DNA of 64,000 bases from Bacteriovoracales bacterium (GTDB lineage: Bacteria; Bdellovibrionota; Bacteriovoracia; Bacteriovoracales; Bacteriovoracaceae): assembly GCA_030149295.1 (NCBI GenBank), contig JASBRV010000082.1:1-64000 (forward strand), given 5' to 3'. How positions within the stretch are numbered: the first letter of the stretch is position 1; each line of letters begins with the position of its first letter. A model generated the notes under the pieces. It did not search any database, was not told where the DNA came from, and saw only the letters and a program-made list of their open reading frames with translations. Of this stretch, positions 1-64,000 are shown in pieces. The translations under genes were made by a program, and so were the position numbers.

Positions 1-103
1 CCTTAAAGTTAGACTTTAACATGCCTATACTGTAGCTATTGCTCTTTTTAAATAATTGAGCCTTTAATTGGCCAACAATTTTACGGACTTCAACAATATT
101 CAT
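1..103 (-). CDS. DUF58-family protein, N-terminal fragment (cut by window edge)
   Basis: Only the first 34 codons are inside the window. The reading begins MNIVEVRKIV and runs through SNSYSIGMLKSNFK, which resembles the start of DUF58 proteins, where a Y-S-x-G...F-x-G segment precedes the conserved region. The ATG overlaps the stop codon of the upstream MoxR gene as ATGA, a typical translationally coupled pair. MoxR ATPases and DUF58 proteins are commonly encoded together, which supports the call. The von Willebrand-like part would lie to the left of the window. The assignment rests on a short N-terminus plus context. Confidence 0.6.
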   Translation of the reverse strand, partial: MNIVEVRKIVGQLKAQLFKKSNSYSIGMLKSNFK

Positions 104-1050
104 ACAACACTTTTTGCTATCTCTAGTGACACATCTCTTGAATTCAAATTATCTAGTGTTGCCTCATAAGACAAAATCATCCTATGACCTAATACTTGGG
201 GAACGATTCTTAAAACATGCTCCGGAGAGACATAATCGGATCCATCTAAAAAGGCTTGGAACTTTGATATCTTATATAACCATTGACATGCTCGAGGGCT
301 AGCGCCAGCGATAATGACTCCATTATATTTACTATTAAAAAATTCAGAACCAGGCCTAGTTGCATGAACTATTCTGACAATCAAATCTTTAATCTTTTCA
401 TCCATATATTTAGATTCTGTAATCTCTTGAATTTGCAGAAGGTCATCTGTACTAAGTGTCGCTTCTACCTCATCTAGAAAGTTTTTCTTTAATCCCAAAA
501 TAGACTTTTCAGCTTCAAACTTTGGGTAATCCACGTGAATTTTCATCATAAACCTGTCCATCTGAGCTTCTGGTAGAGGATAAGTACCTTCTTGGTCTAT
601 TGGGTTCTGTGTTGCCAAAACGACAAACGGTGAAGACAGCTTATGAGTATTATCACCAATCGTAACTTGCTTTTCTGCCATGGCCTCAAGTAGGGCAGCT
701 TGTACTTTTGCAGGTGATCTATTAATTTCATCTGCTAAAAGAATTTGAGTGAAGATTGGTCCAAATTTGGTAGAAAAGCTTTCGGTTCTTTGACTATATA
801 TCATTGTTCCGATCAGATCAGAGGGGAGTAGGTCTGGAGTAAATTGGATTCTTTTAAAACTTAAGTCACACAATTTACTCATGGTTGATACTGACATCGT
901 CTTACCTAACCCAGGCATTCCCTCAATGAGTAAATGACCCTCGCAAACTAATGCACAAAGAATGGAATCTAGTAAGTTATCTTGACCAAAAATAAAAGTC
1001 TTTGCTTGATCTAGTGAACTTTTTGCTTTCGATAAAACGTCTTGTGACAT
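100..1050 (-). CDS. MoxR-family AAA+ ATPase
   Basis: A 316-residue AAA+ protein of the usual MoxR length. Walker A is GMPGLGKT (residues 44-51), Walker B is LLADEIN (104-110), the sensor-1 Asn lies in ATQNP (about 149), and EAQMDRF (161-167) carries the conserved Arg. MoxR ATPases act as chaperone-like remodelers for partner proteins with DUF58/VWA domains, and such a gene follows with a 4-base ATGA overlap. A large lipoprotein and a secreted protein end 82 bases upstream on the same strand, so the whole set may act at the envelope. That link is only positional. Confidence 0.9.
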   Translation of the reverse strand: MSQDVLSKAKSSLDQAKTFIFGQDNLLDSILCALVCEGHLLIEGMPGLGKTMSVSTMSKLCDLSFKRIQFTPDLLPSDLIGTMIYSQRTESFSTKFGPIFTQILLADEINRSPAKVQAALLEAMAEKQVTIGDNTHKLSSPFVVLATQNPIDQEGTYPLPEAQMDRFMMKIHVDYPKFEAEKSILGLKKNFLDEVEATLSTDDLLQIQEITESKYMDEKIKDLIVRIVHATRPGSEFFNSKYNGVIIAGASPRACQWLYKISKFQAFLDGSDYVSPEHVLRIVPQVLGHRMILSYEATLDNLNSRDVSLEIAKSVV

Positions 1051-1132
1051 GACAACCCCTGTGATTTTAAATAGCTATAGCTAATTATAACGCTGATTTA
1101 TAGGCTATCAATGGTGGAACTTTTGGAAATAC

Positions 1133-4100
1133 TTATTCCAAAATTAGACTTGGAAATACTTTAGTAAAAAGGTCATCAACTTTCTTAGAGTTCTCTCCTT
1201 TAAAATAGTCGAGCGCTTTAAATAAATTCTCACCCTTGTCTTTTATAAGAAAGTTTATAAAATTTTGAACTTCTCTCTCTTTAGAGTTTGAGATACAAAT
1301 TGAACTCCTACAATACTCCTTAGCACTTGAGAGGGCGATAATTTCCCTTAAAGCGGTCCAATCAACCTTATTACTTGATAATAAAACAGAGAAAACATCA
1401 CTCGTTTTCTCTATATCACCCTCGGTATAAATAAGTTCTAAGACATCGTCGACAAGCGTGAGAGAGTCTAAAAACTTTTGAGCTCTCTCTTCTTCCTGCA
1501 ATTGATAATTCAATGCTTCGACTAGTTGAGACTCATGGGCCGTGGCATAAAAAATGAACTCATTTAACAATTTAGTATAAATATTACCTTTATCCTCAGC
1601 AGTTAGCTTAACCATTAAGACATCTAAGAGATAATTTACCTTAAGAAGAAAGTTTTCATCATTAAAGTTCAGGACTTTTGAAATTATCTTATGATTGTTT
1701 AAAAGTGGATTTACAAGTCCTATAACATCAAAAATTGAATTATATTTATATCTTCTATCCAAATTTTCTTTACCTACAAAAGAAGATAAATAAATTCCTT
1801 TATATATTATTTGTTCTGCTAGGCGTACTCTGTTGTATGGTGCTTCGGAGAAATAAAGAAGTACATTATCCAAGAACCCACTTGAATCGACTAATTTTAA
1901 AACATCTTCAGTTTTCTTTAGATGTTTACTCGTTTGATAATTTCTAAAAAGGTTATTATCGAGGTGCTTAAGAAGTTCTTTTTCTAGAAACCTTTTAAAC
2001 TCAGAATCGGTTCTACCAACCCTATCCCGTATAACCCTTGCGCCATTAGTAAAACCATTTACCATGGTGACCAAACCGAGGATTTGTCCATTGTGAGATT
2101 CTAAGTCTTTTTTTCTTTGCAACCATGGAATATCTAGATTTATCCCCAAGAATCGTCTTCTAACAATACTACTTACCTGGCTTTTGTCCGGTGAAGAACT
2201 TACCAGTGATGTTAACAATGATTGCATATAATCGCCATAACGCCACTTCTGCAGAGTATTTACGTCAAGTAGCGCTTTAAAGGTCGCTTTACTATTTTTT
2301 CCTAACTTATGTTGAGCGCGATTCATAAATTTTCCACAAAACTTCAATGGAATACAAGTTTTGAGAAGGGTAAATTTTTTATCGACCGTATCATTATAAT
2401 CTTCAGCTTTAGCGACAGCATTTAGGTAATGAGCCCCAAGATAGTTTTTATCAAAACGAACATCTCGAATAACGGTCTCAATCCTCTCCATAGTAGTAAG
2501 TTTTACATTGAATTCATCAGGGGTATCCTTTCCTTGATCTCTTGTAACTTCCCAATTATCGTTTTCAAAATAGTCCTTTAAAGCCAATGGGACAGGATTG
2601 TATTCAACCGTTTCACGGTTTATCTCCACGCTTTTATTGGTCAAGTCATAAAGAGTTTTAAATGTTTCCGTGACAGTGACTCTTTTGTATCGAGGGCTTT
2701 TTGACTCAAAGGGAATTGGTAAACCAAAGTCAACACTCACCATCTTAATTAGTTGGTCTAGGGCCGTTGGGTTATTGTCGTTTTTCTTCAAAAGAAACCT
2801 TAAGGATCTTTGGTAAATCACCTTAAGTTCCGAGGGGTCTGGACAAGGTATACTTCCAATATTTTTATGATAATCAGAACATTCGTAGCGAGAGTCTTTA
2901 CGATAAGTTTTTTTTGTTAATTCAAACTGATTCCTCTTATAAGCTAAATAATCATTCATAGTAGAAGGAATCATTTCAACAAAGGCCTTCATATATGGAA
3001 AGTTTTCCCGGGAAGAATAAAATTTAATAAAGTCGTCTAAGAGATTCCCCTTATTCCCCTTATTAACTGACTCAATTAAGCTCAAGAGCCCTATGAGATT
3101 TTCTCTAATGTTATCTTTACCTGACCAGGAGGAAAAACCTTGAAGTACTTTAAAAAGGGTAAAACTATTATCTACCTCTTTAAGCGCAGCCGTTAGCAAA
3201 CGAATAGACTCCCCACCAAAAAGACCATCGGGTCCAGGTGAATAATTCGTATTTTGAGAACCAAAATCTTTTGTAAAACTATTAATAGAGAGAAAGATAT
3301 CTAACAGTGGGTCTTCAGCCCGAACTTCTTCACAAACCTCTGGTATTTTCCTTAGCAAAGAAAAAAAAGTAATGTCACTTTTTGACAAACTTTTGAAACA
3401 TGCAACGTCTTTATTGTTGGCGATAAGGCCTCGAAACAATTCATCTTCAAGCAAAGTCCCCTGATTCTCTCCGGGAGATTTTGCTATATAAAAATCACTT
3501 AATGAGACCAAACTCTCTGATGGCAACTGTCCAGTACCCAACAACCTAACAATCTCTAAAAGGTGATCTCTTGAGAAAAAGATTCGAAATTCCGCAAGCA
3601 AATCATCACTGGAAAACTTACCAAAGACTTCTTCAAAAGATGAAATCGTCCTGTCGATTCTCATCTGCGAAAAATAAGACTCGCTTACTTTTGATATGGA
3701 TTCGGCTGAATTTTCTAAAAAAGCATTATAAAAATCAAACATTAATGGTACATTTGTTTTCTTTTGAAAGTGAGCATCTAGAGCATTAAAAACAAAATAG
3801 CGCCCATTTTCTCCCAGAGCATTCCATATGGCTGAAAAAGCCCTTAGATCTTTTTCATCTTTTTTATGAATAAAATTTAAAAGGTTAAATATTTCAGTAT
3901 AGCCATTATCGGGGAAGCTCTTGATAAAATCGTAAAGTGAACCCGATAATCCACCACTATCCGAGGTTGTCTCTCTCAGAAGATCAATTCCACTAGCAAA
4001 TGAGTCCTTCGCGAAAAAGTCTAAAAGGAATAAATGATCTTTTCGACCTTTTGGATGGGAGTCATTTAATTTTTTGACAAAATAATAAGCATAATCATTA

Positions 4101-5242
4101 CTTAAAAAGGAGCTTGTTTCTTCCAAAGATTTAAGAAAGTTTATTTCATGCCTAAAAAACCCTCTCGTTCCGATACTAGGTACCTTGGCACTATATGACT
4201 GAAGATTACTGCACGCCTGTGCTGCACCCTTTAAAAGCAAAATGGATTGGATCGTATGAGAGACAAAGTCTTCATGACTCGAGCGAAAAAGAATTTCTAA
4301 AAAGGAATCCATATGCTTATTGATTAGTACTGAAAAATCATTCCCCTTTTTATCCTCCTGGCAAGGTAAGCTAAGCTTGAGCATTTTTTTAAGCAGCCTT
4401 ATATCTTTCCACATTGATGGCTGTGTATCGATAGGAAAACGGATAAGCTTTATCGCTTCATTTTTCACGATATTATTTCTAAAGAAGCGAGGGAACCACC
4501 CTAATTCACCTTCGTCTTGGATTAAGTTTTTGTAAAATTGAATTTCTTCATAGGCACTCTCTCTTCCAAGATCTATTGCCAACTGATTAAAAAACTCATT
4601 TCTTTTTAAAACGAAGTCCTCTTTTGTTAAATTTTTTTTAAAATTTTGTAACAAAGAAAAACCATCACCTCGAAAGGCAAAAGAAGTGGCTGCAAAGAAA
4701 CGCCCCAGACTAGAGACAACATCCTTCTCTACTAAGAAAAACTGAAAAAAACGGTTAAGCTCTTCAACACCTACACGATTGGTGCAATCGCTTTCTGGTC
4801 CACTACACTTTATCAGATTATAAGTATGTTGAAAAAAATTTGAATCGCTTAGAGCGACAATTACCTGAGACAGGTCCTCAAGGCCACCTTTCCGATCCAG
4901 TTCTGAAACCAGACTCACAACTCTATCTCTAACAATTTCATCATTTATAAAATTGTCATTAATTGGTACTAGAAGATGATTCCACTCTTCCTTTTTTACT
5001 TTTTTTAAGGAATTAAACATTTTAGGAAACTTTTTATCCCAAGTAGTACAAATAAATAGGTTTATAGTGTTTTCATATTCAAACACATCCTCTGCAAGAG
5101 TTGTTTTTTGACAAGCATCTCCTCTTCTCACCTCGCTTATAGAGTCTATGTAATCTGAATTTATCGAATCGGGACTTTGCTTTTGACAACCAAAGGAAAA
5201 ACAAGAAAGAATAAGAATCCAATTAAAAGTTTTTCTCATCAA
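1133..5242 (-). CDS. very large predicted lipoprotein, function unknown
   Basis: A 1369-residue protein whose first 19 residues look like a lipoprotein signal: K/R near the start, a hydrophobic stretch, then SFGC with Cys19 as the likely lipidated residue. The rest is mostly charged and leucine-rich with helical character, without a catalytic motif I recognise. It could be a helical-repeat scaffold. The start overlaps the stop of the upstream secreted-protein gene as ATGA, so the two are probably co-translated. It lies upstream of moxR/DUF58 on the same strand with an 82-base gap. I do not recognise a family. Confidence 0.7.
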   Translation of the reverse strand: MMRKTFNWILILSCFSFGCQKQSPDSINSDYIDSISEVRRGDACQKTTLAEDVFEYENTINLFICTTWDKKFPKMFNSLKKVKKEEWNHLLVPINDNFINDEIVRDRVVSLVSELDRKGGLEDLSQVIVALSDSNFFQHTYNLIKCSGPESDCTNRVGVEELNRFFQFFLVEKDVVSSLGRFFAATSFAFRGDGFSLLQNFKKNLTKEDFVLKRNEFFNQLAIDLGRESAYEEIQFYKNLIQDEGELGWFPRFFRNNIVKNEAIKLIRFPIDTQPSMWKDIRLLKKMLKLSLPCQEDKKGNDFSVLINKHMDSFLEILFRSSHEDFVSHTIQSILLLKGAAQACSNLQSYSAKVPSIGTRGFFRHEINFLKSLEETSSFLSNDYAYYFVKKLNDSHPKGRKDHLFLLDFFAKDSFASGIDLLRETTSDSGGLSGSLYDFIKSFPDNGYTEIFNLLNFIHKKDEKDLRAFSAIWNALGENGRYFVFNALDAHFQKKTNVPLMFDFYNAFLENSAESISKVSESYFSQMRIDRTISSFEEVFGKFSSDDLLAEFRIFFSRDHLLEIVRLLGTGQLPSESLVSLSDFYIAKSPGENQGTLLEDELFRGLIANNKDVACFKSLSKSDITFFSLLRKIPEVCEEVRAEDPLLDIFLSINSFTKDFGSQNTNYSPGPDGLFGGESIRLLTAALKEVDNSFTLFKVLQGFSSWSGKDNIRENLIGLLSLIESVNKGNKGNLLDDFIKFYSSRENFPYMKAFVEMIPSTMNDYLAYKRNQFELTKKTYRKDSRYECSDYHKNIGSIPCPDPSELKVIYQRSLRFLLKKNDNNPTALDQLIKMVSVDFGLPIPFESKSPRYKRVTVTETFKTLYDLTNKSVEINRETVEYNPVPLALKDYFENDNWEVTRDQGKDTPDEFNVKLTTMERIETVIRDVRFDKNYLGAHYLNAVAKAEDYNDTVDKKFTLLKTCIPLKFCGKFMNRAQHKLGKNSKATFKALLDVNTLQKWRYGDYMQSLLTSLVSSSPDKSQVSSIVRRRFLGINLDIPWLQRKKDLESHNGQILGLVTMVNGFTNGARVIRDRVGRTDSEFKRFLEKELLKHLDNNLFRNYQTSKHLKKTEDVLKLVDSSGFLDNVLLYFSEAPYNRVRLAEQIIYKGIYLSSFVGKENLDRRYKYNSIFDVIGLVNPLLNNHKIISKVLNFNDENFLLKVNYLLDVLMVKLTAEDKGNIYTKLLNEFIFYATAHESQLVEALNYQLQEEERAQKFLDSLTLVDDVLELIYTEGDIEKTSDVFSVLLSSNKVDWTALREIIALSSAKEYCRSSICISNSKEREVQNFINFLIKDKGENLFKALDYFKGENSKKVDDLFTKVFPSLILE

Positions 5243-6036
5243 TTCCTAAAGTACCTTAATGCAGCACCATCATTTATCTTATATTTACTGAAAGTAAGAA
5301 TAGATTCTCCCTTTCTTTCGTTTTTCTTTTCGTTATCTTCTGGTGAAACTACGTATTGAGTAGTTTCAACTTTTATTTCGGTTGGAAATCCGTAACCTTC
5401 GATATTTTCAAAATCCATTTCTGTCACAATTTCTGTCACCTGAGGCCCTTGAATCATTTTTGCCTCAACGCCCTCTAATACCCACTTATTTTTAGACCAC
5501 GACTTTTTTTTGTATTCAAATGTTGATTCTTTAAAACCTAGTGGGCTAAAGGATTTATAGCTTTTTAGTTTTTCATCTCTATCAAAGTACAGTTCAACTT
5601 TATTTATAGGTAAAGTATTAGTAGGGTCTGTACCGATTACTCTTACACCGCTGCCCAATTTCTTTTCTATTAACTCATAACCCCTAAACCTCTTTCCGAG
5701 TGCCTGGGGTATAAGGTAATCAAGTCTATTAACAACAAGGTTTTTTAAATTCTGCCTTAATTCATTAAAACCAGGTGGTATTCCCTCAATTTTAAAATCT
5801 ACTTTTCCTGGATAGGCCCAATAAAGCTTGTAATAAACTTCCCCCTTAAGCTTTATGGCAGCAAAATCTTTTTGTATTTTTTCTGTGATTCCCTTAAGTC
5901 GAACTTCACATGTAAAATCTTTTAGTCCCACCTTTACCGGATCATAGGTTTTTAAATCAAATAATTGAAGCTGCTCCGAAGAGAGCACGCTAAATGATAG
6001 GGTAAAAAGAGTGAAAAAGACGGCTAAATAGCCCAT
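5239..6036 (-). CDS. predicted secreted/periplasmic protein, function unknown
   Basis: A 265-residue protein with a Sec-type signal peptide: hydrophobic residues 3-17 ending near VLSSE. The mature part alternates short beta-rich segments and charged turns, with phrases such as YWAYPGKVDF and FPTEIKVETTQY. This is reminiscent of periplasmic LolA/LolB-like half-barrels, but no family motif is decisive. It overlaps the start of the giant lipoprotein gene by 4 bases, so the two products may form an envelope pair in which this protein carries or contacts a lipid or lipoprotein. That role is speculation from context. Confidence 0.6.
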   Translation of the reverse strand: MGYLAVFFTLFTLSFSVLSSEQLQLFDLKTYDPVKVGLKDFTCEVRLKGITEKIQKDFAAIKLKGEVYYKLYWAYPGKVDFKIEGIPPGFNELRQNLKNLVVNRLDYLIPQALGKRFRGYELIEKKLGSGVRVIGTDPTNTLPINKVELYFDRDEKLKSYKSFSPLGFKESTFEYKKKSWSKNKWVLEGVEAKMIQGPQVTEIVTEMDFENIEGYGFPTEIKVETTQYVVSPEDNEKKNERKGESILTFSKYKINDGAALRYFRN

Positions 6037-6069
6037 AAGTACTCCATTTTTAGTATTATTTTCTCAGCC

Positions 6070-7422
6070 TTACCCATTATCTTCAATGGATGTTATCTTT
6101 TGCCGCCATTCGGAATCATAGAGAACAAGCAATTGTTTTTCTTTCTTATAATTGACCATACCAGGGATCCCCTTAACTCCTTTTAAGTTCTTTACCTGAG
6201 TAAATAAAATAGGAATATCTGCAATAGACAGACCACTGTAGTCAACTAAGGCCGATGCCAAGACTGAAAGTTCATCAATGGATGGGTCTCGAGAGCCTTT
6301 AATAAATAAGTGGCCACTTTTATATCCATCTAGATGAATCCATAGATCCTCTTTTTTTGCAATTTCCTTCCTTATAGCATCACTTTCTGTGGCTCTTCGG
6401 CCCACATAACAATGAAAGTCATTATAAACAAAAGAGACAAACTTAGTTTTATTAAACGAAACTTTAGGTTGGCTTTTGTTGCCCCAAACTGGTGAAATTG
6501 TTTTTTGATTAGCAATTAAATTTTTAAATTTTGGTTTGGAATTACTTGGCGCTACAGATAAACTTTCCTCTAGTAGCTTTATTCTCCTCTCTAAGTTTTT
6601 TTGAGAATTTTTCCACGCTTTAACTTTGTCATATAAATATTCTCTCTTCTTGTAGTGCCCCTCTAATCCCTTAAAGCTTATTGAGTATCTTCCTTCACCA
6701 ATAGAGTTAACGTTTTCTAGGTCTTTATCTGTCTGTGCTTCAAGATATTTTAAAATTTGAAATTTATTTAAATCCTCTTTCATTTTAGAATTTTTTTTTA
6801 AAAGACCTTTTGGATGCTTTCCTGGTGGAGAATTAATTTTTTCGCTTAATTTACTCTTGTTTAGATAGTCCTCTATATTGAGAGATCCTTTCCTATTAAC
6901 CCCCTCCTCTAATTCTCTCAACCCAAGTTCACCGAAAATGACCTCTGCTTTTAAATTACTCGCTACATCATGGGTATGCTTACTCTTGCCTAACCAGCTT
7001 TGAAAGAGCCTTATCCCCGATTCCTCAATTACCATATCAGCAAAATAAAGATCTCTTCCCTTCCAAAAAAACCAAATAAACTGTTTATTTCTTCCGATGG
7101 TCCCTGCTATTTCTAACAGCCTATCCTTTTGCGGTAGAGATACTTTTTTTATTCGCATCCCTCTCCAATTTTTTCTTGCGTATTGGAGGAACTTATCTTG
7201 AATGCGAATTTCTGAGGGGATTTTTAAATGAGAAAAATCCATTCCTTGATCACGACCACCTCTTCCGAGGTAGACGTACTTAGTTTCTCCTCTAAACCTT
7301 GTTTGTAATACTAAATAATGAGGACTGCTGTAGACCTGCTGGACTAGCCCATCTCCCCTTTCTTCGATAAGATCGTTAAGACTTGAAACCTTTTCTTCTA
7401 AATTAAGTAGCGACTGCGTCAT
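6070..7422 (-). CDS. NFACT-family protein (RqcH/FbpA-like, DUF814 domain)
   Basis: A 450-residue protein using the ATG at 7422. The N-terminal third resembles an NFACT-N segment (LGRGGRDQG, FIWFFWKGRDLYFADM). A charged helical middle (about 270-310) is likely coiled coil. The C-terminal NFACT-R/DUF814 domain has the characteristic D-L-W-I-H-L-D-G...GHLFIKG block. In other bacteria RqcH binds obstructed 50S subunits and drives tail addition in ribosome rescue. It is shorter than typical RqcH (about 570). A start 8 codons upstream is possible, but the ATG at 7422 has a GAAG-type ribosome site. It is divergent from mutS2. Confidence 0.75.
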   Translation of the reverse strand: MTQSLLNLEEKVSSLNDLIEERGDGLVQQVYSSPHYLVLQTRFRGETKYVYLGRGGRDQGMDFSHLKIPSEIRIQDKFLQYARKNWRGMRIKKVSLPQKDRLLEIAGTIGRNKQFIWFFWKGRDLYFADMVIEESGIRLFQSWLGKSKHTHDVASNLKAEVIFGELGLRELEEGVNRKGSLNIEDYLNKSKLSEKINSPPGKHPKGLLKKNSKMKEDLNKFQILKYLEAQTDKDLENVNSIGEGRYSISFKGLEGHYKKREYLYDKVKAWKNSQKNLERRIKLLEESLSVAPSNSKPKFKNLIANQKTISPVWGNKSQPKVSFNKTKFVSFVYNDFHCYVGRRATESDAIRKEIAKKEDLWIHLDGYKSGHLFIKGSRDPSIDELSVLASALVDYSGLSIADIPILFTQVKNLKGVKGIPGMVNYKKEKQLLVLYDSEWRQKITSIEDNG

Positions 7423-9760
7423 GGAAACTTCTTTGTTATATAACAACTACGATTATCAAACTGATAACTTAGATATTATCGCAATTGGAAAGATCTTTAA
7501 AAAACATTTTCGTTTTATTGAAAACCGAGAACTGCTAGAAAAATTACCCAAGCCAAAAGATATTTCTGAAATTTATGAATTATTTAATCAACAAGAGTGG
7601 CTCACGAAAAACCAGGAATATATTGACATCATCAAGAAAGCCCTCTCTTATACAAACCCTGACTTTCGTTTCAACAAAACGCTTACCAAAACATCTAAAG
7701 CTCAAATTCTTAACTATGACGATTATATTAATATTAAAAATAGTGTAGAGTCTTTTTGCTTTTTATTAAAAAAAGGAAAAGTCCCTTTTCTTGAAGGAAA
7801 TGATTTTCAAAAAATTCAAAGTAGCTTTAAATACTTTAATCGTCATTGTGAACTTCTTTTTGATTTTAAAAGTAATGCATTAATTACATATAAACATCCC
7901 GACCTAAAAGAAATCGATAAAAAAATAACAGAACTTCACAAAGAGATTCGTTCTCAACTTGGTCAAATTTCTTCGAGATGGGCCAGCAATGAACTTTTAC
8001 AGCAAAACAATTATGATATTTATGACGAAAAGTTTGTTCTTCCTGTCAGGAGTGATCGATTTTCTAGTTCTCTTGGTCGCATTATTCATAGATCAAAAGG
8101 GGGAGGCACCCTCTATGTTGAACCCTTTCAACTTAAAGAGCTATCCAACCAAATTGAAGAAACCAAAGCTAAATTAGAGAGAGAAATATATAAAATTCTA
8201 AAGACAATGAGTGACGAATTATATTCTCAGCAAAAAAACCTTAAGCTTATTTTCAATTCATTAGTAAGCATCGATCATCTCTTTGGCCGATATCAATGTG
8301 CACTTACCTATAAACTGTCACGGCCTGAGTTTAATAATAATAAGACATTTAAAATATTTGGTTTATTTCACCCTCTTATTGAAAACCCCATAACCAATGA
8401 TCTCAACATCAGGCAAAAGGGGATGCTTATTAGCGGTCCCAACACAGGTGGAAAGACAGTTCTTTTAAAAAGCTTATGCTTATGTCTTATTCTTCCTCAT
8501 CATGGAATCTATATTCCAGCAAGTAATGCTGATATTCATTTTAGTCAAGAAATCTATTTTATGAGTCATGACAATCAAAGTTTAAAAGATGGACTCAGTA
8601 GTTTTTCCTCTGAAGCTATGATGTATATACAATCTATGGGTGAAGTTTCATCAGAAGCAGTAATCTTCATTGATGAAATCTTTAACACGACCTCTAGCTA
8701 TGAGGCTTCTTTATTAGGATGTGCCTTGATTCGTTTTATTAATAACATTGGTGCTACAACTTTTATAAGTAGTCATCATGAAACCTTAAAAGAAAAAGTT
8801 TTTCATGACAGCTTACTGGAAAGTGGCCACATGGGCTTCAAAAAGGGGAGTAGTGAACCGACTTACGTACTTCACCAAGGAAGTCCTGGTAGGAGTTTTG
8901 CGCGTGAAGTATTTATTCGAATTGAAAAACAGTTGCGTGATGACTCTCTTATCTCTCAATGGTTACAAGATGAAAAAGGATATCAAATAGACTTAGACAA
9001 GGTCATTGAAACTGCTGACGACATAAAAGAGAGAGCTAAAAACCAACTTGAGAAAAACCTTGCTCTTGAAAAGGAGTTATTAACTCAAAGGAAAAACATT
9101 GAAAACTTACTTCAAATAGAAAGAGATAAAATGATTCAGGATTTTGAAAGTCGTTGGAAAAAAATCAAACAAGAGACATTGGATCTCACTGAGAAGATAA
9201 AAAGGGGAGAGGTAAAAAATATCGTTAAGGTTACTGACTCCCTTAATCAAATGGTTAAAAAGTCCTCACATCCCGATGAAAAGAGCAAAGATATCACTCC
9301 TTTTGATAGTGTACCAACTGAAGGGGATACCGTAACTATTCTAAAACTAGGCATTCAAGGAAAAGTACTTCAGACCAAGGGTAAAAAAGCCTACGTAGAG
9401 TCAGGAAAAATCAAATCGTGGGTTCCCTTTTGGGACCTTGGAAAGGGCCATCATAGAAAGCAACCGGATCAAAAAAGCGAAAGAGTCAAAATAAATGTCT
9501 TAAAAGACATCAGTAATCGAAATATGAAACTAGACGCCAGAGGAATGAGAAGAGAAGTCTTTATTAAGGAAGCAGAGGACCACATTTTGGATGTCATAAA
9601 TGGTGATATCCCCTTCGTCGACATCATTCATGGTCATGGAGATGGAGTTTTAAAAAAGGCATTGCAGAGTATTTTGAAAAGACACAGGGACGACGTACAA
9701 GCGGATCACCTAGAGGGAAATATGGGCACAACACGTATTGAGCTAAAGACTAATTTATAA
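7421..9760 (+). CDS. mutS2: endonuclease MutS2
   Basis: A 779-residue MutS2. The MutS core and clamp region (about 20-330) leads to Walker A GPNTGGKT (339-346), the Q/S-loop phrase DGLSSFSSEA, Walker B VIFIDEIF (414-421) and SSHHE. A coiled-coil stretch (about 520-600) precedes a C-terminal Smr nuclease domain with LDARGM and HGHGDGVL. It lacks the mismatch-recognition domain I of MutS. MutS2 is linked to suppression of recombination and, in some bacteria, to splitting collided ribosomes. The latter fits its divergent partner, an NFACT ribosome-rescue protein. The start is uncertain because no good ribosome site precedes the ATG; a TTG four codons later is an alternative. Confidence 0.93.
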   Translation: METSLLYNNYDYQTDNLDIIAIGKIFKKHFRFIENRELLEKLPKPKDISEIYELFNQQEWLTKNQEYIDIIKKALSYTNPDFRFNKTLTKTSKAQILNYDDYINIKNSVESFCFLLKKGKVPFLEGNDFQKIQSSFKYFNRHCELLFDFKSNALITYKHPDLKEIDKKITELHKEIRSQLGQISSRWASNELLQQNNYDIYDEKFVLPVRSDRFSSSLGRIIHRSKGGGTLYVEPFQLKELSNQIEETKAKLEREIYKILKTMSDELYSQQKNLKLIFNSLVSIDHLFGRYQCALTYKLSRPEFNNNKTFKIFGLFHPLIENPITNDLNIRQKGMLISGPNTGGKTVLLKSLCLCLILPHHGIYIPASNADIHFSQEIYFMSHDNQSLKDGLSSFSSEAMMYIQSMGEVSSEAVIFIDEIFNTTSSYEASLLGCALIRFINNIGATTFISSHHETLKEKVFHDSLLESGHMGFKKGSSEPTYVLHQGSPGRSFAREVFIRIEKQLRDDSLISQWLQDEKGYQIDLDKVIETADDIKERAKNQLEKNLALEKELLTQRKNIENLLQIERDKMIQDFESRWKKIKQETLDLTEKIKRGEVKNIVKVTDSLNQMVKKSSHPDEKSKDITPFDSVPTEGDTVTILKLGIQGKVLQTKGKKAYVESGKIKSWVPFWDLGKGHHRKQPDQKSERVKINVLKDISNRNMKLDARGMRREVFIKEAEDHILDVINGDIPFVDIIHGHGDGVLKKALQSILKRHRDDVQADHLEGNMGTTRIELKTNL

Positions 9761-10574
9761 GTTTTCCAATCCTGTCCGTTCTAAAAACGATCTCTTCATT
9801 TGGATTATCCGGAAAGTGCATTGATAACCAAACCAGAAAAGCTTTACCCTTTACATTTTTATGGGGCACAAAACCCCAATAGCGGCTATCGTAAGAAAAA
9901 TCTCTGTTATCACCCATAACAAAGTAGCTATCAGCTGGAATTGTTTTTTTCTCTAAATCGGTTTGGAAGTAGTTGTCCTGATCTACCTGATAAATAAAAC
10001 TTCTGTCCTTTAACTTCACTCTATAAAATTTAAAGTTTGTGTCTTTAAATTTTTCATCCATTGAGGGCATAAATTTTGATCTTGGTAATTCTTCTATATC
10101 AAGAGGTTTTCCATTAATAAGAACTTTTTTTTCTTTTATCTCTACGGTTTCTCCAGGAAGACCAATTACTCTTTTTATGTAATAGATATTTGGTTCAACC
10201 GGATACTTAAAAACAATGACATCCCCCCTCTTAACTTTATTCAACTTCATAAGGTAAACCGGATCTAAGTTTACAACCCCAAGTGATAAATCTGAGAATG
10301 GAACCTTTAAACCATAAGTGAACTTGTTAACTAAAATAAAATCACCAATGCGAAGGGATGGAATCATGGAGCCCGATGGAATCTTAAATGGCTCTAGAAC
10401 AACAGAGCGAAAAACAACAACAAGAAAGATAACTCCAAAGAGAGAGAGAACTTCTTTTAGGTAACGAAAGCGAACCTTTTCAACCGGACCTCCTAAAGTA
10501 TCATCGTTTTTAGCAGGATGGGAAGGAATATCCTCAGCTGGGTCTTGAACATCAGAAGAGTCAGAAGTCATCAC
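9750..10574 (-). CDS. lepB: signal peptidase I
   Basis: A 274-residue type I signal peptidase that cleaves Sec/Tat signal peptides at the outer face of the inner membrane. One transmembrane segment (about 42-58) precedes the catalytic Ser69 in PSGSM. The general base is Lys134 in YYIKRVIGLPG, and the C-terminal signature GDNRDFSYDSR is present. The N-terminal 35 residues are acidic and probably disordered. The gene overlaps the end of convergent mutS2 by 11 bases. Its start overlaps the stop of the upstream transpeptidase gene as ATGA, suggesting an operon rlmE-transpeptidase-lepB. Confidence 0.95.
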   Translation of the reverse strand: MMTSDSSDVQDPAEDIPSHPAKNDDTLGGPVEKVRFRYLKEVLSLFGVIFLVVVFRSVVLEPFKIPSGSMIPSLRIGDFILVNKFTYGLKVPFSDLSLGVVNLDPVYLMKLNKVKRGDVIVFKYPVEPNIYYIKRVIGLPGETVEIKEKKVLINGKPLDIEELPRSKFMPSMDEKFKDTNFKFYRVKLKDRSFIYQVDQDNYFQTDLEKKTIPADSYFVMGDNRDFSYDSRYWGFVPHKNVKGKAFLVWLSMHFPDNPNEEIVFRTDRIGKLIN

Positions 10575-11806
10575 GATTGCTTAGCCCTAGCTTTTTCATC
10601 ATCAACATTTTCTAAATAGATTTTTAAAATCTTTTTCATCAAAAACGTGGATTTGTAGTACCAACGTTTGCCATTTACATTCATTATGGCGACAGAGATA
10701 CCTTTATTATTCCCCTCTCTCGGTCGCGCATAAAGGGTGAGCCAATCTCTTTTACCGAAAGGAACACCACCTGTAATACTTCCGGTTTTTGCACCCATAA
10801 CAAGCTTTTTCTTAAGTTTTCTGCCGAGTGAACCTCTCGAAATTCTTCTTGCAGTACCTTTGCTAACAGTAAGCTGCATCATTTTGTCGAGATCCTCTAC
10901 GGAATCTGTATCCAAAACCTTTTCCTTAACACCTGGATAGAACAGTTTTTCATTATTTACTTTTACGCTTTCAATTATCTGTGGAGATAAGAAATAGCCC
11001 CCGTTTGCAACGATAGAACTAAGCAAGGCAGCATGCACGGGGGACATAAGTGTCATTTTGTTAAAGCCCGAGGCAAGCTCTGCTAGTTGATATTCAGAGT
11101 CAGGCATAACAAAGCGAGATGGCCCAATATTGAAATCTTTCATCAATTGCCTATTAAAACCAAAATCAAAAGCCGTGCGAAACATTGACTGTGGAGAGGT
11201 TTTTTGAATTGCAGCTTTTCCGAAAATTACATTATTAGAAGAAGCAAAGGCTTTTCTAAAAGAAATCCATCTGGTCCAACGACTCACCTTATTCTTAAGC
11301 TGATACTTATATAAGGTCGTTCCTCTTCCCCTAAAGTTCATTTTAGTCGTAGGCTCAAGCTTATTTTGGCTTAGTAATTCTGCAGAAGTAATGATTTTAA
11401 ATAATGAAGCAGAGGGATGGGTCGAAGTGAAGGGAAGGGCATAGTTCAGTTTTCTTCCATTTCTTTCTATTCCTGAAACACCCAATATTTTACCACTTTC
11501 ATTATCTATAACAGCAACTGCAGTGTAGTCGTTAGGATATCTTTTTAAGAGTTGTTCCAGTTTTTCTTGAAATTCATCATCAATAGTATATTCAACACTT
11601 AAATCCAAGTCGTCATATTTAACTTTTTTAGGGAACTTATTTTCTGTGACCACTTGTTGAGAAACAATATCTCTTACAAAAGAAAGAGCTTCGCCCTTTT
11701 GTCTTTCTTGTGCCTGCCTATTTTTTTGATCTAGATACCAATAGCCAGAACCTAGGACTAGGGCCATCAAGGTTATATTGAGAATAACTTTCTGGGTTTT
11801 ATTCAT
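10571..11806 (-). CDS. penicillin-binding protein transpeptidase-domain protein
   Basis: A 411-residue protein with an N-terminal membrane anchor (about 8-25) and a single penicillin-binding transpeptidase domain. The three active-site motifs are intact: S134-L-F-K137, S189-S-N191 and K340-T-G342. It is much shorter than FtsI/PBP2 and has no PASTA or long dimerisation domain, so it resembles the stand-alone transpeptidase-like proteins of deltaproteobacterial lineages. It could also be a class D beta-lactamase-like derivative, but the membrane anchor and KTGS context favour a cell-wall role. It is coupled to lepB by a 4-base overlap and lies 9 bases after rlmE. Confidence 0.82.
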   Translation of the reverse strand: MNKTQKVILNITLMALVLGSGYWYLDQKNRQAQERQKGEALSFVRDIVSQQVVTENKFPKKVKYDDLDLSVEYTIDDEFQEKLEQLLKRYPNDYTAVAVIDNESGKILGVSGIERNGRKLNYALPFTSTHPSASLFKIITSAELLSQNKLEPTTKMNFRGRGTTLYKYQLKNKVSRWTRWISFRKAFASSNNVIFGKAAIQKTSPQSMFRTAFDFGFNRQLMKDFNIGPSRFVMPDSEYQLAELASGFNKMTLMSPVHAALLSSIVANGGYFLSPQIIESVKVNNEKLFYPGVKEKVLDTDSVEDLDKMMQLTVSKGTARRISRGSLGRKLKKKLVMGAKTGSITGGVPFGKRDWLTLYARPREGNNKGISVAIMNVNGKRWYYKSTFLMKKILKIYLENVDDEKARAKQS

Positions 11807-11815
11807 AATTCACTA

Positions 11816-12409
11816 TTATGCCCTATAGCCCTTTCCGATAGCAAAGAATTCTTTTGAAACTGACCTTGTAGATTTGGGTTTTAATTTATGAAATTCTTGA
11901 AAAACCTTTTGATTTTCCTTTAAGAATTGTTGTGCCTGATTCGAATCAAATACTTTAATGACAAAGTTACCACCGGGTTTAAGAAAGTCGGGGAGCACTC
12001 TAAAGACCTCCTCCACCAGATTTAAACTTCGGTCTTGATCAACAGAGCGAATACCTGTTGTATTTGGTGCCATATCAGAAATAACCACATCAAAAAGCTT
12101 ATCCACGGAAAGATCTTCTAATACGCTGACATCAAATATCGATTTTTCAAAAAGGTGAACATTTTTTAAGTTGGTTAATTTTACATTTACAGGCTTGATA
12201 TCAATACCAACGACCTTTCCCTGTTCTCCAACTTTCTTAGAGGTGTACTGAACCCAAGACCCCGGGTGATAACCCAGATCAACAACATGATCATTCCTTT
12301 TTATGATTTTATATTTCTGGTCTATCTCATCAAGTTTATAGACGCTCCTGGCCAAAAACTTTTCTTTCTTTGCCTTCTTGAAATAGTGGTCTTTGACCTT
12401 AAAGCTCAT
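11816..12409 (-). CDS. rlmE: 23S rRNA 2'-O-methyltransferase RlmE (FtsJ/RrmJ)
   Basis: A 197-residue methyltransferase with the full K-D-K-E tetrad of the family: Lys25 (ARSVYKL), Asp112 (SDMAPN), Lys152 (VIKVF) and Glu187 (SKEFFAIG). The SAM-binding loop is DLGYHPGSW rather than the common DLGAAPGGW. The family methylates the ribose of U2552 (E. coli numbering) late in 50S assembly. Length is close to E. coli RlmE. It is first in a minus-strand run with the transpeptidase and lepB genes, and its promoter should lie in the 407-bp gene-free stretch upstream. Confidence 0.93.
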   Translation of the reverse strand: MSFKVKDHYFKKAKKEKFLARSVYKLDEIDQKYKIIKRNDHVVDLGYHPGSWVQYTSKKVGEQGKVVGIDIKPVNVKLTNLKNVHLFEKSIFDVSVLEDLSVDKLFDVVISDMAPNTTGIRSVDQDRSLNLVEEVFRVLPDFLKPGGNFVIKVFDSNQAQQFLKENQKVFQEFHKLKPKSTRSVSKEFFAIGKGYRA

Positions 12410-12816
12410 AAATCTGCTCTCAGTATATATATTGATGAATTCTTCAAAAGTATAACATTTGTATCAGTTCTAGTTTCTTACATTTTAAGCCGCGTCATTG
12501 GCCATCCGAAAAAGAAAAATAACTAATCTTTTCTTGATAAAAGTTCTTTTTATACTTGACTCGTGTTTTTTATCCCCAAAATCTTTTAAGTTTTCCACAT
12601 TTTATAAATATCATTTACAACTTTTTCAAGCTCAATAAAAAGCAGAAATTTTGGGTGATTTTAGTAGGTTAGACCTAGTGAGAGAGGCAATGTGCCAATT
12701 TCGTTTTTGCATCTGATCAATTATCAACAAAAAATTCGGAGTTATTCACAATCTAATCGGATTTGAATAATGGAATAGAAAAACAGGGGTCAATATGCAA
12801 CCAAAGGCCTTTTATC
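12410..12816. other. 407-bp gene-free stretch with DnaA-box-like words
   Basis: I see no convincing gene here. The stretch is AT-rich and holds TTTTCCACA (12591-12599) and TTATTCACA (12742-12750), both matching the relaxed DnaA-box pattern TTWTNCACA. Near matches are TTATCCCCA (12570-12578) and TTATCAACA (12721-12729). All four are on the plus strand. The region should also contain the rlmE promoter. No DnaA gene or other origin-associated gene is in the window, so this is a description and not an origin call. Confidence 0.4.
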
Positions 12817-14316
12817 TTACAAATCAAAGGTTCTTAGTATGATTTTTACTCGTCCTTCAAAGTGACTGTCTAACAAACATATCAGTATATAAATCAAGTA
12901 GATCATATTTCTACTCGATCTGAGACGACTCATTGTTTGAAAAATTAGCTCTAATGGAAATAAGCTAAAGAAGGCCAATACCCACATAATGGTAAAATCA
13001 CCAGCAATACCCGACCCCCCCACTAGGTCAAATGAAAATAAAACGAATAAAGCTGTTAAGAGATTCTTTAAGTACTTCTTATCTAATTTTAAACCTCTAA
13101 GAAGCTTATGATCCTCTTTGAGAAGGTAAATGACTATGATCAAGGCTCCAATCGGAGCTAATGCGAAAAAAGCTTTTCTCAAAAATAAAGTTTCTATTTC
13201 ATGCAGTAAGCTTAATCCAGGGTTGATATAGGAATCAGAAAAACCTGTATCAAAAGATAAAACAAAAAATGAGACGATGAGACCAAAAGCTGCATATCTC
13301 AAGATTTGACGTTTAAACCACATAGTCTTTTCGGGTAAGTAATAGTGCATGAGTAAGGCTTGCGGAATAATAAGAATCCACCATTGATGATAAGCAAGTG
13401 CTCCATAAAGACTAACTAAACCTAAAAATAAGCCTGTTCTATAAGTAGAACTTCTAGTAACCCATAATAGGGCCCATATCCACAACAAAGAATAAGTCGA
13501 AAAGAGAGAAGTCCCAAAGTCAGCAACTAAAATCTTTGTCCAACTCCATGAACTCAAAACGGCAAAAACACCCAAAAGAGAGAGTCTTCTTGAAACAAAG
13601 AACCTCAATAGAGCATAGAAAGTAAAAAGAAATAACCCTAAATTAACGAAATAAAAGTGACTACTCCAGGCCAGTTTTAAAAGGTCTGGGTACTTATAAA
13701 AAGGGTAGTAATTAACTTTTACAAAATTCCACCACAAGTTACTGATTTTTTCAGAAGGGTCAAAAAACAGCTTCAATGCTTCAGGGTTTTCAATGGTTGG
13801 CAGATCAGGAATAGATAATCCAAAAAGAAGAAGAATGAGGAAGACGAGGGTTTTTTCAAAAGAGTCCAGATAGCGAAATTCTGAAAAGTTTGATGTCACC
13901 GATTCTTTAATTATCTTCCCTCTAGTAGGCCAAGAATAAAATAAGCCCAAAACAACCCAGGTCACCCAAAACAAGTTATAGAGATGCTTATGAGGAAGGA
14001 GATTTAAAAAATTAAAATAAAGAATGAAAAAGAACATTCCCAAAAATAGACGATAGACCAGTCTATCCATTGAGCTGTTAACCCTAAAGTAGATCTTTAG
14101 GCGATGATCAATCTCTTTACCCAAGAAAAACCACTGACTGCACATAAAAAGAATATAAAGGGCCATTGTGATGGCCTGAGTGCCTGAAGATACGGTTAGC
14201 GTTTTGGGTACCCAGATAGGTATTAATAAAAAACCAAAGTACGTAAGTACCCGAATTAAAAAGAATTTTGACTTTAAATACAAAATTCCTGAGTTAGACG
14301 CTAAAGCTTTTTGCAT
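12817..14316 (-). CDS. polytopic inner-membrane protein, function unknown
   Basis: A 499-residue protein made largely of hydrophobic segments; I estimate 11-13 membrane helices with a few short charged loops. Soluble-looking parts are around 115-165 (SWPTRGKIIKES...) and the loop FDPSEKISNLWWNF near 190. Tryptophans and aromatics cluster in loops, as in GT-C glycosyltransferases and other lipid-linked-sugar enzymes, but I see no DD/DE catalytic motif that settles it. It is monocistronic: rlmE lies 407 bases downstream, and the divergent flagellar block starts upstream. The sigma-28 promoter of that block begins inside its first codons. Family not recognised. Confidence 0.6.
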   Translation of the reverse strand: MQKALASNSGILYLKSKFFLIRVLTYFGFLLIPIWVPKTLTVSSGTQAITMALYILFMCSQWFFLGKEIDHRLKIYFRVNSSMDRLVYRLFLGMFFFILYFNFLNLLPHKHLYNLFWVTWVVLGLFYSWPTRGKIIKESVTSNFSEFRYLDSFEKTLVFLILLLFGLSIPDLPTIENPEALKLFFDPSEKISNLWWNFVKVNYYPFYKYPDLLKLAWSSHFYFVNLGLFLFTFYALLRFFVSRRLSLLGVFAVLSSWSWTKILVADFGTSLFSTYSLLWIWALLWVTRSSTYRTGLFLGLVSLYGALAYHQWWILIIPQALLMHYYLPEKTMWFKRQILRYAAFGLIVSFFVLSFDTGFSDSYINPGLSLLHEIETLFLRKAFFALAPIGALIIVIYLLKEDHKLLRGLKLDKKYLKNLLTALFVLFSFDLVGGSGIAGDFTIMWVLAFFSLFPLELIFQTMSRLRSSRNMIYLIYILICLLDSHFEGRVKIILRTFDL

Positions 14317-14328
14317 AATACCCGATCA
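14302..14328 (+). promoter_or_regulatory. sigma-28 (FliA) type promoter reading towards fliD
   Basis: TAAAGCTT, 11 bases, then CCCGATCA. The FliA consensus is TAAAGTTT-N11-GCCGATAA. The spacing is exact and the core TAAAG and CCGAT are kept. Transcription would start near 14335. The -35 lies inside the first codons of the divergent membrane-protein gene. A terminator follows within about 70 bases. Confidence 0.65.
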
Positions 14329-14334
14329 ATTTAT

Positions 14335-14403
14335 TACAGAAAATAACCTACTAATTTTCTCTATCTCTAATCAAAAAGGCCGGACCCCAAACCGGCCTTT
14401 TTT
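14335..14403 (+). ncRNA. candidate short RNA or attenuated leader between sigma-28 promoter and fliD
   Basis: Starting from the sigma-28 site, a transcript would run only about 69 bases before the intrinsic terminator at 14373-14403. It contains a first hairpin, AGAAAAT (14338-14344) pairing with ATTTTCT (14354-14360), then the terminator hairpin. It has no plausible open reading frame. It is either a flagellar-regulon small RNA or a leader in which read-through into fliD is controlled. The transcript is inferred from promoter and terminator alone. Confidence 0.35.
14373..14403. terminator. intrinsic terminator, works in both directions
   Basis: GGCCGG (14378-14383) pairs with CCGGCC (14392-14397), extended by A/T pairs, with loop ACCCCAAA. 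A six-T run follows on the plus strand and a five-T run on the minus strand. It sits between divergent genes, where a terminator is not expected unless something short is transcribed there. Confidence 0.85.
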
Positions 14404-14456
14404 CATTTTAAAGGCTTTTTAATAAGAAGCAATCAACTCCTTGATTTCTCTGGAAA

Positions 14457-14472
14457 CGGCACATTTTGTGCC
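14457..14472 (+). promoter_or_regulatory. possible sigma-54 promoter for fliD
   Basis: CGGCACATTTTGTGCC has GG and GC 10 bases apart, as in TGGCACG-N4-TTGCW, with GGCAC and TGC intact but three mismatches. The same bases form a perfect GGCAC/GTGCC hairpin, so this could be only an RNA stem in the fliD leader. Sigma-54 control of flagellar genes is common, but the match is weak. Confidence 0.22.
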
Positions 14473-14543
14473 CAGCTCCAATTTAACGTCTATTTTTGAT
14501 ATATTAGTCAGGTAAAGGTGTGCTTTCATACACCACTGCTGCC

Positions 14544-14560
14544 AGGAGGGCACGAGCTTG
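14544..14560 (+). promoter_or_regulatory. ribosome binding site fixing a TTG start for fliD
   Basis: AGGAGGG (14544-14550) lies 7 bases before TTG (14558-14560). The reading GISFGSINTGL after the TTG matches the usual FliD N-terminus, so the TTG is the start. Confidence 0.8.
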
Positions 14561-15949
14561 GGTATTTCATTCGGTTCCATTAACACCGGCTTACCTAAAG
14601 ATATTGTAAAGCAAATCATGAATGCCGAACGCATTCCATTAAAGAAAATGGAAGATCGCAAAGGAAAGATTGCTGACAAGAAAAAATTGGTAGGCGAGCT
14701 GCAAAGACTCATGAATGACATGAAGTCTAAAATCTTGGCAAATGGAAACGCGCGCTCACTAAAAGAATTAAAAGTCGATACCAATAGCGAACTCGTTGAT
14801 GTCACAGTTGATAAAAATATAGCTAATGCTTCTAATTACCAATTCGAAGTCGTTAACCTCGCACAAAAGACGTCAGCACTTTCTGTTGGCGTTGCTGATA
14901 AAGATGAGACTTACACGGGTGTTGGCTATATCCAATACTTTCTCCCTGACGGAGAATCACGAGAAATTTATGTCGACAGTGAAAATGCCACCCTTAGTGG
15001 CATTGCAAAACTTATTAATAAAGATTCCGCAAATGGAATGCACGCTACCGTTGTTAATGATGGTTCAGATACAGAGGAACCCTGGAGACTTATCATTAGT
15101 CTTGACGACACCGGTGATGGAAAAAGAGCTGAGTTTCCCTACTTCTATTTTGTGGATGGTGAAGTTGATCTCTACCTTGAAAAGGAAAGACCCGCCCAAG
15201 ATGCAAAAATTAAAATCGATGGATTTGAAATAGAAGTTCCTGGTAATAAAGTTACTGAAGTTATTCCTGGTGTAACGATAGATTTAAAAAAGGCTAGACC
15301 TGGTGAAGAGTTCTCCTTAAACATTGGAGAAGATAAAGAAGCTGTTTCAGGAAAAATTGGAGATTTTGTTGAAAGTATCAATAATGTCCTCGGCTTTATC
15401 AAGCAGCAAAATAATATGGATGAAAATACTGATACCTCAAGAACTCTTGGGGGAGATATTCTTCTTCAAACACTTGAGGGAAGAATAAGGAGCGCCGTTT
15501 TTAAGGATGTCGAAACAAGCGATGGTTTTAAACGAGTTGGTGATATTGGACTTTCTTTTCAAAGAGACGGTCTTTTAAAACTCGACCAAAAGAAATTTGA
15601 TGCTGCTCTTGCCAACAACTATGGCGTTATTGCAGAGGTCTTAACGGGCTACATTCGTCCCGATGGTACTAAGTCAAAAGGCTTCATTGATAATCTAAGC
15701 GAAATGGCCAATGCAGCCCTAAGATTTCCAAACGGTATTCTTACCAGCAGGACCAAGGGGCTAGACTCCAAGATTGAGCAAATCGATCGGAGAATTTCTC
15801 AAAGAGAGAGAATGCTTGAACAAAAAGAAAGAAACTTAAAAGATAAATTTGCAAGATTAGAAGGAACAATTGCCAAAATCCAGTCACAAGGAGCCGGCAT
15901 ATCGGCACTTGGTGCCGCCCCTGCAAATGCAGTCACACAACTGGGATAA
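14558..15949 (+). CDS. fliD: flagellar filament cap protein FliD (hook-associated protein 2)
   Basis: A 463-residue cap protein that sits at the filament tip and folds exported flagellin. The N-terminal coiled region starts GLPKDIVKQIMNAERIPL, close to the FliD_N pattern. The middle is a variable, acidic beta-rich domain. The C-terminal FliD_C region has the repeating coiled helices (IEQIDRRISQRERMLEQKE) and the usual A-rich tail. It is followed after 22 bases by fliS. Two promoter candidates and a terminator lie upstream. Length matches smaller FliD proteins. Confidence 0.93.
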   Translation: MGISFGSINTGLPKDIVKQIMNAERIPLKKMEDRKGKIADKKKLVGELQRLMNDMKSKILANGNARSLKELKVDTNSELVDVTVDKNIANASNYQFEVVNLAQKTSALSVGVADKDETYTGVGYIQYFLPDGESREIYVDSENATLSGIAKLINKDSANGMHATVVNDGSDTEEPWRLIISLDDTGDGKRAEFPYFYFVDGEVDLYLEKERPAQDAKIKIDGFEIEVPGNKVTEVIPGVTIDLKKARPGEEFSLNIGEDKEAVSGKIGDFVESINNVLGFIKQQNNMDENTDTSRTLGGDILLQTLEGRIRSAVFKDVETSDGFKRVGDIGLSFQRDGLLKLDQKKFDAALANNYGVIAEVLTGYIRPDGTKSKGFIDNLSEMANAALRFPNGILTSRTKGLDSKIEQIDRRISQRERMLEQKERNLKDKFARLEGTIAKIQSQGAGISALGAAPANAVTQLG

Positions 15950-15971
15950 TAAAAGGCAATAGGAGGATCCA

Positions 15972-16376
15972 ATGAGCTATGGTTTAGGTGCCTACAAGAA
16001 AACCTCAATTCACACTGCAAGTAAGGAACAAATCTTACTTATGCTTTATCAAGCTGCAATTAAGAATTGTAAGAAGGCTATTGAGGCAATAGATAAAAAA
16101 GATATCGCAAAAAAAGGTGAGTTCATTGGCAAACTCCAAGATATCGTAATTGAGTTAAACAACAGCCTAGACTTTGAAATTGGAGGAAAGGTCGCAGAGG
16201 AGCTCTCTTCTTTGTACGACTACATGCTTTTTTCTTCAACTCAAGCAAATATTAAAATTGATAAAGAGCCTCTGGAAGGCTGCTTAAATGTACTCAACAT
16301 CCTTTACGAGGGTTGGACTGAGGCCGTTAAACAAATTAGAAAAGAGAAGAACGAAGGTGCCAAAAAAGAAGCTTAA
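15972..16376 (+). CDS. fliS: flagellin export chaperone FliS
   Basis: A 134-residue all-helical protein with the FliS hallmarks: start GLGAYKKTSIHTASKEQILLMLY, then a central helix with AIKNCKKAIEAID and the C-terminal LNILYEGWTEAV. FliS binds the C-terminus of unpolymerised flagellin in the cytoplasm and holds it for export. A clear GGAGG ribosome site lies 6 bases before the ATG. The order fliD-fliS is conserved in many bacteria. Confidence 0.93.
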   Translation: MSYGLGAYKKTSIHTASKEQILLMLYQAAIKNCKKAIEAIDKKDIAKKGEFIGKLQDIVIELNNSLDFEIGGKVAEELSSLYDYMLFSSTQANIKIDKEPLEGCLNVLNILYEGWTEAVKQIRKEKNEGAKKEA

Positions 16377-16395
16377 GCTTCAAAAGGAAACTCTC

Positions 16396-16803
16396 ATGAT
16401 TGATAGACTCATTGATAAATTGCAAACTTTCACTGATAAGCTCGACTTAAGTATCAAGTGCACAAATAGAATTCTAAAGTGTGCTAAAAATAATGAATGG
16501 TCAATTGTTGAGCGTGAAAGTATCAATCGTGAAAGACTCCTCGACATCATAGCTAAAGAGCAGGAAAATATAGAAGGCTTTATCAACAATATTTTTTCTG
16601 AAGACCTCACTCCAAGTAACATCAACATTATTAAGAGCTGGGCCTTTGATACCCAAAACTGGATAAATTCTATTGCCCAGAGAGACGATGAGATCATCGA
16701 GTGCCTTAATGATTCTAAAGATGGAATAACCAGGGAAATCGCTACAGTTTTTAAATCAAAAGCGGCATTCAGAGGTTACAACCTTAACGACGTTCGTAAA
16801 TAA
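16396..16803 (+). CDS. small helical protein, possible FliT/FlgN-type flagellar chaperone
   Basis: A 135-residue charged helical protein. I start it at the ATG at 16396, preceded by AAAAGGAAA, rather than an upstream in-frame ATG inside fliS. Its place directly after fliD-fliS, its size and its coiled-coil composition (RLIDKLQTFTDKLDLS...ERESINRERLLDII) match the FliT/FlgN class of export chaperones, but that class diverges too much to confirm by eye. The neighbourhood makes a flagellar role likely. Confidence 0.6.
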   Translation: MIDRLIDKLQTFTDKLDLSIKCTNRILKCAKNNEWSIVERESINRERLLDIIAKEQENIEGFINNIFSEDLTPSNINIIKSWAFDTQNWINSIAQRDDEIIECLNDSKDGITREIATVFKSKAAFRGYNLNDVRK

Positions 16804-17026
16804 CCAATTTTATTCGTCGGAAAATTGTAATCATTTACATGGTGTCATTTCGTAACTAGAGCTTTTATTGACACCCTAATCTTTATATGAGGAAATATGT
16901 TAAGCAGTCTATCCAGCCAATGAATGGTCTGGCCTGCACCAATTGTGACTTCAAGGAAGAGGAAGCTAATGGTTAACAAAATCAGCCTTAACATTTACTA
17001 CTCCACCATGATTCAAGGATAGAAGC

Positions 17027-17671
17027 ATGAACTTTCAACATCCGATCGAGATAAAAAACTCTAAAACAGATCTTCCCGTTCCCGTTATTAACAATGTCCA
17101 TCTTCATTCTATCTATAATCCAGAAAGAGAAGCTGACAGCTTTGTCACTGCCAATGAACAATCAATCGAAAAGTCATCCAATATTTTAGTTTTTGGACTT
17201 GGATTTGGTTACCACTTAGCAAGCCTTGAAAGAAGACTCAAAAACCTCTTTCCGAAAGGATTTCGCGTTTATTGTATCGAGCCAAATCGGACACTCGTTA
17301 AAAAGTGGAATGAACTAAGGCCAAACTCTATCGGTGGAAATGTAAAAGTAATCTGTAATGATGATATCAAAGAATTTTATAAGAATATTGATCTTGTAAA
17401 GTTTCTTAGCGAAAAACCCACAATCTTACCTCATCCAGCAAGCTTTCAACTTAATGAGAACTTCTATAAAGAGTTTATGAGTTTTCACTATCCTACGACC
17501 ATCGCGGAGTCACTTCCATTTATCGAGGATCCAAGTTTCCAAGACTATCTTTCTGTGGATGGAACCCATGAAACTACTGATGAGTTTTTTCGAAGAATTA
17601 GTAACAAAAGTTTTTTACAAGGTAAAGATTATCTTACACTGGCACTAGCTGAAATGGTTTCAGCGCTATAG
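17027..17671 (+). CDS. Maf-like protein (motility accessory factor N-terminal part)
   Basis: A 214-residue protein containing NILVFGLGFGYHL (about 52-64) and YCIEPN (about 83-88). This is the signature of the N-terminal domain of Maf/DUF115 proteins, which add nonulosonic acids to flagellin in several bacteria. Complete Maf proteins have 400-600 residues, so this is short and seems to lack the glycosyltransferase half. It may work with the two GT9-like proteins that follow directly. The gap to the next gene is 8 bases. A 223-base spacer separates it from the flagellar chaperone genes. Confidence 0.6.
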   Translation: MNFQHPIEIKNSKTDLPVPVINNVHLHSIYNPEREADSFVTANEQSIEKSSNILVFGLGFGYHLASLERRLKNLFPKGFRVYCIEPNRTLVKKWNELRPNSIGGNVKVICNDDIKEFYKNIDLVKFLSEKPTILPHPASFQLNENFYKEFMSFHYPTTIAESLPFIEDPSFQDYLSVDGTHETTDEFFRRISNKSFLQGKDYLTLALAEMVSAL

Positions 17672-17679
17672 AGGTTAAA

Positions 17680-19380
17680 ATGGAAAGAATACTTATTATC
17701 AATCTTAAGAGACTAGGCGATATCTTTCAGACAGGCCACCTTGTACAATCCCTGCTCTCAGAAAATCCAACCAGAGAAATTCATCTGCTCTGCTACACTG
17801 AAAGTCTAGGAGCTGCAAAGATACTCAAGGGTGTTTCTACCATTCATACCATCAATAGAAAAAAGGTAATTTCTTATTATAAAAACAATATCTATAGTGA
17901 TGGGCTCTCATTTAACGAGTTAAACGAATCCCTAACAAAGGTTTTAGCAACAAATTATTCTAAAGTGATAAATTACTCAAATGATAAGGTTAGCACTTTT
18001 CTTACTACATATGTTTCACAGAGTACAAAATCAAGCCCACTCGGAATTACCTTTAGCCCTAGGCAGACCATTGTTTACAGCAGTCCATCTTCTGTTGTCT
18101 TGAACGATGTACTAACTCAAACCAACTTCACACCTTATTCTTATAACGATGTGATCCATCAAGTTTGTGGACTAGCTCCCTCGTCCATTAATGAGGGAAA
18201 TATCAAGACGAGCAAACATCATGACAAAACGGCGATCAGTAATCTTGACCGACTTAGGTCTATCAAAAATAATGATTCCAACAAAGTCTCCATCGTTGGG
18301 ATTCAATTATGTTCTGCGAGCGAGGCAAAAGACATTGACCAAGAAACGATCATTGAAACTATTAAATTAATTAATGATAGTGAAAGTATGATTCCAATTC
18401 TTCTTATTGCTCCCTTTGAAAATGAGCGCAAGAGGTCAAATCTTATAAATAAAGAATTCAGAAACAAGCTTGTTTCTGTTGAAGCTGACTTTATCGCCTT
18501 ACCTAGTGTTCTTAAAAATCTCGATCTTTTAGTTACCCCAGACACTTCAGTAAAACACTTAGCTGACAACCTTAAGGTACCTGTTGTAGAAATCTCTTTG
18601 GGACATGCTCCAATGTTTAAACAAGGAACTGTAAACACTGATAGTGCTGTCATCTCACTCTCTGGTCACGGTCGTATCTTTAAAGAAAATGGCGAGGCAC
18701 TAGACCAAATTAAAAGAAATAATAAAAAGCTTTCTGGCTCACTCGTCTTTAACACAATCAATACTCTGCTTGGTAACCCAGAGAAAGTTAAGGATATTCC
18801 TAATAATAATCTTTTTTGTATCTATAGACCTTGGAAAACAAATGATGGTGTTTTTCTTATGCCCCAAGCTGGTCCTTATAGCTCAGACTTCGAGGCACGA
18901 AGAATTATTGCAAGAGCCATTTGTCAAAAGATCAACACTGGGAAAGTTGACGAGACTTTCCTTGATGATTCATTTCAATTCATCACTAAAAAAGAGTTTC
19001 AATCAGTTATTGAGACAGAGAAAAACTCCCTTTCTTTAGTTACAAAAGACCTCCTGAGCACGCTTCGTGGCCTCATTCAAACTCAAGAGGACAAGGGCAA
19101 AGCCCCAGTTTTTATAGAATCACTCGAAAAGCTGCTTTCTCGATGCTTTGAAAATAGTCTGGCTGCAATTCCGACCTTAATCTTTAGAGCAAAAGTCGAA
19201 TCTCTTAACTCAAACTCATTAGAGGATAATTTCAAAGAGGTTGAGACAAATCTCTATCAACTAAAAGATAACCTTCAAAACTGTCTCTTTGTTTTTAAGC
19301 GAATCGAGGACATCAGCTACGGCATCCAAAGAAAAGCTGATGATCCATCGGCCCAACGAACAAAGGAAGGATCTTTATGA
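17680..19380 (+). CDS. glycosyltransferase family 9-like protein with C-terminal extension
   Basis: A 566-residue protein. Residues 1-330 look like a GT9 (heptosyltransferase-type) fold: the start ERILIINLKRLGDIFQT matches the family N-terminus, and TPDTSVKHLADNLKVPVVEI (about 287-306) is the nucleotide-sugar site with D-[TS]-x(3)-HLA. The C-terminal 200 residues are helical, charged and without a known domain. Its place between a Maf-like gene and another GT9 gene in a flagellar cluster points to flagellin glycosylation rather than LPS core synthesis. That is inferred from position. Confidence 0.72.
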   Translation: MERILIINLKRLGDIFQTGHLVQSLLSENPTREIHLLCYTESLGAAKILKGVSTIHTINRKKVISYYKNNIYSDGLSFNELNESLTKVLATNYSKVINYSNDKVSTFLTTYVSQSTKSSPLGITFSPRQTIVYSSPSSVVLNDVLTQTNFTPYSYNDVIHQVCGLAPSSINEGNIKTSKHHDKTAISNLDRLRSIKNNDSNKVSIVGIQLCSASEAKDIDQETIIETIKLINDSESMIPILLIAPFENERKRSNLINKEFRNKLVSVEADFIALPSVLKNLDLLVTPDTSVKHLADNLKVPVVEISLGHAPMFKQGTVNTDSAVISLSGHGRIFKENGEALDQIKRNNKKLSGSLVFNTINTLLGNPEKVKDIPNNNLFCIYRPWKTNDGVFLMPQAGPYSSDFEARRIIARAICQKINTGKVDETFLDDSFQFITKKEFQSVIETEKNSLSLVTKDLLSTLRGLIQTQEDKGKAPVFIESLEKLLSRCFENSLAAIPTLIFRAKVESLNSNSLEDNFKEVETNLYQLKDNLQNCLFVFKRIEDISYGIQRKADDPSAQRTKEGSL

Positions 19381-19508
19381 AAGACCAGGTCATTGACCGC
19401 CTTAAAGAGGTAGAAGAAAAACTGAATAACGGCTCAAGCCTAGAGAAAAATGACATTGTCTTTCTTTTCGGCTTAAGCCTCTTAAAGGACCAAAAGGATG
19501 GAGACTAA
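19377..19508 (+). CDS. 43-residue small protein between the two GT9 genes
   Basis: A short reading frame beginning MKDQVIDRLKEVEEKL and ending KDQKDGD. Its ATG overlaps the previous stop as ATGA, has AAGGA 6 bases upstream, and its last 11 bases overlap the next gene. Both junctions look translationally coupled, which is hard to explain if the frame is not read. The peptide is one amphipathic helix plus a leucine-rich tail and could be a small adaptor of the neighbouring enzymes. Confidence 0.65.
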   Translation: MKDQVIDRLKEVEEKLNNGSSLEKNDIVFLFGLSLLKDQKDGD

Positions 19509-21159
19509 AGGTACATTTTGCATTATTCAATTGAATCGCCTTGGTGATTTAATTCAGACATACCAAGTAGCAAGAGACCTAAAGGCCTCCTATCCCCATA
19601 TTTCAATTAAGCTTATTGCAAGAAAAGAGTTTTATGCGCCGTTATCCTTTCTTATGGATAAAATCTTTGATGATACCATCTTAATAGATCGACAATCACT
19701 TCTATCAAAAGAAAATTCACTTGAAGAATACATCACGAATATCAATAGCTTTCTGGCACAAGAAAGCCTCTCTCAAATTGATGTTCTTATTAACTTTTCT
19801 TTTTGTGAAACTTCAAATTATCTATCAACACTAATAAATGCCACCCATAGGCTCGGGACCAGAATAAACGAAAACAACCAAGTCGTCGTTCACGACAACT
19901 GGAGTCAGTTTGTTAATGGCGTTGTTATGGGTGGTCCTCAAAATCCTTTTTCTCTGATTGATATTTATAAAAGTATCTTAGGTATAAAAGATAGAGACAA
20001 TTGGAAAAACCCCAAAAGACACATAGGTACAAGTCTTACTTTAGCCCTTCATCCCTTTGCATCTCAAAGTAAAAAGCGTTGGAAACCTAAAAAATGGACC
20101 GAGGTTCTCTATAAGCTCTTAAAAGAGAGTGAAGATGTAAAAATTAAAATATTTGGGGCTAAGAATGAAGAAGCCCTAGCAGAAGAAATTCTAAGCTCAA
20201 GTTCACTTAATCGATTCAAAGATCGCATAACAAGTTATGTCGGGAAACTCACCCTTGAACAAACCTTTAATGAACTAAAGAGTTGCTCACACTTTGTTGG
20301 CCACGATTCTGCTCTAGGCCATCTCGCCAAAGAAGCAAATCTCGCAACTCTTACTATTGCCCTTGGTACCGTGAGACCGATTGAAACCGCTCCCTATGGT
20401 ATTAATAGTTTTGTGCTTTCCCCCAAGACAAAATGCTTTCCATGCTTTCCTAGTACTGAATGTAATTTTTTTCAATGTCATGCTGATCTTAGTTATCAAG
20501 CAGTAACCGAAGTTATTCGTGGCTTTGTTACGAAAGATGACATTTCTCTTGAAGCACTGAAATCTAAAGTCAGTCCTTTCCATCTAGATTCAATGACTAT
20601 TCAAAGGCTAGGCCCCAGCAATATAGGTTGGTACGCACAGGAGAAATTCGATGGGGAATACACCCTAAAGGAAACCTATCGAGACATATTTAGAATTGCT
20701 TTTCTTTTTAAAGCAGAAGAAATTGAAGAAAACCTCTCTCTTCCAAAAATATCTCTGTCTGTAGCAAAACAACTAAAAACACTTCAAGAAGGTATTGAAC
20801 AATTATTTCAACTTTGTGAATTTGGTAAAAAATATTCTAAAGACATCATCTTTGAACTAGCGAAGGATGAGCCAGTAATAAAAAATGTAAAAAGACTTGG
20901 GGATAAAGTTCAAGAAGTAGATCAATTAATGGACCTTCTCCTCAATGCCTATCCATTACTTCGCCCTATGGTAGAGTTTTATAAAATTAAAAAGTCACAC
21001 TTAAAGGGTAGTAATGTTGTGGAGATTAGCGAATCAAGCTATCTTGTCTATAATGACCAAGGTGTTCTTTGCTCTCTTCTTTATGACCTTATCAATACAA
21101 CCATTGAAAACAATTTAAAAATTAATCAAAAGTCCATCGCCAAGGAAGGTAATGTATGA
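19498..21159 (+). CDS. glycosyltransferase family 9-like protein with C-terminal extension
   Basis: A 553-residue protein paired with the previous GT9-like gene. The start GTFCIIQLNRLGDLIQTYQ, the central LALHPFASQSKKRWKPKKW (donor phosphate region) and VGHDSALGHLAKEANLATL (about 262-280) are classical GT9/WaaF features. A Cys-rich KCFPCFPSTECNFFQC near 305-320 is also seen in heptosyltransferase-like proteins. The C-terminal 200 residues are helical with no known domain. It starts 11 bases inside the 43-aa gene and its stop overlaps the next start as ATGA. The acceptor is unknown; flagellin is the best guess from context. Confidence 0.75.
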   Translation: METKGTFCIIQLNRLGDLIQTYQVARDLKASYPHISIKLIARKEFYAPLSFLMDKIFDDTILIDRQSLLSKENSLEEYITNINSFLAQESLSQIDVLINFSFCETSNYLSTLINATHRLGTRINENNQVVVHDNWSQFVNGVVMGGPQNPFSLIDIYKSILGIKDRDNWKNPKRHIGTSLTLALHPFASQSKKRWKPKKWTEVLYKLLKESEDVKIKIFGAKNEEALAEEILSSSSLNRFKDRITSYVGKLTLEQTFNELKSCSHFVGHDSALGHLAKEANLATLTIALGTVRPIETAPYGINSFVLSPKTKCFPCFPSTECNFFQCHADLSYQAVTEVIRGFVTKDDISLEALKSKVSPFHLDSMTIQRLGPSNIGWYAQEKFDGEYTLKETYRDIFRIAFLFKAEEIEENLSLPKISLSVAKQLKTLQEGIEQLFQLCEFGKKYSKDIIFELAKDEPVIKNVKRLGDKVQEVDQLMDLLLNAYPLLRPMVEFYKIKKSHLKGSNVVEISESSYLVYNDQGVLCSLLYDLINTTIENNLKINQKSIAKEGNV

Positions 21160-21779
21160 CAAGTCTTACTCTTAACAGAACACCATTAAAAAAGTCCTTT
21201 AGAAAAGACCAGCCCATCAAAGAAGTTGTAGACCATTTATTTGACAATGAGATGGAGAATGAGAGTGTTCTTATAAGCCTTGAAATTGATGGAGAAAATA
21301 TTCCGTTTGAAGACAACGCAGAAATTAACAATCGAACAATTCAGGAGTTTGATAAGGTCAATTTTCAGACGCAAACATCCACAGAGCTAGCTTTTGATGC
21401 AATTGACTCTTGTAATGACTATATTGATGTCTTAACTGAAAAAATCAAACTCATGTCCGATTCTTATCAACAAGGCAAAGCAGAAGAGGCAAATGCACTT
21501 TTTGTTGAAATGATTGATATCCTTGATCTTTATGTTCAATTATTTTCCAGGATTCACCTCACCTTGAAGAGGAATATCAAAGACCCACTTGATCAATCCA
21601 AAGACATTCAAAAGCTCGACATTCACCTCTTGAGTGTATTAAAAGCCCTTATACCGGCGAAAGAAAAGGGTGACATCATCATGCTTTGTGACTTGCTCGA
21701 GTATGAATTAATAGATAATCTCACTCAGTGGAAGATCAAAATTATTCCAAGTCTAAAGAAGCTAAAAACCTCTATTTGA
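21156..21779 (+). CDS. unknown protein in flagellar/glycosylation operon
   Basis: A 207-residue acidic protein. The first 75 residues are beta-like and polar; residues 75-207 are helical with leucine-rich segments (ILDLYVQLFSRIHLTLKRNI). It has no signal peptide and no motif I know. It is coupled by ATGA to the GT9-like gene before it, and its end overlaps the following kinase gene. Its size and helical C-terminus would fit a chaperone or adaptor of the flagellar system, but nothing seen proves this. Confidence 0.5.
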   Translation: MTSLTLNRTPLKKSFRKDQPIKEVVDHLFDNEMENESVLISLEIDGENIPFEDNAEINNRTIQEFDKVNFQTQTSTELAFDAIDSCNDYIDVLTEKIKLMSDSYQQGKAEEANALFVEMIDILDLYVQLFSRIHLTLKRNIKDPLDQSKDIQKLDIHLLSVLKALIPAKEKGDIIMLCDLLEYELIDNLTQWKIKIIPSLKKLKTSI

Positions 21780-23455
21780 GAAGAGCGGAAAAGCTTAAAA
21801 GAGAATGTGACACCATAAAGTCAGATATACTTAAAGATTTCTCAATTGATGTAGAAATCGAGACGGATAGCTATAAGCTTTGTGTGGATAAACAAGTGAT
21901 TAAGGTCGACTTCTCAACAGGGAATAGCTCAACCACTTGGATAACTCCAATATTTAGAGATCACAAAAAAATTATTGAAAACAACCTTGACCACTTAGAA
22001 TCTAGTCGGAAAAACTATAGCCAATTTCGAAAAAAACTCAATAACCACCTCAAAAGTCAAAGCAAAGCAGCAAAGGGTGATCATAAAAAAGTTCTCAATC
22101 AATATTTTGAAGATAGTCAGTACAGAGAGCTCTACAACGTTATTCACAACTTTCAAAGTCTTCCAAACTTTTTACTTTCTTTAGAGGTCTTTTCTACTTA
22201 TAACAACTGCCAAATCTTTGCCCACGAAAGAGGCCAGACCTTCGCACTCACTTCATTTAGCTCCAACAGAAGTAAATCTCAGCACTATAAAATTAAGACT
22301 GAAGAATTTAATAAGTTTTTTCAGTCTATTAAAAAGTCTAAAAGTAAAATTTTCTATCAGCAAAGCTTCCCAGATGCTCCCGTCGAAGCCATTGGTGCAT
22401 TTTTAGCAAAGTCTTTCTCTGGAAATCAATACAATCTCATACTGGTTTTAGGAAGAAATGACTTCCTTCCCCCATCCGAGGAAGAAATCAATCATTTTCA
22501 TGAAATCACTGCCCAGCTAGAGCCCGTTTTCAATGCTATTCTAAAAAGAAGTGCACAGGATGATCGAATTAGTAATATTATCGAAGTTCTCGAAAGCCTT
22601 CCATACCCAATCAGCATTACCGATAAAAGTGAATTTTGCCTTTTTAAAAATGAGTCATTTGAATCTATGAGTGATAGTGATGGGAAAGAGCAAAACTGGC
22701 TCGAGAAAGAGCTCTTTGGAAAAAATATTTTAAGATTTTATTTAAATAAAGAAACTAAAGAACAAACGGACCTCTATCACTTCTATCGTATTTCCCTATT
22801 GGGTGAATTACTGAACACCCTTCGCCATGAGTTGAGTAATCCTCTTTTTGGCTTAAGCCTTGCGGGTGACATGCTTATCGACGACAACCTAGATGCGGAC
22901 CTGCAACAAACAATCTTAGACATAAAGACCAATTGTGAAAGATGTCAGACTATTATTAAAAATTTTTCTCGACTCTATCAGGATGAAGACGACTTCAAAT
23001 CTTTTGATCTTCTTGAGCTTTTGAAGGAAACCATAATTTTGACAAAGTCAGAAACTAAAGGGATCAAGAAAAATATTATTTCTCAAGAGAAAAAAATAGT
23101 CCTTTATTCGAATCCAACATGGGTCTCCCAGATCATTTTTAATCTTATCATTAATAGCGGACAAGCTCTTTACGAAGCAAATAAAACAAACCTTAGAGAG
23201 AGTGAAATAGTGCTGGAAGTTAAAAAGTCCGATGAATTCATTTTAATTTCCGTATGTGATAATGGTCCAGGTGTGCCAGAAGCAGAAGTTGATAAATTAT
23301 TTGATCCCTTTTTTACGACAAAAGAGTTTGGAACCGGACTTGGTCTTAGTATTTGTAAAAATTTAGTTAATAAACTTGATGGCGATATTTATTATCAAAA
23401 GAGTAAATCTGGTGGAGCCAAGTTTACCATTAACCTTCCCAATGAAATTATATGA
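21728..23455 (+). CDS. sensor histidine kinase (cytoplasmic)
   Basis: A 575-residue kinase with no membrane helix. The N-terminal part (about 130-270) may be a GAF-type sensor. The HisKA box is LRHELSNPLFG with His367. HATPase_c follows with NLIINSGQAL (N box), DNGPGVP (G1), FFTTKEFGTGLGL (F/G2) and KSGGAKFTI. The next gene encodes its probable response regulator, overlapping by ATGA. Start: the GTG at 21728 overlaps the previous gene by 52 bases and has no ribosome site; a TTG at 21776 forms a TTGA overlap with the previous stop and may be the true start. A soluble kinase in this position resembles FlgS-type flagellar regulators. Confidence 0.88.
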   Translation: MEDQNYSKSKEAKNLYLRRAEKLKRECDTIKSDILKDFSIDVEIETDSYKLCVDKQVIKVDFSTGNSSTTWITPIFRDHKKIIENNLDHLESSRKNYSQFRKKLNNHLKSQSKAAKGDHKKVLNQYFEDSQYRELYNVIHNFQSLPNFLLSLEVFSTYNNCQIFAHERGQTFALTSFSSNRSKSQHYKIKTEEFNKFFQSIKKSKSKIFYQQSFPDAPVEAIGAFLAKSFSGNQYNLILVLGRNDFLPPSEEEINHFHEITAQLEPVFNAILKRSAQDDRISNIIEVLESLPYPISITDKSEFCLFKNESFESMSDSDGKEQNWLEKELFGKNILRFYLNKETKEQTDLYHFYRISLLGELLNTLRHELSNPLFGLSLAGDMLIDDNLDADLQQTILDIKTNCERCQTIIKNFSRLYQDEDDFKSFDLLELLKETIILTKSETKGIKKNIISQEKKIVLYSNPTWVSQIIFNLIINSGQALYEANKTNLRESEIVLEVKKSDEFILISVCDNGPGVPEAEVDKLFDPFFTTKEFGTGLGLSICKNLVNKLDGDIYYQKSKSGGAKFTINLPNEII

Positions 23456-23814
23456 ACATTCTAATCGTTGAAGACGAGCCACTCATCGCCAGAAGCCTTA
23501 AGAAACTACTTGAAAGAAAGGGTGCAAATGTCACCTGGGAAGCAAGTGGTAATAAAGCTATTGAAATCATTAAAGACCAAGAGTTCGATAGAATTATATG
23601 CGACCTAATGCTGCAGGACGTAAGCGGATTTGATGTAATAGAAGAGAGCAAAGAACGCTTTAGCATTGATGAAATAGGCGTTAAAGTAATTATCATAACG
23701 GCCTATAGTTCACCTCAAGTACTTGAACGTGCAGCCCATTATGGTTGCCTTGTACTAGGAAAACCATTTGAAGATTTGGATAAGGCCATTGAGACGTTCT
23801 TAAAGGGAAAATAA
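23452..23814 (+). CDS. single-domain response regulator
   Basis: A 120-residue receiver domain without an output domain. The acidic pair Glu8-Asp9 (IVEDEP), phosphoacceptor Asp51 (CDLMLQD), the T/S in IITAYS and Lys near 104 (GKPFED) are all present. It is coupled by ATGA to the histidine kinase, so it is most likely its phosphorylation target and acts through protein-protein contacts. nadK follows after 2 bases. Confidence 0.9.
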   Translation: MNILIVEDEPLIARSLKKLLERKGANVTWEASGNKAIEIIKDQEFDRIICDLMLQDVSGFDVIEESKERFSIDEIGVKVIIITAYSSPQVLERAAHYGCLVLGKPFEDLDKAIETFLKGK

Positions 23815-23816
23815 AA

Positions 23817-24740
23817 GTGGTCAACAAGTCGAAAGGGACAAAACTAAACATACAAAATGTTGGTGTCCTCTTAAAACCTCACCATGTTACAGAATATACT
23901 AGCGTTCTACCAAATTTATATAGCTGGTTAAAAAGAAGGAAAATCACCCTTCATTTTAATATTGTTGACCAAGAACGAATTGAAAAGATTTTCTCCAATA
24001 AAGTCAAAGGAATCAATTTCCTCTCCATTAAAGAACTTCACAACGAAATGGATCTCAATATCTCTTTAGGTGGAGATGGAACGCTGTTAGGCTTTGGCCG
24101 CTTAGCAGATCGAAATTCTGCACCAGTACTTGGTGTTAATATGGGAAACCTTGGCTTTATAACCGAGTATCCTAAGTCCGAGTTTTTTGAAGGTCTGGCC
24201 AGTATCATTGGGCATAAATGCAATTATCACAAAATCCCCTTATTTAAGGTTCAAGTTCATAAGGGCCAAAAGAAGATCTTTGAAAGTCATTTTCTTAACG
24301 ACTTGGTTATCAATAAAAACGATATCTCAAGAATGTTCTCGCTTAGTGTTGAAAACAAAGAAGAGCATATTTACAACTTAAGTGGCGATGGTCTTATTAT
24401 CTCAAGCCCAATTGGTTCAACGGCCTATTCTTTAGCCGCTGGTGGTCCTATCATAAATCCTGAAGTTAGTGCCCTCGTATTAACTCCTATATGCCCACAC
24501 AGCCTCACCCATAGACCCATAGTTATAAACGATAAACAGCTTATTAGCGTTAAAATACCCTCCAAATCAGAAGCGGTTATGATCACCCTTGATGGACAAG
24601 AGATGTTTGAAGTTAGTTCTAGATGTTGCATCAGTGTTATTAAAAGCCATACTAGACATCTAAAACTAGTAGATAATCCACAAAGAACATATTTCCAAAC
24701 GCTTAAAGAAAAATTCACCCATGGTAGAAGGAGTTTTTAA
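23817..24740 (+). CDS. nadK: NAD kinase
   Basis: A 307-residue NAD kinase making NADP from NAD and ATP. The GGDGT motif (85-89, LGGDGTLLGF), the NMGNLGFITE segment and the C-terminal SGDGLIISSPIGSTAYSLAAGGP block are all characteristic. The start is GTG at 23817, with AAAGGGA 11 bases upstream. recN follows with a 1-base overlap; nadK-recN adjacency is common in bacteria. The kinase/regulator pair lies directly upstream and may share the transcript. Confidence 0.95.
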   Translation: MVNKSKGTKLNIQNVGVLLKPHHVTEYTSVLPNLYSWLKRRKITLHFNIVDQERIEKIFSNKVKGINFLSIKELHNEMDLNISLGGDGTLLGFGRLADRNSAPVLGVNMGNLGFITEYPKSEFFEGLASIIGHKCNYHKIPLFKVQVHKGQKKIFESHFLNDLVINKNDISRMFSLSVENKEEHIYNLSGDGLIISSPIGSTAYSLAAGGPIINPEVSALVLTPICPHSLTHRPIVINDKQLISVKIPSKSEAVMITLDGQEMFEVSSRCCISVIKSHTRHLKLVDNPQRTYFQTLKEKFTHGRRSF

Positions 24741-26365
24741 TGAGTGCTGGTCTTTTTCTAGAAAAACTTAACCTAAGAAACTTTGCTACTTTTGAAAATC
24801 AAGAAATTTTCTTTCATAAAAACTTCAATGGGATTGTGGGTGAAACGGGAAGTGGTAAGTCACTTATTCTGGATGCTTTTCAACTTTTATTGGGATCACG
24901 AGCCGATAAAAAACTGGTCCGTAAAGGCTCTGACTGTGCTGTGATTGAAGGTACCTTCAATATTCAAAATCAGACACTCACAAGTTATTTTAATGAAATC
25001 GGCTTTCCTACTGAAGAAGAAAATACTGTTATCGTTAAGAGAGTTATATATAAAACTGGGAAATCGAAGTCTTTTCTTAATCACATGTCCTGCAGCCTAT
25101 CGGTTCTTTCTCAATTTTCGCGAACATTTGTAGACTTGGTAGGGCAATTTGAAAACCAAAAGCTATCAAGCCCCGAATATCAGCTCAATCTTTTGGATCA
25201 ATTCTCAAAAAATGAGGATCTACTTGAAGATTACCAGGCTCATTTTAATCAGTATCAAGAATTAACAAATGATATTAAGGGCCTTGAAATTAAAGTCACC
25301 AACAAAAGGCAGCGGGAAGATTATTTAAAATTTCAGATAGAAGAACTCTCAAGGCTTAACCCGACACCCCAAAGGGAAGAAAGCCTAATTAACCTTAAAC
25401 ACAAGCTACTTAACGCCGAGACTTTAACCCAGTCCTTAGATAAACTTAAAAATCTCTGCAGTGAGGGAGAAGATAATATTTTATCCTCTTTAAAGAAGGC
25501 TCAAAAACTTGGTGAAGAACTCCATGATTTTTTAACACCCACTTTATTTGAGCAACTTGGAGAATCTATTAACCTATTTGAGGATTTTTCCTTCTCTTTA
25601 ACGGCCTTGGACCTAGAGCAAGAGAGTAATACCGACCTTGATCAAATTTTAGAGGAGCTTGACCTCTATCAAAAGTTAAAGCGAAAGTTCAATTGTGATA
25701 CTGCAGGTCTTCAGGAAATTAAATCTAATATTGAGAAAGAATTAGATAGTCTCTCCCTTTTAGATAACCAACTAAAAGAAAAAAGAAAAGTAATCTCCAA
25801 TATTGAAAATGATTTACTCCGAATTTCCTTAGAACTACATCAAAGAAGGGTGGCTTCTAAAAAGTTACTCGAAAAGAAAATCACTGTAGGCTTACATGGC
25901 CTCAATATGGAAGGGGCAACTTTCGAAATTCAGATTAATAAATCCGAGGTATTTAACCAATGGGGGATGTCTCAGGTATTTTTTATGGCCGAGACAAACC
26001 GAGGAGAAGGATTCTTTAAAATTAAAGAAATTGCCAGTGGTGGGGAATTGAGCCGAATATTATTGTGTCTCAGACAAATTGTTGCCAGTGATGACACTAT
26101 AAACATTTTCTTTTTTGACGAAATTGATACCGGTATTGGTGGTGAAACCGCTATCAAGATTGCAGAAGCCCTGAAGAAAGTTAGCCAAAACGGCCAAGTT
26201 TTGGCGATCACTCATCTGGCACAAATTGCTAAATCTGTAGATGAAATCATATATGTAGCCAAAAAGAGCCAGCAAAAAGATAAAGACCTACGAACCATTA
26301 GTTATGTTGAGAACAAAAGAGGAAAAGACCGAGATCATGTGATTTCAACTCTTGCTGGGCTATAG
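24740..26365 (+). CDS. recN: DNA repair protein RecN
   Basis: A 541-residue SMC-like ATPase of double-strand break repair. Walker A is GETGSGKS (34-41), two long coiled-coil arms occupy about 170-370, and the C-terminal part has the signature ASGGELSRILLCLR, Walker B FFFDEIDTGIGG and AITHLAQIA. The length fits RecN (about 550). It is the last gene of the plus-strand run and overlaps the convergent metallophosphoesterase gene by 6 bases. Confidence 0.95.
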   Translation: MSAGLFLEKLNLRNFATFENQEIFFHKNFNGIVGETGSGKSLILDAFQLLLGSRADKKLVRKGSDCAVIEGTFNIQNQTLTSYFNEIGFPTEEENTVIVKRVIYKTGKSKSFLNHMSCSLSVLSQFSRTFVDLVGQFENQKLSSPEYQLNLLDQFSKNEDLLEDYQAHFNQYQELTNDIKGLEIKVTNKRQREDYLKFQIEELSRLNPTPQREESLINLKHKLLNAETLTQSLDKLKNLCSEGEDNILSSLKKAQKLGEELHDFLTPTLFEQLGESINLFEDFSFSLTALDLEQESNTDLDQILEELDLYQKLKRKFNCDTAGLQEIKSNIEKELDSLSLLDNQLKEKRKVISNIENDLLRISLELHQRRVASKKLLEKKITVGLHGLNMEGATFEIQINKSEVFNQWGMSQVFFMAETNRGEGFFKIKEIASGGELSRILLCLRQIVASDDTINIFFFDEIDTGIGGETAIKIAEALKKVSQNGQVLAITHLAQIAKSVDEIIYVAKKSQQKDKDLRTISYVENKRGKDRDHVISTLAGL

Positions 26366-27115
26366 AACGTAGTGAGAAATTTCACCATCTTTAAAGGTCG
26401 TGATGGTCTTTGTTTTAGGAAAAAAACCGTTATTCGAGTAAACTCCATCATCGGTCTTGAAAAGGTCGAGGCAATGGCTATGCCCACAAATGAGACTGTC
26501 TACATTGTAATTATTTTTTGCTTCTAAATATGTTCTTCTAAAACGGTCTTTGATTAATTTATCCGCCTGATTATCACTATAGCTGGCCATATTGTGTCGT
26601 CTTGATTTTTCAGATGCAGACCTACCTATCCTATCGACAATTTCAAATGGAACAATGTAATTGGCTAAAAAGTAAATAGGTTTTGACCGAATTAACTTTC
26701 TATATTTTTGATAACGTGGATTTTCAATTTCAATTTCATCTCCATGTGCAAATAATATTTTCATTCCATTATATTCTCTTACCAATGGCCGCTCTCGATA
26801 GACCCAACTTTCATTTGGTAATGACCATTTCTTTTTGATGAGCTTAATGAGTTTTCCATAATGAAAGTCATGATTCCCTTCAAACTGAATGATTTTTTTT
26901 CCTTTTTTCACTTCATCAGACAAGCTTTCAAAGACATCACCAAACTTTTTCAAATAACCTTCATGGGAGCCAACCAGCAAATCAAAGATATCCCCAAGAA
27001 GGTAGATTTCACTAGCCTCTTTTACTGGTTGACTAGCCAAAAAATCTAGAAATAATTTTTCTTGATTGTCGCCTGGATCTTTAATGTGAACATCTGAAAT
27101 AGCTACAAAACTCAT
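26360..27115 (-). CDS. metallophosphoesterase, LpxH-like
   Basis: A 251-residue calcineurin-like phosphoesterase. Metal ligands are visible in order: D-V-H (8-10), GDIFD, GNHDF, FAHGDE and GHSHC. The layout and length resemble UDP-2,3-diacylglucosamine hydrolase (lipid A synthesis), and the ARG-rich middle (RSASEKSRRHN) fits an LpxH-like lid. But classical LpxH has GNRD where this has GNHD, so I do not assign lpxH. It is separated from the upstream flagellin gene by a spacer with hairpins. Confidence 0.75.
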   Translation of the reverse strand: MSFVAISDVHIKDPGDNQEKLFLDFLASQPVKEASEIYLLGDIFDLLVGSHEGYLKKFGDVFESLSDEVKKGKKIIQFEGNHDFHYGKLIKLIKKKWSLPNESWVYRERPLVREYNGMKILFAHGDEIEIENPRYQKYRKLIRSKPIYFLANYIVPFEIVDRIGRSASEKSRRHNMASYSDNQADKLIKDRFRRTYLEAKNNYNVDSLICGHSHCLDLFKTDDGVYSNNGFFPKTKTITTFKDGEISHYVL

Positions 27116-27275
27116 ATGTAAGATTATAGCAGGTTATGAAGAAAGCCCCAAGAAACCTCCCCAGCAAAGGGCACTCACTAGGGAGGATGGGCTTAATGAG
27201 ATCAGTTGACCATTGCTCAAAACCAAAAGATCTCAATATATAATTTTTTTACATTTGTTATTTTGATTTAAAGTA

Positions 27276-27295
27276 GGGAGGTTGCATGACCTCCC
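27276..27295 (-). terminator. hairpin after flagellin gene, probable terminator
   Basis: GGGAGGT (27276-27282) pairs with ACCTCCC (27289-27295), 7 pairs with a 6-base loop, 11 bases after the flagellin stop. The T tract on the minus strand is poor (TACTTT), so termination may be partial or the hairpin may protect the 3' end. Confidence 0.5.
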
Positions 27296-27306
27296 CACTT
27301 AATAAT

Positions 27307-28140
27307 TTATCCAACAAGTCTTAAAGCATTGTTTGGAAGTTGATTAGCTTGAGCTAGTGTAGAAATACCAGCTTGCTTAACAACCATATCTGATGCCAAC
27401 TTAGCTGATTCTGCTGCAACATCTACATCTTGAATAACAGATCTAGCACTATCTTGGTTGATTGTTTGAATCTCTAAGTTAGAGACAGTTGAGTTAAGTC
27501 TTGATTGAATGGCGCCAAGATTTGCTCTTTGACCCGAAACAGTGTTGATTGCCTCGTCAATATTCTCAATCGAATCCAATGCAGAGTCTTTATCAGAAAC
27601 TCCTGTACCAGAAATCCCAATATTACTTGCACTTGCATTTGACTCACTTGAGTCGAAACTTATTCGGTTTTGCTCTCCAGAAAAAGCCCCCACTTGAAAA
27701 TCAAGAGTTCCACTACCTTCACCGTTGAGTAGTTTAGCTCCATTGAAGGTCGTTGCCTCGCTAATACGGTCAACTTCTGTTACGAGCTGTTGATATTCTT
27801 TGTCGAGGAACCCTCTTTCATTCTCGCCAACAGTATCTGAAGATGCCTGAATAGTTAATTCTCTCATTCTAGTAAGGATATTTGTGACCTCATTAAGTCC
27901 ACCCTCAGCTGTTTGGATGAGAGAAATACCGTCGTTAGCATTTCTGGTTGCTTGCCTCAAGCCCTTTGTTTGTGCTTCGAGGTTAGTAGCAATCGCTAAA
28001 CCTGCAGCATCATCTGCTGATTTAGTAATTCTCTTACCACTTGATAATTTCTCAAGAGAACTGTTTGCATTGTTTGATACTTGCTTTAGATTCTTTTGAA
28101 CCGTTTGTGAAGCAACGTTCGTTGAAATTCGTAAGCCCAT
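27307..28140 (-). CDS. flagellin (paralog 1)
   Basis: A 277-residue flagellin of minimal type with only D0/D1 domains. The N-terminal RISTNVASQTVQKNLKQ and LEKLSSGKRI, the TLR5-region-like motif LTIQASSDTVGENERGFLDKEYQQL, and the C-terminal SARSVIQDVDVAAESAKL...NALRLVG are typical. AAGGAG lies 6 bases before the ATG, and a sigma-28 promoter is centred about 90 bases upstream. A second flagellin of identical length lies 1.9 kb upstream on the same strand. The product would be exported with FliS and capped by FliD, both in this window. Confidence 0.96.
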   Translation of the reverse strand: MGLRISTNVASQTVQKNLKQVSNNANSSLEKLSSGKRITKSADDAAGLAIATNLEAQTKGLRQATRNANDGISLIQTAEGGLNEVTNILTRMRELTIQASSDTVGENERGFLDKEYQQLVTEVDRISEATTFNGAKLLNGEGSGTLDFQVGAFSGEQNRISFDSSESNASASNIGISGTGVSDKDSALDSIENIDEAINTVSGQRANLGAIQSRLNSTVSNLEIQTINQDSARSVIQDVDVAAESAKLASDMVVKQAGISTLAQANQLPNNALRLVG

Positions 28141-28219
28141 TTTTTACTCCTTGTTTTGTTCCGTTTTACCCTAGGAACTTTTTTTAATAATCACTGACCT
28201 ATTTTGTCAGACATAAAAC

Positions 28220-28246
28220 CTATCGACGCGCTCGGCTATTTCTTTA
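28220..28246 (-). promoter_or_regulatory. sigma-28 (FliA) promoter of flagellin 1
   Basis: On the minus strand: TAAAGAAA, 11 bases, GTCGATAG, against the consensus TAAAGTTT-N11-GCCGATAA. The start would be near 28213, leaving a leader of about 72 bases that contains a small CTGAC/GTCAG hairpin. Confidence 0.8.
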
Positions 28247-28399
28247 GTTTACAAGTCAAGTATTTGATTAAAAAAATCAAGAAATCAAGTGATTACAAGT
28301 ACTTGCGCCGCCCCCGAATTTCTATAAACAAGTATTTACCCACCTCTATATCAAGGCCAAGGGCCGTTAAAATGAGAAGAAATATTCGAGGCTTTAAAT

Positions 28400-30022
28400 A
28401 TGAAAGAACCAAAGATTCCTGAAAATGAGGAAGAAAGATTAAAAAAACTACGTTATTACAAGGTTCTCGATACTTTGCCAGAAAAAGAGTTTGATGATCT
28501 TGTCAATCTAGCTAGCCATATCTGTAATACGCCAATTGCTCTCGTTTCACTTGTTGATAGTGACAGGCAATGGTTCAAGGCCAAAGTTGGAATTGATGCA
28601 GAAGAAACCCCTCGTAGTATTTCATTTTGTGGTCATGCGATTAATGATAAAAAAGTTTTTGAAGTTTCTAATGCCATGGAAGATGAGCGCTTCTGTGACA
28701 ATCCTCTCGTAGTTGGTGATCCCAATATAAGGTTCTATGCAGGTGCCCCGCTTATCACACCAGATCATTACAAGATAGGTACGCTATGTGTGATCGATAG
28801 CAAAAGTCAAAAGCTCAATGCCAAACAAATAGAGCAACTTGAGGCCCTTAGTCGAATCGTTGTACAACAGTTAGAAATCAGAATGCACAATCAAAGACTT
28901 GAAGAAGCTCTAGCCGTAAAAGATAGGATTATGTCAACAGTTGCACATGAATTAAAAAATCCTCTTAATGGTATTATGGGTATAACTCAAATACTTTCTG
29001 ATTCTAATGAGCATCCTGAAATTCAACGCGAAATGCGAGTTATCCAAGAGTGTGGTGATCACCTTTTAGAAATTATTAATGATATTTTAGAAATCAATCG
29101 AATTAATTCTGAAAAAGTCATCCTTAATCCCAAACCGCTTAATCTTAGATCTGAGATTCAAAATATTCTAAAGCTTATCGATACTTCCTTCAGTCATAAA
29201 AAACTTCAAATAGAGTTCGATTTTTCTAAAGACCTTCCCGAAACAATCTTGGGGGATGGGTTAAGGATCAAACAAGTTCTTTATAACATTATTGGAAATG
29301 CATTTAAATTTACAAAAGATGGCACTATCTTAGTTAAAACAGAATATGTGAATAATAAGAATTCAAGAGATCCAGATAAAGTCATTATCTCTGTGAAAGA
29401 TTCTGGGATTGGAATTGACGAAAAAGAATTTGACAACATTTTCAAAGAATTTGTCCAAGAGAGCAAAGAAGTCACTCAAAACTATGGTGGAAGTGGCCTA
29501 GGCCTATCTATTGGCAAAAAACTTGCTAATTTAATGGGTGGGGATATTGAGGTTAAAAGTAAAAAAGGTGAGGGTTCAACTTTTAAATTTTCATTTAATA
29601 TTTTAAATACTAGTACTTCACCTGTTGAAAATATCTTTAATAAAGCTGACCAATACAACATTCTTATTGTTGATGATAACAATATCAACTTAAAGGTTAT
29701 CACCAAGCTTCTTAATAGGCTCGGTTTTTCTAAGGTTCAATCCACAGACAATGGTAAAGATGCTGTAATCTTGTGCAAGAACACTCACTTTGACCTAATC
29801 TTTATGGATATTTACATGCCAGAAATGGACGGTTTAGAAGCTGCAAAAGAGATCCTTGAAAACAATTCCAAACAGAAAATCATCGGTCTATCTGCTAATG
29901 ATGTTGATTTCTTTGGAAAAAAGGCAAGCGAGGTAGGTATGGTCGATTATATTGAGAAACCTATCCAAAAAGAAGTTTTAATTAACTCATTAGAAAAATA
30001 CTTAAAAAAAAGCCCCCAATAA
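28400..30022 (+). CDS. GAF-domain hybrid histidine kinase with C-terminal receiver
   Basis: A 540-residue cytoplasmic hybrid kinase. A GAF domain (about 25-165) is of the type that starts NEEERLKKLRYYKVLDTLPE. It is followed by HisKA with His183 (VAHELKNPL), HATPase_c with NIIGNAFKFT, DSGIGID and GGSGLGLSIGKKL, and a receiver domain with Asp470 (FMDIYMPEMDG). It may relay to a separate phosphotransfer protein, which is not in this window. It lies between two flagellin genes on the opposite strand, so a link to motility is possible but unproven. Its stop codon lies inside the terminator hairpin of the convergent flagellin gene. Confidence 0.92.
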   Translation: MKEPKIPENEEERLKKLRYYKVLDTLPEKEFDDLVNLASHICNTPIALVSLVDSDRQWFKAKVGIDAEETPRSISFCGHAINDKKVFEVSNAMEDERFCDNPLVVGDPNIRFYAGAPLITPDHYKIGTLCVIDSKSQKLNAKQIEQLEALSRIVVQQLEIRMHNQRLEEALAVKDRIMSTVAHELKNPLNGIMGITQILSDSNEHPEIQREMRVIQECGDHLLEIINDILEINRINSEKVILNPKPLNLRSEIQNILKLIDTSFSHKKLQIEFDFSKDLPETILGDGLRIKQVLYNIIGNAFKFTKDGTILVKTEYVNNKNSRDPDKVIISVKDSGIGIDEKEFDNIFKEFVQESKEVTQNYGGSGLGLSIGKKLANLMGGDIEVKSKKGEGSTFKFSFNILNTSTSPVENIFNKADQYNILIVDDNNINLKVITKLLNRLGFSKVQSTDNGKDAVILCKNTHFDLIFMDIYMPEMDGLEAAKEILENNSKQKIIGLSANDVDFFGKKASEVGMVDYIEKPIQKEVLINSLEKYLKKSPQ

Positions 30023-30030
30023 AGGGGGCT
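30011..30030 (-). terminator. intrinsic terminator of flagellin 2
   Basis: AGCCCCC (30011-30017) pairs with GGGGGCT (30024-30030). Read on the minus strand the stem is followed by seven T, a strong terminator for flagellin 2. On the plus strand the T run is weak. The stop codon of the hybrid kinase (30020-30022) sits in the loop. Confidence 0.85.
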
Positions 30031-30046
30031 TCCTTAAGCTTTAAAA

Positions 30047-30880
30047 TTATCCTAAAAGTTGTAATGCAGCTGATCCAGTATTGTTTGACTGAGCCAAGAC
30101 TGAAGTACTTGAAGCAGATAAAATATTTGCTTTTGCCAAGTTAGCTGTTTCTTCGGCAATGTCAGTATCGCGAATCCTAGAGTTTGCAGCAGATAAATTT
30201 TCTGATTTGATTTCTAGATTTCTTACCGTAGAAGCCATTCTGTTTTGAAGGGCACCAAGATTGGCTCTACTTTTACTAATTCTATTAATCGCTTCATCAA
30301 TTACATCTAGATTCCCTTGTGAATCCTCTTTCGTACTTACATTTAAGCCTTCAATTCCTAAGTCTCCTGCAGTTACCGACGTACCAGATGGCTTGTATCT
30401 AATACGGTCATTGTTTTCGTCATTATAAATTCCAATCTGGAATTCCATGTCGTCACCTTGACCATTTAGAAGAGACTTTGAGTTAAACTTAGTTGATTCT
30501 GCAATTCTCTCAACCTCTGTTACCAGTTGTTGAAATTCCATATCTGAATAAGATCTCTCATCGTCACCAATAGTATCTGAAGCCGACTGTACTGATAATT
30601 CTCTCAATCTAATAAGGATATTGTTAACCTCATTCATTCCACCCTCGGCAGTTTGAATAAGAGAAATACCATCTCCAGCGTTTCTTGTGGCCTGTCTTGT
30701 ACCTCTAATATCTGCTTTCAACCTTTCACTAATAGCCAATCCAGCAGCATCATCACCAGCTTTATTAATTCTGGAACCAGATGCTAACTTTTCAAGAGAG
30801 GCACTTTGATCTCTCTTAACTTGTCCAAGTGAACGTTGACTTGCAATTGATTGTACATTTGTTGCAATTCTTAAACCCAT
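30047..30880 (-). CDS. flagellin (paralog 2)
   Basis: A 277-residue flagellin, same length and layout as paralog 1 but clearly diverged, mostly in the middle (about 150-200) and at the C-terminus (SAALQLLG against NALRLVG). N-terminal RIATNVQSIASQRSLGQ, LEKLASGSRI and LSVQSASDTIGDDERSY are typical. GGAG lies 7 bases before the ATG. A sigma-28-like promoter with a shorter spacer lies about 100 bases upstream. Multiple flagellins with different roles in filament length are known in Bdellovibrio. Which one dominates here cannot be told from sequence. Confidence 0.96.
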   Translation of the reverse strand: MGLRIATNVQSIASQRSLGQVKRDQSASLEKLASGSRINKAGDDAAGLAISERLKADIRGTRQATRNAGDGISLIQTAEGGMNEVNNILIRLRELSVQSASDTIGDDERSYSDMEFQQLVTEVERIAESTKFNSKSLLNGQGDDMEFQIGIYNDENNDRIRYKPSGTSVTAGDLGIEGLNVSTKEDSQGNLDVIDEAINRISKSRANLGALQNRMASTVRNLEIKSENLSAANSRIRDTDIAEETANLAKANILSASSTSVLAQSNNTGSAALQLLG

Positions 30881-30980
30881 ACTAATCTCCTCTAATCATA
30901 GAAATCCTCCTTGTGTGTGTCATCCAACAACCATGTTGAACATTTCAATTGCAGCTCCCCAAATTTTTGCTGCAGGAGAT

Positions 30981-31006
30981 GTATCGGGTATTAAATTTAT
31001 TATTTA
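30981..31006 (-). promoter_or_regulatory. sigma-28-like promoter of flagellin 2
   Basis: On the minus strand: TAAATAAT, 10 bases, CCCGATAC. The -10 is good; the -35 keeps TAAA but the spacer is one base shorter than the consensus 11. Confidence 0.5.
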
Positions 31007-31073
31007 AGGAAAAAGGGAAATATTTTCCTATGATTTTGAACACTTAGCCGACCAGGCAAGTCAACTATAGGGT

Positions 31074-31535
31074 TTAACTCATTGTTTTTAGGATTTTTTC
31101 TATTGTATCTGTCGTAGAAAATCCATCTACAAAGGTAAGGCTTTTAACTTCTCCACCACTAGAAAGAACAACATCGGAGCCAACGATCTGCTCCGGCTTC
31201 CAGTCTCCACCCTTCACCAGAACATTAGGAGACACCGCTTTTATTAGTTCAAGAGGAGTATCCTCTGTAAATATAAAAACAAAATCAACAGCTTTTAAAT
31301 TCTCTAAAAGAAAAGCCCTTTCTTTTTCACTATTAATTGGTCGTTGCTCACCCTTTAATCGTTTCACAGAGGCATCAGAATTAAGGCCAACAACTAAAAT
31401 ATCTCCAAGTGATTTTGCTTCATTAAGGTAAGAAACATGGCCGGCGTGAAGAATGTCAAAACAGCCATTGGTAAAGACAACTTTACGTCCTTTAATTTGC
31501 TTTTTAATGGGCTCAATGAGTTTTTGATAAGACAT
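31074..31535 (-). CDS. rfaE2: D-glycero-beta-D-manno-heptose 1-phosphate adenylyltransferase
   Basis: A 153-residue nucleotidyltransferase. VVFTNGCFDILHAGH (19-33) carries the HxGH motif, and GLNSDASVKRLKG and VLVKGGDW are typical of the RfaE2/HldE C-terminal domain. It activates heptose 1-phosphate to ADP-heptose for the LPS inner core. The kinase half (RfaE1) is not fused and not in this window. It lies directly after the RDD protein gene with no gap, so both are probably on one transcript. Confidence 0.9.
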   Translation of the reverse strand: MSYQKLIEPIKKQIKGRKVVFTNGCFDILHAGHVSYLNEAKSLGDILVVGLNSDASVKRLKGEQRPINSEKERAFLLENLKAVDFVFIFTEDTPLELIKAVSPNVLVKGGDWKPEQIVGSDVVLSSGGEVKSLTFVDGFSTTDTIEKILKTMS

Positions 31536-32285
31536 TTACTTTTTTATCACTCTAGTGTCTGAAAGCTTTCCTTGGAAATCCAAAAGAGTAGGTAAGCCCA
31601 TAAGAAAAAGACTAAATAAAGTAATTGTCGATCGAATGAAAGACTGTCTTATTGTTGCCGGCTTTAAAGAAGAAGCTTGAGACGTAGAAATCCCCAAAAG
31701 CCTTTTTCCAAATGTCCCAACAGGTTCTGTTAAAGAAAAATAAGTAATAAAAATTAAGGCAAATAGAGTCGCAATATAAGGTACTGAAGAAGTGACAAAC
31801 CTTAGTGCCATATCTAAGTGAAAACCACCACCTGCAATTAAAAAGAATGAATAAATCAATCCTGTCGTAACTATTGATACATTTATAAGGTCTACAAGAA
31901 ATGCTGTAAACTGAGTGTCTTTTTTCGCGAGAATAGCTTTGTTCTTTTTTGTTTTGATTTTTTCTTTGGACTTTTCCTCATGCACAACTTTTTCTTTAGC
32001 ATAGAGAGCTTCAATACCAGACATTAAACTTGGATCCGAAACAGAGAGGGGTGTGTTTTGCAAATAGTCTTTTTTGGGCATTTGATGACTTACCCCGGCC
32101 GACATTACTCGTGACTGAGCTGTAGTCTTTTGGATATTTTGTTTGGGAAATTTTTCGTTTTTCTTTTTTGGCTCATGAAAACCAAGTCCCTTTGTAACGG
32201 GCTTAAAATCATATGAGTCAATATCAAACTCATCAAGATTGAGCGTAATTTTTTTACTTGATTCAGAGTGAATTTGGCCTTCCAT
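31536..32285 (-). CDS. RDD-family membrane protein with disordered N-terminus
   Basis: A 249-residue protein. Residues 1-125 are polar, Lys/Ser-rich and probably disordered. Residues 125-249 form an RDD domain with three hydrophobic segments (about 131-151, 165-184, 217-233) and the family phrases FLVDLINVSI and GTFGKRLLGIS. RDD proteins are small membrane proteins of poorly defined, sometimes transport-like, function. It sits between rsmE and rfaE2, with 54 bases to rsmE. The long N-terminal tail is unusual for the family and might be a cytoplasmic binding region. Confidence 0.75.
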   Translation of the reverse strand: MEGQIHSESSKKITLNLDEFDIDSYDFKPVTKGLGFHEPKKKNEKFPKQNIQKTTAQSRVMSAGVSHQMPKKDYLQNTPLSVSDPSLMSGIEALYAKEKVVHEEKSKEKIKTKKNKAILAKKDTQFTAFLVDLINVSIVTTGLIYSFFLIAGGGFHLDMALRFVTSSVPYIATLFALIFITYFSLTEPVGTFGKRLLGISTSQASSLKPATIRQSFIRSTITLFSLFLMGLPTLLDFQGKLSDTRVIKK

Positions 32286-32339
32286 AAAGTCTCCTGTGTC
32301 CCTTTAAATGATGACACATTTCGCAACTTCAGTAAATGC

Positions 32340-33023
32340 TCAACGCCTCGCAGCCAATCCTTGAATATGACCAGCACAATAACCAACCGCTACTTCAGCC
32401 TTCATAATTGGGGTAGATAAACGAGAAAGTATAAAATTTTTATCACTCTTCAAGACTTCTAACTCTCTCGGATGAAAACCACCCTCAGGTCCGATAAGGA
32501 AAGAAGAAACTTCACACTCCCCAGTGTTCACTTCATTTTCCTCCGTGACAAATGCTATTTTTTTTCCAGGAATAGCCTTTATTTCGTCAAATCCTTCCAA
32601 GACCCTTACTTCAGGCAAATATGGGTTTTCACTTTGAAGCATTGAAGAAATAAGAATTTTATCGAGCCTAGAGGAAGCTTTAAATTTCCAAGGAGAATAT
32701 TTAGTATGAATTAAGTACAACGGATTTAAGCCTACTTGTACAGAAGTTCGAAAGATTGACTCTAGGTACTCACGCTTTGGAACCCCAAGAATCAAACTTA
32801 GAGTCTCATTTCTCTCGAAATTCTGTATCTTCTGAATTTTTAAAAGAAGACTTTTCTTAGTGACATCATCAACAACAGCGAGGGCCACTAATCCATTTCC
32901 ATTAAAGACCTTAGCAACATCACCAACCTTGCCTCTTGAGACATTCTTAAAGTGGTGAACTTGGTCATCTTCAATCTTAACTTCTAAAAGCTGTAAATCT
33001 AGCTCTTTAAAATAGAAATTCAC
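32340..33023 (-). CDS. rsmE: 16S rRNA m3U1498 methyltransferase RsmE
   Basis: A 227-residue SPOUT methyltransferase. An N-terminal PUA-like part (HHFKNVSRGKVGD) leads to the knot motifs FLIGPEGGFHPRELEVL and LSRLSTPIMKAEVAVGY. The usual last motif is RILRTETA; here it reads LSTPIMKAEVA, a variant of the same site. It methylates U1498 in the decoding region of the 30S subunit. It follows prmA by 10 bases; the prmA-rsmE pair is widely conserved. Confidence 0.9.
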   Translation of the reverse strand: MNFYFKELDLQLLEVKIEDDQVHHFKNVSRGKVGDVAKVFNGNGLVALAVVDDVTKKSLLLKIQKIQNFERNETLSLILGVPKREYLESIFRTSVQVGLNPLYLIHTKYSPWKFKASSRLDKILISSMLQSENPYLPEVRVLEGFDEIKAIPGKKIAFVTEENEVNTGECEVSSFLIGPEGGFHPRELEVLKSDKNFILSRLSTPIMKAEVAVGYCAGHIQGLAARR

Positions 33024-33033
33024 GTCTCTTTAC

Positions 33034-34023
33034 CTATAAACTATTTTCATTAATGTTCTTAAAAACCATGGCAATCCAATCACCTTTAGAGATAGTTTTC
33101 AGATGGCTTAACTTTTTATATTCCTTCAAAATGGTGTCTTCTTGATCTGCTAGTAATCCCGACACGATCAAGAAGGCTTCATTGGATAGGCTATTAAGTA
33201 ATGTCTCTTTTTCATGGATTAAAACACTTTCTAAAATATTGGCAAAGACAAGAGTGTATTTTTCCTTAAGCTGAAAGCGTTCTCTAAGGACAAGAGCATG
33301 ACCTTCACTATAATTTTGATACTCATTGAATTCTAGATTCATTACACAATTATCAAGAGCATCTTTATCAATATCGACAAAGTCTACAATTGCCTTTTTC
33401 TTCTTTATCGCTGCGATTCCCAAAATCCCCGATCCACAACCAAAGTCTAGGCAACGAACTCCTTCCTTAAAGTATTCCTGGAGCTCTTCAAATGCCTTTA
33501 AACATAAATAAGTCGTTTCATGGTTCCCTGTCCCGAAACCCATACCAGGATAAATATATAGATTTTGATTAGTGTCCTGACTTTTTTCCCAGGAGGGAAC
33601 GACCTTTAATTGATCAGAAACATGGATTGTTTCAAAGCTTTTTCTCCAAGACTCGTTCCAGTCTTCCTTTTGCTTTTTCTCTATCGTGCAATCAATCTTT
33701 TTCGCTTTTAGGAACTCAAGAAATGTTTTGGCCTGTACTTCGTTTTCCCAATAATACGAAACCTCACTCATATCCGCATTCGCCTCTTCAATTTTTGCTA
33801 AAATCTGATCTGGAATTTCGCCCCCACAAAAGGCGTCCCTTCCTAAGATTTTATCAACAGTTTCTTCGTTAATATTGTAATCAAGCCTTCCTTCACATGA
33901 GTACTCTGCAAAAGCCCATTCATCCAACCTCACTAAGTCCAAACCGTCTTTATTCAAAAGAACTTTTATAATGTATAAATACTCCACTATTTCCTCTTCT
34001 CTTAAATCATTGAAAATACACAT
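33034..34023 (-). CDS. prmA: ribosomal protein L11 methyltransferase
   Basis: A 329-residue protein from the ATG at 34023; a GTG four codons upstream is possible and neither has a strong ribosome site. The C-terminal methyltransferase domain has FGTGNHETT, the SAM loop CLDFGCGSGILGIAA and FANIL, matching PrmA. The N-terminal 130 residues form the less conserved substrate-binding region. It trimethylates ribosomal protein L11. The gene is divergent from udk with a spacer of about 120 bases, and rsmE follows. Confidence 0.88.
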   Translation of the reverse strand: MCIFNDLREEEIVEYLYIIKVLLNKDGLDLVRLDEWAFAEYSCEGRLDYNINEETVDKILGRDAFCGGEIPDQILAKIEEANADMSEVSYYWENEVQAKTFLEFLKAKKIDCTIEKKQKEDWNESWRKSFETIHVSDQLKVVPSWEKSQDTNQNLYIYPGMGFGTGNHETTYLCLKAFEELQEYFKEGVRCLDFGCGSGILGIAAIKKKKAIVDFVDIDKDALDNCVMNLEFNEYQNYSEGHALVLRERFQLKEKYTLVFANILESVLIHEKETLLNSLSNEAFLIVSGLLADQEDTILKEYKKLSHLKTISKGDWIAMVFKNINENSL

Positions 34024-34146
34024 TTTTCTTACCACATCTTATATGTCAAAAGAGAGTGCACTATGAAATCTTTTTAAAGAAGAAAGCTTTTCCTTTTATC
34101 TAATATCTTATCATGGGATAAGTATGGGTAATTAGGAGCTTTTAGT

Positions 34147-34806
34147 ATGATTAAAATTATCGGTGTCGCCGGTGGATCGGGTTCAGGAAAAACAACCTTT
34201 GCCAAGAAGCTTATTAAGCTTGTAGAGACCCCAATTACCCTTTTCCACATGGACAGCTACTATCTACCAGAACAGCCGTCTAAGCACTTCACAAAGTCTG
34301 GTAAGCCTAACTTCGATCATCCAGAAGCTTTTGATTGGGAGTTATTAAGAACACACCTTACTCAATTAAAAAATGGTGAAGATGTTCAATCTCCTGTTTA
34401 CGACTTTAAGACATCCTCAAGAAATGGAGAAACTGAAACCACAAAGGCCACAGGTGTAGTCATTTTTGAGGGTATTTTCACTTTGTTTGATAGTGAAATC
34501 AGAAATCTTCTTAATATTAAATGTTTTCTTCATGTTGATAGTGACATCAGATTTACAAGACGCCTAAACCGCGATGTACAAGAGAGAGGACGAAGTTTAG
34601 AGTCGATTATTGACCAATATTACGAAACAGTGCGGCCAATGCACCAAAAGTTTTTGGAACCACAAAAACAATTTGCAGATTTTGTGGTCGGAGAGGAAAC
34701 TGATGTTGCTGCCGAAATTTTAGCTGCTAAAATTAATAACGACCTAAGCTTAATTTCAACAGAGAGAAAAACCCTATCGGATCTCACCAAAAACCAAACC
34801 ATTTAG
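34147..34806 (+). CDS. udk: uridine kinase
   Basis: A 219-residue kinase with Walker A GGSGSGKT (9-16), MDSYY (lid region), NFDHPEAFDW and RRLNRDVQERGR, the standard uridine/cytidine kinase pattern. It phosphorylates uridine for pyrimidine salvage; such enzymes are useful to a predator living on host nucleotides. AGGAG lies 9 bases before the ATG. The last 20 or so codons are polar and not conserved. They overlap an open -1 frame that leads into the conserved N-terminus of the RNase J gene. Confidence 0.93.
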   Translation: MIKIIGVAGGSGSGKTTFAKKLIKLVETPITLFHMDSYYLPEQPSKHFTKSGKPNFDHPEAFDWELLRTHLTQLKNGEDVQSPVYDFKTSSRNGETETTKATGVVIFEGIFTLFDSEIRNLLNIKCFLHVDSDIRFTRRLNRDVQERGRSLESIIDQYYETVRPMHQKFLEPQKQFADFVVGEETDVAAEILAAKINNDLSLISTERKTLSDLTKNQTI

Positions 34807-34853
34807 AGTTCTCTATTAAGCCACTTGGAGGTCTCGGCCAAATTGGCAGTAAT

Positions 34854-36422
34854 ATGATGGAGGTAACTTACCAAGGTCATACTTTCATTATCGATTGTGG
34901 CATCCTTTTTCCGTATGAAGATACCTTTTCAATAAATTACTTAATCCCAAACTTTCAAGAAATCGAAAAACCACAAAAAGTTTTTATTACTCATGGTCAC
35001 GAAGACCATATTGGCGCTCTACCTCATCTCATAGAAAAGTTTCCAGGTCTCAACATTCAAGCTCCAGCATTTGCTAGTTCACTGATCAGACGAAAATGCG
35101 ACTTCTTTCCAAGATCACTTGAATTTAATCTTAAGTCCTCTACAGAAAGTGATGATTTTTATGGATTAGAGATTCACTATATTCAAGTCAACCATAGTAT
35201 CCCCGATACTTATGGTTTGCTACTTGTCGACAAGAAAAATGATCTCTCTGTTTTTTATATCAGTGACTTTAAGGTCGATCCCAAGGCAAAACTTGAACCT
35301 TATTTTGATTTTTCAAAATTAGAAAATTTAACTCAAAACATAAGCCAGAAATATCTTCTTGCAGATAGCACCAATATCACAAGCTCTAATAAAAAAACCC
35401 CTTCTGAAGAAGACCTTCTCCCATCACTAGAACATCATCTCTCCCGTGACAATAAACGTGTTTTTGTCACAACATTCAGCTCCAATATTCATCGTTTAAA
35501 AAACATCGTTGATTTAAGTCAAAAAAACGGGAGAAAGGTTATTTTTTATGGTCGTTCAATGCAAAACTACTGGCAGACGGCTTATGAGCTTGGCATAGTC
35601 GCTGAGCCCAGCGCATTTTCCGATGTTGAAGATTTCAAGTCCCATCCCGATCATAAGTACACAATATTAGTAAGTGGCTGCCAGGGAGATTTTAGAAGTA
35701 CCTTTAGACGTATTTGCTACGGGCATGACTCTTATTTTAAACCAAATGAAACTGATCTTTTTCTTCTCTCTAGCAAAGCCATCCCTGGTAACGAGAAAAA
35801 AATCACCATGTGCTTGAATGAACTTAGTCGTTATGGCGTTGAGGTCGTTACCGCTAATGATGACCTTATTCATGCTTCAGGCCATCCCGGCAAGGAAGAT
35901 CTTAGGATTGTTTTAGAAAACTACAATCCTTCCAAATATATTCCTATTCATGGTGAAACTTTCTTTTTAGCCAGGCATAAGAAATGGTTAAAAGACGAAT
36001 TTCCTTCTATTCAAAGTCACATTCTCCTTAATCATCAAACCTTCGATTTTATCAAAGAGCAAATACTCTCGCTCGACATTGATGAAGAGTCTACGCAGCC
36101 CTTAATCGTTCATGGTAATGGTCAATTTCTGTCACGGGAAGAGGTAAAAGAAAGAAGGAAAATTGCTGAAGCAGGAAAGGTCATCATTTCCTATTCGGGC
36201 ACAGAGTCAAAGGTTTTACAAATAAAGTCAGAACTTCTTGGAATTCCCCTTGGCGGAGGCTACGATAAAAAGTTCTTTTTTGATCATATCAATAAAGTTG
36301 TGAGAAAAAACTTTAAAGGAAGTAAAACCTCTGAAGAGCAGGTGAGAATTCAATCGAGAAAAGTTTTTAAAGATATCTTAGGTATTAAACCTGTTGTTAC
36401 TGTAATTAGTCACATCCAGTAA
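34854..36422 (+). CDS. rnj: ribonuclease J (metallo-beta-lactamase/beta-CASP), start unresolved
   Basis: Residues 47-52 give H-G-H-E-D-H, the HxHxDH metal site, followed by the beta-CASP region and the C-terminal SSKAIPGNE and HASGHPGKEDL/IPIHGE motifs of RNase J. The enzyme degrades and matures RNA by endo- and 5'-exonuclease action. The first ATG is at 34854, but the in-frame codons just before it read KPLGGLGQIGSN, the conserved first strand of RNase J. No ATG, GTG or TTG lies between there and the stop at 34737. Start at ATT 34815, at ATC 34776, or a -1 shift from udk are possibilities. Coordinates given are for the ATG. Confidence 0.85.
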   Translation: MMEVTYQGHTFIIDCGILFPYEDTFSINYLIPNFQEIEKPQKVFITHGHEDHIGALPHLIEKFPGLNIQAPAFASSLIRRKCDFFPRSLEFNLKSSTESDDFYGLEIHYIQVNHSIPDTYGLLLVDKKNDLSVFYISDFKVDPKAKLEPYFDFSKLENLTQNISQKYLLADSTNITSSNKKTPSEEDLLPSLEHHLSRDNKRVFVTTFSSNIHRLKNIVDLSQKNGRKVIFYGRSMQNYWQTAYELGIVAEPSAFSDVEDFKSHPDHKYTILVSGCQGDFRSTFRRICYGHDSYFKPNETDLFLLSSKAIPGNEKKITMCLNELSRYGVEVVTANDDLIHASGHPGKEDLRIVLENYNPSKYIPIHGETFFLARHKKWLKDEFPSIQSHILLNHQTFDFIKEQILSLDIDEESTQPLIVHGNGQFLSREEVKERRKIAEAGKVIISYSGTESKVLQIKSELLGIPLGGGYDKKFFFDHINKVVRKNFKGSKTSEEQVRIQSRKVFKDILGIKPVVTVISHIQ

Positions 36423-36426
36423 TACA

Positions 36427-36447
36427 AGGCGGCCCAGAGGACCGCCT
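36427..36447. terminator. hairpin between convergent rnj and ftsZ
   Basis: AGGCGG (36427-36432) pairs with CCGCCT (36442-36447) around a 9-base loop. It lies between two converging genes and probably ends transcripts from both sides, but T runs are short in both directions. Confidence 0.5.
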
Positions 36448-36467
36448 GTAGGGGGAAAATAAGAGGA

Positions 36468-37919
36468 TTAGATATCAAGCGTACGATTACGCTCTTCACC
36501 TCTCTCTCTATTTTGTGAGTTTTCTTCTTTTCTTAAAAAAGTCGGAGTGTCGAGTTCTTCTTCATCAAAGTTAATAAAGCCTAATTTTTCAGCAATCGAC
36601 TTTGCTCTACTTGAGGTTTTGCTACTTTCCCAAGACTCTCTTCTTTCTTCACGCTTAGGCTCACGGTATTCTCTGGTCGTTTCCGAAGATGTTTCATTAT
36701 TTTCAGAAGAAGAGTATTGTGTCGCCGCGCTTCTTATTGAATCCATAAGTGAAGATTCTCTCTCTTGAGTAGGAACTGTCTCCCTTGTGGGCTCTTCTCT
36801 TACTTCACGCTCTAGACGAAACTCTTCTCTTGCCGGTTCTGGGTGCTCCTCTCTTATAGGTGCTGCTGATGCCTCCGAAGTTCTTTCTGTTGATTCAGGC
36901 GTAAGTTGAGGACTGACCATTGTGTGATTGTGAGTTGTTTTTACCCTCTCTAAACCACCAAGACCTGTGGCCACAACTGTAACCTTAATGTCTTCTTCCA
37001 TTTCCTCATCAATTACCGTACCAAAGATAATCTCCGCATCCTCATCGGCTGCTTCCATGATTAACGTCACAGCTTCATTAGTTTCATGCATTGTAAGGGA
37101 GCTATTTCCAGTAATATTGATAATAATGCCTGTCGCCCCATCAATCGTGACATCCTCAAGAAGAGGTGAGCTTATAGCTTCAGTCGCTGCTTTAATGGCA
37201 CGATCTGGTCCAGTGGCTACACCTGTTCCCATAAGTGCAAGACCTTTATTACTCATTACCGTCTTAACGTCGGCAAAGTCAGCATTAATATGACCCGTGT
37301 AATTAATTAGATCTGATATGCCTCTAACTGCGTTTAATAAAACCTCATCGGCTTTTTTAAACGTATCAACTAAAGATAGACTATCTCCGGCAATGTATAG
37401 AAGTCTCTGATTAGGAATCGTAATGAGCGAATCTACATTTTCCTCAAGGACTTGAATTCCAGCTTCAGCCTGCTTAAAACGCTTTTTCCCTTCGAAAAGA
37501 AAAGGCTTTGTCACCACACCAACAGTTAGAGCACCAAGTTCTTTACATAACTTGGCGATTACTGGAGCTGCTCCAGTTCCCGTACCACCGCCCATTCCGG
37601 CAGTAATGAAAACCATATCAGCACCTTCTAAAACTTCACTTAGTTTTTCGTATTCATCCAAAGCTGCTTTTCTTCCCACCTCTGGATTTGCACCTGCACC
37701 AAGGCCTTTTGTAATCTCAACTCCAAGTTGAACCTTAGTCGGTGCATGATTAGCCTGAAGAGCTTGAGCATCAGTGTTCGCAACAATGTACTCCACACCA
37801 CTTAAGCCTGATTTAATCATAGTATTTACAGCGTTACATCCGCCGCCGCCAATACCGATGACTTTAATTTTGGCGCCTTTGTCAAAGGCATTCGTTTCAT
37901 CATTTGAAATTTCAAACAT
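36468..37919 (-). CDS. ftsZ: cell division protein FtsZ
   Basis: A 483-residue tubulin-like GTPase that builds the division ring. GIGGGGCNAVN and GGGTGTG (110-116) are the nucleotide loops. The globular part ends near 335. A long linker of about 110 residues rich in Glu, Arg, Ser and Thr follows, then a C-terminal peptide with EELDTPTFLRK that would bind FtsA. A further Arg/Glu tail of about 18 residues comes after it, which is unusual since the peptide is normally terminal. It is the last gene of the dcw cluster, 17 bases after ftsA. Confidence 0.97.
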   Translation of the reverse strand: MFEISNDETNAFDKGAKIKVIGIGGGGCNAVNTMIKSGLSGVEYIVANTDAQALQANHAPTKVQLGVEITKGLGAGANPEVGRKAALDEYEKLSEVLEGADMVFITAGMGGGTGTGAAPVIAKLCKELGALTVGVVTKPFLFEGKKRFKQAEAGIQVLEENVDSLITIPNQRLLYIAGDSLSLVDTFKKADEVLLNAVRGISDLINYTGHINADFADVKTVMSNKGLALMGTGVATGPDRAIKAATEAISSPLLEDVTIDGATGIIINITGNSSLTMHETNEAVTLIMEAADEDAEIIFGTVIDEEMEEDIKVTVVATGLGGLERVKTTHNHTMVSPQLTPESTERTSEASAAPIREEHPEPAREEFRLEREVREEPTRETVPTQERESSLMDSIRSAATQYSSSENNETSSETTREYREPKREERRESWESSKTSSRAKSIAEKLGFINFDEEELDTPTFLRKEENSQNRERGEERNRTLDI

Positions 37920-37936
37920 AATTCCCCCTTGAATTA

Positions 37937-39169
37937 CTAAAAAATTTCCTTGAATACTGATCTAAGAGAATCACCTAAGCGACCCATTAAATCAGCCTCG
38001 TTAGAACTTTGGTTAATATTTTTTTCTTTCGTTGGCATTCCCTTAGATTCAAGGAGTAAGCCTAAAACAGTTGAATATTTTGGATTTTGCATAATATTAG
38101 TCATTCCTCCAAAAGGAGCAGGATAACCAATCTTAGTTGGCCTCTCAATAATATACTCACCCAATTCTGGGAGTCCCTTAATCAGAGCACCACCGCCGGT
38201 AAGTACAATACCGCCTGTAATATCATCAATAAGATTTTTATCTTCGATCTGTTCTTTTATCAAAGTAAAGAGTTCATCAGCGCGAGCCCCTAGAACCTGG
38301 GCAACATAACTAAGTTGGACTTCTCTCGCCTTGGTTCCAGAAATTCCTTGAACTGTTATATGACTATTCTGATTAAGACTTTCAGCTAAAACTGACCCAT
38401 GGTTAATTTTAATTCTTTCTGCTTCTGCATGAGGAATTTTTAAAGCGACAGCAAGATCATTCGTAAAATGGTTTCCACCGACAGGAATGATTTGTGAATG
38501 GATAAGGCTTCCTTCTTTCCAAATGGCAAGATCAGTTGTTCCTCCACCAATATCCACTAGGACAACACCCATATCTTTTTCTTCTGTTGATAATACTGAT
38601 CGAGAAGAGGCGATAGGTTGAAGAGTGATATTTTTGGCTTCAATACCTGTTTGCTCAACACATTTCACTAAGTTTTGAATTAAGCTCATGGAGCCCGTTA
38701 CAATATGAACATGAACCTCAAGTCTTACGCCACACATACCAATGGGATTCTTGATTCCACCAGTATTGTCGACTTTAAATTCTTGGGGAATAACATGAAG
38801 GATTTCGCGATCGGAAGGAATCACAACAGCCTTTGCTGCTTCAAGAACTCGGTCAACATCGTATTGAGTGATTTCACCTTCCTTAATGGCAACAACACCC
38901 GAGCTATTAAAACTATAAATATGAGAGCCAGCTACACCAATTGTCGCGGATGAAATATTCACTCCTGCCATTAGTTTTGCTTCTTCTACTGAGTTTTGGA
39001 TACTCTTAATCGTTTTATCAATATTTACGACTGAGCCTTTTTTAAGACCATGAGAAGGGTGCGTACCAATGCCTATGATTTCTAATTCTGAGTTGGGCTG
39101 TTGAACACCAACGATTGTGCAAACCTTGGTTGTTCCTACATCAAGCCCTACGATGATATTTCTTTCCAT
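37937..39169 (-). CDS. ftsA: cell division protein FtsA
   Basis: A 410-residue actin-like ATPase that tethers FtsZ to the membrane. GLDVGTTKV (8-16) and VDIGGGTTDLA are the phosphate loops; GGIVLTGGGALIKG is the adenosine motif. The C-terminal MGRLGDSLRSVFKEIF is an amphipathic membrane-targeting helix. It lies between ftsQ and ftsZ as in most dcw clusters. Confidence 0.96.
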   Translation of the reverse strand: MERNIIVGLDVGTTKVCTIVGVQQPNSELEIIGIGTHPSHGLKKGSVVNIDKTIKSIQNSVEEAKLMAGVNISSATIGVAGSHIYSFNSSGVVAIKEGEITQYDVDRVLEAAKAVVIPSDREILHVIPQEFKVDNTGGIKNPIGMCGVRLEVHVHIVTGSMSLIQNLVKCVEQTGIEAKNITLQPIASSRSVLSTEEKDMGVVLVDIGGGTTDLAIWKEGSLIHSQIIPVGGNHFTNDLAVALKIPHAEAERIKINHGSVLAESLNQNSHITVQGISGTKAREVQLSYVAQVLGARADELFTLIKEQIEDKNLIDDITGGIVLTGGGALIKGLPELGEYIIERPTKIGYPAPFGGMTNIMQNPKYSTVLGLLLESKGMPTKEKNINQSSNEADLMGRLGDSLRSVFKEIF

Positions 39170-39250
39170 GAGATTCCTTCCTCACTTTTCCAGTTAGAAT
39201 CATTCTAACACGTAGGCAAAAACTACGTTTACGCAGCATGCATAAAAATT

Positions 39251-40051
39251 TTAAAGATTGCTATTAAACTTGACAACCACTTTTTTGGAGTTTGTAAGGT
39301 TTATAATTGCAGGTATCTTCTTTTTAGATTCCATATATTTTACTATTTTCTTTAACTTAGAGGCTTTAACCCCCCACTCATCCTTACCCAAAAAGACAGA
39401 GCTTGGGTTACCCTTAAGGCTTAAAATAACAGTTAAATCCCCTTTATCATCAAGGATCACCTCAGAAACCTTCTTTCTAAAATCGATGCCAAACTCATCG
39501 ACAATACGCGTAATCGTCTTTCTCTTATCTGCCTCTAACTCACCTACAGGTAACGCTAGATAGGGTAGGGGGCCTTTAAGCTTTTTTTCTGTACGGAGCA
39601 ACACTTCATAAGTGGGATCAAAGAGTTCACCGCTATCAACCAAGATGGCTTCGTAAGAGTCTATTCCATTTTCTTTGTAAATTTGAACCTTCATCAAAGG
39701 TTTTGGACAATCTAGTCGGAAAAAAAGCATCTTTTTTAGGGGATCATAATTAACTTTATAGTCACTAACGAAGTGACGTTGAGACAATGACCTCTTTGCG
39801 ATTTCTTCCTTAACATTCTTAAGGCTGCCAGTTTCTTCAAAGACTTTAATTAACTTTAAAGTCATCTTTCCAGCAGAGCGAGAAGGGCAAGAGCCAAAAT
39901 TGGTGCGGTATTTGATTTTCTGCTTACTTTTAGGACCTAGGGCAGACATCCCTCTTTCTGGGGTTAATGAATAAATGAACAATAAGGATCCAACGACAAG
40001 TAATACACGTGATAGGGCGGTAGAATTAGGGAAGGTGGACTTCTGTCTCAA
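39251..40051 (-). CDS. ftsQ: FtsQ/DivIB-like divisome protein (by position)
   Basis: A 266-residue bitopic protein: short basic N-terminus, one membrane helix (about 14-30), then a periplasmic domain. The sequence is poorly conserved and I cannot mark a POTRA motif with certainty. VKEEIAKRSLSQRHF and the later GKDEWGVKASKLKKI have the feel of FtsQ, and placement between murB and ftsA is where ftsQ normally lies. It overlaps murB by 26 bases. An FtsQ of this size would link FtsL/FtsB to the rest of the divisome. Confidence 0.65.
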   Translation of the reverse strand: MRQKSTFPNSTALSRVLLVVGSLLFIYSLTPERGMSALGPKSKQKIKYRTNFGSCPSRSAGKMTLKLIKVFEETGSLKNVKEEIAKRSLSQRHFVSDYKVNYDPLKKMLFFRLDCPKPLMKVQIYKENGIDSYEAILVDSGELFDPTYEVLLRTEKKLKGPLPYLALPVGELEADKRKTITRIVDEFGIDFRKKVSEVILDDKGDLTVILSLKGNPSSVFLGKDEWGVKASKLKKIVKYMESKKKIPAIINLTNSKKVVVKFNSNL

Positions 40052-40955
40052 ATTTTACTCCATAATGAAGCTCTAGTTCAGATAAGGCCTTATTAACAAG
40101 CTTTTTTACTTCTTCGCTACCACTTCGGCCGCGATTTTCCATAAAGTTTGCATGCTTAGGACTTATCCGCATGTCTCCGACACTTAAACCTTTCATTCCC
40201 ATTATATCTAGATAAAGTCCGGCACGACAAGTCAAAGTCTGATTTTGGACATTAAAGTTGAGATTTTTAAACATACAGCCACAGGTCTTTTCCCTTAAAG
40301 GCTGAGATTCACTTCGTTTTCTCAAATATTCTTTTATAAGCTCGCTTACTGCAGGGTCCTTTCCTTTGTGAAAGATTTCCGCAGCGATGATAATATCCCC
40401 TTCGGACAAAAAGTGATTTGTCCTATAAGAAAAGGAGCTTTCATTTACTTTATGGCGCTCAATATCTCCGTTTGAACGCATAATATCTATATAGTTAATC
40501 AGTTCACATATTTCACCTAAACTCGTCCCTGCATTCATTGCAATGGCACCACCAAGACTTGCCGGAACACCTGTAAAAACCTCCCAGCCAGAAAAATTAA
40601 ACTTTTGCGCTAAAGAAGTTAGCACATTCAAGGGTGCTGAAGCAGGTAGATAAAATCTATTTTGATTCTCTTTAATTAAACTTTTATCAAAAGGAAGATC
40701 TAGTTTGATTAAAACAAAATCAGGGTTTTCAGGAAGAATGAAGTTTGCCCCCCAACCAATCACACGATAAGCCGTTCCTTTTTCTCTTAAATGGAAGATT
40801 ACATCCTTTAAACTATCTACTGTTGAAACTTTAATTAGAGTTCCTTGCGAGGAAAGCTTCATGGTTGAGAACTTAGTAACTTCACTATCATGTAAAACAA
40901 GGACATCATTTAAGCCCGAAAAGAAATCTAGAGAAGAGCTAGAGAGTAGAGACAA
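40026..40955 (-). CDS. murB: UDP-N-acetylenolpyruvoylglucosamine reductase MurB, with Cys at the catalytic Ser position
   Basis: A 309-residue FAD enzyme reducing UDP-GlcNAc-enolpyruvate to UDP-MurNAc. The FAD-binding region has VIGWGANFIL; FTGVPASLGGAIAMNAG and SYRTNHF are typical, with the type II pattern lacking the E. coli extra loop. The catalytic block normally reads GSxFKNP; here it is C-G-C-M-F-K-N (225-231), with Cys227 (codon 40275-40277) where Ser is usual. It overlaps murC by 17 bases and ftsQ by 26. Confidence 0.92.
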   Translation of the reverse strand: MSLLSSSSLDFFSGLNDVLVLHDSEVTKFSTMKLSSQGTLIKVSTVDSLKDVIFHLREKGTAYRVIGWGANFILPENPDFVLIKLDLPFDKSLIKENQNRFYLPASAPLNVLTSLAQKFNFSGWEVFTGVPASLGGAIAMNAGTSLGEICELINYIDIMRSNGDIERHKVNESSFSYRTNHFLSEGDIIIAAEIFHKGKDPAVSELIKEYLRKRSESQPLREKTCGCMFKNLNFNVQNQTLTCRAGLYLDIMGMKGLSVGDMRISPKHANFMENRGRSGSEEVKKLVNKALSELELHYGVKFETEVHLP

Positions 40956-42321
40956 TTTCTTTTACCTTTTTTCCGACAGAGCCAGCCCCAAGAGATAAAA
41001 TAAGAGACTTTGAACTCTTCGCTGCCTTAATTGTTTCCCTCACTATTTTCCAATCATCAAAGCTCTCCGTTAAGTTTGGATGAAGCTGATTGATATCATT
41101 TGATAAGTTTTCTGAACTTATACCAAGAATGGGTTCCTCAGAAGCCGGGTATATAGGGGCAATCAGAACCTTATCGGCTGAATTAAAACAATGGAGAAAC
41201 TCACTCCAGCAGTTTTTCGTTCTCGTAAACCTATGTGGTTCAAAAATAACGATAATTTCTTTTTCTTTATGGGCTTCTTTAGCTGTTTTAATTGTTTCTA
41301 ATATTTCAGTCGGATGATGGCCATAATCGTCAATAACAACGAAATCATTTTCAGAAAATACTTTTTGGAAGCGACGGCCAACTCCTTCATATTTCTCTAG
41401 TGCTTTTTTTAAATCTTTCTCCCCATAACCCAGTTCCATGCAAAGGGCGAGTGCTCCAAGTGTATTAAGAACATTATGACGACCTGGAATTTTAAGATTA
41501 AATTGCCCTAAACTCTCACCAAAAACCTTTAATTTAAAAGTTACACCCTTTGGTGATTGATCGATGTCATAAGCATAATAGTCTACGTCTTCATAGTCTG
41601 GGTGTGCCGAAAAACTGACGTAGGGTTTATCCATAGACTGTGCTATTTCTCTAAGCCTTGAGTCTTCAAAGTTTAAAGCACAAATTCCAAAAAATGGAAT
41701 CCTATTGGCAAATTGGTTAAAAGCAATAAAAAGTCCTTCTTCACTGCCATAGTGCTCAATATGATCGTTATCTATATTGGTAATAACAGAGGCTACAGGA
41801 TTTAAACTTAGAAAGCTTCCATCTGATTCATCAGCTTCGGCAACTATATATTCTCCCAGACCAACATTTGCGTGACCGCCCAAATTATGAACAATCCCTC
41901 CAATAATATAAGTTGGATCTGCACCAATCTCTTTTAAAAGTGTTGCCATCAAGCTTGTTGTTGTCGTTTTGCCATGGGTTCCCGCTATGGCTATACCCTT
42001 TTTCAAGTTCATAATGTCTGTCAGAATCTGAGCCCTTCTTAATAAAGGAAGTCCTAGTTCTTGGGCTTTTTTAAATTCTGGATTTAGTTCATTTACAGCA
42101 CTTGAGTGAGTAACAACTGTTGCCCCTTCAATATTTTTTTCATCATGGCCGATAAAAACTTTTACCCCAAGATCCCGAAGCTTTTGAACATTTGCAGAAT
42201 CATTTAAGTCTGAGCCCTGAACACTAAAACCTAGCTGTACGAGAACCTCAGCAATAGCTGACATTCCAATACCACCAATACCAATCACGTGAACAATGAC
42301 GTCTGATTTTTTATTTCGCAA
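40939..42321 (-). CDS. murC: UDP-N-acetylmuramate-L-alanine ligase
   Basis: A 460-residue Mur ligase. The N-terminal Rossmann motif is GIGGIGMS, the ATP loop is GTHGKTTT (114-121), and NIDNDHIEHYG is the metal region, all canonical. It adds L-Ala to UDP-MurNAc. It follows ftsW after 12 bases, the place where murG is normally found. Confidence 0.96.
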   Translation of the reverse strand: MRNKKSDVIVHVIGIGGIGMSAIAEVLVQLGFSVQGSDLNDSANVQKLRDLGVKVFIGHDEKNIEGATVVTHSSAVNELNPEFKKAQELGLPLLRRAQILTDIMNLKKGIAIAGTHGKTTTTSLMATLLKEIGADPTYIIGGIVHNLGGHANVGLGEYIVAEADESDGSFLSLNPVASVITNIDNDHIEHYGSEEGLFIAFNQFANRIPFFGICALNFEDSRLREIAQSMDKPYVSFSAHPDYEDVDYYAYDIDQSPKGVTFKLKVFGESLGQFNLKIPGRHNVLNTLGALALCMELGYGEKDLKKALEKYEGVGRRFQKVFSENDFVVIDDYGHHPTEILETIKTAKEAHKEKEIIVIFEPHRFTRTKNCWSEFLHCFNSADKVLIAPIYPASEEPILGISSENLSNDINQLHPNLTESFDDWKIVRETIKAAKSSKSLILSLGAGSVGKKVKEIVSTL

Positions 42322-42333
42322 AACAAGTCCTCT

Positions 42334-43551
42334 TTAAAATAGTTCGCCCTGCCCCTCTTTCACAGGAGGCTTAGCAAATGAAGGGGATGGTTCATTTATA
42401 TAAGAGGAATTAGAAGTTGAAAAACTCTCAAATTGACTAAAGGTCTGTATGGACTTCTTGCGCTCCGTCACAGCACTTAGAAAAAGACCAATTCCAAAGA
42501 AGTTTGCCAATAAAGAAGAACCCCCGGCACTAATAAAAGGCAGGTTAAGCCCTTTGGTGGGCAACAATCCTAAAACAACTCCCATATTAAGACTTGCTTG
42601 AAGACCGACAGCAAAAATAATGGATGTCGCTAAAATAGCGGATGATTTCTTTTCTAGTCTGGTAGCAAGACGAAATCCAAAAAAGATCAAAGAGAGAAAA
42701 AGAAAAACAACTAAAAACACACCTAAAAATCCCAATTCTTCCCCGATCACAGAAAAAATAAAGTCATTATGTGCTTCTGGTAAATAAAAAAGCTTCTCAT
42801 TACTATTTCCAAGACCTGTGCCAAAAATAGAACCATTAGCAAAAGCCAAATAAGACTGAATTATTTGGAAACCTGACGTCTGAGGATTTTTCCACGGGTC
42901 TAGGTAAGCAAAAAGCCTTCTTACCCTATAAGGTTGAGAAATCAATATGGGGATAATCAAAAGTACGACTCCCACAAGGGAAGAATAAAAATACTTACGA
43001 GGAAATGAACTCAAAAAACAAACAACAGCAATAAGACCTATGCAAATTGAAAATGATCCGAAGTCAGGTTGAATAAGAAGGAGAACTACTGGAAAGAAAA
43101 TAAAAACCGCTTGCGCAACTCTTTCTCGCGGGGAAATTTTAAAAAAGTTCTCAAAGAAGGGAACCGCAACCAAAATACTCGTATATTTTAAAAACTCACC
43201 CGGCTGAAGGCCAAAACGGCCTAAATAAAGCCACCTGTTGGCACCCTTTACCTCATTACCTAAGCCAGGAATAAAAGTGCCAATTAGTAGAAGAGTCACT
43301 CCTAGATGAAAAAACCAACTATACTTGAGCCAAAAGCTCACCTTAGTTTTGGAAATCAACCAACAAATCGGAAGTGCTGTCCCTAAAAAGAACAACTGGC
43401 GATAAAAGTAATGAGCACTATTATTGTAGATATCCCTAGCATAGATATAACTAGAGGAATAAACCATCACTATACCAAGGACAACAAGGGCGCTAATCGT
43501 TCCTAAAAAGAACTTTTGATTTTTGTCGATAACTTCCTTGATGTCGTCCAT
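42334..43551 (-). CDS. ftsW: SEDS glycosyltransferase FtsW
   Basis: A 405-residue polytopic protein with about 10 membrane helices and SEDS hallmarks: GANRWLYLGRFGLQPGEFLKY, VLLLIQPDFG, LPEAHNDFIFSVIGEELGFLG and LPFISAGGSSLL. It polymerises lipid II at the septum together with FtsI, which is encoded in the same cluster. The C-terminal 40 residues are polar and cytoplasmic. It lies 41 bases after murD. Confidence 0.95.
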   Translation of the reverse strand: MDDIKEVIDKNQKFFLGTISALVVLGIVMVYSSSYIYARDIYNNSAHYFYRQLFFLGTALPICWLISKTKVSFWLKYSWFFHLGVTLLLIGTFIPGLGNEVKGANRWLYLGRFGLQPGEFLKYTSILVAVPFFENFFKISPRERVAQAVFIFFPVVLLLIQPDFGSFSICIGLIAVVCFLSSFPRKYFYSSLVGVVLLIIPILISQPYRVRRLFAYLDPWKNPQTSGFQIIQSYLAFANGSIFGTGLGNSNEKLFYLPEAHNDFIFSVIGEELGFLGVFLVVFLFLSLIFFGFRLATRLEKKSSAILATSIIFAVGLQASLNMGVVLGLLPTKGLNLPFISAGGSSLLANFFGIGLFLSAVTERKKSIQTFSQFESFSTSNSSYINEPSPSFAKPPVKEGQGELF

Positions 43552-43592
43552 GACATTATTCTAACAAAGTGAATTAAAAGGTTCTACTAATA

Positions 43593-44975
43593 TTAAAGCT
43601 GATACACTAGCTTCTTATAGTAGTTTCCTCTTTCCTCATAATCTCTGAAAAAATCTGTGGCAGGTGCACCAGGACTCAAGAGAATAACGTCACCTGTTCG
43701 CGACTTTTGATAAGCAAAAAGAATCGACTCCTCAAATGATCCCACAATATAGGTCTGTGGGTGCTCTTGAAGCGCACGGTTCATTCTCTCCTTGGATTCA
43801 CCAACCAGAACGAGAACTCTGGAGTTGTCGATTACCTCTTGGGCAAAAGGCTCATACTCCATTTCCTCAATATCCTTACCCCCAGCGATTAAAATCACTG
43901 ATTGTTTGAAAGACTTAAGGCTATTAACCATCTCACCCATATCTGTTGCTTTAGAGTCGTTATAAAAACAAACTCCATTTTTCTCCATTAAGAACTCTAG
44001 ACGGTGAGGAATGCCGGGAAACTTTTCTACACACTTTTGGATAGATTTGTCTGAAACTTCAAGGGCCTTACATGCAGTTGTTGCTGCGAGGAGGTTTTCT
44101 CTATTATTTTGGCCGATGATTCTCATATCTTTCACTCTAAATTCTGAGTGGTAATTAATATTGGAATGAATTCTTCTCTCATGAAAATGAGTCCCCTGAA
44201 TTTCATTCATAACACCCATTTTCACAAAAGACTTTCGTGAATACCAATAGGTTTGGCAGTTTGCATTTCTAAAAAAAGTATTTGAAGCAAGCTTGTCGAA
44301 GTTTACGACAAGAGTATCATCTGGAGACAAGCTTTTAATAATTGAAAGCTTGGTCTCAATATACTCACCAACTGAATTAAAATGTGACTCAGGATATCTT
44401 TCAGAAATATTAGTAAAAACTACGAGTTTTGGGTGAAAGTTTTCTAATCTTCTCTGTTGAACAGCAGAAACCTCAACAACGACATAATCGATTTCTTCAT
44501 GATTAGGCATCATTGCATATTCAATGAATGGTGTTTCACTCGTACCACCGACAAAGACGTTTTTACCCTCAAGCTTAAGAGTAAAACCAATCATATGGGC
44601 AACCGTAGTTCTTCCATAACTACCGCAAACTGCAATTATTGGTTTTCTACAAAGCTTATTTGCTAAGCCAAACTCAGAATAAACCTCTTTTCCATTTTGG
44701 CGTGCGAGTTCAAGCTGTGGAAGCTCAGGGTTTACAGCAGAAGAATAAACAACTACATCCGCATCGAGAAAGTCTTCTTCTCTATGCTCACCAAATGTCA
44801 TTTGAATAGGAGGGTTAATCTTCTTAAGTTTTTTAACTGCCTTATTAAGATCAAAGATTGGCTTAATATCCGTTACTCTAATCTCGCATTCTTGCTGATT
44901 AAAGAAGTTTATTAAGGTGAACCCTGTTTTACCGATTCCAACAATGAGAACTTTTTTGTTTTTGAATCTATCCAT
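43593..44975 (-). CDS. murD: UDP-N-acetylmuramoylalanine-D-glutamate ligase MurD, with altered ATP and metal sites
   Basis: A 460-residue Mur ligase in the murD position between mraY and ftsW. GIGKTGFT, FYNDSKATD and ILIAGGKD support MurD. But the ATP loop reads C-G-S-Y-G-R-T-T with Arg122 (codon 44610-44612) where Lys is nearly invariant. The metal region reads N-I-S-E-R-Y (189-194) where N-x-x-x-D-H is usual. The Lys that is carbamylated in E. coli MurD (here Lys209 in ETKLSII) is kept. It may be active with altered kinetics, or another MurD may exist elsewhere. MurC, MurE and MurF in the same cluster are canonical. Confidence 0.85.
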   Translation of the reverse strand: MDRFKNKKVLIVGIGKTGFTLINFFNQQECEIRVTDIKPIFDLNKAVKKLKKINPPIQMTFGEHREEDFLDADVVVYSSAVNPELPQLELARQNGKEVYSEFGLANKLCRKPIIAVCGSYGRTTVAHMIGFTLKLEGKNVFVGGTSETPFIEYAMMPNHEEIDYVVVEVSAVQQRRLENFHPKLVVFTNISERYPESHFNSVGEYIETKLSIIKSLSPDDTLVVNFDKLASNTFFRNANCQTYWYSRKSFVKMGVMNEIQGTHFHERRIHSNINYHSEFRVKDMRIIGQNNRENLLAATTACKALEVSDKSIQKCVEKFPGIPHRLEFLMEKNGVCFYNDSKATDMGEMVNSLKSFKQSVILIAGGKDIEEMEYEPFAQEVIDNSRVLVLVGESKERMNRALQEHPQTYIVGSFEESILFAYQKSRTGDVILLSPGAPATDFFRDYEERGNYYKKLVYQL

Positions 44976-44982
44976 TTTATTT

Positions 44983-46059
44983 TTACCTCATCTTAAGAGT
45001 CGCCAAGGAAATTAGTGCAAAAAATATACTAATAATCCAAAAGCGAACGATAACTTTAGGCTCAGGCCAACCCTTCAATTCAAAGTGATGGTGAATAGGA
45101 GCCATTTTAAAAACTCGTTTTTTTCTCAATTTATAAGAGCCCACCTGCAAAATAACCGAGACAGCTTCAATAACAAAAATGCCTCCAATTAAAACAAAGA
45201 GAAACTCATTCTTACTCAGGACTGCGATTGTTCCGAGGACTCCACCTAAAGACAACGAGCCCACATCTCCCATGAAGATTTGAGCTGGATAGGTGTTATA
45301 CCAAAGAAACCCTACACCTGCGCCAATTACGGCCAAACATAAAACCGACAGTTCACCACTCCCTTCTATGTAGGGAATGAATAGATAGTTTGCGATCTCA
45401 GTGTGACCAGCGACATAAGTGAACAAAGCCAAACTAGCAGCACTTGTCATAATAGGACCAATGGCAAGGCCATCCAAGCCATCTGTTAAGTTAACAGCGT
45501 TAGATGAGCCAACAATAACAATCGATCCGAACACAACATAAAGCCATCCCAATTCCAAAAGAGGTTCTTTAAGAAAGGGTAGGTATAGCTTTGAGTCTAT
45601 TACATCAAAGTGGAGCATAGCATACGTGGCAAGTCCCGCTGTGCCAAACTGCCATAAGAGCTTTCCCTTTGCTGAAACACCATCACTATTCTTTTTTAAG
45701 ACTTTGAAATAATCATCAATAAATCCCAAAATAAAATAGCTAATCATGACAAACAAAGTAATAAGAGTTGGAAGGGAAGAGAAGTTTCCACATATGGCCA
45801 TGGTTAGGGCGATACTACCCAATATAACAACACCACCCATTGTTGGTGTTCCGGCTTTCTTTAAGTGAGTCTGAGGACCATCATCTCGCACAACTTGTCC
45901 AAACTGCTTTTTCTTCATGTAGATAATAAATTTCTTTCCCCACCAAATGGAAACAAAGGCGGCCAACAAGAAAGCAATGACACTTCGAAAAGTAATATAC
46001 TTAAAAAGATTGAATGCTGAGAGACTCTGACTCAGAGGGTAGAGTATATGGTAGAGCAT
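44983..46059 (-). CDS. mraY: phospho-N-acetylmuramoyl-pentapeptide transferase MraY
   Basis: A 358-residue polytopic enzyme that makes lipid I on the inner face of the membrane. The motifs DDGPQTHLKKAGTPTMGG, IDDYFK, NLTDGLDGLA, MGDVGSLSLGG and PIHHHFELKGWPEP are all present. It follows murF and is 7 bases before murD. Confidence 0.97.
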   Translation of the reverse strand: MLYHILYPLSQSLSAFNLFKYITFRSVIAFLLAAFVSIWWGKKFIIYMKKKQFGQVVRDDGPQTHLKKAGTPTMGGVVILGSIALTMAICGNFSSLPTLITLFVMISYFILGFIDDYFKVLKKNSDGVSAKGKLLWQFGTAGLATYAMLHFDVIDSKLYLPFLKEPLLELGWLYVVFGSIVIVGSSNAVNLTDGLDGLAIGPIMTSAASLALFTYVAGHTEIANYLFIPYIEGSGELSVLCLAVIGAGVGFLWYNTYPAQIFMGDVGSLSLGGVLGTIAVLSKNEFLFVLIGGIFVIEAVSVILQVGSYKLRKKRVFKMAPIHHHFELKGWPEPKVIVRFWIISIFFALISLATLKMR

Positions 46060-46081
46060 AAAGAGCCGTTATTAAGGTTAA

Positions 46082-47455
46082 TCACCCATTTATATCTAAA
46101 ATTGACTCGAGTTGTAAAGAACGACTACCTTTAATAAAGAGAATCTCGTGGCTATTTACGACACTAGGCAAAATGTTTTTAACTTCTTGCGCATTTTTAA
46201 AAGATTTTGATGCGTGGCCAAAACCCTTTGCATAATATTCACTAAATCTGCCCACAAAGTAAGCCTCATTAAAACCTTTTTGAGCAAGAAGCTTCCCAAT
46301 CTCTTGATGAAGTAAATCACCACTTTCTCCAAGCTCATTCATGTCTCCAAGAATAGGAAGGGCATTCTCGGGAGAAACTCCCTGTCTCTTGAGATACTCC
46401 ATAAATGTATCAAGTGAGGCACGCATAGAACTTGGATTTGCATTATAAGCATCGAGATAAACTTTTTTTGAAAAAACTTCTCTAATCTCGCCCCTATTCA
46501 TCTCTGGAGCTCGATAACTTTTCGCCTTTTCCTCAATCTTATCGGCCATAAAAGGAAAAGCCTCCAGAGTTAGTACCATGCACATCGCCATATTTATTTT
46601 CTGATGATCCCCTAACAGAGAAGGATTAGTCACTGAGTATTGGCCGTTCTTCCATTTTAATGTAAAGCCATCCTCTTCTAATTGAAGATTTTCATGCCCT
46701 AAAAATTCAGTTTTTTCCTGACCTTTTAGAACTTTAAGCTTTTCGTCGAAACCATTAATAAGAAATAAACCACTGTGGTGGTTTTTAACCTCTCTGTATA
46801 AGGCCGTCTTTTCCTCAAAGACACCATCTAAGCTCTTTAAAAATTCAATATGAGCATAACCAACATTGGTAATGAAACCATATTGCGGATGAGAACACTC
46901 ACTGAGTACCTTTATTTCTCCTGGAAAGTTCGTTCCCATCTCTATGACCGCAACTTCATGCTCATCCTTAATTTCAAACAACGTTAAAGGGACACCTATC
47001 TGATTATTTAAATTTCCTTCTGTGGCATGAACCTTCTCTTCACCCAAAAGAGAAAGTAGAGACCTTAGAATTTCTTTATTCGTTGTCTTTCCATTCGATC
47101 CTGTTAAACCAAAAATTACACCACCATTTTCTTGAAACCTATCTGATCGCACTCTGCCAAGTTCTAATATAAAAGAAAAAATATTTTCAACTTCAACAAA
47201 CCAAACCTTAGGGAAGTCTTTTTTTATCTTTGATAAAAGCTTATCATTTCGATTTTCGATCAAAACAACTTCAACCCCCTTTTCCAGTACATCAGGTAAG
47301 AAATTAATCGAATCAAAATTATCACCATACAAAGAAAGGAAGCAGTTTTCCTCTTTAAGCTTTCTAGAGTCACTACATACAGACAAGCGCAGAGCACTCG
47401 GCAAAGGTTTTGTTAATAAAGTATTACACTTATTAATATCATCAGAAAGAATCAT
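46082..47455 (-). CDS. murF: UDP-MurNAc-tripeptide D-alanyl-D-alanine ligase
   Basis: A 457-residue Mur ligase. The ATP loop is GLTGSNGKTTNKE, GTNFPGEIKVLSE and NVGYAHIEFL are typical for MurF, and LDAYNANPSSM is the C-terminal signature. It adds D-Ala-D-Ala to the tripeptide precursor. Its start overlaps the murE stop by 4 bases (ATGA). Confidence 0.96.
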   Translation of the reverse strand: MILSDDINKCNTLLTKPLPSALRLSVCSDSRKLKEENCFLSLYGDNFDSINFLPDVLEKGVEVVLIENRNDKLLSKIKKDFPKVWFVEVENIFSFILELGRVRSDRFQENGGVIFGLTGSNGKTTNKEILRSLLSLLGEEKVHATEGNLNNQIGVPLTLFEIKDEHEVAVIEMGTNFPGEIKVLSECSHPQYGFITNVGYAHIEFLKSLDGVFEEKTALYREVKNHHSGLFLINGFDEKLKVLKGQEKTEFLGHENLQLEEDGFTLKWKNGQYSVTNPSLLGDHQKINMAMCMVLTLEAFPFMADKIEEKAKSYRAPEMNRGEIREVFSKKVYLDAYNANPSSMRASLDTFMEYLKRQGVSPENALPILGDMNELGESGDLLHQEIGKLLAQKGFNEAYFVGRFSEYYAKGFGHASKSFKNAQEVKNILPSVVNSHEILFIKGSRSLQLESILDING

Positions 47456-48780
47456 CCTAACTTCCTTACAATTTCACAATCATCAAAAGCATGACGAACT
47501 CCATTTATATCCTGATAATTCTCATGACCTTTTCCTGCAATCAATATGACTGTTTTTCCTAGAACGTTCTCATATGATTTTTCAATTGCTTTCCTCCTAT
47601 CTACCTCTACCTCGTAGTCGGAGACAACACCTGGAATAATGTCATTGATAATGTCCATCGGATCTTCAGTTCGTGGATTGTCAGAAGTGATGATTATGGA
47701 GTCACTAAAAGCGCTAGCGGCTTTTCCCATAAGTGGCCTCTTCGATTTATCACGATCGCCGCCGCACCCAAAAACGGTACACACTTTGTAGTCACGATAA
47801 ATTTCACGCAATTGGCGAATCGCTTTTTCAATAGCATCGGGCGTATGTGCGTAATCAACAACGAAAACTGCCTTTTCTTTTTCCAAAACCTGCATTCTTC
47901 CTGGAGGTGCAACAATGCCTTTCATGTTCATTGGTGTCTTTAAACTAAAAACCGTCTTGGCCATCTCTAGTGCCACAGCAAAGTTTTCTCTTGCAAAGCC
48001 TTTTTCAAAAACCTTCGGCACAGGATAACTACCCTCTAAACTCGTCTCCACAACCATTGCTCTATCTTTTAGCTTAGCCACGAGGCTGCTTTGTTCTTTA
48101 GGAACAATGATCTTTTTTTCTTTCGACACATCTAAAATTTTTGCCTTAGCTTCAAAATAATTTTCCATTGTTTTATGAAAATCCAAGTGGTCTTGAGAAA
48201 AGTTGGTCCAAGCAACAACATCAAACTTTAAGTCCTTTAATCGACCCTGCTCCAAAGCATGACTACTTAATTCTAAAGAGATAGCCTCTATTTTTTGACC
48301 ATAGTAATAAAGAGCTTTTCGTATATCGAGGTAACTTGGCGTTGTGGTCAAAACCTCTCTATCTTGTTTTTTACCAGCTAAGAAAACTCCGGGCGTACCC
48401 ATATAAAGAGCATTTATGCCATTACACCTTAGAATTTCGGAAATTAACCACGCCACACTTGTTTTACCATTAGTTCCAGTAACGCCAAAGAAAGCCACCT
48501 CCTTTTCTAAAGGATAAAAATAATTAATGAGTTCTGTCTCTAGCTCTTTAATTTCACCAAGAGGCAAAAGTGTATGGTCATATGTACTCGACAAGGGAAA
48601 AGGAGAAACAATCATCCCCTTAAAATTACTCGGTAAATATTTTTTTAAAAGGTCATTTTGTTGATCATTGCCCTTGCAAGGAAGCAAAAGTATTTCTCTT
48701 TCACCCACTGTCTGTATTACATTGGATACACCTGTATATTTTGAAAGGTATTTGATTTTTTCTTTTATTTTATTTTTCAT
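47452..48780 (-). CDS. murE: UDP-MurNAc-L-alanyl-D-glutamate-meso-DAP ligase
   Basis: A 442-residue Mur ligase. The ATP loop is GVTGTNGKTSVAW and NFSQDHLDFH is the metal site. SDNPRTEDP contains DNPR, the motif that selects meso-diaminopimelate rather than lysine, so this organism makes DAP-type peptidoglycan. Slightly shorter than E. coli MurE. It overlaps ftsI and murF by 4 bases on either side. Confidence 0.96.
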   Translation of the reverse strand: MKNKIKEKIKYLSKYTGVSNVIQTVGEREILLLPCKGNDQQNDLLKKYLPSNFKGMIVSPFPLSSTYDHTLLPLGEIKELETELINYFYPLEKEVAFFGVTGTNGKTSVAWLISEILRCNGINALYMGTPGVFLAGKKQDREVLTTTPSYLDIRKALYYYGQKIEAISLELSSHALEQGRLKDLKFDVVAWTNFSQDHLDFHKTMENYFEAKAKILDVSKEKKIIVPKEQSSLVAKLKDRAMVVETSLEGSYPVPKVFEKGFARENFAVALEMAKTVFSLKTPMNMKGIVAPPGRMQVLEKEKAVFVVDYAHTPDAIEKAIRQLREIYRDYKVCTVFGCGGDRDKSKRPLMGKAASAFSDSIIITSDNPRTEDPMDIINDIIPGVVSDYEVEVDRRKAIEKSYENVLGKTVILIAGKGHENYQDINGVRHAFDDCEIVRKLG

Positions 48781-50684
48781 AAAGATGGTGGTCGGTATTT
48801 TAAAACAACGGCACTATCTTCCTTGAGGGCCTCACCCGGTGCAGGCTCTTGTTCAAAGACAACTCCCATACCTTGGTGAATAAGTTTAGTTTTCGTTTTC
48901 TTTCCCAATGTCGCACTTGATCTCTTATCCAAACCTATAAAGTTCGGGACCTTTCCTTTGGTCACAACCCTCGTTGAGGAATGTTTAATTTTAACTGTAT
49001 CCATTTTGTTAATTGTTTCCTCATCTTCAAGAGCAAGATTTGAAAAGTCTTTATTCTTAAAAAGTAAATACTCTGTGATTTTTCTAAAAATGGGACCAGC
49101 TATTGTATTACCATAATAGATTCTTCCCTTAGGGTTATCGACATAAGCATAAACGATAAAGGGGTTTTTAACATTAGCTGGATAACCTATAAAGCCTGCG
49201 ACGTATCCTCTATAGCCCCCTTCTGGTGAAACTCTTTGAGCCGTACTGGTCTTTCCCGCGATTTTAAATAAGGGAACTTTCGCGGCTGGCCCTGTTCCAT
49301 TTTCCACAGCTTCAATTAAAATTCTTTCTGTCTCCTCTGCGATCTCTTTTTTAACTAAGGGTTGAGGTTTTTCAGTTTCATTGCCCCCCTTAATCAAAGT
49401 AGGCTTTATATAAAGACCCTTATTGGCAATGGCAGCATAAGCTGCGAGCATCTGAACTCCAGTCGTTGCAACACCTTGACCGAAGCTTATATTAGACAGA
49501 CTCAAAGGCGAGACGTTTTGATCATCTGTAAAAATACCTCTAGATTCACCAGGAACCTCTATTCCAGTTTTTCTACCAAAACCAAACTTTTCAATCGTTT
49601 TCTTTAGTTTTGGAAAAGTTAAATCAAAAGCCAACTTTGTTGTTCCAATATTAGATGAAAACCTTAGGATTTCCTCCACAGTAAGCCATTCATATTTTTT
49701 CTTGGATTCTGCTTCAGAAATTATGTGGTCATCTACTTTTAGACGACCTTTTTCACAATAAAAACTAGTATCAGATGTAGCAATCTTATTTTCAAAAGCA
49801 GATATTACAGTAATTGTTTTAAAGTTTGACCCAGGCTCAAAGGGATCGGTAACGAACGATAACTTTCGTGCCTTCCCATCCGCACTTCTCCAGCGATTTG
49901 GATCAAAAGTAGGGTAGTTACCAATTGCCAAAATTTCACCCGTTTTAGAATCCATAACCCCAAAACCACCACCATCGGCTTCGTATTTCTCAATCGCCTC
50001 TTTTAGATACCTTTCTGCAGCTGCTTGAAGGTCTTTATCAATTGATAAGTTAATATCCTTTGCGTCCGATCCGAGGTCTTGACTCTCAAATTTTATAGGT
50101 CTTCCCTTGGCATCCTTTACATATTTTACAACCTTAGGTTTTCCTTTTAACTCATCGTTATAAAGATATTCTATTCCGGCCAAACCCACGTTATCGATAC
50201 CGACAAATCCTAGAACCTGGGAAGCAACTTCATGGTTTGGGTAAAGCCTTTTGGGGACAGAATCAATATATATTCCTTTTATCTTTTTTACCTTTTCTAC
50301 TTGCTCCTTAGTAAGAGTCACCTTGCGGGCAAGCCAGGTGTAACGGCTTCTCCCTTTTGTTTTTTTCCAAAGCTTATTAAATTGTAATTTAGGCACTGCT
50401 TTTGAAAGTTCACGCAAAGAAGCTCTTACATTTTGCAAGTTTCTCGGAATCGTAAAAATACTGTAGGTTTGAATATTTATTGCTAGAGGATTTCCATTTC
50501 TATCTAAAATATTTCCACGTTTAGGATAGACTGTGATTTCCCTAAAGACCTGGCTTTTGGATCTTGCAATGAGTTCAGCTCGGTCTACGAACTGGACTTT
50601 CAGTGCCTTCCCAAGGATAAGTAAAAAACCTATAAGGAAGAAACAAAAAAGAACAATGACCTTGGTACGTAAGTTTTTTTCCAT
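48777..50684 (-). CDS. ftsI: septal transpeptidase FtsI (PBP3) with C-terminal PASTA domain
   Basis: A 635-residue class B PBP. One membrane helix (about 8-28), the pedestal region with RGNILDRNG, then the transpeptidase domain with S286-N-F-K289, S343-S-N345 and K478-T-S480. Residues about 575-632 form one PASTA domain (VPNFIGLDKRSSATL...PAPGEAL). PASTA domains are usual in Gram-positive PBPs but also occur in FtsI of Bdellovibrio and myxobacteria. It cross-links septal peptidoglycan with FtsW. Confidence 0.96.
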   Translation of the reverse strand: MEKNLRTKVIVLFCFFLIGFLLILGKALKVQFVDRAELIARSKSQVFREITVYPKRGNILDRNGNPLAINIQTYSIFTIPRNLQNVRASLRELSKAVPKLQFNKLWKKTKGRSRYTWLARKVTLTKEQVEKVKKIKGIYIDSVPKRLYPNHEVASQVLGFVGIDNVGLAGIEYLYNDELKGKPKVVKYVKDAKGRPIKFESQDLGSDAKDINLSIDKDLQAAAERYLKEAIEKYEADGGGFGVMDSKTGEILAIGNYPTFDPNRWRSADGKARKLSFVTDPFEPGSNFKTITVISAFENKIATSDTSFYCEKGRLKVDDHIISEAESKKKYEWLTVEEILRFSSNIGTTKLAFDLTFPKLKKTIEKFGFGRKTGIEVPGESRGIFTDDQNVSPLSLSNISFGQGVATTGVQMLAAYAAIANKGLYIKPTLIKGGNETEKPQPLVKKEIAEETERILIEAVENGTGPAAKVPLFKIAGKTSTAQRVSPEGGYRGYVAGFIGYPANVKNPFIVYAYVDNPKGRIYYGNTIAGPIFRKITEYLLFKNKDFSNLALEDEETINKMDTVKIKHSSTRVVTKGKVPNFIGLDKRSSATLGKKTKTKLIHQGMGVVFEQEPAPGEALKEDSAVVLKYRPPSL

Positions 50685-51007
50685 TAATCTGGTAATACTA
50701 TAATTTGTTTTTGTCTTGGTTGCTTAAGATTGTATTTAGAAGCCATTTTCCTTAGCCTTTTCACACTTAGCAAGCGTGCTTTCTTTGCTTTAAGCTCCTT
50801 ATTATCAAGTGTGACTTTTTCAATGTCCTTGTTAACACTTGTAATTTGATAATCAAGCTCAACTCCCTTCATTCTAAAGAGAACAAAAAGTAGTCCTAGA
50901 ATAAAAAAAGTAAGAACGAAGGGAAAGACCTGGTTTGAGAAAATAAAAGACTTGAATGATTGGAATGGATTAATTTTCTTTGACCTTCTTGTCGCTGTAG
51001 CCAACAC
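50684..51007 (-). CDS. ftsL: cell division protein FtsL
   Basis: A 107-residue bitopic protein: basic N-terminus, one membrane helix (about 29-46), then a coiled-coil (LDYQITSVNKDIEKVTLDNKEL). This layout and the position between rsmH and ftsI identify FtsL although its sequence is never well conserved. It overlaps ftsI by one base and starts directly after rsmH. Confidence 0.82.
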   Translation of the reverse strand: MLATATRRSKKINPFQSFKSFIFSNQVFPFVLTFFILGLLFVLFRMKGVELDYQITSVNKDIEKVTLDNKELKAKKARLLSVKRLRKMASKYNLKQPRQKQIIVLPD

Positions 51008-51955
51008 TTACTCCTTTTTGGCGTATTTGTTCTTGCTCGGCCATTCGTTGACCTTTTTTATTACTCTTAGTTTAGCACTTCTTGAGCGAGAGTTTTTAAA
51101 AATCTCATCAGAAGAGGGAAGGATTGGCTTCTTTGTTAAAACTTCAATTGGGTAAGCATCATCTTTCCAACTTTTGAAGCTATGCTTCACAATTCTGTCC
51201 TCTAAGGAATGAAAAGAAATGATCATAAATAGGCCATTGCAATTGAGTCTTGGTATTACCTGACCAATTACATCCGATAAGACATCCAACTCCCTATTTA
51301 CTTTGATTCTTAAGGCCTGAAAAACCTTAGTTGCAGGACTAATTTTTCCAAAGCGAAGCTTTTTCGGATAGCTATGAAAACAAATATCCTCGAGTTGCTT
51401 TGTGGTTAAGATGGGTTCTTGAGTTCTCTTCTCCACAATATTTTTAGCAATTGTTTTTGAAAATTTCTCTTCACCATAGAGACTGAATAATTCTTGTAGC
51501 TCTCCCAAAGAATAGGTTGCCAAAATGTCTGCAGCATTAGGAGTTTCAGCATTAGGGTTCATTCGCATATCGAGAGGACCCTCAAATCGAAATGAAAATC
51601 CTCTTTCACCTGTATCAAACTGATGAGAGCTCACTCCGGCATCAAGTAAAACGGCATCAAGCTTTACATTCAATGGAATTTTTTTTGAGAAGTTCTCAAA
51701 GTTAGAGTCAATTAGGGTTACTCTTTCTTCGAGAGAATTTTCTTTCAAAATCTTTTGACCATTTGAAAGTGCATCAGGATCCTGATCAAAAGAATAGATG
51801 TGAGATTTCGGAAAGAGTTCGGCGATGGCCAGAGTGTGACCACCGGCCCCGAAGGTTAAATCCGAAAAATTATACTCACCCTCTAAAGAGAAATTACTCT
51901 TTAAGAGATTAAGTATATCTTCTTTTTGAACACTGAAATGCTCACCATAGTTCAC
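51008..51955 (-). CDS. rsmH: 16S rRNA m4C1402 methyltransferase RsmH (MraW)
   Basis: A 315-residue methyltransferase. The start NYGEHFSVQKEDILNLL, DLTFGAGGHTLAI, LLDAGVSSHQFDTGERGFSFR and FHSLEDRIVK are the standard RsmH blocks. It is normally the second gene of the dcw cluster after mraZ. Here mtnP occupies that position, 3 bases upstream. Confidence 0.96.
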   Translation of the reverse strand: MNYGEHFSVQKEDILNLLKSNFSLEGEYNFSDLTFGAGGHTLAIAELFPKSHIYSFDQDPDALSNGQKILKENSLEERVTLIDSNFENFSKKIPLNVKLDAVLLDAGVSSHQFDTGERGFSFRFEGPLDMRMNPNAETPNAADILATYSLGELQELFSLYGEEKFSKTIAKNIVEKRTQEPILTTKQLEDICFHSYPKKLRFGKISPATKVFQALRIKVNRELDVLSDVIGQVIPRLNCNGLFMIISFHSLEDRIVKHSFKSWKDDAYPIEVLTKKPILPSSDEIFKNSRSRSAKLRVIKKVNEWPSKNKYAKKE

Positions 51956-51958
51956 GCT

Positions 51959-52807
51959 TTATTTATCCAATAATACGCTTAATGTTTCAGACTGAGACGC
52001 AGACCATCTCTCTTTTGGTGTCATAATACCTATTTCATTCTCTCTTGGAAAATCTGGCTTACTCTCTCGGAGCCTAGGGAGTGCATCAAGAAGAAGCTTT
52101 TGTGCATTTTGGTTATTCGTTTTCATTACTGCCATAATCTCATCGACTGTACAGTGCTCATCTTTCCAACAATCAAAATCCGTCACCATGGCAATGGTGG
52201 CATAGGCCATGCCTGCCTCTTTGGCTAAGTAAGACTCCGGTACATTTGTCATTCCAATGACAGAGGCACCAAAACTTCTATAAAGATTTGACTCTGCCCG
52301 AGATGAAAACTGTGGCCCTTCAATACAAATATAAGTACCCCCAACCGAATATTTTAAATTCGTCTTCTTGCAGCTTTCCTCTAAAATCTTTTGTAAACTT
52401 TTCTCAATTGGATCAGCACAACTTACGTGACCAACAATTCCATTTTCGAAAAAAGTTCTCGCTCTCTTTCCCTTAGTCCAATCTATGAACTGATCAACTA
52501 GGACAAAAGTAGTGGGAGGTAGCTCTTCTTTTAAAGATCCCACTGCTGAAATTGAAATAATATAATCAACACCAAGCTTTTTTAGAGCAAAAATATTAGC
52601 CCTGTAATTTACTTCAGAGGGATGAAAGCTATGCTCCTTTCCATGACGTGGAATAAAATAAAAATCTGTATCGGCTAACTTAGCTTCAATAATTTCAGAG
52701 CTTGGACTTCCAAAAGGCGTATCAATTTTATGTTCGTTAACAAGCTTGATACCATCAATATTGTAAACTCCACTCCCACCAATAATTCCAATCTTTCCTC
52801 TTTGCAT
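51959..52807 (-). CDS. mtnP: S-methyl-5'-thioadenosine phosphorylase
   Basis: A 282-residue purine nucleoside phosphorylase family 2 enzyme. GIIGGSGVYN, ISAVGSL, EGPQFSSRAES and MTNVPESYLAKEAG are typical. TDFDCW carries the Asp pair selecting 6-aminopurines, so MTA rather than guanosine is the likely substrate. It heads the dcw run in the position of mraZ, only 3 bases before rsmH, so it is probably co-transcribed. The minus strand upstream has an extended -10 (TGCTATACT, 52867-52859) that might be the cluster promoter, with no clear -35. Confidence 0.93.
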   Translation of the reverse strand: MQRGKIGIIGGSGVYNIDGIKLVNEHKIDTPFGSPSSEIIEAKLADTDFYFIPRHGKEHSFHPSEVNYRANIFALKKLGVDYIISISAVGSLKEELPPTTFVLVDQFIDWTKGKRARTFFENGIVGHVSCADPIEKSLQKILEESCKKTNLKYSVGGTYICIEGPQFSSRAESNLYRSFGASVIGMTNVPESYLAKEAGMAYATIAMVTDFDCWKDEHCTVDEIMAVMKTNNQNAQKLLLDALPRLRESKPDFPRENEIGIMTPKERWSASQSETLSVLLDK

Positions 52808-52852
52808 AAAGCTTTCTACCTTTTAATATAATAATGACTCTTAGCGACTAAG

Positions 52853-54064
52853 GTGATGAGTATAGCATACGCAATGAAAAAATTGAGCAAAAATTCTAAG
52901 TTAAAGGGCTTTCTTGAGAGGAAAAGAAAACGTCTGGAAGTCTTAGAGAGTGCCTCAAAAGAATCTTCTAAAGCCTTAAGAAAAAGTGCTGAAGATTTTC
53001 TTAAAAAACCAAACCTTTCAAACTATACCAAACTATCCAAGGTTCTTTTCAATAGTTCTACCTGGCTTGGTAAATCGACTTTCCGATTATTTAGACCGAT
53101 CGAGCCGAGCTATTTAGAAAAAGTAGAATATTTAAAAAGCCAACAAGCTCAATACATTCTCAAAGCAATTGCTCAAAAGAAAACCATCAGTCATCACAGA
53201 GGTACCTATTCTGAGATATTTAAAACTATATTTTATGACTTTGAAATTAGTCATCTCGACAGAAGTTATCAGCGTGTTTTAAATGTCCCCAAGATAAACA
53301 CATCTGTTCTACTCATTAGCGGTGTTTTAAATGAAATTTTTACGACTCCTGCATTTGAGAGAGGAGCAAAGTACATCAAAGAAAATTATGATATCGACTT
53401 TGATTATTGTCCTACCTCAGGTACCAAAACTACTCAAGAAAACTCCAAAATGATCAAAGAGCATTTTGATATGCTAAAAAGTAAAGATCGTCCTGTATGG
53501 TTCTTTGCTTTTTCAAAAGGAGGTATCGACGTTCTTCATTTTTTAAAAGAATATTCTGGTGAATGCCAACAATCGGTAGCCGGTTTATCTACCGTTGCCA
53601 GCCCAATACTTGGTAGCGAAAGAGTTAACCATAAAGTTATTAAGCTTATTAACTCAATTCATTCGTTGGAAGAAAATAAAGTTTATCAATACTTTGACCG
53701 CCAATTTGATTTTTTATTTAAAGATTTTCAAAAAAGTCTAAGTTCTGAGTTTCAAGAGTCATGGTTTCAAGAAAACTTTTCTTATCTGCCTCGCAATATG
53801 TTTTACACAGCACTTGCCTTAGAGGCGAATTGGTACGAAAGTCATGTTTGGATGATTTTGACTAAGCTATTCTTTCAATCCCCCTCAATAAATGATGGAA
53901 TTGTTGATGCTGAAAGAGCTCTCTATCCTGAATACTTTCAGGGAATTAATCTTGGGATTTTAAAAGGTCACCATTTAATCGGAACAAGAAGTTCCGATTA
54001 CGTTCAAGAAGCCCTGATAGAAGCCCATATTGTTTTTCTTAATTATTTAGGACTCTTAAATTAA
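52853..54064 (+). CDS. alpha/beta-hydrolase-like protein, possible lipase/esterase
   Basis: A 403-residue protein. VWFFAFSKGGIDVLHFL (about 219-235) looks like a nucleophile elbow with Ser in F-S-K-G-G. Downstream SINDGIVD could supply the acid and KGHHLIG the His of a catalytic triad. The N-terminal 110 residues are Lys/Ser-rich and helical, without a signal peptide. Start is GTG 52853 or ATG 52856, and an ATG at 52874 is also possible. It is divergent from mtnP by 45 bases and overlaps the end of mglA by 4 bases. Substrate unknown. Confidence 0.6.
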   Translation: MMSIAYAMKKLSKNSKLKGFLERKRKRLEVLESASKESSKALRKSAEDFLKKPNLSNYTKLSKVLFNSSTWLGKSTFRLFRPIEPSYLEKVEYLKSQQAQYILKAIAQKKTISHHRGTYSEIFKTIFYDFEISHLDRSYQRVLNVPKINTSVLLISGVLNEIFTTPAFERGAKYIKENYDIDFDYCPTSGTKTTQENSKMIKEHFDMLKSKDRPVWFFAFSKGGIDVLHFLKEYSGECQQSVAGLSTVASPILGSERVNHKVIKLINSIHSLEENKVYQYFDRQFDFLFKDFQKSLSSEFQESWFQENFSYLPRNMFYTALALEANWYESHVWMILTKLFFQSPSINDGIVDAERALYPEYFQGINLGILKGHHLIGTRSSDYVQEALIEAHIVFLNYLGLLN

Positions 54065-54651
54065 TTAAGTCCACCCTTAAGATTCATTAGAACGAGCTTT
54101 GATACTTCTTTTAAGGTTTCAAAAACACCCTCACCAGAAACAGCAGAAGCCTCAAAAGAAGGGGCGCCCCACTTGTTTAATTTTTTCTCCAAATCCTCTA
54201 CAGAAGTAACATTTGGTAAATCTCTTTTATTCCATTGCAAAACTAAGGGTATTTTAGATATGTCATAGCCTTGCTCTGTTAGGTTTTTCTCTAACCCTTC
54301 AAGGCTCTCTAGGTTAGCATCCATTTTTTCAAGCTGGGAATCGGCGACAAAAATCAAACCATCTACTGCTCGTAAAATCAGTTTTCTGGATGCCTCATAA
54401 AAAACTTGGCCTGGAACAGTGTAAAGATGGAAACGGGTTTTATAACCTCTAATTTCACCCAACTCGAGAGGAAGAAAATCAAAAAATAAGGTTCGTTCAT
54501 TTTCATTATTGAGCTTAATAATATTTCCCTTATTTTCTCCTGAGGTTTTTTTATAAACATGTTGGATATTCGTTGTCTTACCCCCTAAGCCTGGCCCGTA
54601 ATAAACGATCTTACAATTAACTTCTTTTTTATTGTGATTAACAAAAGACAT
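54061..54651 (-). CDS. mglA: MglA-type small Ras-like GTPase
   Basis: A 196-residue GTPase from the ATG at 54651; this start gives MSFVNHNKKEVNCKIVYYGPG, aligned with MglA of Myxococcus. The P-loop is GPGLGGKTT, VPGQVFYEASRKL is the switch region, and QWNKRD is the base-recognition motif. MglA sets cell polarity and gliding; in Bdellovibrio it is needed for prey invasion. It lies one base after a roadblock-domain gene, its probable GAP/GEF partner, and ends the dnaX-ybaB-recR run. Confidence 0.93.
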   Translation of the reverse strand: MSFVNHNKKEVNCKIVYYGPGLGGKTTNIQHVYKKTSGENKGNIIKLNNENERTLFFDFLPLELGEIRGYKTRFHLYTVPGQVFYEASRKLILRAVDGLIFVADSQLEKMDANLESLEGLEKNLTEQGYDISKIPLVLQWNKRDLPNVTSVEDLEKKLNKWGAPSFEASAVSGEGVFETLKEVSKLVLMNLKGGLN

Positions 54652-54652
54652 T

Positions 54653-55144
54653 TTATATCCCCGCAAAAGAAAAGAGGTCGTCTACTTCCTCTGCTGTTAC
54701 ATTTTCAAAAAGAAAACCCTCTGATGTTTGAATTGCTTCATCCGCTTCATCAAATATCTCAATTTTATCAAAAAACTGCCTTAAGCTTTTTGCGTAGTTT
54801 TTTATCTTTCCCGGATTAATCTGATTTTCAAAAATAAAAGACCAAAAAACTTTTGGGTTTTTCTCAGTTGGCTGCAAAAGAAAAAATCCACTTTGGCTAT
54901 TTTGGTAACTCAAACCTGTATCTGTCGTACCATCAACATGAATCATATCGGCCACGGCTTGTGAAGCTTGCCACATCCCCACCATAAGAGCACCTAAAGA
55001 CTGAGCCTCATTCTTGTTCATTTTCTTTCCAAGCAGGGAGAGAACTTGTCCATCCCTAGTCAAAACCATAATGGATACCTCCGAGAAGAATTCGTGCTTG
55101 GAAAAGGATTTAAAATGCCCACTTATTTTTTCATGTATCGTCAT
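54653..55144 (-). CDS. roadblock/LC7-like protein, candidate MglB partner of MglA
   Basis: A 163-residue protein. The central beta-sheet phrases VSIMVLTRDGQVLSLLGKK, GALMVGMWQASQAVADM and GFFLLQPTE fit a roadblock/LC7 fold, the fold of MglB, which acts as the GTPase-activating protein of MglA. The C-terminal 50 residues are acidic helices, which classical MglB lacks. It is one base from mglA and 4 bases after recR. MglB sequences are very divergent, so the family name is a proposal supported by the adjacency. Confidence 0.65.
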   Translation of the reverse strand: MTIHEKISGHFKSFSKHEFFSEVSIMVLTRDGQVLSLLGKKMNKNEAQSLGALMVGMWQASQAVADMIHVDGTTDTGLSYQNSQSGFFLLQPTEKNPKVFWSFIFENQINPGKIKNYAKSLRQFFDKIEIFDEADEAIQTSEGFLFENVTAEEVDDLFSFAGI

Positions 55145-55148
55145 AAGT

Positions 55149-55745
55149 TCAATTAAGCCTTTTTCTATTTTCTAGTGCCTTAGTAATTGTAAGGGAATCC
55201 AGGTACTCCAAAGAGCCACCCATTGGAATTCCAAAGCCTATTCTTTCAACTTTAATATCTTCAGGCAATTCTTGATGAATATAAGAACAGGTTGCATCTC
55301 CTTCAACTGATGGGTTGACCGCCAAAATGACTTCTTTCTTATCTTCTTTTGTAATTCTCTCCACCAATTCGGGAATTCTTAATTCATCTGGGCCAATTCC
55401 AAGTAGGGGGTTAAGAACCCCTCCAAGAATGTGATAACTTCCCTTAAAGGTGTTGCTATTTTCAATCGCAATATAGTCCGTGATATTTTCCACCACACAC
55501 ACACAATCACTTTCTCTTCTATCCCGGTTTGAGCAAACCTGGCATTGTGACTGATCTGTATAAAACCCACAAACCTCACAAGAGTTTAAGTTCCCAAGAC
55601 TGATCAAACTATTCCCCAGTGCCCCCAACTGAGCTTTATCCCACCGACAAATTGTGAGAACTTGGCGCAAAGCAGTCTTTTCCCCGACTCCGGGAATTTT
55701 TGTCATTTGCGAAACTGCATGCTTGAGAGAGTCGGGTAATTCCAT
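55149..55745 (-). CDS. recR: recombination mediator RecR
   Basis: A 198-residue RecR: N-terminal HhH region (TKIPGVGEKTALR), zinc site CEVCGFYTDQSQCQVC, and a Toprim domain with CVVEN and AVNPSVEGDATCSYI, ending in the usual short C-terminal region. It loads RecA with RecF/RecO. The order dnaX-ybaB-recR is one of the most conserved in bacteria, and all three are tightly packed here. Confidence 0.96.
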   Translation of the reverse strand: MELPDSLKHAVSQMTKIPGVGEKTALRQVLTICRWDKAQLGALGNSLISLGNLNSCEVCGFYTDQSQCQVCSNRDRRESDCVCVVENITDYIAIENSNTFKGSYHILGGVLNPLLGIGPDELRIPELVERITKEDKKEVILAVNPSVEGDATCSYIHQELPEDIKVERIGFGIPMGGSLEYLDSLTITKALENRKRLN

Positions 55746-55747
55746 CT

Positions 55748-56062
55748 CTAAAAAAGCCCCGGAATACTTAATCCACCAGTAACCTTAGACATTGCACTTG
55801 AAACCATGTCTTGTGATTCTTTTACAGCTTGATTAACACTGGTTTGAACTAATTCTTCTAGAGTTTCTACATCATTTGGATCAACACACTCAGGGTTAAT
55901 AGAAAGTGAAAGGATTTCTTGCTTACCATTGATTTTAATCTTAATCATCCCGCCACCACTCGATGTTTCTAGCTCCCTAGACTCTAACTCTTTTTGTAGT
56001 GTTGCCATCTTTTGTTGCATTTGCTGTGCTTGCTTCATTAGTGCATTCATATTTTTTGCCAT
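55748..56062 (-). CDS. ybaB: nucleoid-associated protein YbaB/EbfC
   Basis: A 104-residue protein beginning MNALMKQAQQMQQKMATLQKEL, with the GGGMIKIKINGKQEILSLSI sheet and a C-terminal helix with VNQAVKESQDM, matching YbaB/EbfC. The family binds DNA as a dimer and helps organise the nucleoid. It lies between dnaX and recR with gaps of 3 and 2 bases. Confidence 0.95.
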   Translation of the reverse strand: MAKNMNALMKQAQQMQQKMATLQKELESRELETSSGGGMIKIKINGKQEILSLSINPECVDPNDVETLEELVQTSVNQAVKESQDMVSSAMSKVTGGLSIPGLF

Positions 56063-56065
56063 TTT

Positions 56066-57796
56066 TTACTCCTCTTCTATTTTTACCTTATCAATTGGTC
56101 TTCCAAATAAACGTTCTGCCTCTTTTATAATGGGGTGTGAACGCAACTGCTCTTCTTTGCTACTTAAGGCCTGCTGCCTCTTTTTTTCACGAATCTCAGA
56201 TTTAGAGAGAAAATCTGATTTATCATTTAACTCAATGAGAATTAGTTCCAGCCTAACTTCGGGGACTGCGAAAAAACTTTTCATTAGCCCCTCTATTTTT
56301 TCTTTTCCCTCTCCATCAACCAAGTGGTCATAAAAAAGTTTCGAGTCGTGAGAGAAGCCATATTTTATATAAGCACTGCCATCACCAATTTCGAGCTCTT
56401 CAAGAACATTTCCTTGCTCTAATTCAGCATAAATCGCAGGGATTTCCTTTTTTAAAAAGAGTTCAAAATCTTGCCAAGTATTTCCTTTTGAAACAGGGGA
56501 GGGTGTTGCATCTTCTTTTTCTTTATCTATATTCGTATTTGCACCTGTATCTTGCCCTCTTTCTTCTTCTACCTCTTGAACTTCCTTGATCTCTTCCGGA
56601 CCATCCATGAAACCAGGTGGCGGATTGTCTTCTAAAGTATTTGGAGGTGGGAGCGCCTCAGGAGTTAACTCTTTTTTTTTTAATGTATCCGAAACACTTA
56701 GACCAGTTCCTCTTAAGATATCACCTCTTCTTGCGTGTTTTTGAAGAACCACACTAATTGTTTTTTCTGGAGAGATCGAATCAATCGCCCAAGAAAAATC
56801 TCTTGAGAGGGACTCAAACACCCAAAAAAGTTCATCTATTGTAGCATTCTCAACGAAAGTCTTTGCCTCAGACGAAAGTTCAACTTTTTCAAGGTGATCC
56901 ACATTCTCAATAACATTGTAATAAAAGTCTAAAAGGCCCGTTGTAATATTGGAGACACTAACATTTTCAAAAAGCATTTTCCTAAAAGTATTTACCGCGT
57001 CCTCAGATTTTCCCAAAAGAATTGATTCACCAAGCTCTCTAATCGCAGAAACCTTTGCCAATCCAAGCGCCACAGATAAAACATCTTCTGTAACGTTTTG
57101 ATCATCACTAAAGCTTAAGACCTGGTCCATTAGAGACAAAGTGTCTCTAAAAGATCCATTTCCTTGCTGGGCTAAGATCTTGATAAGCTCTTCGTTTTCA
57201 AAAACGATCCCTTCTGTTTTAGCAATGGTCTTAATATGGGTGAACAATGTTTCTACTGAAGCATTTCTAAAATCAAAACGAATACAGCGTGATAAAACCG
57301 TATCAAGAAGTTTGTGTGGTTCAGTTGTCGCTAGCAAAAAGACTGTATGCTCTGGTGGTTCTTCAAGTGTTTTAAGGAGGGCATTAAAAGCACTCGTCGA
57401 AAGCATATGCACTTCATCAATGATATAAACTTTGTAGTGACCGAAGGTAGGCAGGGTCTGAACATTATTAACGAGCTCTCGAATATCATCCACGCTGTTA
57501 TTTGAGGCTCCATCTATTTCCAAAACGTTCATGGAACTGCCAGCATCAAACTCTTTGCATCCCTCACAAGAATTACAAGGATTAGCGTCTTCACCACGAT
57601 TTAAACACCTTAAACTTTTGGCAAAAATTCTAGCAACAGACGTTTTCCCAATTCCCCTCGTGCCCGTGAGAATATAAGCATGGCCAAGACGATCTTTAGC
57701 GATTGCATTTTGAAAAGAGCGAGTAACATGCTCTTGACCTACAACATCTTGAAATCTCTTAGGTCTATATTTACGGGATAATACCTGATATGCCAC
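56066..57796 (-). CDS. dnaX: DNA polymerase III subunit tau/gamma, with A10 slippage tract
   Basis: A 576-residue clamp-loader ATPase. Walker A is GTRGIGKTS, the zinc site is CLNRGEDANPCNSCEGC, and DEVHMLS, TTEPHKL and LSRC (sensor/Arg finger) are intact. Domain III ends near 365; the tau-specific tail follows. At codons 372-375 the coding strand has ten A in a row (56681-56672). Slippage to -1 gives four more residues then TGA (56660-56658), and +1 gives one residue then TAA. Either would make a gamma-like protein of about 375-380 residues, as known for Thermus and E. coli. It starts the ybaB-recR run. Confidence 0.95.
   Translation of the reverse strand: MAYQVLSRKYRPKRFQDVVGQEHVTRSFQNAIAKDRLGHAYILTGTRGIGKTSVARIFAKSLRCLNRGEDANPCNSCEGCKEFDAGSSMNVLEIDGASNNSVDDIRELVNNVQTLPTFGHYKVYIIDEVHMLSTSAFNALLKTLEEPPEHTVFLLATTEPHKLLDTVLSRCIRFDFRNASVETLFTHIKTIAKTEGIVFENEELIKILAQQGNGSFRDTLSLMDQVLSFSDDQNVTEDVLSVALGLAKVSAIRELGESILLGKSEDAVNTFRKMLFENVSVSNITTGLLDFYYNVIENVDHLEKVELSSEAKTFVENATIDELFWVFESLSRDFSWAIDSISPEKTISVVLQKHARRGDILRGTGLSVSDTLKKKELTPEALPPPNTLEDNPPPGFMDGPEEIKEVQEVEEERGQDTGANTNIDKEKEDATPSPVSKGNTWQDFELFLKKEIPAIYAELEQGNVLEELEIGDGSAYIKYGFSHDSKLFYDHLVDGEGKEKIEGLMKSFFAVPEVRLELILIELNDKSDFLSKSEIREKKRQQALSSKEEQLRSHPIIKEAERLFGRPIDKVKIEEE
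56672..56681 (-). promoter_or_regulatory. A10 tract in dnaX, candidate slippage site
   Basis: Ten A on the coding strand, read TTA AAA AAA AAA GAG in frame, just after domain III. Both other frames stop within five codons. This layout matches the dnaX slippage site of Thermus (A9) more than the short E. coli heptamer. Confidence 0.6.
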
Positions 57797-57868
57797 GCGT
57801 TAAAATCCTTTATTCGTTCGGCTCCCATAATACAGAGCTTTTAAAGGGGATGGCAAAAGTTTTGGATA

Positions 57869-57976
<108 letters not shown>

Positions 57977-57977
57977 A

Positions 57978-58006
57978 AATATAGGAAATGGGGGTGGTGC
58001 TGTCAA
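57978..58006 (-). promoter_or_regulatory. sigma-70 promoter of ffs
   Basis: On the minus strand TTGACA (58006-58001), 17 bases, TATATT (57983-57978). The -35 is perfect, the spacer is optimal and the -10 differs by one base. The RNA would start near 57971-57974. Confidence 0.85.
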
Positions 58007-58015
58007 TGAAAAGAG

Positions 58016-58029
58016 AAAATGGCGGAGGA
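58016..58029. repeat. 14-bp partial copy of the attachment core
   Basis: AAAATGGCGGAGGA is identical to the first 14 bases of the 23-bp att repeats at 58114 and 63268, after which the match stops. It lies 98 bases to the left of attL and just upstream of the ffs promoter. Confidence 0.6.
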
Positions 58030-58033
58030 TACT

Positions 58034-58049
58034 GAAAGCGCAAGCTTTC
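58034..58049. other. GCAA-loop hairpin between att copies
   Basis: GAAAGC (58034-58039), GCAA loop, GCTTTC (58044-58049). A perfect 6-bp stem with a GNRA tetraloop. It could stop transcription arriving from the tRNA/element side before ffs, but has no T run. Confidence 0.4.
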
Positions 58050-58113
58050 TGTTGGATTGGCAAACGTTAGAGCAGCCGTATCGGAGTAATACATAGGATC
58101 AATTTATAAGTTG

Positions 58114-58136
58114 AAAATGGCGGAGGACAAGAGATT
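58114..58136. repeat. attL: direct repeat of the tRNA-Ser 3' end
   Basis: A 23-bp copy containing GGCGGAGGACAAGAGATT, identical to 63268-63290, where the same bases form the T arm, acceptor strand and CCA of tRNA-Ser. To its right the sequence departs at once (TGATTCC against CGAACTC). It marks the left end of the element. Confidence 0.88.
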
Positions 58137-58220
58137 TGATTCCGCCACTTAAAGCCTACTCAAGTTTTGCATGATTTTGAGCCCAAAAGAGCTTAATTGC
58201 TAACAATTCAACTAAATACC

Positions 58221-58243
58221 TGACCCAAAAGCTAATACCCATT
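58221..58243 (+). repeat. paired motif, left copy
   Basis: A 23-bp word starting TGACCCAAAAGC and ending AATACCCATT, 58 bases before the first gene of the element. The reverse complement occurs at 61784-61805 with a single base missing. A shorter relative (GAGCCCAAAAGAGC) lies about 40 bases to its left. Confidence 0.75.
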
Positions 58244-58301
58244 GTCATTTTATTGCTACCTATTGTAGCCCTGTTTTTAGCACCTAAAGACAAGGCAGCT
58301 C

Positions 58302-59207
58302 ATGGCGACCAATGAAGAGTTAATTTCATATTTGAAAAAAGAGGACAATCTCACCCCCATTATTTATGAAAATGGAATGAAGCACTATGCCACAAAAGGC
58401 GAGAAAGAGTTGACTAGATTTTTAGACTTTAAAAAGAGAATGGAGAACTTACAGGAGTATTTTGATGGAATCCAAAGATCATTAAAGAAACAGAGGTCAA
58501 TTAACTCCAAAAACAAAGTCTCATTGATTAAGTTTTTTACAAACAGCAATATGCAACATTTCCCTTTTATTGAATTCGCCAACATTCTGAATAGGGATAG
58601 CTCAGATATAAACACCGAGGAACTACTTAAAGTTATCAACAAAGTGCAGCTTAGCATTAAAGCTCCTCTCTATTCCTTCCCTAGGTTCGAAGAGACCTAT
58701 GTTTATTTCATCCCAACTACCCAAGCATTAGATGGCTTTTTACACCCCATGCTTGAATCTCAAGTTATCTATGAAACAAACATAGAGGAGCTTGAGTTAA
58801 ATTTAATCAAAACAGGGGAAATAGTGAAATTTCAAGATAACCCACAAGAGTTCAAAAATATTTTTGTAGAGGTCATAAGAGAGTTCCAAGCCTTTTTAGA
58901 TGAACTCATAGATAAGAAATGCCTCGATGAACAAGAACATTACATGGAAATCAATCAATATAAGATGCAACTAGCATTTTCCAATACAGGTAGTTTTAAT
59001 CACACCTTTGCAAAAGATGGTCTTTTCCAAAACACAGTTTATTCTTTGGCAAAAATTGACCTTTTGAGGTGGCTTCAAATCTTTGGAGATAGTTTCTTTA
59101 TAAGAAGAATAGGCAAATGTGATTGGTGTGGCCGCTACTTTGTAAAGTCCGACACCTCAATGCAACACTGTTCAAAGCTCTGTAATAAAAGAAAGCATAA
59201 TCAGTAA
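58302..59207 (+). CDS. element-encoded protein with C-terminal CGNR-like zinc finger, function unknown
   Basis: A 301-residue protein. Residues 1-260 are mostly helical, charged and without a motif I know. The C-terminus, about 273-299, has C-x2-C...H-C-x3-C-N-K-R-K-H, resembling the CGNR zinc finger found at the end of some DNA-binding regulators. It is the first gene of the element. Upstream are the paired motif (58221) and a GCTAC/GTAGC palindrome (58255-58269), so it may be a regulator of its own or the element's promoters. Ribosome site weak (AAGG). Confidence 0.6.
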   Translation: MATNEELISYLKKEDNLTPIIYENGMKHYATKGEKELTRFLDFKKRMENLQEYFDGIQRSLKKQRSINSKNKVSLIKFFTNSNMQHFPFIEFANILNRDSSDINTEELLKVINKVQLSIKAPLYSFPRFEETYVYFIPTTQALDGFLHPMLESQVIYETNIEELELNLIKTGEIVKFQDNPQEFKNIFVEVIREFQAFLDELIDKKCLDEQEHYMEINQYKMQLAFSNTGSFNHTFAKDGLFQNTVYSLAKIDLLRWLQIFGDSFFIRRIGKCDWCGRYFVKSDTSMQHCSKLCNKRKHNQ

Positions 59208-59208
59208 A

Positions 59209-59234
59209 CAGATTTGCCCAAATCAGCAAATCTG
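59209..59234. terminator. 9-bp hairpin after the zinc-finger gene
   Basis: CAGATTTGC (59209-59217) and GCAAATCTG (59226-59234) form a perfect stem with an 8-base loop directly after the stop codon. Only a distant T run (5 T, 9 bases later) follows, so it may be a terminator or an operator for the next gene. Confidence 0.5.
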
Positions 59235-59318
59235 AACCTCCATTTTTAATTCTTAAAAAAGTTCTCTCTAGGTAGAGTTGTTATTAACACTTATCAACTC
59301 TTCACTAAAGGAGAATGA

Positions 59319-59600
59319 ATGTATCAAGAAAACATGCAAAAAGAAGTTGGGCTAAAGAAATTAACTCATGACCTTCTTGAGGCACTAAAAAACATTCACA
59401 CCTCAACACTATCATTAAAAAGTAATGAACCTTATCTAAGCGCAAGCGAGCTTTGCGACTATTTAAAAATCAAAGACTCAAAAATGAGGAAAATGGTTTT
59501 GACCAAAAAGATTCCGCACACCAAAGTTGGCCGCCACTTAAGGTTTAGCAAAGAAGAAATTAACAACTGGCTTGAAGAAAACTCAGTCAAGGTTGACTGA
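59319..59600 (+). CDS. excisionase-like helix-turn-helix DNA-binding protein
   Basis: A 93-residue protein. YLSASELCDYLKIKDSKMRKMV...KIPHTKVGRHLRFSKEEINNWL is the excisionase-family HTH_17 pattern (winged helix with the K-V-G-R-x-x-R-F turn). Proteins of this type direct excision of integrated elements or regulate their genes. AAAGGAG lies 7 bases before the ATG. It probably cooperates with the recombinase encoded 2.2 kb downstream. Confidence 0.85.
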   Translation: MYQENMQKEVGLKKLTHDLLEALKNIHTSTLSLKSNEPYLSASELCDYLKIKDSKMRKMVLTKKIPHTKVGRHLRFSKEEINNWLEENSVKVD

Positions 59601-59714
59601 GAGAGTGTAGAGGGGTGAGTTAATCTTTTGTGGCAACTCTAGATTAGTTCTCCTTTAACTCTATTTCAACAGCTATTTATTTTTTATTCCTCTCATGAAG
59701 GTAAAGGAAGAATT

Positions 59715-60065
59715 ATGTCTAAAAACACAACAGTTATTGGCACACTAAAAGAAGTAACTATTTTTACTCGGAAAAACTATGATGACTCCATTGGTTTAAT
59801 CATGGCCTTCACCACAAAAGAACATGGCTTAATACCAAGGACTTTTAACCTACCGAGAAAAGTTACACCTAAGACTCATTTAGGTAAGTCTCTCAGAGAC
59901 ATGTCATTAGAGATTCCAACCTATCTGTTATCAAGTCACTCACTACTGGCAGAGGAAGTTGAGCGCCAAGCAGAGGGACAACCATTTCTTTTAGAGCTTG
60001 AACCAACAGGTAAGGAGAAATACCCCTACAACATTGTCCGAATATTAAGTGCAAACAAACAGTAA
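59715..60065 (+). CDS. element-encoded unknown protein upstream of Rep
   Basis: A 116-residue protein with beta-rich segments (NTTVIGTLKEVTIFTRKN, IGLIMAFTTKEHGLIP) and a helical middle. Its size, beta content and place just before the Rep gene recall the single-strand-binding or accessory proteins of rolling-circle replicons, but no motif proves this. AAAGGAAG lies 6 bases before the ATG. Codon use looks like its neighbours. Confidence 0.6.
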   Translation: MSKNTTVIGTLKEVTIFTRKNYDDSIGLIMAFTTKEHGLIPRTFNLPRKVTPKTHLGKSLRDMSLEIPTYLLSSHSLLAEEVERQAEGQPFLLELEPTGKEKYPYNIVRILSANKQ

Positions 60066-60097
60066 ATTACTCAACTTGAACATAATATTGGTGACAC

Positions 60098-60934
60098 ATG
60101 ATTGATATGCTTGGCCTTGTCTCAGATAAGGTAATAACCCCTAAAGAAATCGAACAAAAAAAGAAGGCCCTAGAGCTTAACTGTAACCTTGTTCTAGATA
60201 AGAACTATTGTCGATCTTATATGTTCTCACAAAAAGGGAATCACCTTTTCTGGCTAAAGACAGGGCCAAGGGTATCGGCCATAAAAGAGACTGCTATTCT
60301 AATTAACCCCTCAAGGTTTAGCGGCCACAAAGAAGTCCTAGAAATAAGTGAGTCCTTTCTTGGTAATGAGATAAGCATTAACAGGCTAGACCTATGTTCA
60401 GACCTACCTATTTCTATTGGTGAAATCCAAAGCAGACTGAGGGTTAAGTTCAAAAGAAAAAGAAGTGAGTTTGAGGAGGGTAATACCCTAACAGGCTTTT
60501 ACTTTGGCACTAGAAATGAAGTCATTGTTGTATATGACAAGGCAAGACAACTAGCCAAGTTTAACAAGTTCAAACTAGCCCCTGTAAAGGGTGAGCCTTT
60601 GGGTAAGGTAACAAGAATAGAAATAAGGCTTAGAGGCAATAAACTTCCTTATAAGTCTTTGAGTGACTTACACCAATACCAAGGCTTTAACCCTTTTAGT
60701 AACATTGAGATTGTTGACTTTGTTGAGTGTGACAATACTAGGGCGCAGAGTAGAGCTAAGGCTGATTATCTAAAGCAACTTTCTAAAGAGGTTGGGTTTA
60801 GTCATGCCTTTAGGGTCTTTAATCAGGAAAACAACTTTCACAAAACAATGGGTAAGTATCTAACAAAGTCCGATCTTACAAACAGACTTTTTAATAAACA
60901 TATTAATGATCTAACAAAGTATCTAAGGAGCTGA
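60098..60934 (+). CDS. Rep_trans-type rolling-circle replication initiator / MobT-like relaxase
   Basis: A 278-residue protein with the block order of the Rep_trans (replication initiation factor) family: RLDLCSD (96-102), TLTGFYFGTRNEVIVVYDK (130-148) and VTRIEIRLRG (171-180). The Tyr that nicks DNA is expected in the YDK or nearby region. This family includes plasmid Reps, filamentous-phage replication proteins and the MobT relaxase of Tn916-like elements. It would nick the excised circle to start rolling-circle replication or transfer. The next gene starts 2 bases after its stop. Confidence 0.8.
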   Translation: MIDMLGLVSDKVITPKEIEQKKKALELNCNLVLDKNYCRSYMFSQKGNHLFWLKTGPRVSAIKETAILINPSRFSGHKEVLEISESFLGNEISINRLDLCSDLPISIGEIQSRLRVKFKRKRSEFEEGNTLTGFYFGTRNEVIVVYDKARQLAKFNKFKLAPVKGEPLGKVTRIEIRLRGNKLPYKSLSDLHQYQGFNPFSNIEIVDFVECDNTRAQSRAKADYLKQLSKEVGFSHAFRVFNQENNFHKTMGKYLTKSDLTNRLFNKHINDLTKYLRS

Positions 60935-60936
60935 CT

Positions 60937-61461
60937 ATGGGTGAAGTAAATAAAATAGAGAACAAAAGGCCGAGTGTTAAAAGTAAAAAGCAGGGTAACA
61001 TAATTGAATCCAAAGTCTCCAACTGGAGTAATATTCAAGAACACTTTGGCATAAATGATGATGACACTTTTAAAAAAATGATGACCTCGCTATCAATGTT
61101 TTGTGAGGCTGATCTTGGTAGTTCAGACCTTGATACAAATATAAATAGCTGTCTTGAATTAGTAAGCAACCTTAGGCCAAAGGACTTACTAGAGAAAGAG
61201 TTGATTATTCAAATTATCATGACACATCAACTTTTTGAAAAGTGTAGCACTATCGCCAACATCAAGGGTCAAAATCCTGATAGAGTTGATAGCCACATTA
61301 AGAACATGACAAAACTCTCTAGGCTTTTCTTAGATCAAATTAAAGCCCTCACTAGATACCGCAACAATGGTCAGCAAAAGGTTAAAGTTGAGCATGTTCA
61401 TATGTCCGAGGGTTCTCAGGCTGTTTTTGGTGATGTCACCCATAAAAGGGGGGGGGTATAA
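60937..61461 (+). CDS. element-encoded unknown protein with VEHVHMSEGSQAVFGDV tail
   Basis: A 174-residue helical protein. The tail reading KVKVEHVHMSEGSQAVFGDV resembles a V-x-H-V-x-V-x-x-G-G-Q-A-V-x-G-N-V motif that I have seen at the end of uncharacterised proteins of mobile and phage-like regions in proteobacteria; the function is not known to me. The last codons contain a run of nine G (61448-61456) that also serves as the ribosome-site region of the next gene. GGAG lies 7 bases before its own ATG. Confidence 0.65.
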   Translation: MGEVNKIENKRPSVKSKKQGNIIESKVSNWSNIQEHFGINDDDTFKKMMTSLSMFCEADLGSSDLDTNINSCLELVSNLRPKDLLEKELIIQIIMTHQLFEKCSTIANIKGQNPDRVDSHIKNMTKLSRLFLDQIKALTRYRNNGQQKVKVEHVHMSEGSQAVFGDVTHKRGGV

Positions 61462-61464
61462 AAA

Positions 61465-61689
61465 ATGAAAGACTACCCAGATGACCTCATAAACCAAGCC
61501 CTTAAGAGCAAAGACCTTAAAAATCTCGACCTAAAAGGCTTAGAAAAACTTGTTTTTGAGGAGTTTAACCTCGATCTAGACTATCAACCACTTGACCTTA
61601 GCTTTGAGCCTTTGGAGCTAAAATTAGAACCGCTAGAGCTTAGTTTTGAGCCTCTAGACCTAAACCTCGATATTGATGGCATAGACTGA
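61465..61689 (+). CDS. small acidic protein made of 7-residue repeats
   Basis: A 74-residue protein. Residues 41-68 are four tandem 7-mers with consensus (E/Q)-P-L-(D/E)-L-x-(F/L); the part before is also Leu/Asp-rich. The 21-base DNA units differ at silent positions while the peptide is kept, so the protein repeat is selected. It follows the G9 tract of the previous gene by 8 bases. It may form a small beta-solenoid-like or extended binding surface. Function unknown. Confidence 0.65.
   Translation: MKDYPDDLINQALKSKDLKNLDLKGLEKLVFEEFNLDLDYQPLDLSFEPLELKLEPLELSFEPLDLNLDIDGID
61585..61668 (+). repeat. four 21-bp coding repeats
   Basis: Four units of 21 bp encode the 7-residue repeats of the preceding protein. 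Third-codon positions vary (proline codons CCA, CCT, CCG and CCT), so the units are old or recoded rather than a recent slippage expansion. Confidence 0.75.
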
Positions 61690-61783
61690 GGCCATGAAAG
61701 TTTCACCCTAAGCATTACCCTTTAGTATGATTCCAGACACTCTTTTGGTAATAGTAACCTTTAATGTTCTTTTACATTCAAAT

Positions 61784-61805
61784 AATGGGTATTGCTTTTG
61801 GGTCA
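61784..61805 (-). repeat. paired motif, right copy (inverted)
   Basis: Reverse complement of the left copy at 58221-58243 with one T missing in the middle. It ends 19 bases before the integrase ATG. A partial relative (TACCAAAAGAG on the minus strand) lies about 40 bases further left, mirroring the arrangement at the left end. Confidence 0.75.
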
Positions 61806-61824
61806 CTGCACAAAGGAGTGACTT

Positions 61825-62913
61825 ATGGAAAAAGTAAAAAGAAAGTCTGGTTTTAAGTACAGGGAAAAGGTTTATATAAATGGTAAGCCTAAACTAAGCC
61901 CTTACTTTGATAGAAAAACAGATGCAAAAGCATGGAAAAAAAGGGCTCTTCAAGAAAGAGATAGAATGCTCTCCCTTGGGATTACTCAAAATATTGATGT
62001 CACCATTGGTGAGTATTATGTTGAGTTCATTTCAAGAAAGGCTGAGAAGGCCAAGAGAACCATTGATTCCTACAACTGCACTTTTAAGAATCACATCTTG
62101 CCAGAGCTTGGCCGCTTAAAGCTATCTGAGACAAAGCTACTTCATGGTGAAAGGCTCAAAAACTCACTTAGGACAAAGAAAGGTCTTAGCATAAGAAGAA
62201 CTAACAACATCTTGAATCATCTAAAGATTATGTTCAATGATGCGGTCAAGTTTGATTACTTGCTGACCTCTCCCTTTAAAGCCCTTGAGTTCATTAGAGA
62301 CAAACCCAAGAAAAGAAACTACTGGTTGAGGCATGAGATAGAGGCATTTTTAAAAGCTAACAAAAGTGACCACTATTATCCGCTATATGTTGTGGCCTTA
62401 AATCTTGGATTAAGAAAAGGCGAGGTTCTAGGAATGCAGACCTCACAAATTGATTTTGAAAATAATCAAATTGAGATTAACCATTCCTTAGATCGGTATG
62501 GCCTTAGACCATCTACAAAAAATGGCAGGGCTAGGGTACTGGCAATGAACCCTGTTGTTAGGACAACTCTAGAGAGTCTTTTAAATAATAGAGCCTTTCA
62601 ATCTGAGTATGTTTTCACAACTCCAGAGGGTAAGCCTATTTGCTACTCTCACTTTACTCAAAGAGTTTTCTATAGAGCCATAGAGAGGGCAGGTGTTAAG
62701 AAAATTACTTTTCATGAGTGCAGAGAATCTTTTGCATCTAACTTTATGATGGCCTCAGGGGATATTTACTCCCTCAAGAACTTACTTGGTCATCAATCTG
62801 TTGATGTGACACAAAAGTCATATGCACACCTTCACCCAAGTTTTTTAAGAGAACAGGCCAATGTAGTTTCTTTCTCTGGAGAAATTTGCCCAAACCTAAA
62901 GGTAATAAACTAA
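61825..62913 (+). CDS. tyrosine recombinase (integrase) of the element
   Basis: A 362-residue phage-type integrase. A basic N-terminal arm-binding region (1-50) and core-binding domain (about 55-150) precede the catalytic domain with all six residues: Arg197 (GLRKGE), Lys232, His297-x-x-Arg300 (HECR), His323 (LLGHQ) and Tyr333 (KSYAHL). It would recombine the 23-bp tRNA-Ser core. AAGGAG lies 7 bases before the ATG. One copy of the paired motif lies at -19 to -41 from the start and could be an arm site or operator. Confidence 0.93.
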   Translation: MEKVKRKSGFKYREKVYINGKPKLSPYFDRKTDAKAWKKRALQERDRMLSLGITQNIDVTIGEYYVEFISRKAEKAKRTIDSYNCTFKNHILPELGRLKLSETKLLHGERLKNSLRTKKGLSIRRTNNILNHLKIMFNDAVKFDYLLTSPFKALEFIRDKPKKRNYWLRHEIEAFLKANKSDHYYPLYVVALNLGLRKGEVLGMQTSQIDFENNQIEINHSLDRYGLRPSTKNGRARVLAMNPVVRTTLESLLNNRAFQSEYVFTTPEGKPICYSHFTQRVFYRAIERAGVKKITFHECRESFASNFMMASGDIYSLKNLLGHQSVDVTQKSYAHLHPSFLREQANVVSFSGEICPNLKVIN

Positions 62914-62953
62914 TTGCCTTTGTTTGTTAGAATATTCCAAAAAGGAGATTAAT

Positions 62954-63199
62954 ATGAAAAAGGTACTGGTGGTTCTATTTCTAGCTTATGGGTGCGCCTC
63001 AGCCGATAGTGAGTTTTTAAAAAAGAATACTGCCATTGAGACAGGATGCAGTGAGCAAAACCTCAAGGTTGATAAAGAGTCTTGGAAACATGAGGTCATG
63101 AGTGGCATTGCTACTTATACAGCCTATTGCAAAGACAAGAAGTTCTATTGCTCTCAAAGGTCTGAATTTCGCTATAAATGCACCGAGGCAAATGATTAA
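62954..63199 (+). CDS. small predicted lipoprotein, element cargo
   Basis: An 81-residue protein from the ATG at 62954 (AAGGAG 7 bases upstream; an in-frame earlier start is inside the spacer and lacks a ribosome site). Residues 1-14, MKKVLVVLFLAYGC, form a lipoprotein signal with Cys14. The mature part has five more Cys and no known domain. It is the last gene before the tRNA. Small lipoproteins at the ends of mobile elements often alter host surface properties, but nothing here proves a role. Confidence 0.65.
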   Translation: MKKVLVVLFLAYGCASADSEFLKKNTAIETGCSEQNLKVDKESWKHEVMSGIATYTAYCKDKKFYCSQRSEFRYKCTEAND

Positions 63200-63267
63200 T
63201 TAGCACTGATTTAGCACCTATCAAAACTCTAGGGATAGTAAGTCTTTAGAAAATAAGGGAAATAGAA

Positions 63268-63290
63268 AAAATGGCGGAGGACAAGAGATT
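63268..63290. repeat. attR: attachment core within tRNA-Ser 3' end
   Basis: The 23 bases identical to attL. They include AAAA, then TGG (the CCA of the tRNA), the acceptor strand and part of the T arm. Integration therefore regenerated a complete tRNA. Confidence 0.88.
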
Positions 63291-63359
63291 CGAACTCTCG
63301 AAGGGTTGCCCCTTACACGCTTTCCAAGCGTGCGCCTTAGACCACTCGGCCAATCCTCC
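63272..63359 (-). tRNA. tRNA-Ser (anticodon GGA)
   Basis: An 88-base type II tRNA on the minus strand. GGAGGA at the 5' end pairs with TCCTCC, and CCA is encoded. The anticodon stem is CACGC/GCGTG around TTGGAAA, giving anticodon GGA for UCC/UCU. A long variable arm (GTAAGGGGCAACCCTTC) and GAGAGTTCGAATCTC T arm are clear. The gene is intact; its 3' end is the integration target of the element. Confidence 0.95.
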
Positions 63360-63372
63360 ACGAATTTCAACA

Positions 63373-63392
63373 GCGGATGAAGCATCATCCGC
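63373..63392. other. perfect hairpin between tadA and tRNA-Ser
   Basis: GCGGATGA (63373-63380) pairs with TCATCCGC (63385-63392) around AGCA. No T run follows on the minus strand, so it may be a processing or protection stem, or a weak terminator after tadA. Confidence 0.45.
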
Positions 63393-63436
63393 ATAGGGAA
63401 AGACAAATTTCTAACACACCGAGAATTTTGTGTCTA

Positions 63437-63931
63437 TCAATTAGGCTTTTTGAAGTTATATTGTCCGCGTTTTTGCCTGAAAAACTGACTCAAAAGGCGA
63501 GAAGTCTCATAATGCTTAACTCCACCAATCACATCAAATGTGTGGTTGAGGCGCTTATCTTTATGAAAATCATAACCTAAGGAGAGAGCTCCACCTTTTG
63601 GATCATAAGCACCAAAAACGAGAGTCTTTATTCTTGATTGCCACATTGCGCCCATGCACATCAGGCAAGGCTCTAAAGTGACCACTAATGTACATCCTTC
63701 CAGTCGCCAATCTCCAAGTATTTCAGCAGACTTTCTTAACGTTATGATTTCAGCATGGCCGCAAGGATCATTAACAGATTCCTTTTCATTACCTGAACCA
63801 CTGACAACTTTTCCCTGAGAGTCAATTAAGCATGCACCAATAGGCACCTCATCCTTTCGTCCCGCAGCTTCTGCGAACTTAAGAGCTTCACCCATTGCCC
63901 ATTCATAATCACTAAATTTAAGCTGATTCAT
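63437..63931 (-). CDS. tadA: tRNA-specific adenosine deaminase TadA
   Basis: A 164-residue deaminase from the ATG at 63931, chosen because it gives the same N-terminal length as E. coli TadA; a GTG 12 codons earlier (63967) is the alternative. The active site has His59-Ala-Glu61 and P88-C-L-M-C92 (zinc ligands). It converts A34 to inosine in tRNA-Arg. In several bacteria tadA lies beside ffs and dnaX; here the element and tRNA-Ser separate them. Confidence 0.93.
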   Translation of the reverse strand: MNQLKFSDYEWAMGEALKFAEAAGRKDEVPIGACLIDSQGKVVSGSGNEKESVNDPCGHAEIITLRKSAEILGDWRLEGCTLVVTLEPCLMCMGAMWQSRIKTLVFGAYDPKGGALSLGYDFHKDKRLNHTFDVIGGVKHYETSRLLSQFFRQKRGQYNFKKPN

Positions 63932-64000
63932 TTTTAAATTTCTTTCTTTGCTTAATTTTTCTTTCACTCTTGTAAAACTTTACGAAGTTTCGAAACAAAC

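Follow-up and report, generated by a model that had tools for sequence, protein, structure and literature searches.

Few non-AUG starts are known to have become fixed in natural bacterial genes. In E. coli, infC and pcnB have AUU starts that are limited by IF3; both are housekeeping or regulatory genes with a conserved non-AUG start, as rnj would be with one of the candidate start codons considered here, and pcnB functions in RNA decay, as rnj does. In Staphylococcus aureus, cvfC1 (AUU) and ccpN and infC (AUA) are described as having non-canonical starts with extended Shine-Dalgarno (SD) sites (PMC13009471). The efficiency of ATT in E. coli was put at about 0.3% of that of ATG (Hecht et al., quoted in PMC10666635), and in a titrated-IF3 assay AUU read by anticodon CAU was reported to give 31.1% of the full-length product, only Watson-Crick pairs being tolerated at the first two start-codon bases (PMC10158994). 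In E. coli, excess IF3 is reported to hold back non-canonical starts as well as re-initiation without an SD, and a recJ mutant with a GUA start and no SD appears to be coupled to an upstream ORF and is helped by altered IF3 (PMC2268962).

A close stop and start without a useful SD is described as the usual sign of termination-reinitiation (PMC10666635; PMC3711429), and a stop-start spacing of -8 to +10 nt has been taken as predictive of it (PMC10666635). In E. coli, coupled initiation at an AUAA junction overlap was reported to fail (PMC9955659). Literature searches on UUA/TTA starts, on RNase J together with Bdellovibrio, and on RNase J together with non-canonical starts brought up no case like the present one among the matches listed.

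The window analyzed here is a 64,000-nucleotide stretch of DNA from a Bacteriovoracales bacterium (genome G000), in which rnj, encoding RNase J, follows udk in the -1 frame (Table 1). The rnj frame is preceded by TAA at 34737-34739 and encodes KPLGGLGQIGSN at 34818-34853, and no ATG, GTG, or TTG occurs among its codons from 34740 to 34853; its first ATG follows directly at 34854. A preliminary description of this DNA had placed the udk end, the open frame, the conserved strand, and the first ATG correctly, and its claims of a -1-type frame relation and of a missing canonical start were both confirmed, the latter recurring in the closest congener, G005.

Table 1. Features of the udk-rnj junction in the window. 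Codons of rnj are numbered from the P of PxGG.
Feature	Position	Strand	Remarks
udk, uridine kinase, gene upstream of rnj	34147-34806	+	219 aa; stop TAG 34804-34806
rnj (RNase J) open frame, stop to stop	34740-36422	+	560 codons plus stop; no ATG/GTG/TTG before 34854
ATC, codon -15, within udk	34776-34778	+	less likely start; weak GAGAG upstream
TTA, codon -6	34803-34805	+	candidate start; ATG here in five other congeners; overlaps udk stop as TTAG
First beta strand FSIKPLG, codons -4 to +2	34809-34829	+	open-frame residues 24-30 in the AlphaFold2 model
ATT, codon -2	34815-34817	+	most likely single start codon (candidate); same in G005; 8 nt past udk stop
PLGGLGQIGSN motif	34821-34853	+	conserved, evidently translated; 8 nt / 0 aa changes vs. 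G005
ATG ATG, first canonical start in G000	34854-34859	+	internal (GSNMM); rejected as start

Profile searches identify both neighbors. The udk product scores 233.9 bits against the uridine kinase family NF004018 (cut-off 180) and 212.2 against TIGR00235, slightly below the cut-off of 220.3, and it matches PF00485. The rnj product exceeds the cut-offs of PF22505 (RNase_J_b_CASP; 112 bits, cut-off 27) and PF07521 (RMMBL; 39.7, cut-off 21.6). Its best NCBIfam match is TIGR00649, which covers positions 3-475 of 546 and scores 301.9 bits, below the cut-off of 400, and by that yardstick it is a divergent member. In an 11-sequence alignment the metal-binding motif HGHEDH (H85-H90) is invariant, as are P28, G30, G31, Q34, I35, G36, S37, and N38 of the open frame. 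Solved RNase J relatives were also matched (best 3bk1, 6.2e-64); the nine best-scoring align from residue 21-26 and more distant ones from residue 10 or 12. Judged from its Pfam domains, motifs, and solved relatives, the protein is an RNase J, though it falls below the NCBIfam cut-off.

The missing canonical start of rnj is real. Within the genus sample of seven genomes (G000-G006), all of which carry rnj, G005 is the closest to G000, the two RNase J proteins sharing 68% identity across 556 residues. Its junction reads the same way: after a stop come 27 open codons, none of them a canonical start, and then PLGGLGQIGSN; a TTG within the motif (codon +4) is the first canonical codon. In the five remaining congeners (G001, G002, G003, G004, and G006) udk and rnj are separate genes, and the ATG of rnj stands at codon -6, on or close to the udk stop, with offsets of 0, 0, -4, -4, and -11 nt (the last in G004). 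In G000 and G005 codon -6 is TTA, which gives the overlaps TTAG and TTAA with the udk stop, respectively, where G001 and G006 have ATGA. The preliminary description had suggested comparing this junction in related genomes, and the comparison bore out the peculiarity of the start.

A wider search, across the family, found an rnj match in 114 of 129 genomes. Nine matched genomes with only partial or weak matches (G079, G090, G105, G108, G112, G130, G131, G142, and G149) were left out of the survey, the short rnj pieces of G090 and G130 nonetheless extending to the N-terminus; removal of duplicates and of L029, which lies outside the family, gave 106 distinct loci, 105 with a complete 5′ end and one (L134) cut by a contig end. 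The nearest start was ATG in 61 of these 105 loci, TTG in 31, and GTG in 11, the TTG count being an upper bound because in five or more loci (L013, L120, L130, L136, and L149 among them) the nearest-start rule prefers a TTG over a farther ATG. The remaining two loci, with no canonical start, are those of G000 and G005, which are more closely related to each other than to any other member of the set; the canonical start was probably lost in their ancestor. Within the family, one part often has weak starts at rnj: in genus g25 (loci L016, L147, L150, L152, L153, L155-L159, L161, L163-L168, L170-L173, L175, and L178) the nearest start is TTG in 19 of 23 loci, GTG in three, and ATG in one.

An internal control of 57 ORF pairs between the window and the syntenic G005 contig also set rnj apart, with 38 (G000) and 31 (G005) aligned residues before its first canonical start. 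Other ORFs with at least 19 such residues in one species or both look, by eye, like antisense or shadow frames; next among the ORFs taken for genes is an FtsJ-like one (11816-12463), with 17 residues and in the window only. The same comparison contains a fliD-like gene (14516-15949; Pfam FliD_N and FliD_C) whose first canonical start is TTG in both G000 and G005.

Several lines of evidence point to translation upstream of 34854, as the preliminary description had supposed. Across the 11 codons of PLGGLGQIGSN, G000 and G005 differ at eight nucleotides and at no amino acid, and random placement of eight changes kept the peptide in 1 of 200,000 trials; the segment is therefore translated. This pattern indicates purifying selection on PLGGLGQIGSN and an intact, selected rnj gene. 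An AlphaFold2 model built from 30 sequences (mean pLDDT 86.6) starts its first strand at residue 24, whereas residues 1-20, with pLDDT below 50, are predicted to be disordered. Further upstream, family genes with a canonical start have a hydrophobic residue at codon -4 in 102 of 103 cases and at codon -2 in 103 of 103, and between G000 and G005 the Phe at -4 and the Ser at -3 are each kept through a synonymous change. If untranslated, both would be kept with a chance of 0.014 at the observed fourfold-site identity of 19/52, and of 0.05-0.2 under milder divergence, so that codons -4 and -3 also appear to be translated.

Non-canonical initiation has a precedent within the lineage. Of nine genomes searched for infC, seven matched (L199, L200, L201, L202, L203, L204, and L205), and in all seven there is no ATG, GTG, or TTG between the last in-frame stop and the conserved N-terminus; among ATG, GTG, TTG, ATT, ATC, ATA, and CTG, ATT is the only start-like codon in each. 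A GGAGG stands just upstream of this ATT in six of the seven loci, and in the three genes examined the SD duplex reaches -10.6 to -10.8 kcal/mol. In the seventh locus, L204, the frame opens with two ATTs side by side. Since ATT is the only possible start of infC, the lineage very probably uses AUU starts. A search for pcnB as a second AUU gene gave weak matches in four of four genomes, none above the cut-off, and hence no clear ortholog. The earlier suggestion that rnj might start at ATT or ATC gains from the infC result.

We favor the view, with a probability of roughly 0.6, that translation of rnj is coupled to termination of udk and starts at a non-AUG codon, AUU or UUA. Ribosomes finishing udk at its UAG (UAA in G005) would re-initiate within a few nucleotides, without a useful SD site, and the outcome would be a low-level synthesis of RNase J that is probably IF3-sensitive. 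The offsets of the five other congeners, together with SD duplexes at their rnj ATG that are weak in four (0.7 to -2.2; the fifth, L008, reaches -5.1 with bulged pairing), suggest that the coupling is ancestral; G000 and G005 would have kept it while initiating on a non-AUG codon. Four of these five congeners fall within the -8 to +10 nt spacing and G004 (-11) lies outside, whereas UUA (-4) and AUU (+8) are both within. RNase E/G is present in seven of seven genomes tested, and for that reason a low RNase J output may be tolerable. In its spacing, weak ribosome binding site, and co-directional arrangement the udk/rnj pair resembles termination-reinitiation pairs with ATGA or TAATG overlaps, but it has no start codon, TTAG or TTAA taking the place of ATGA. 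Compared with recJ, where the GUA start is a laboratory mutation, the state of rnj is natural and common to two species. While the S. aureus genes and the infC of this lineage have extended or strong SD sites, rnj lacks one at both AUU and UUA and lies at an upstream stop codon; such a site is typical of the reported AUU and AUA genes, not strictly definitional. The sequence otherwise shows the features of a gene without a canonical start, shared with a relative, and of a closely spaced gene pair.

Which codon would serve is a separate matter. AUU at 34815 is our first choice, held tentatively and at somewhat less than even odds, because the infC of the lineage has only AUU and on biochemical grounds. 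The ATT is identical in G000 and G005, where only four of 12 nearby Ile codons are; its SD duplex is -2.4 in G000 and +0.4 in G005, and starting there would drop codons -4 and -3, with which the first strand begins. UUA at 34803, the second choice and a rather unlikely one, would be a natural UUA start codon: the ancestral AUGA overlap would have changed, perhaps via UUGA, to UUAA or UUAG, with ribosomes at the udk stop re-initiating on UUA itself. It exactly replaces the AUG of the congeners and keeps the first strand intact, but its SD duplexes are unfavorable (+2.0 in G000 and +2.2 in G005), and it has a two-base mismatch to the initiator tRNA. UUG and GUG are used as starts in cells. Position, the apparent translation of codon -4, and the modeled strand fit UUA better than AUU; conservation and structure thus speak for UUA or for a start farther upstream. 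One such earlier start would be de novo initiation at AUC 34776, with a 14-residue flexible tail before PLGG. This codon and the GGATCTCAC that follows are identical in the two genomes, the whole first strand is retained, accessibility is moderate (0.55 and 0.60), and tails as long are known in the family, where the nearest canonical starts lie up to -20 from GG (ATC 34776 at -17). Its SD duplexes of -3.6 (G000) and -5.1 (G005) are within the range for window genes, the first ATGs of 41 ORFs longer than 200 aa having quartiles of -6.5, -3.3, and -1.5. All these energies were computed against an assumed canonical anti-SD; a 16S search for the true one found none in four of four genomes, while 9 of 14 control genomes matched. 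Energies as good as those of the AUC occur at 23% (G000) and 10% (G005) of udk positions, however, the ATC falls out of udk Leu-Ser codons, the -1 frame in that stretch shows no extra conservation (10/20 against a mean of 9.0, sd 1.9), and the other five congeners begin at -6. Residues 1-20 are moreover predicted to be disordered, although this is compatible with a tail. On balance a start at AUC is improbable, and more so than one at UUA.

Still less probable is the fusion of Udk to RNase J by a -1 ribosomal slip near the udk end, the model put forward in the preliminary description. Programmed -1 frameshift genes such as dnaX and those of IS elements do have overlapping -1 frames, as udk/rnj has, and a fusion would contain the whole first strand. 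The P-site lysine tRNA could slip at udk codons 207-208 (AGA AAA in G000, AGA AAG in G005), where the close congeners G001, G002, and G003 have Gln or Glu; a slip there would be weak at best. Of the 31 open -1-frame runs in the udk of G005, the one of 22 codons before the stop is the longest (the next has 17), but in G000 a run of 22 codons is ordinary beside others of 20, 21, 22, and 29. Neither genome has an X XXY YYZ slippery heptamer in the possible stretch, only partial matches. The 10/20 conservation just given is that of the last 20 udk codons set against udk windows, a comparison of one species pair with low power, and can be explained by udk coding alone, so that a dual-coding signal of the kind expected for a frameshift gene is missing as well. 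The whole-junction fold does not clearly stand out (z = -0.04 in G000 and -1.48 in G005 against mononucleotide shuffles), the -1 offset is simply that of the ATGA overlap in G001 and G006, and Udk and RNase J are encoded separately in five congeners. With two tested marks of programmed frameshifting lacking from the sequence, the fusion is poorly supported. A shorter RNase J starting at ATG 34854 is very unlikely; this is the first canonical start of the G000 frame and the ATG ATG is kept in G005, but there it is preceded by the TTG in the motif, its SD is weak (-2.1 and -3.3), and a start at residue 39 would delete the modeled strand and leave the invariant residues and synonymous changes of PLGGLGQIGSN upstream. 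Both the pattern of synonymous changes and the modeled structure led us to reject it. An assembly error or a pseudogene is the least probable of all. The assemblies are drafts (140 contigs, completeness 100, and contamination 5.01 for G000; about 60 contigs for G005), yet the same state is found at the same codon in two species with diverged RNase J, the 560-codon frame is full length with conserved active-site motifs, and each genome has a single strong RNase J match. Sequencing error was rejected because G005 shows the same start-less junction.

Termination-coupled initiation at a non-AUG codon, if it is what happens here, would place RNase J under an IF3-sensitive restraint like that of infC, in bacteria whose genomes encode RNase E/G as well. 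The persistence of a start-less gene at a stop codon in two species would suggest that ribosomes coupled to termination can initiate at sites almost closed to free ones. If genes are annotated from their first canonical start, RNase J is cut back to 34854, and similar cases may therefore hide in other overlapping gene pairs.

Two further observations concern RNase J in the family. G113 carries two complete loci for RNase J with comparable scores, G113:C7 (L147) and G113:C39 (L155), for which 5% contamination may account. The RNase J frames of L030 (G031) and L198 (G098) are 636 and 639 codons long, and their profile match is broken after about position 100, which suggests an insertion in the metallo-beta-lactamase domain.
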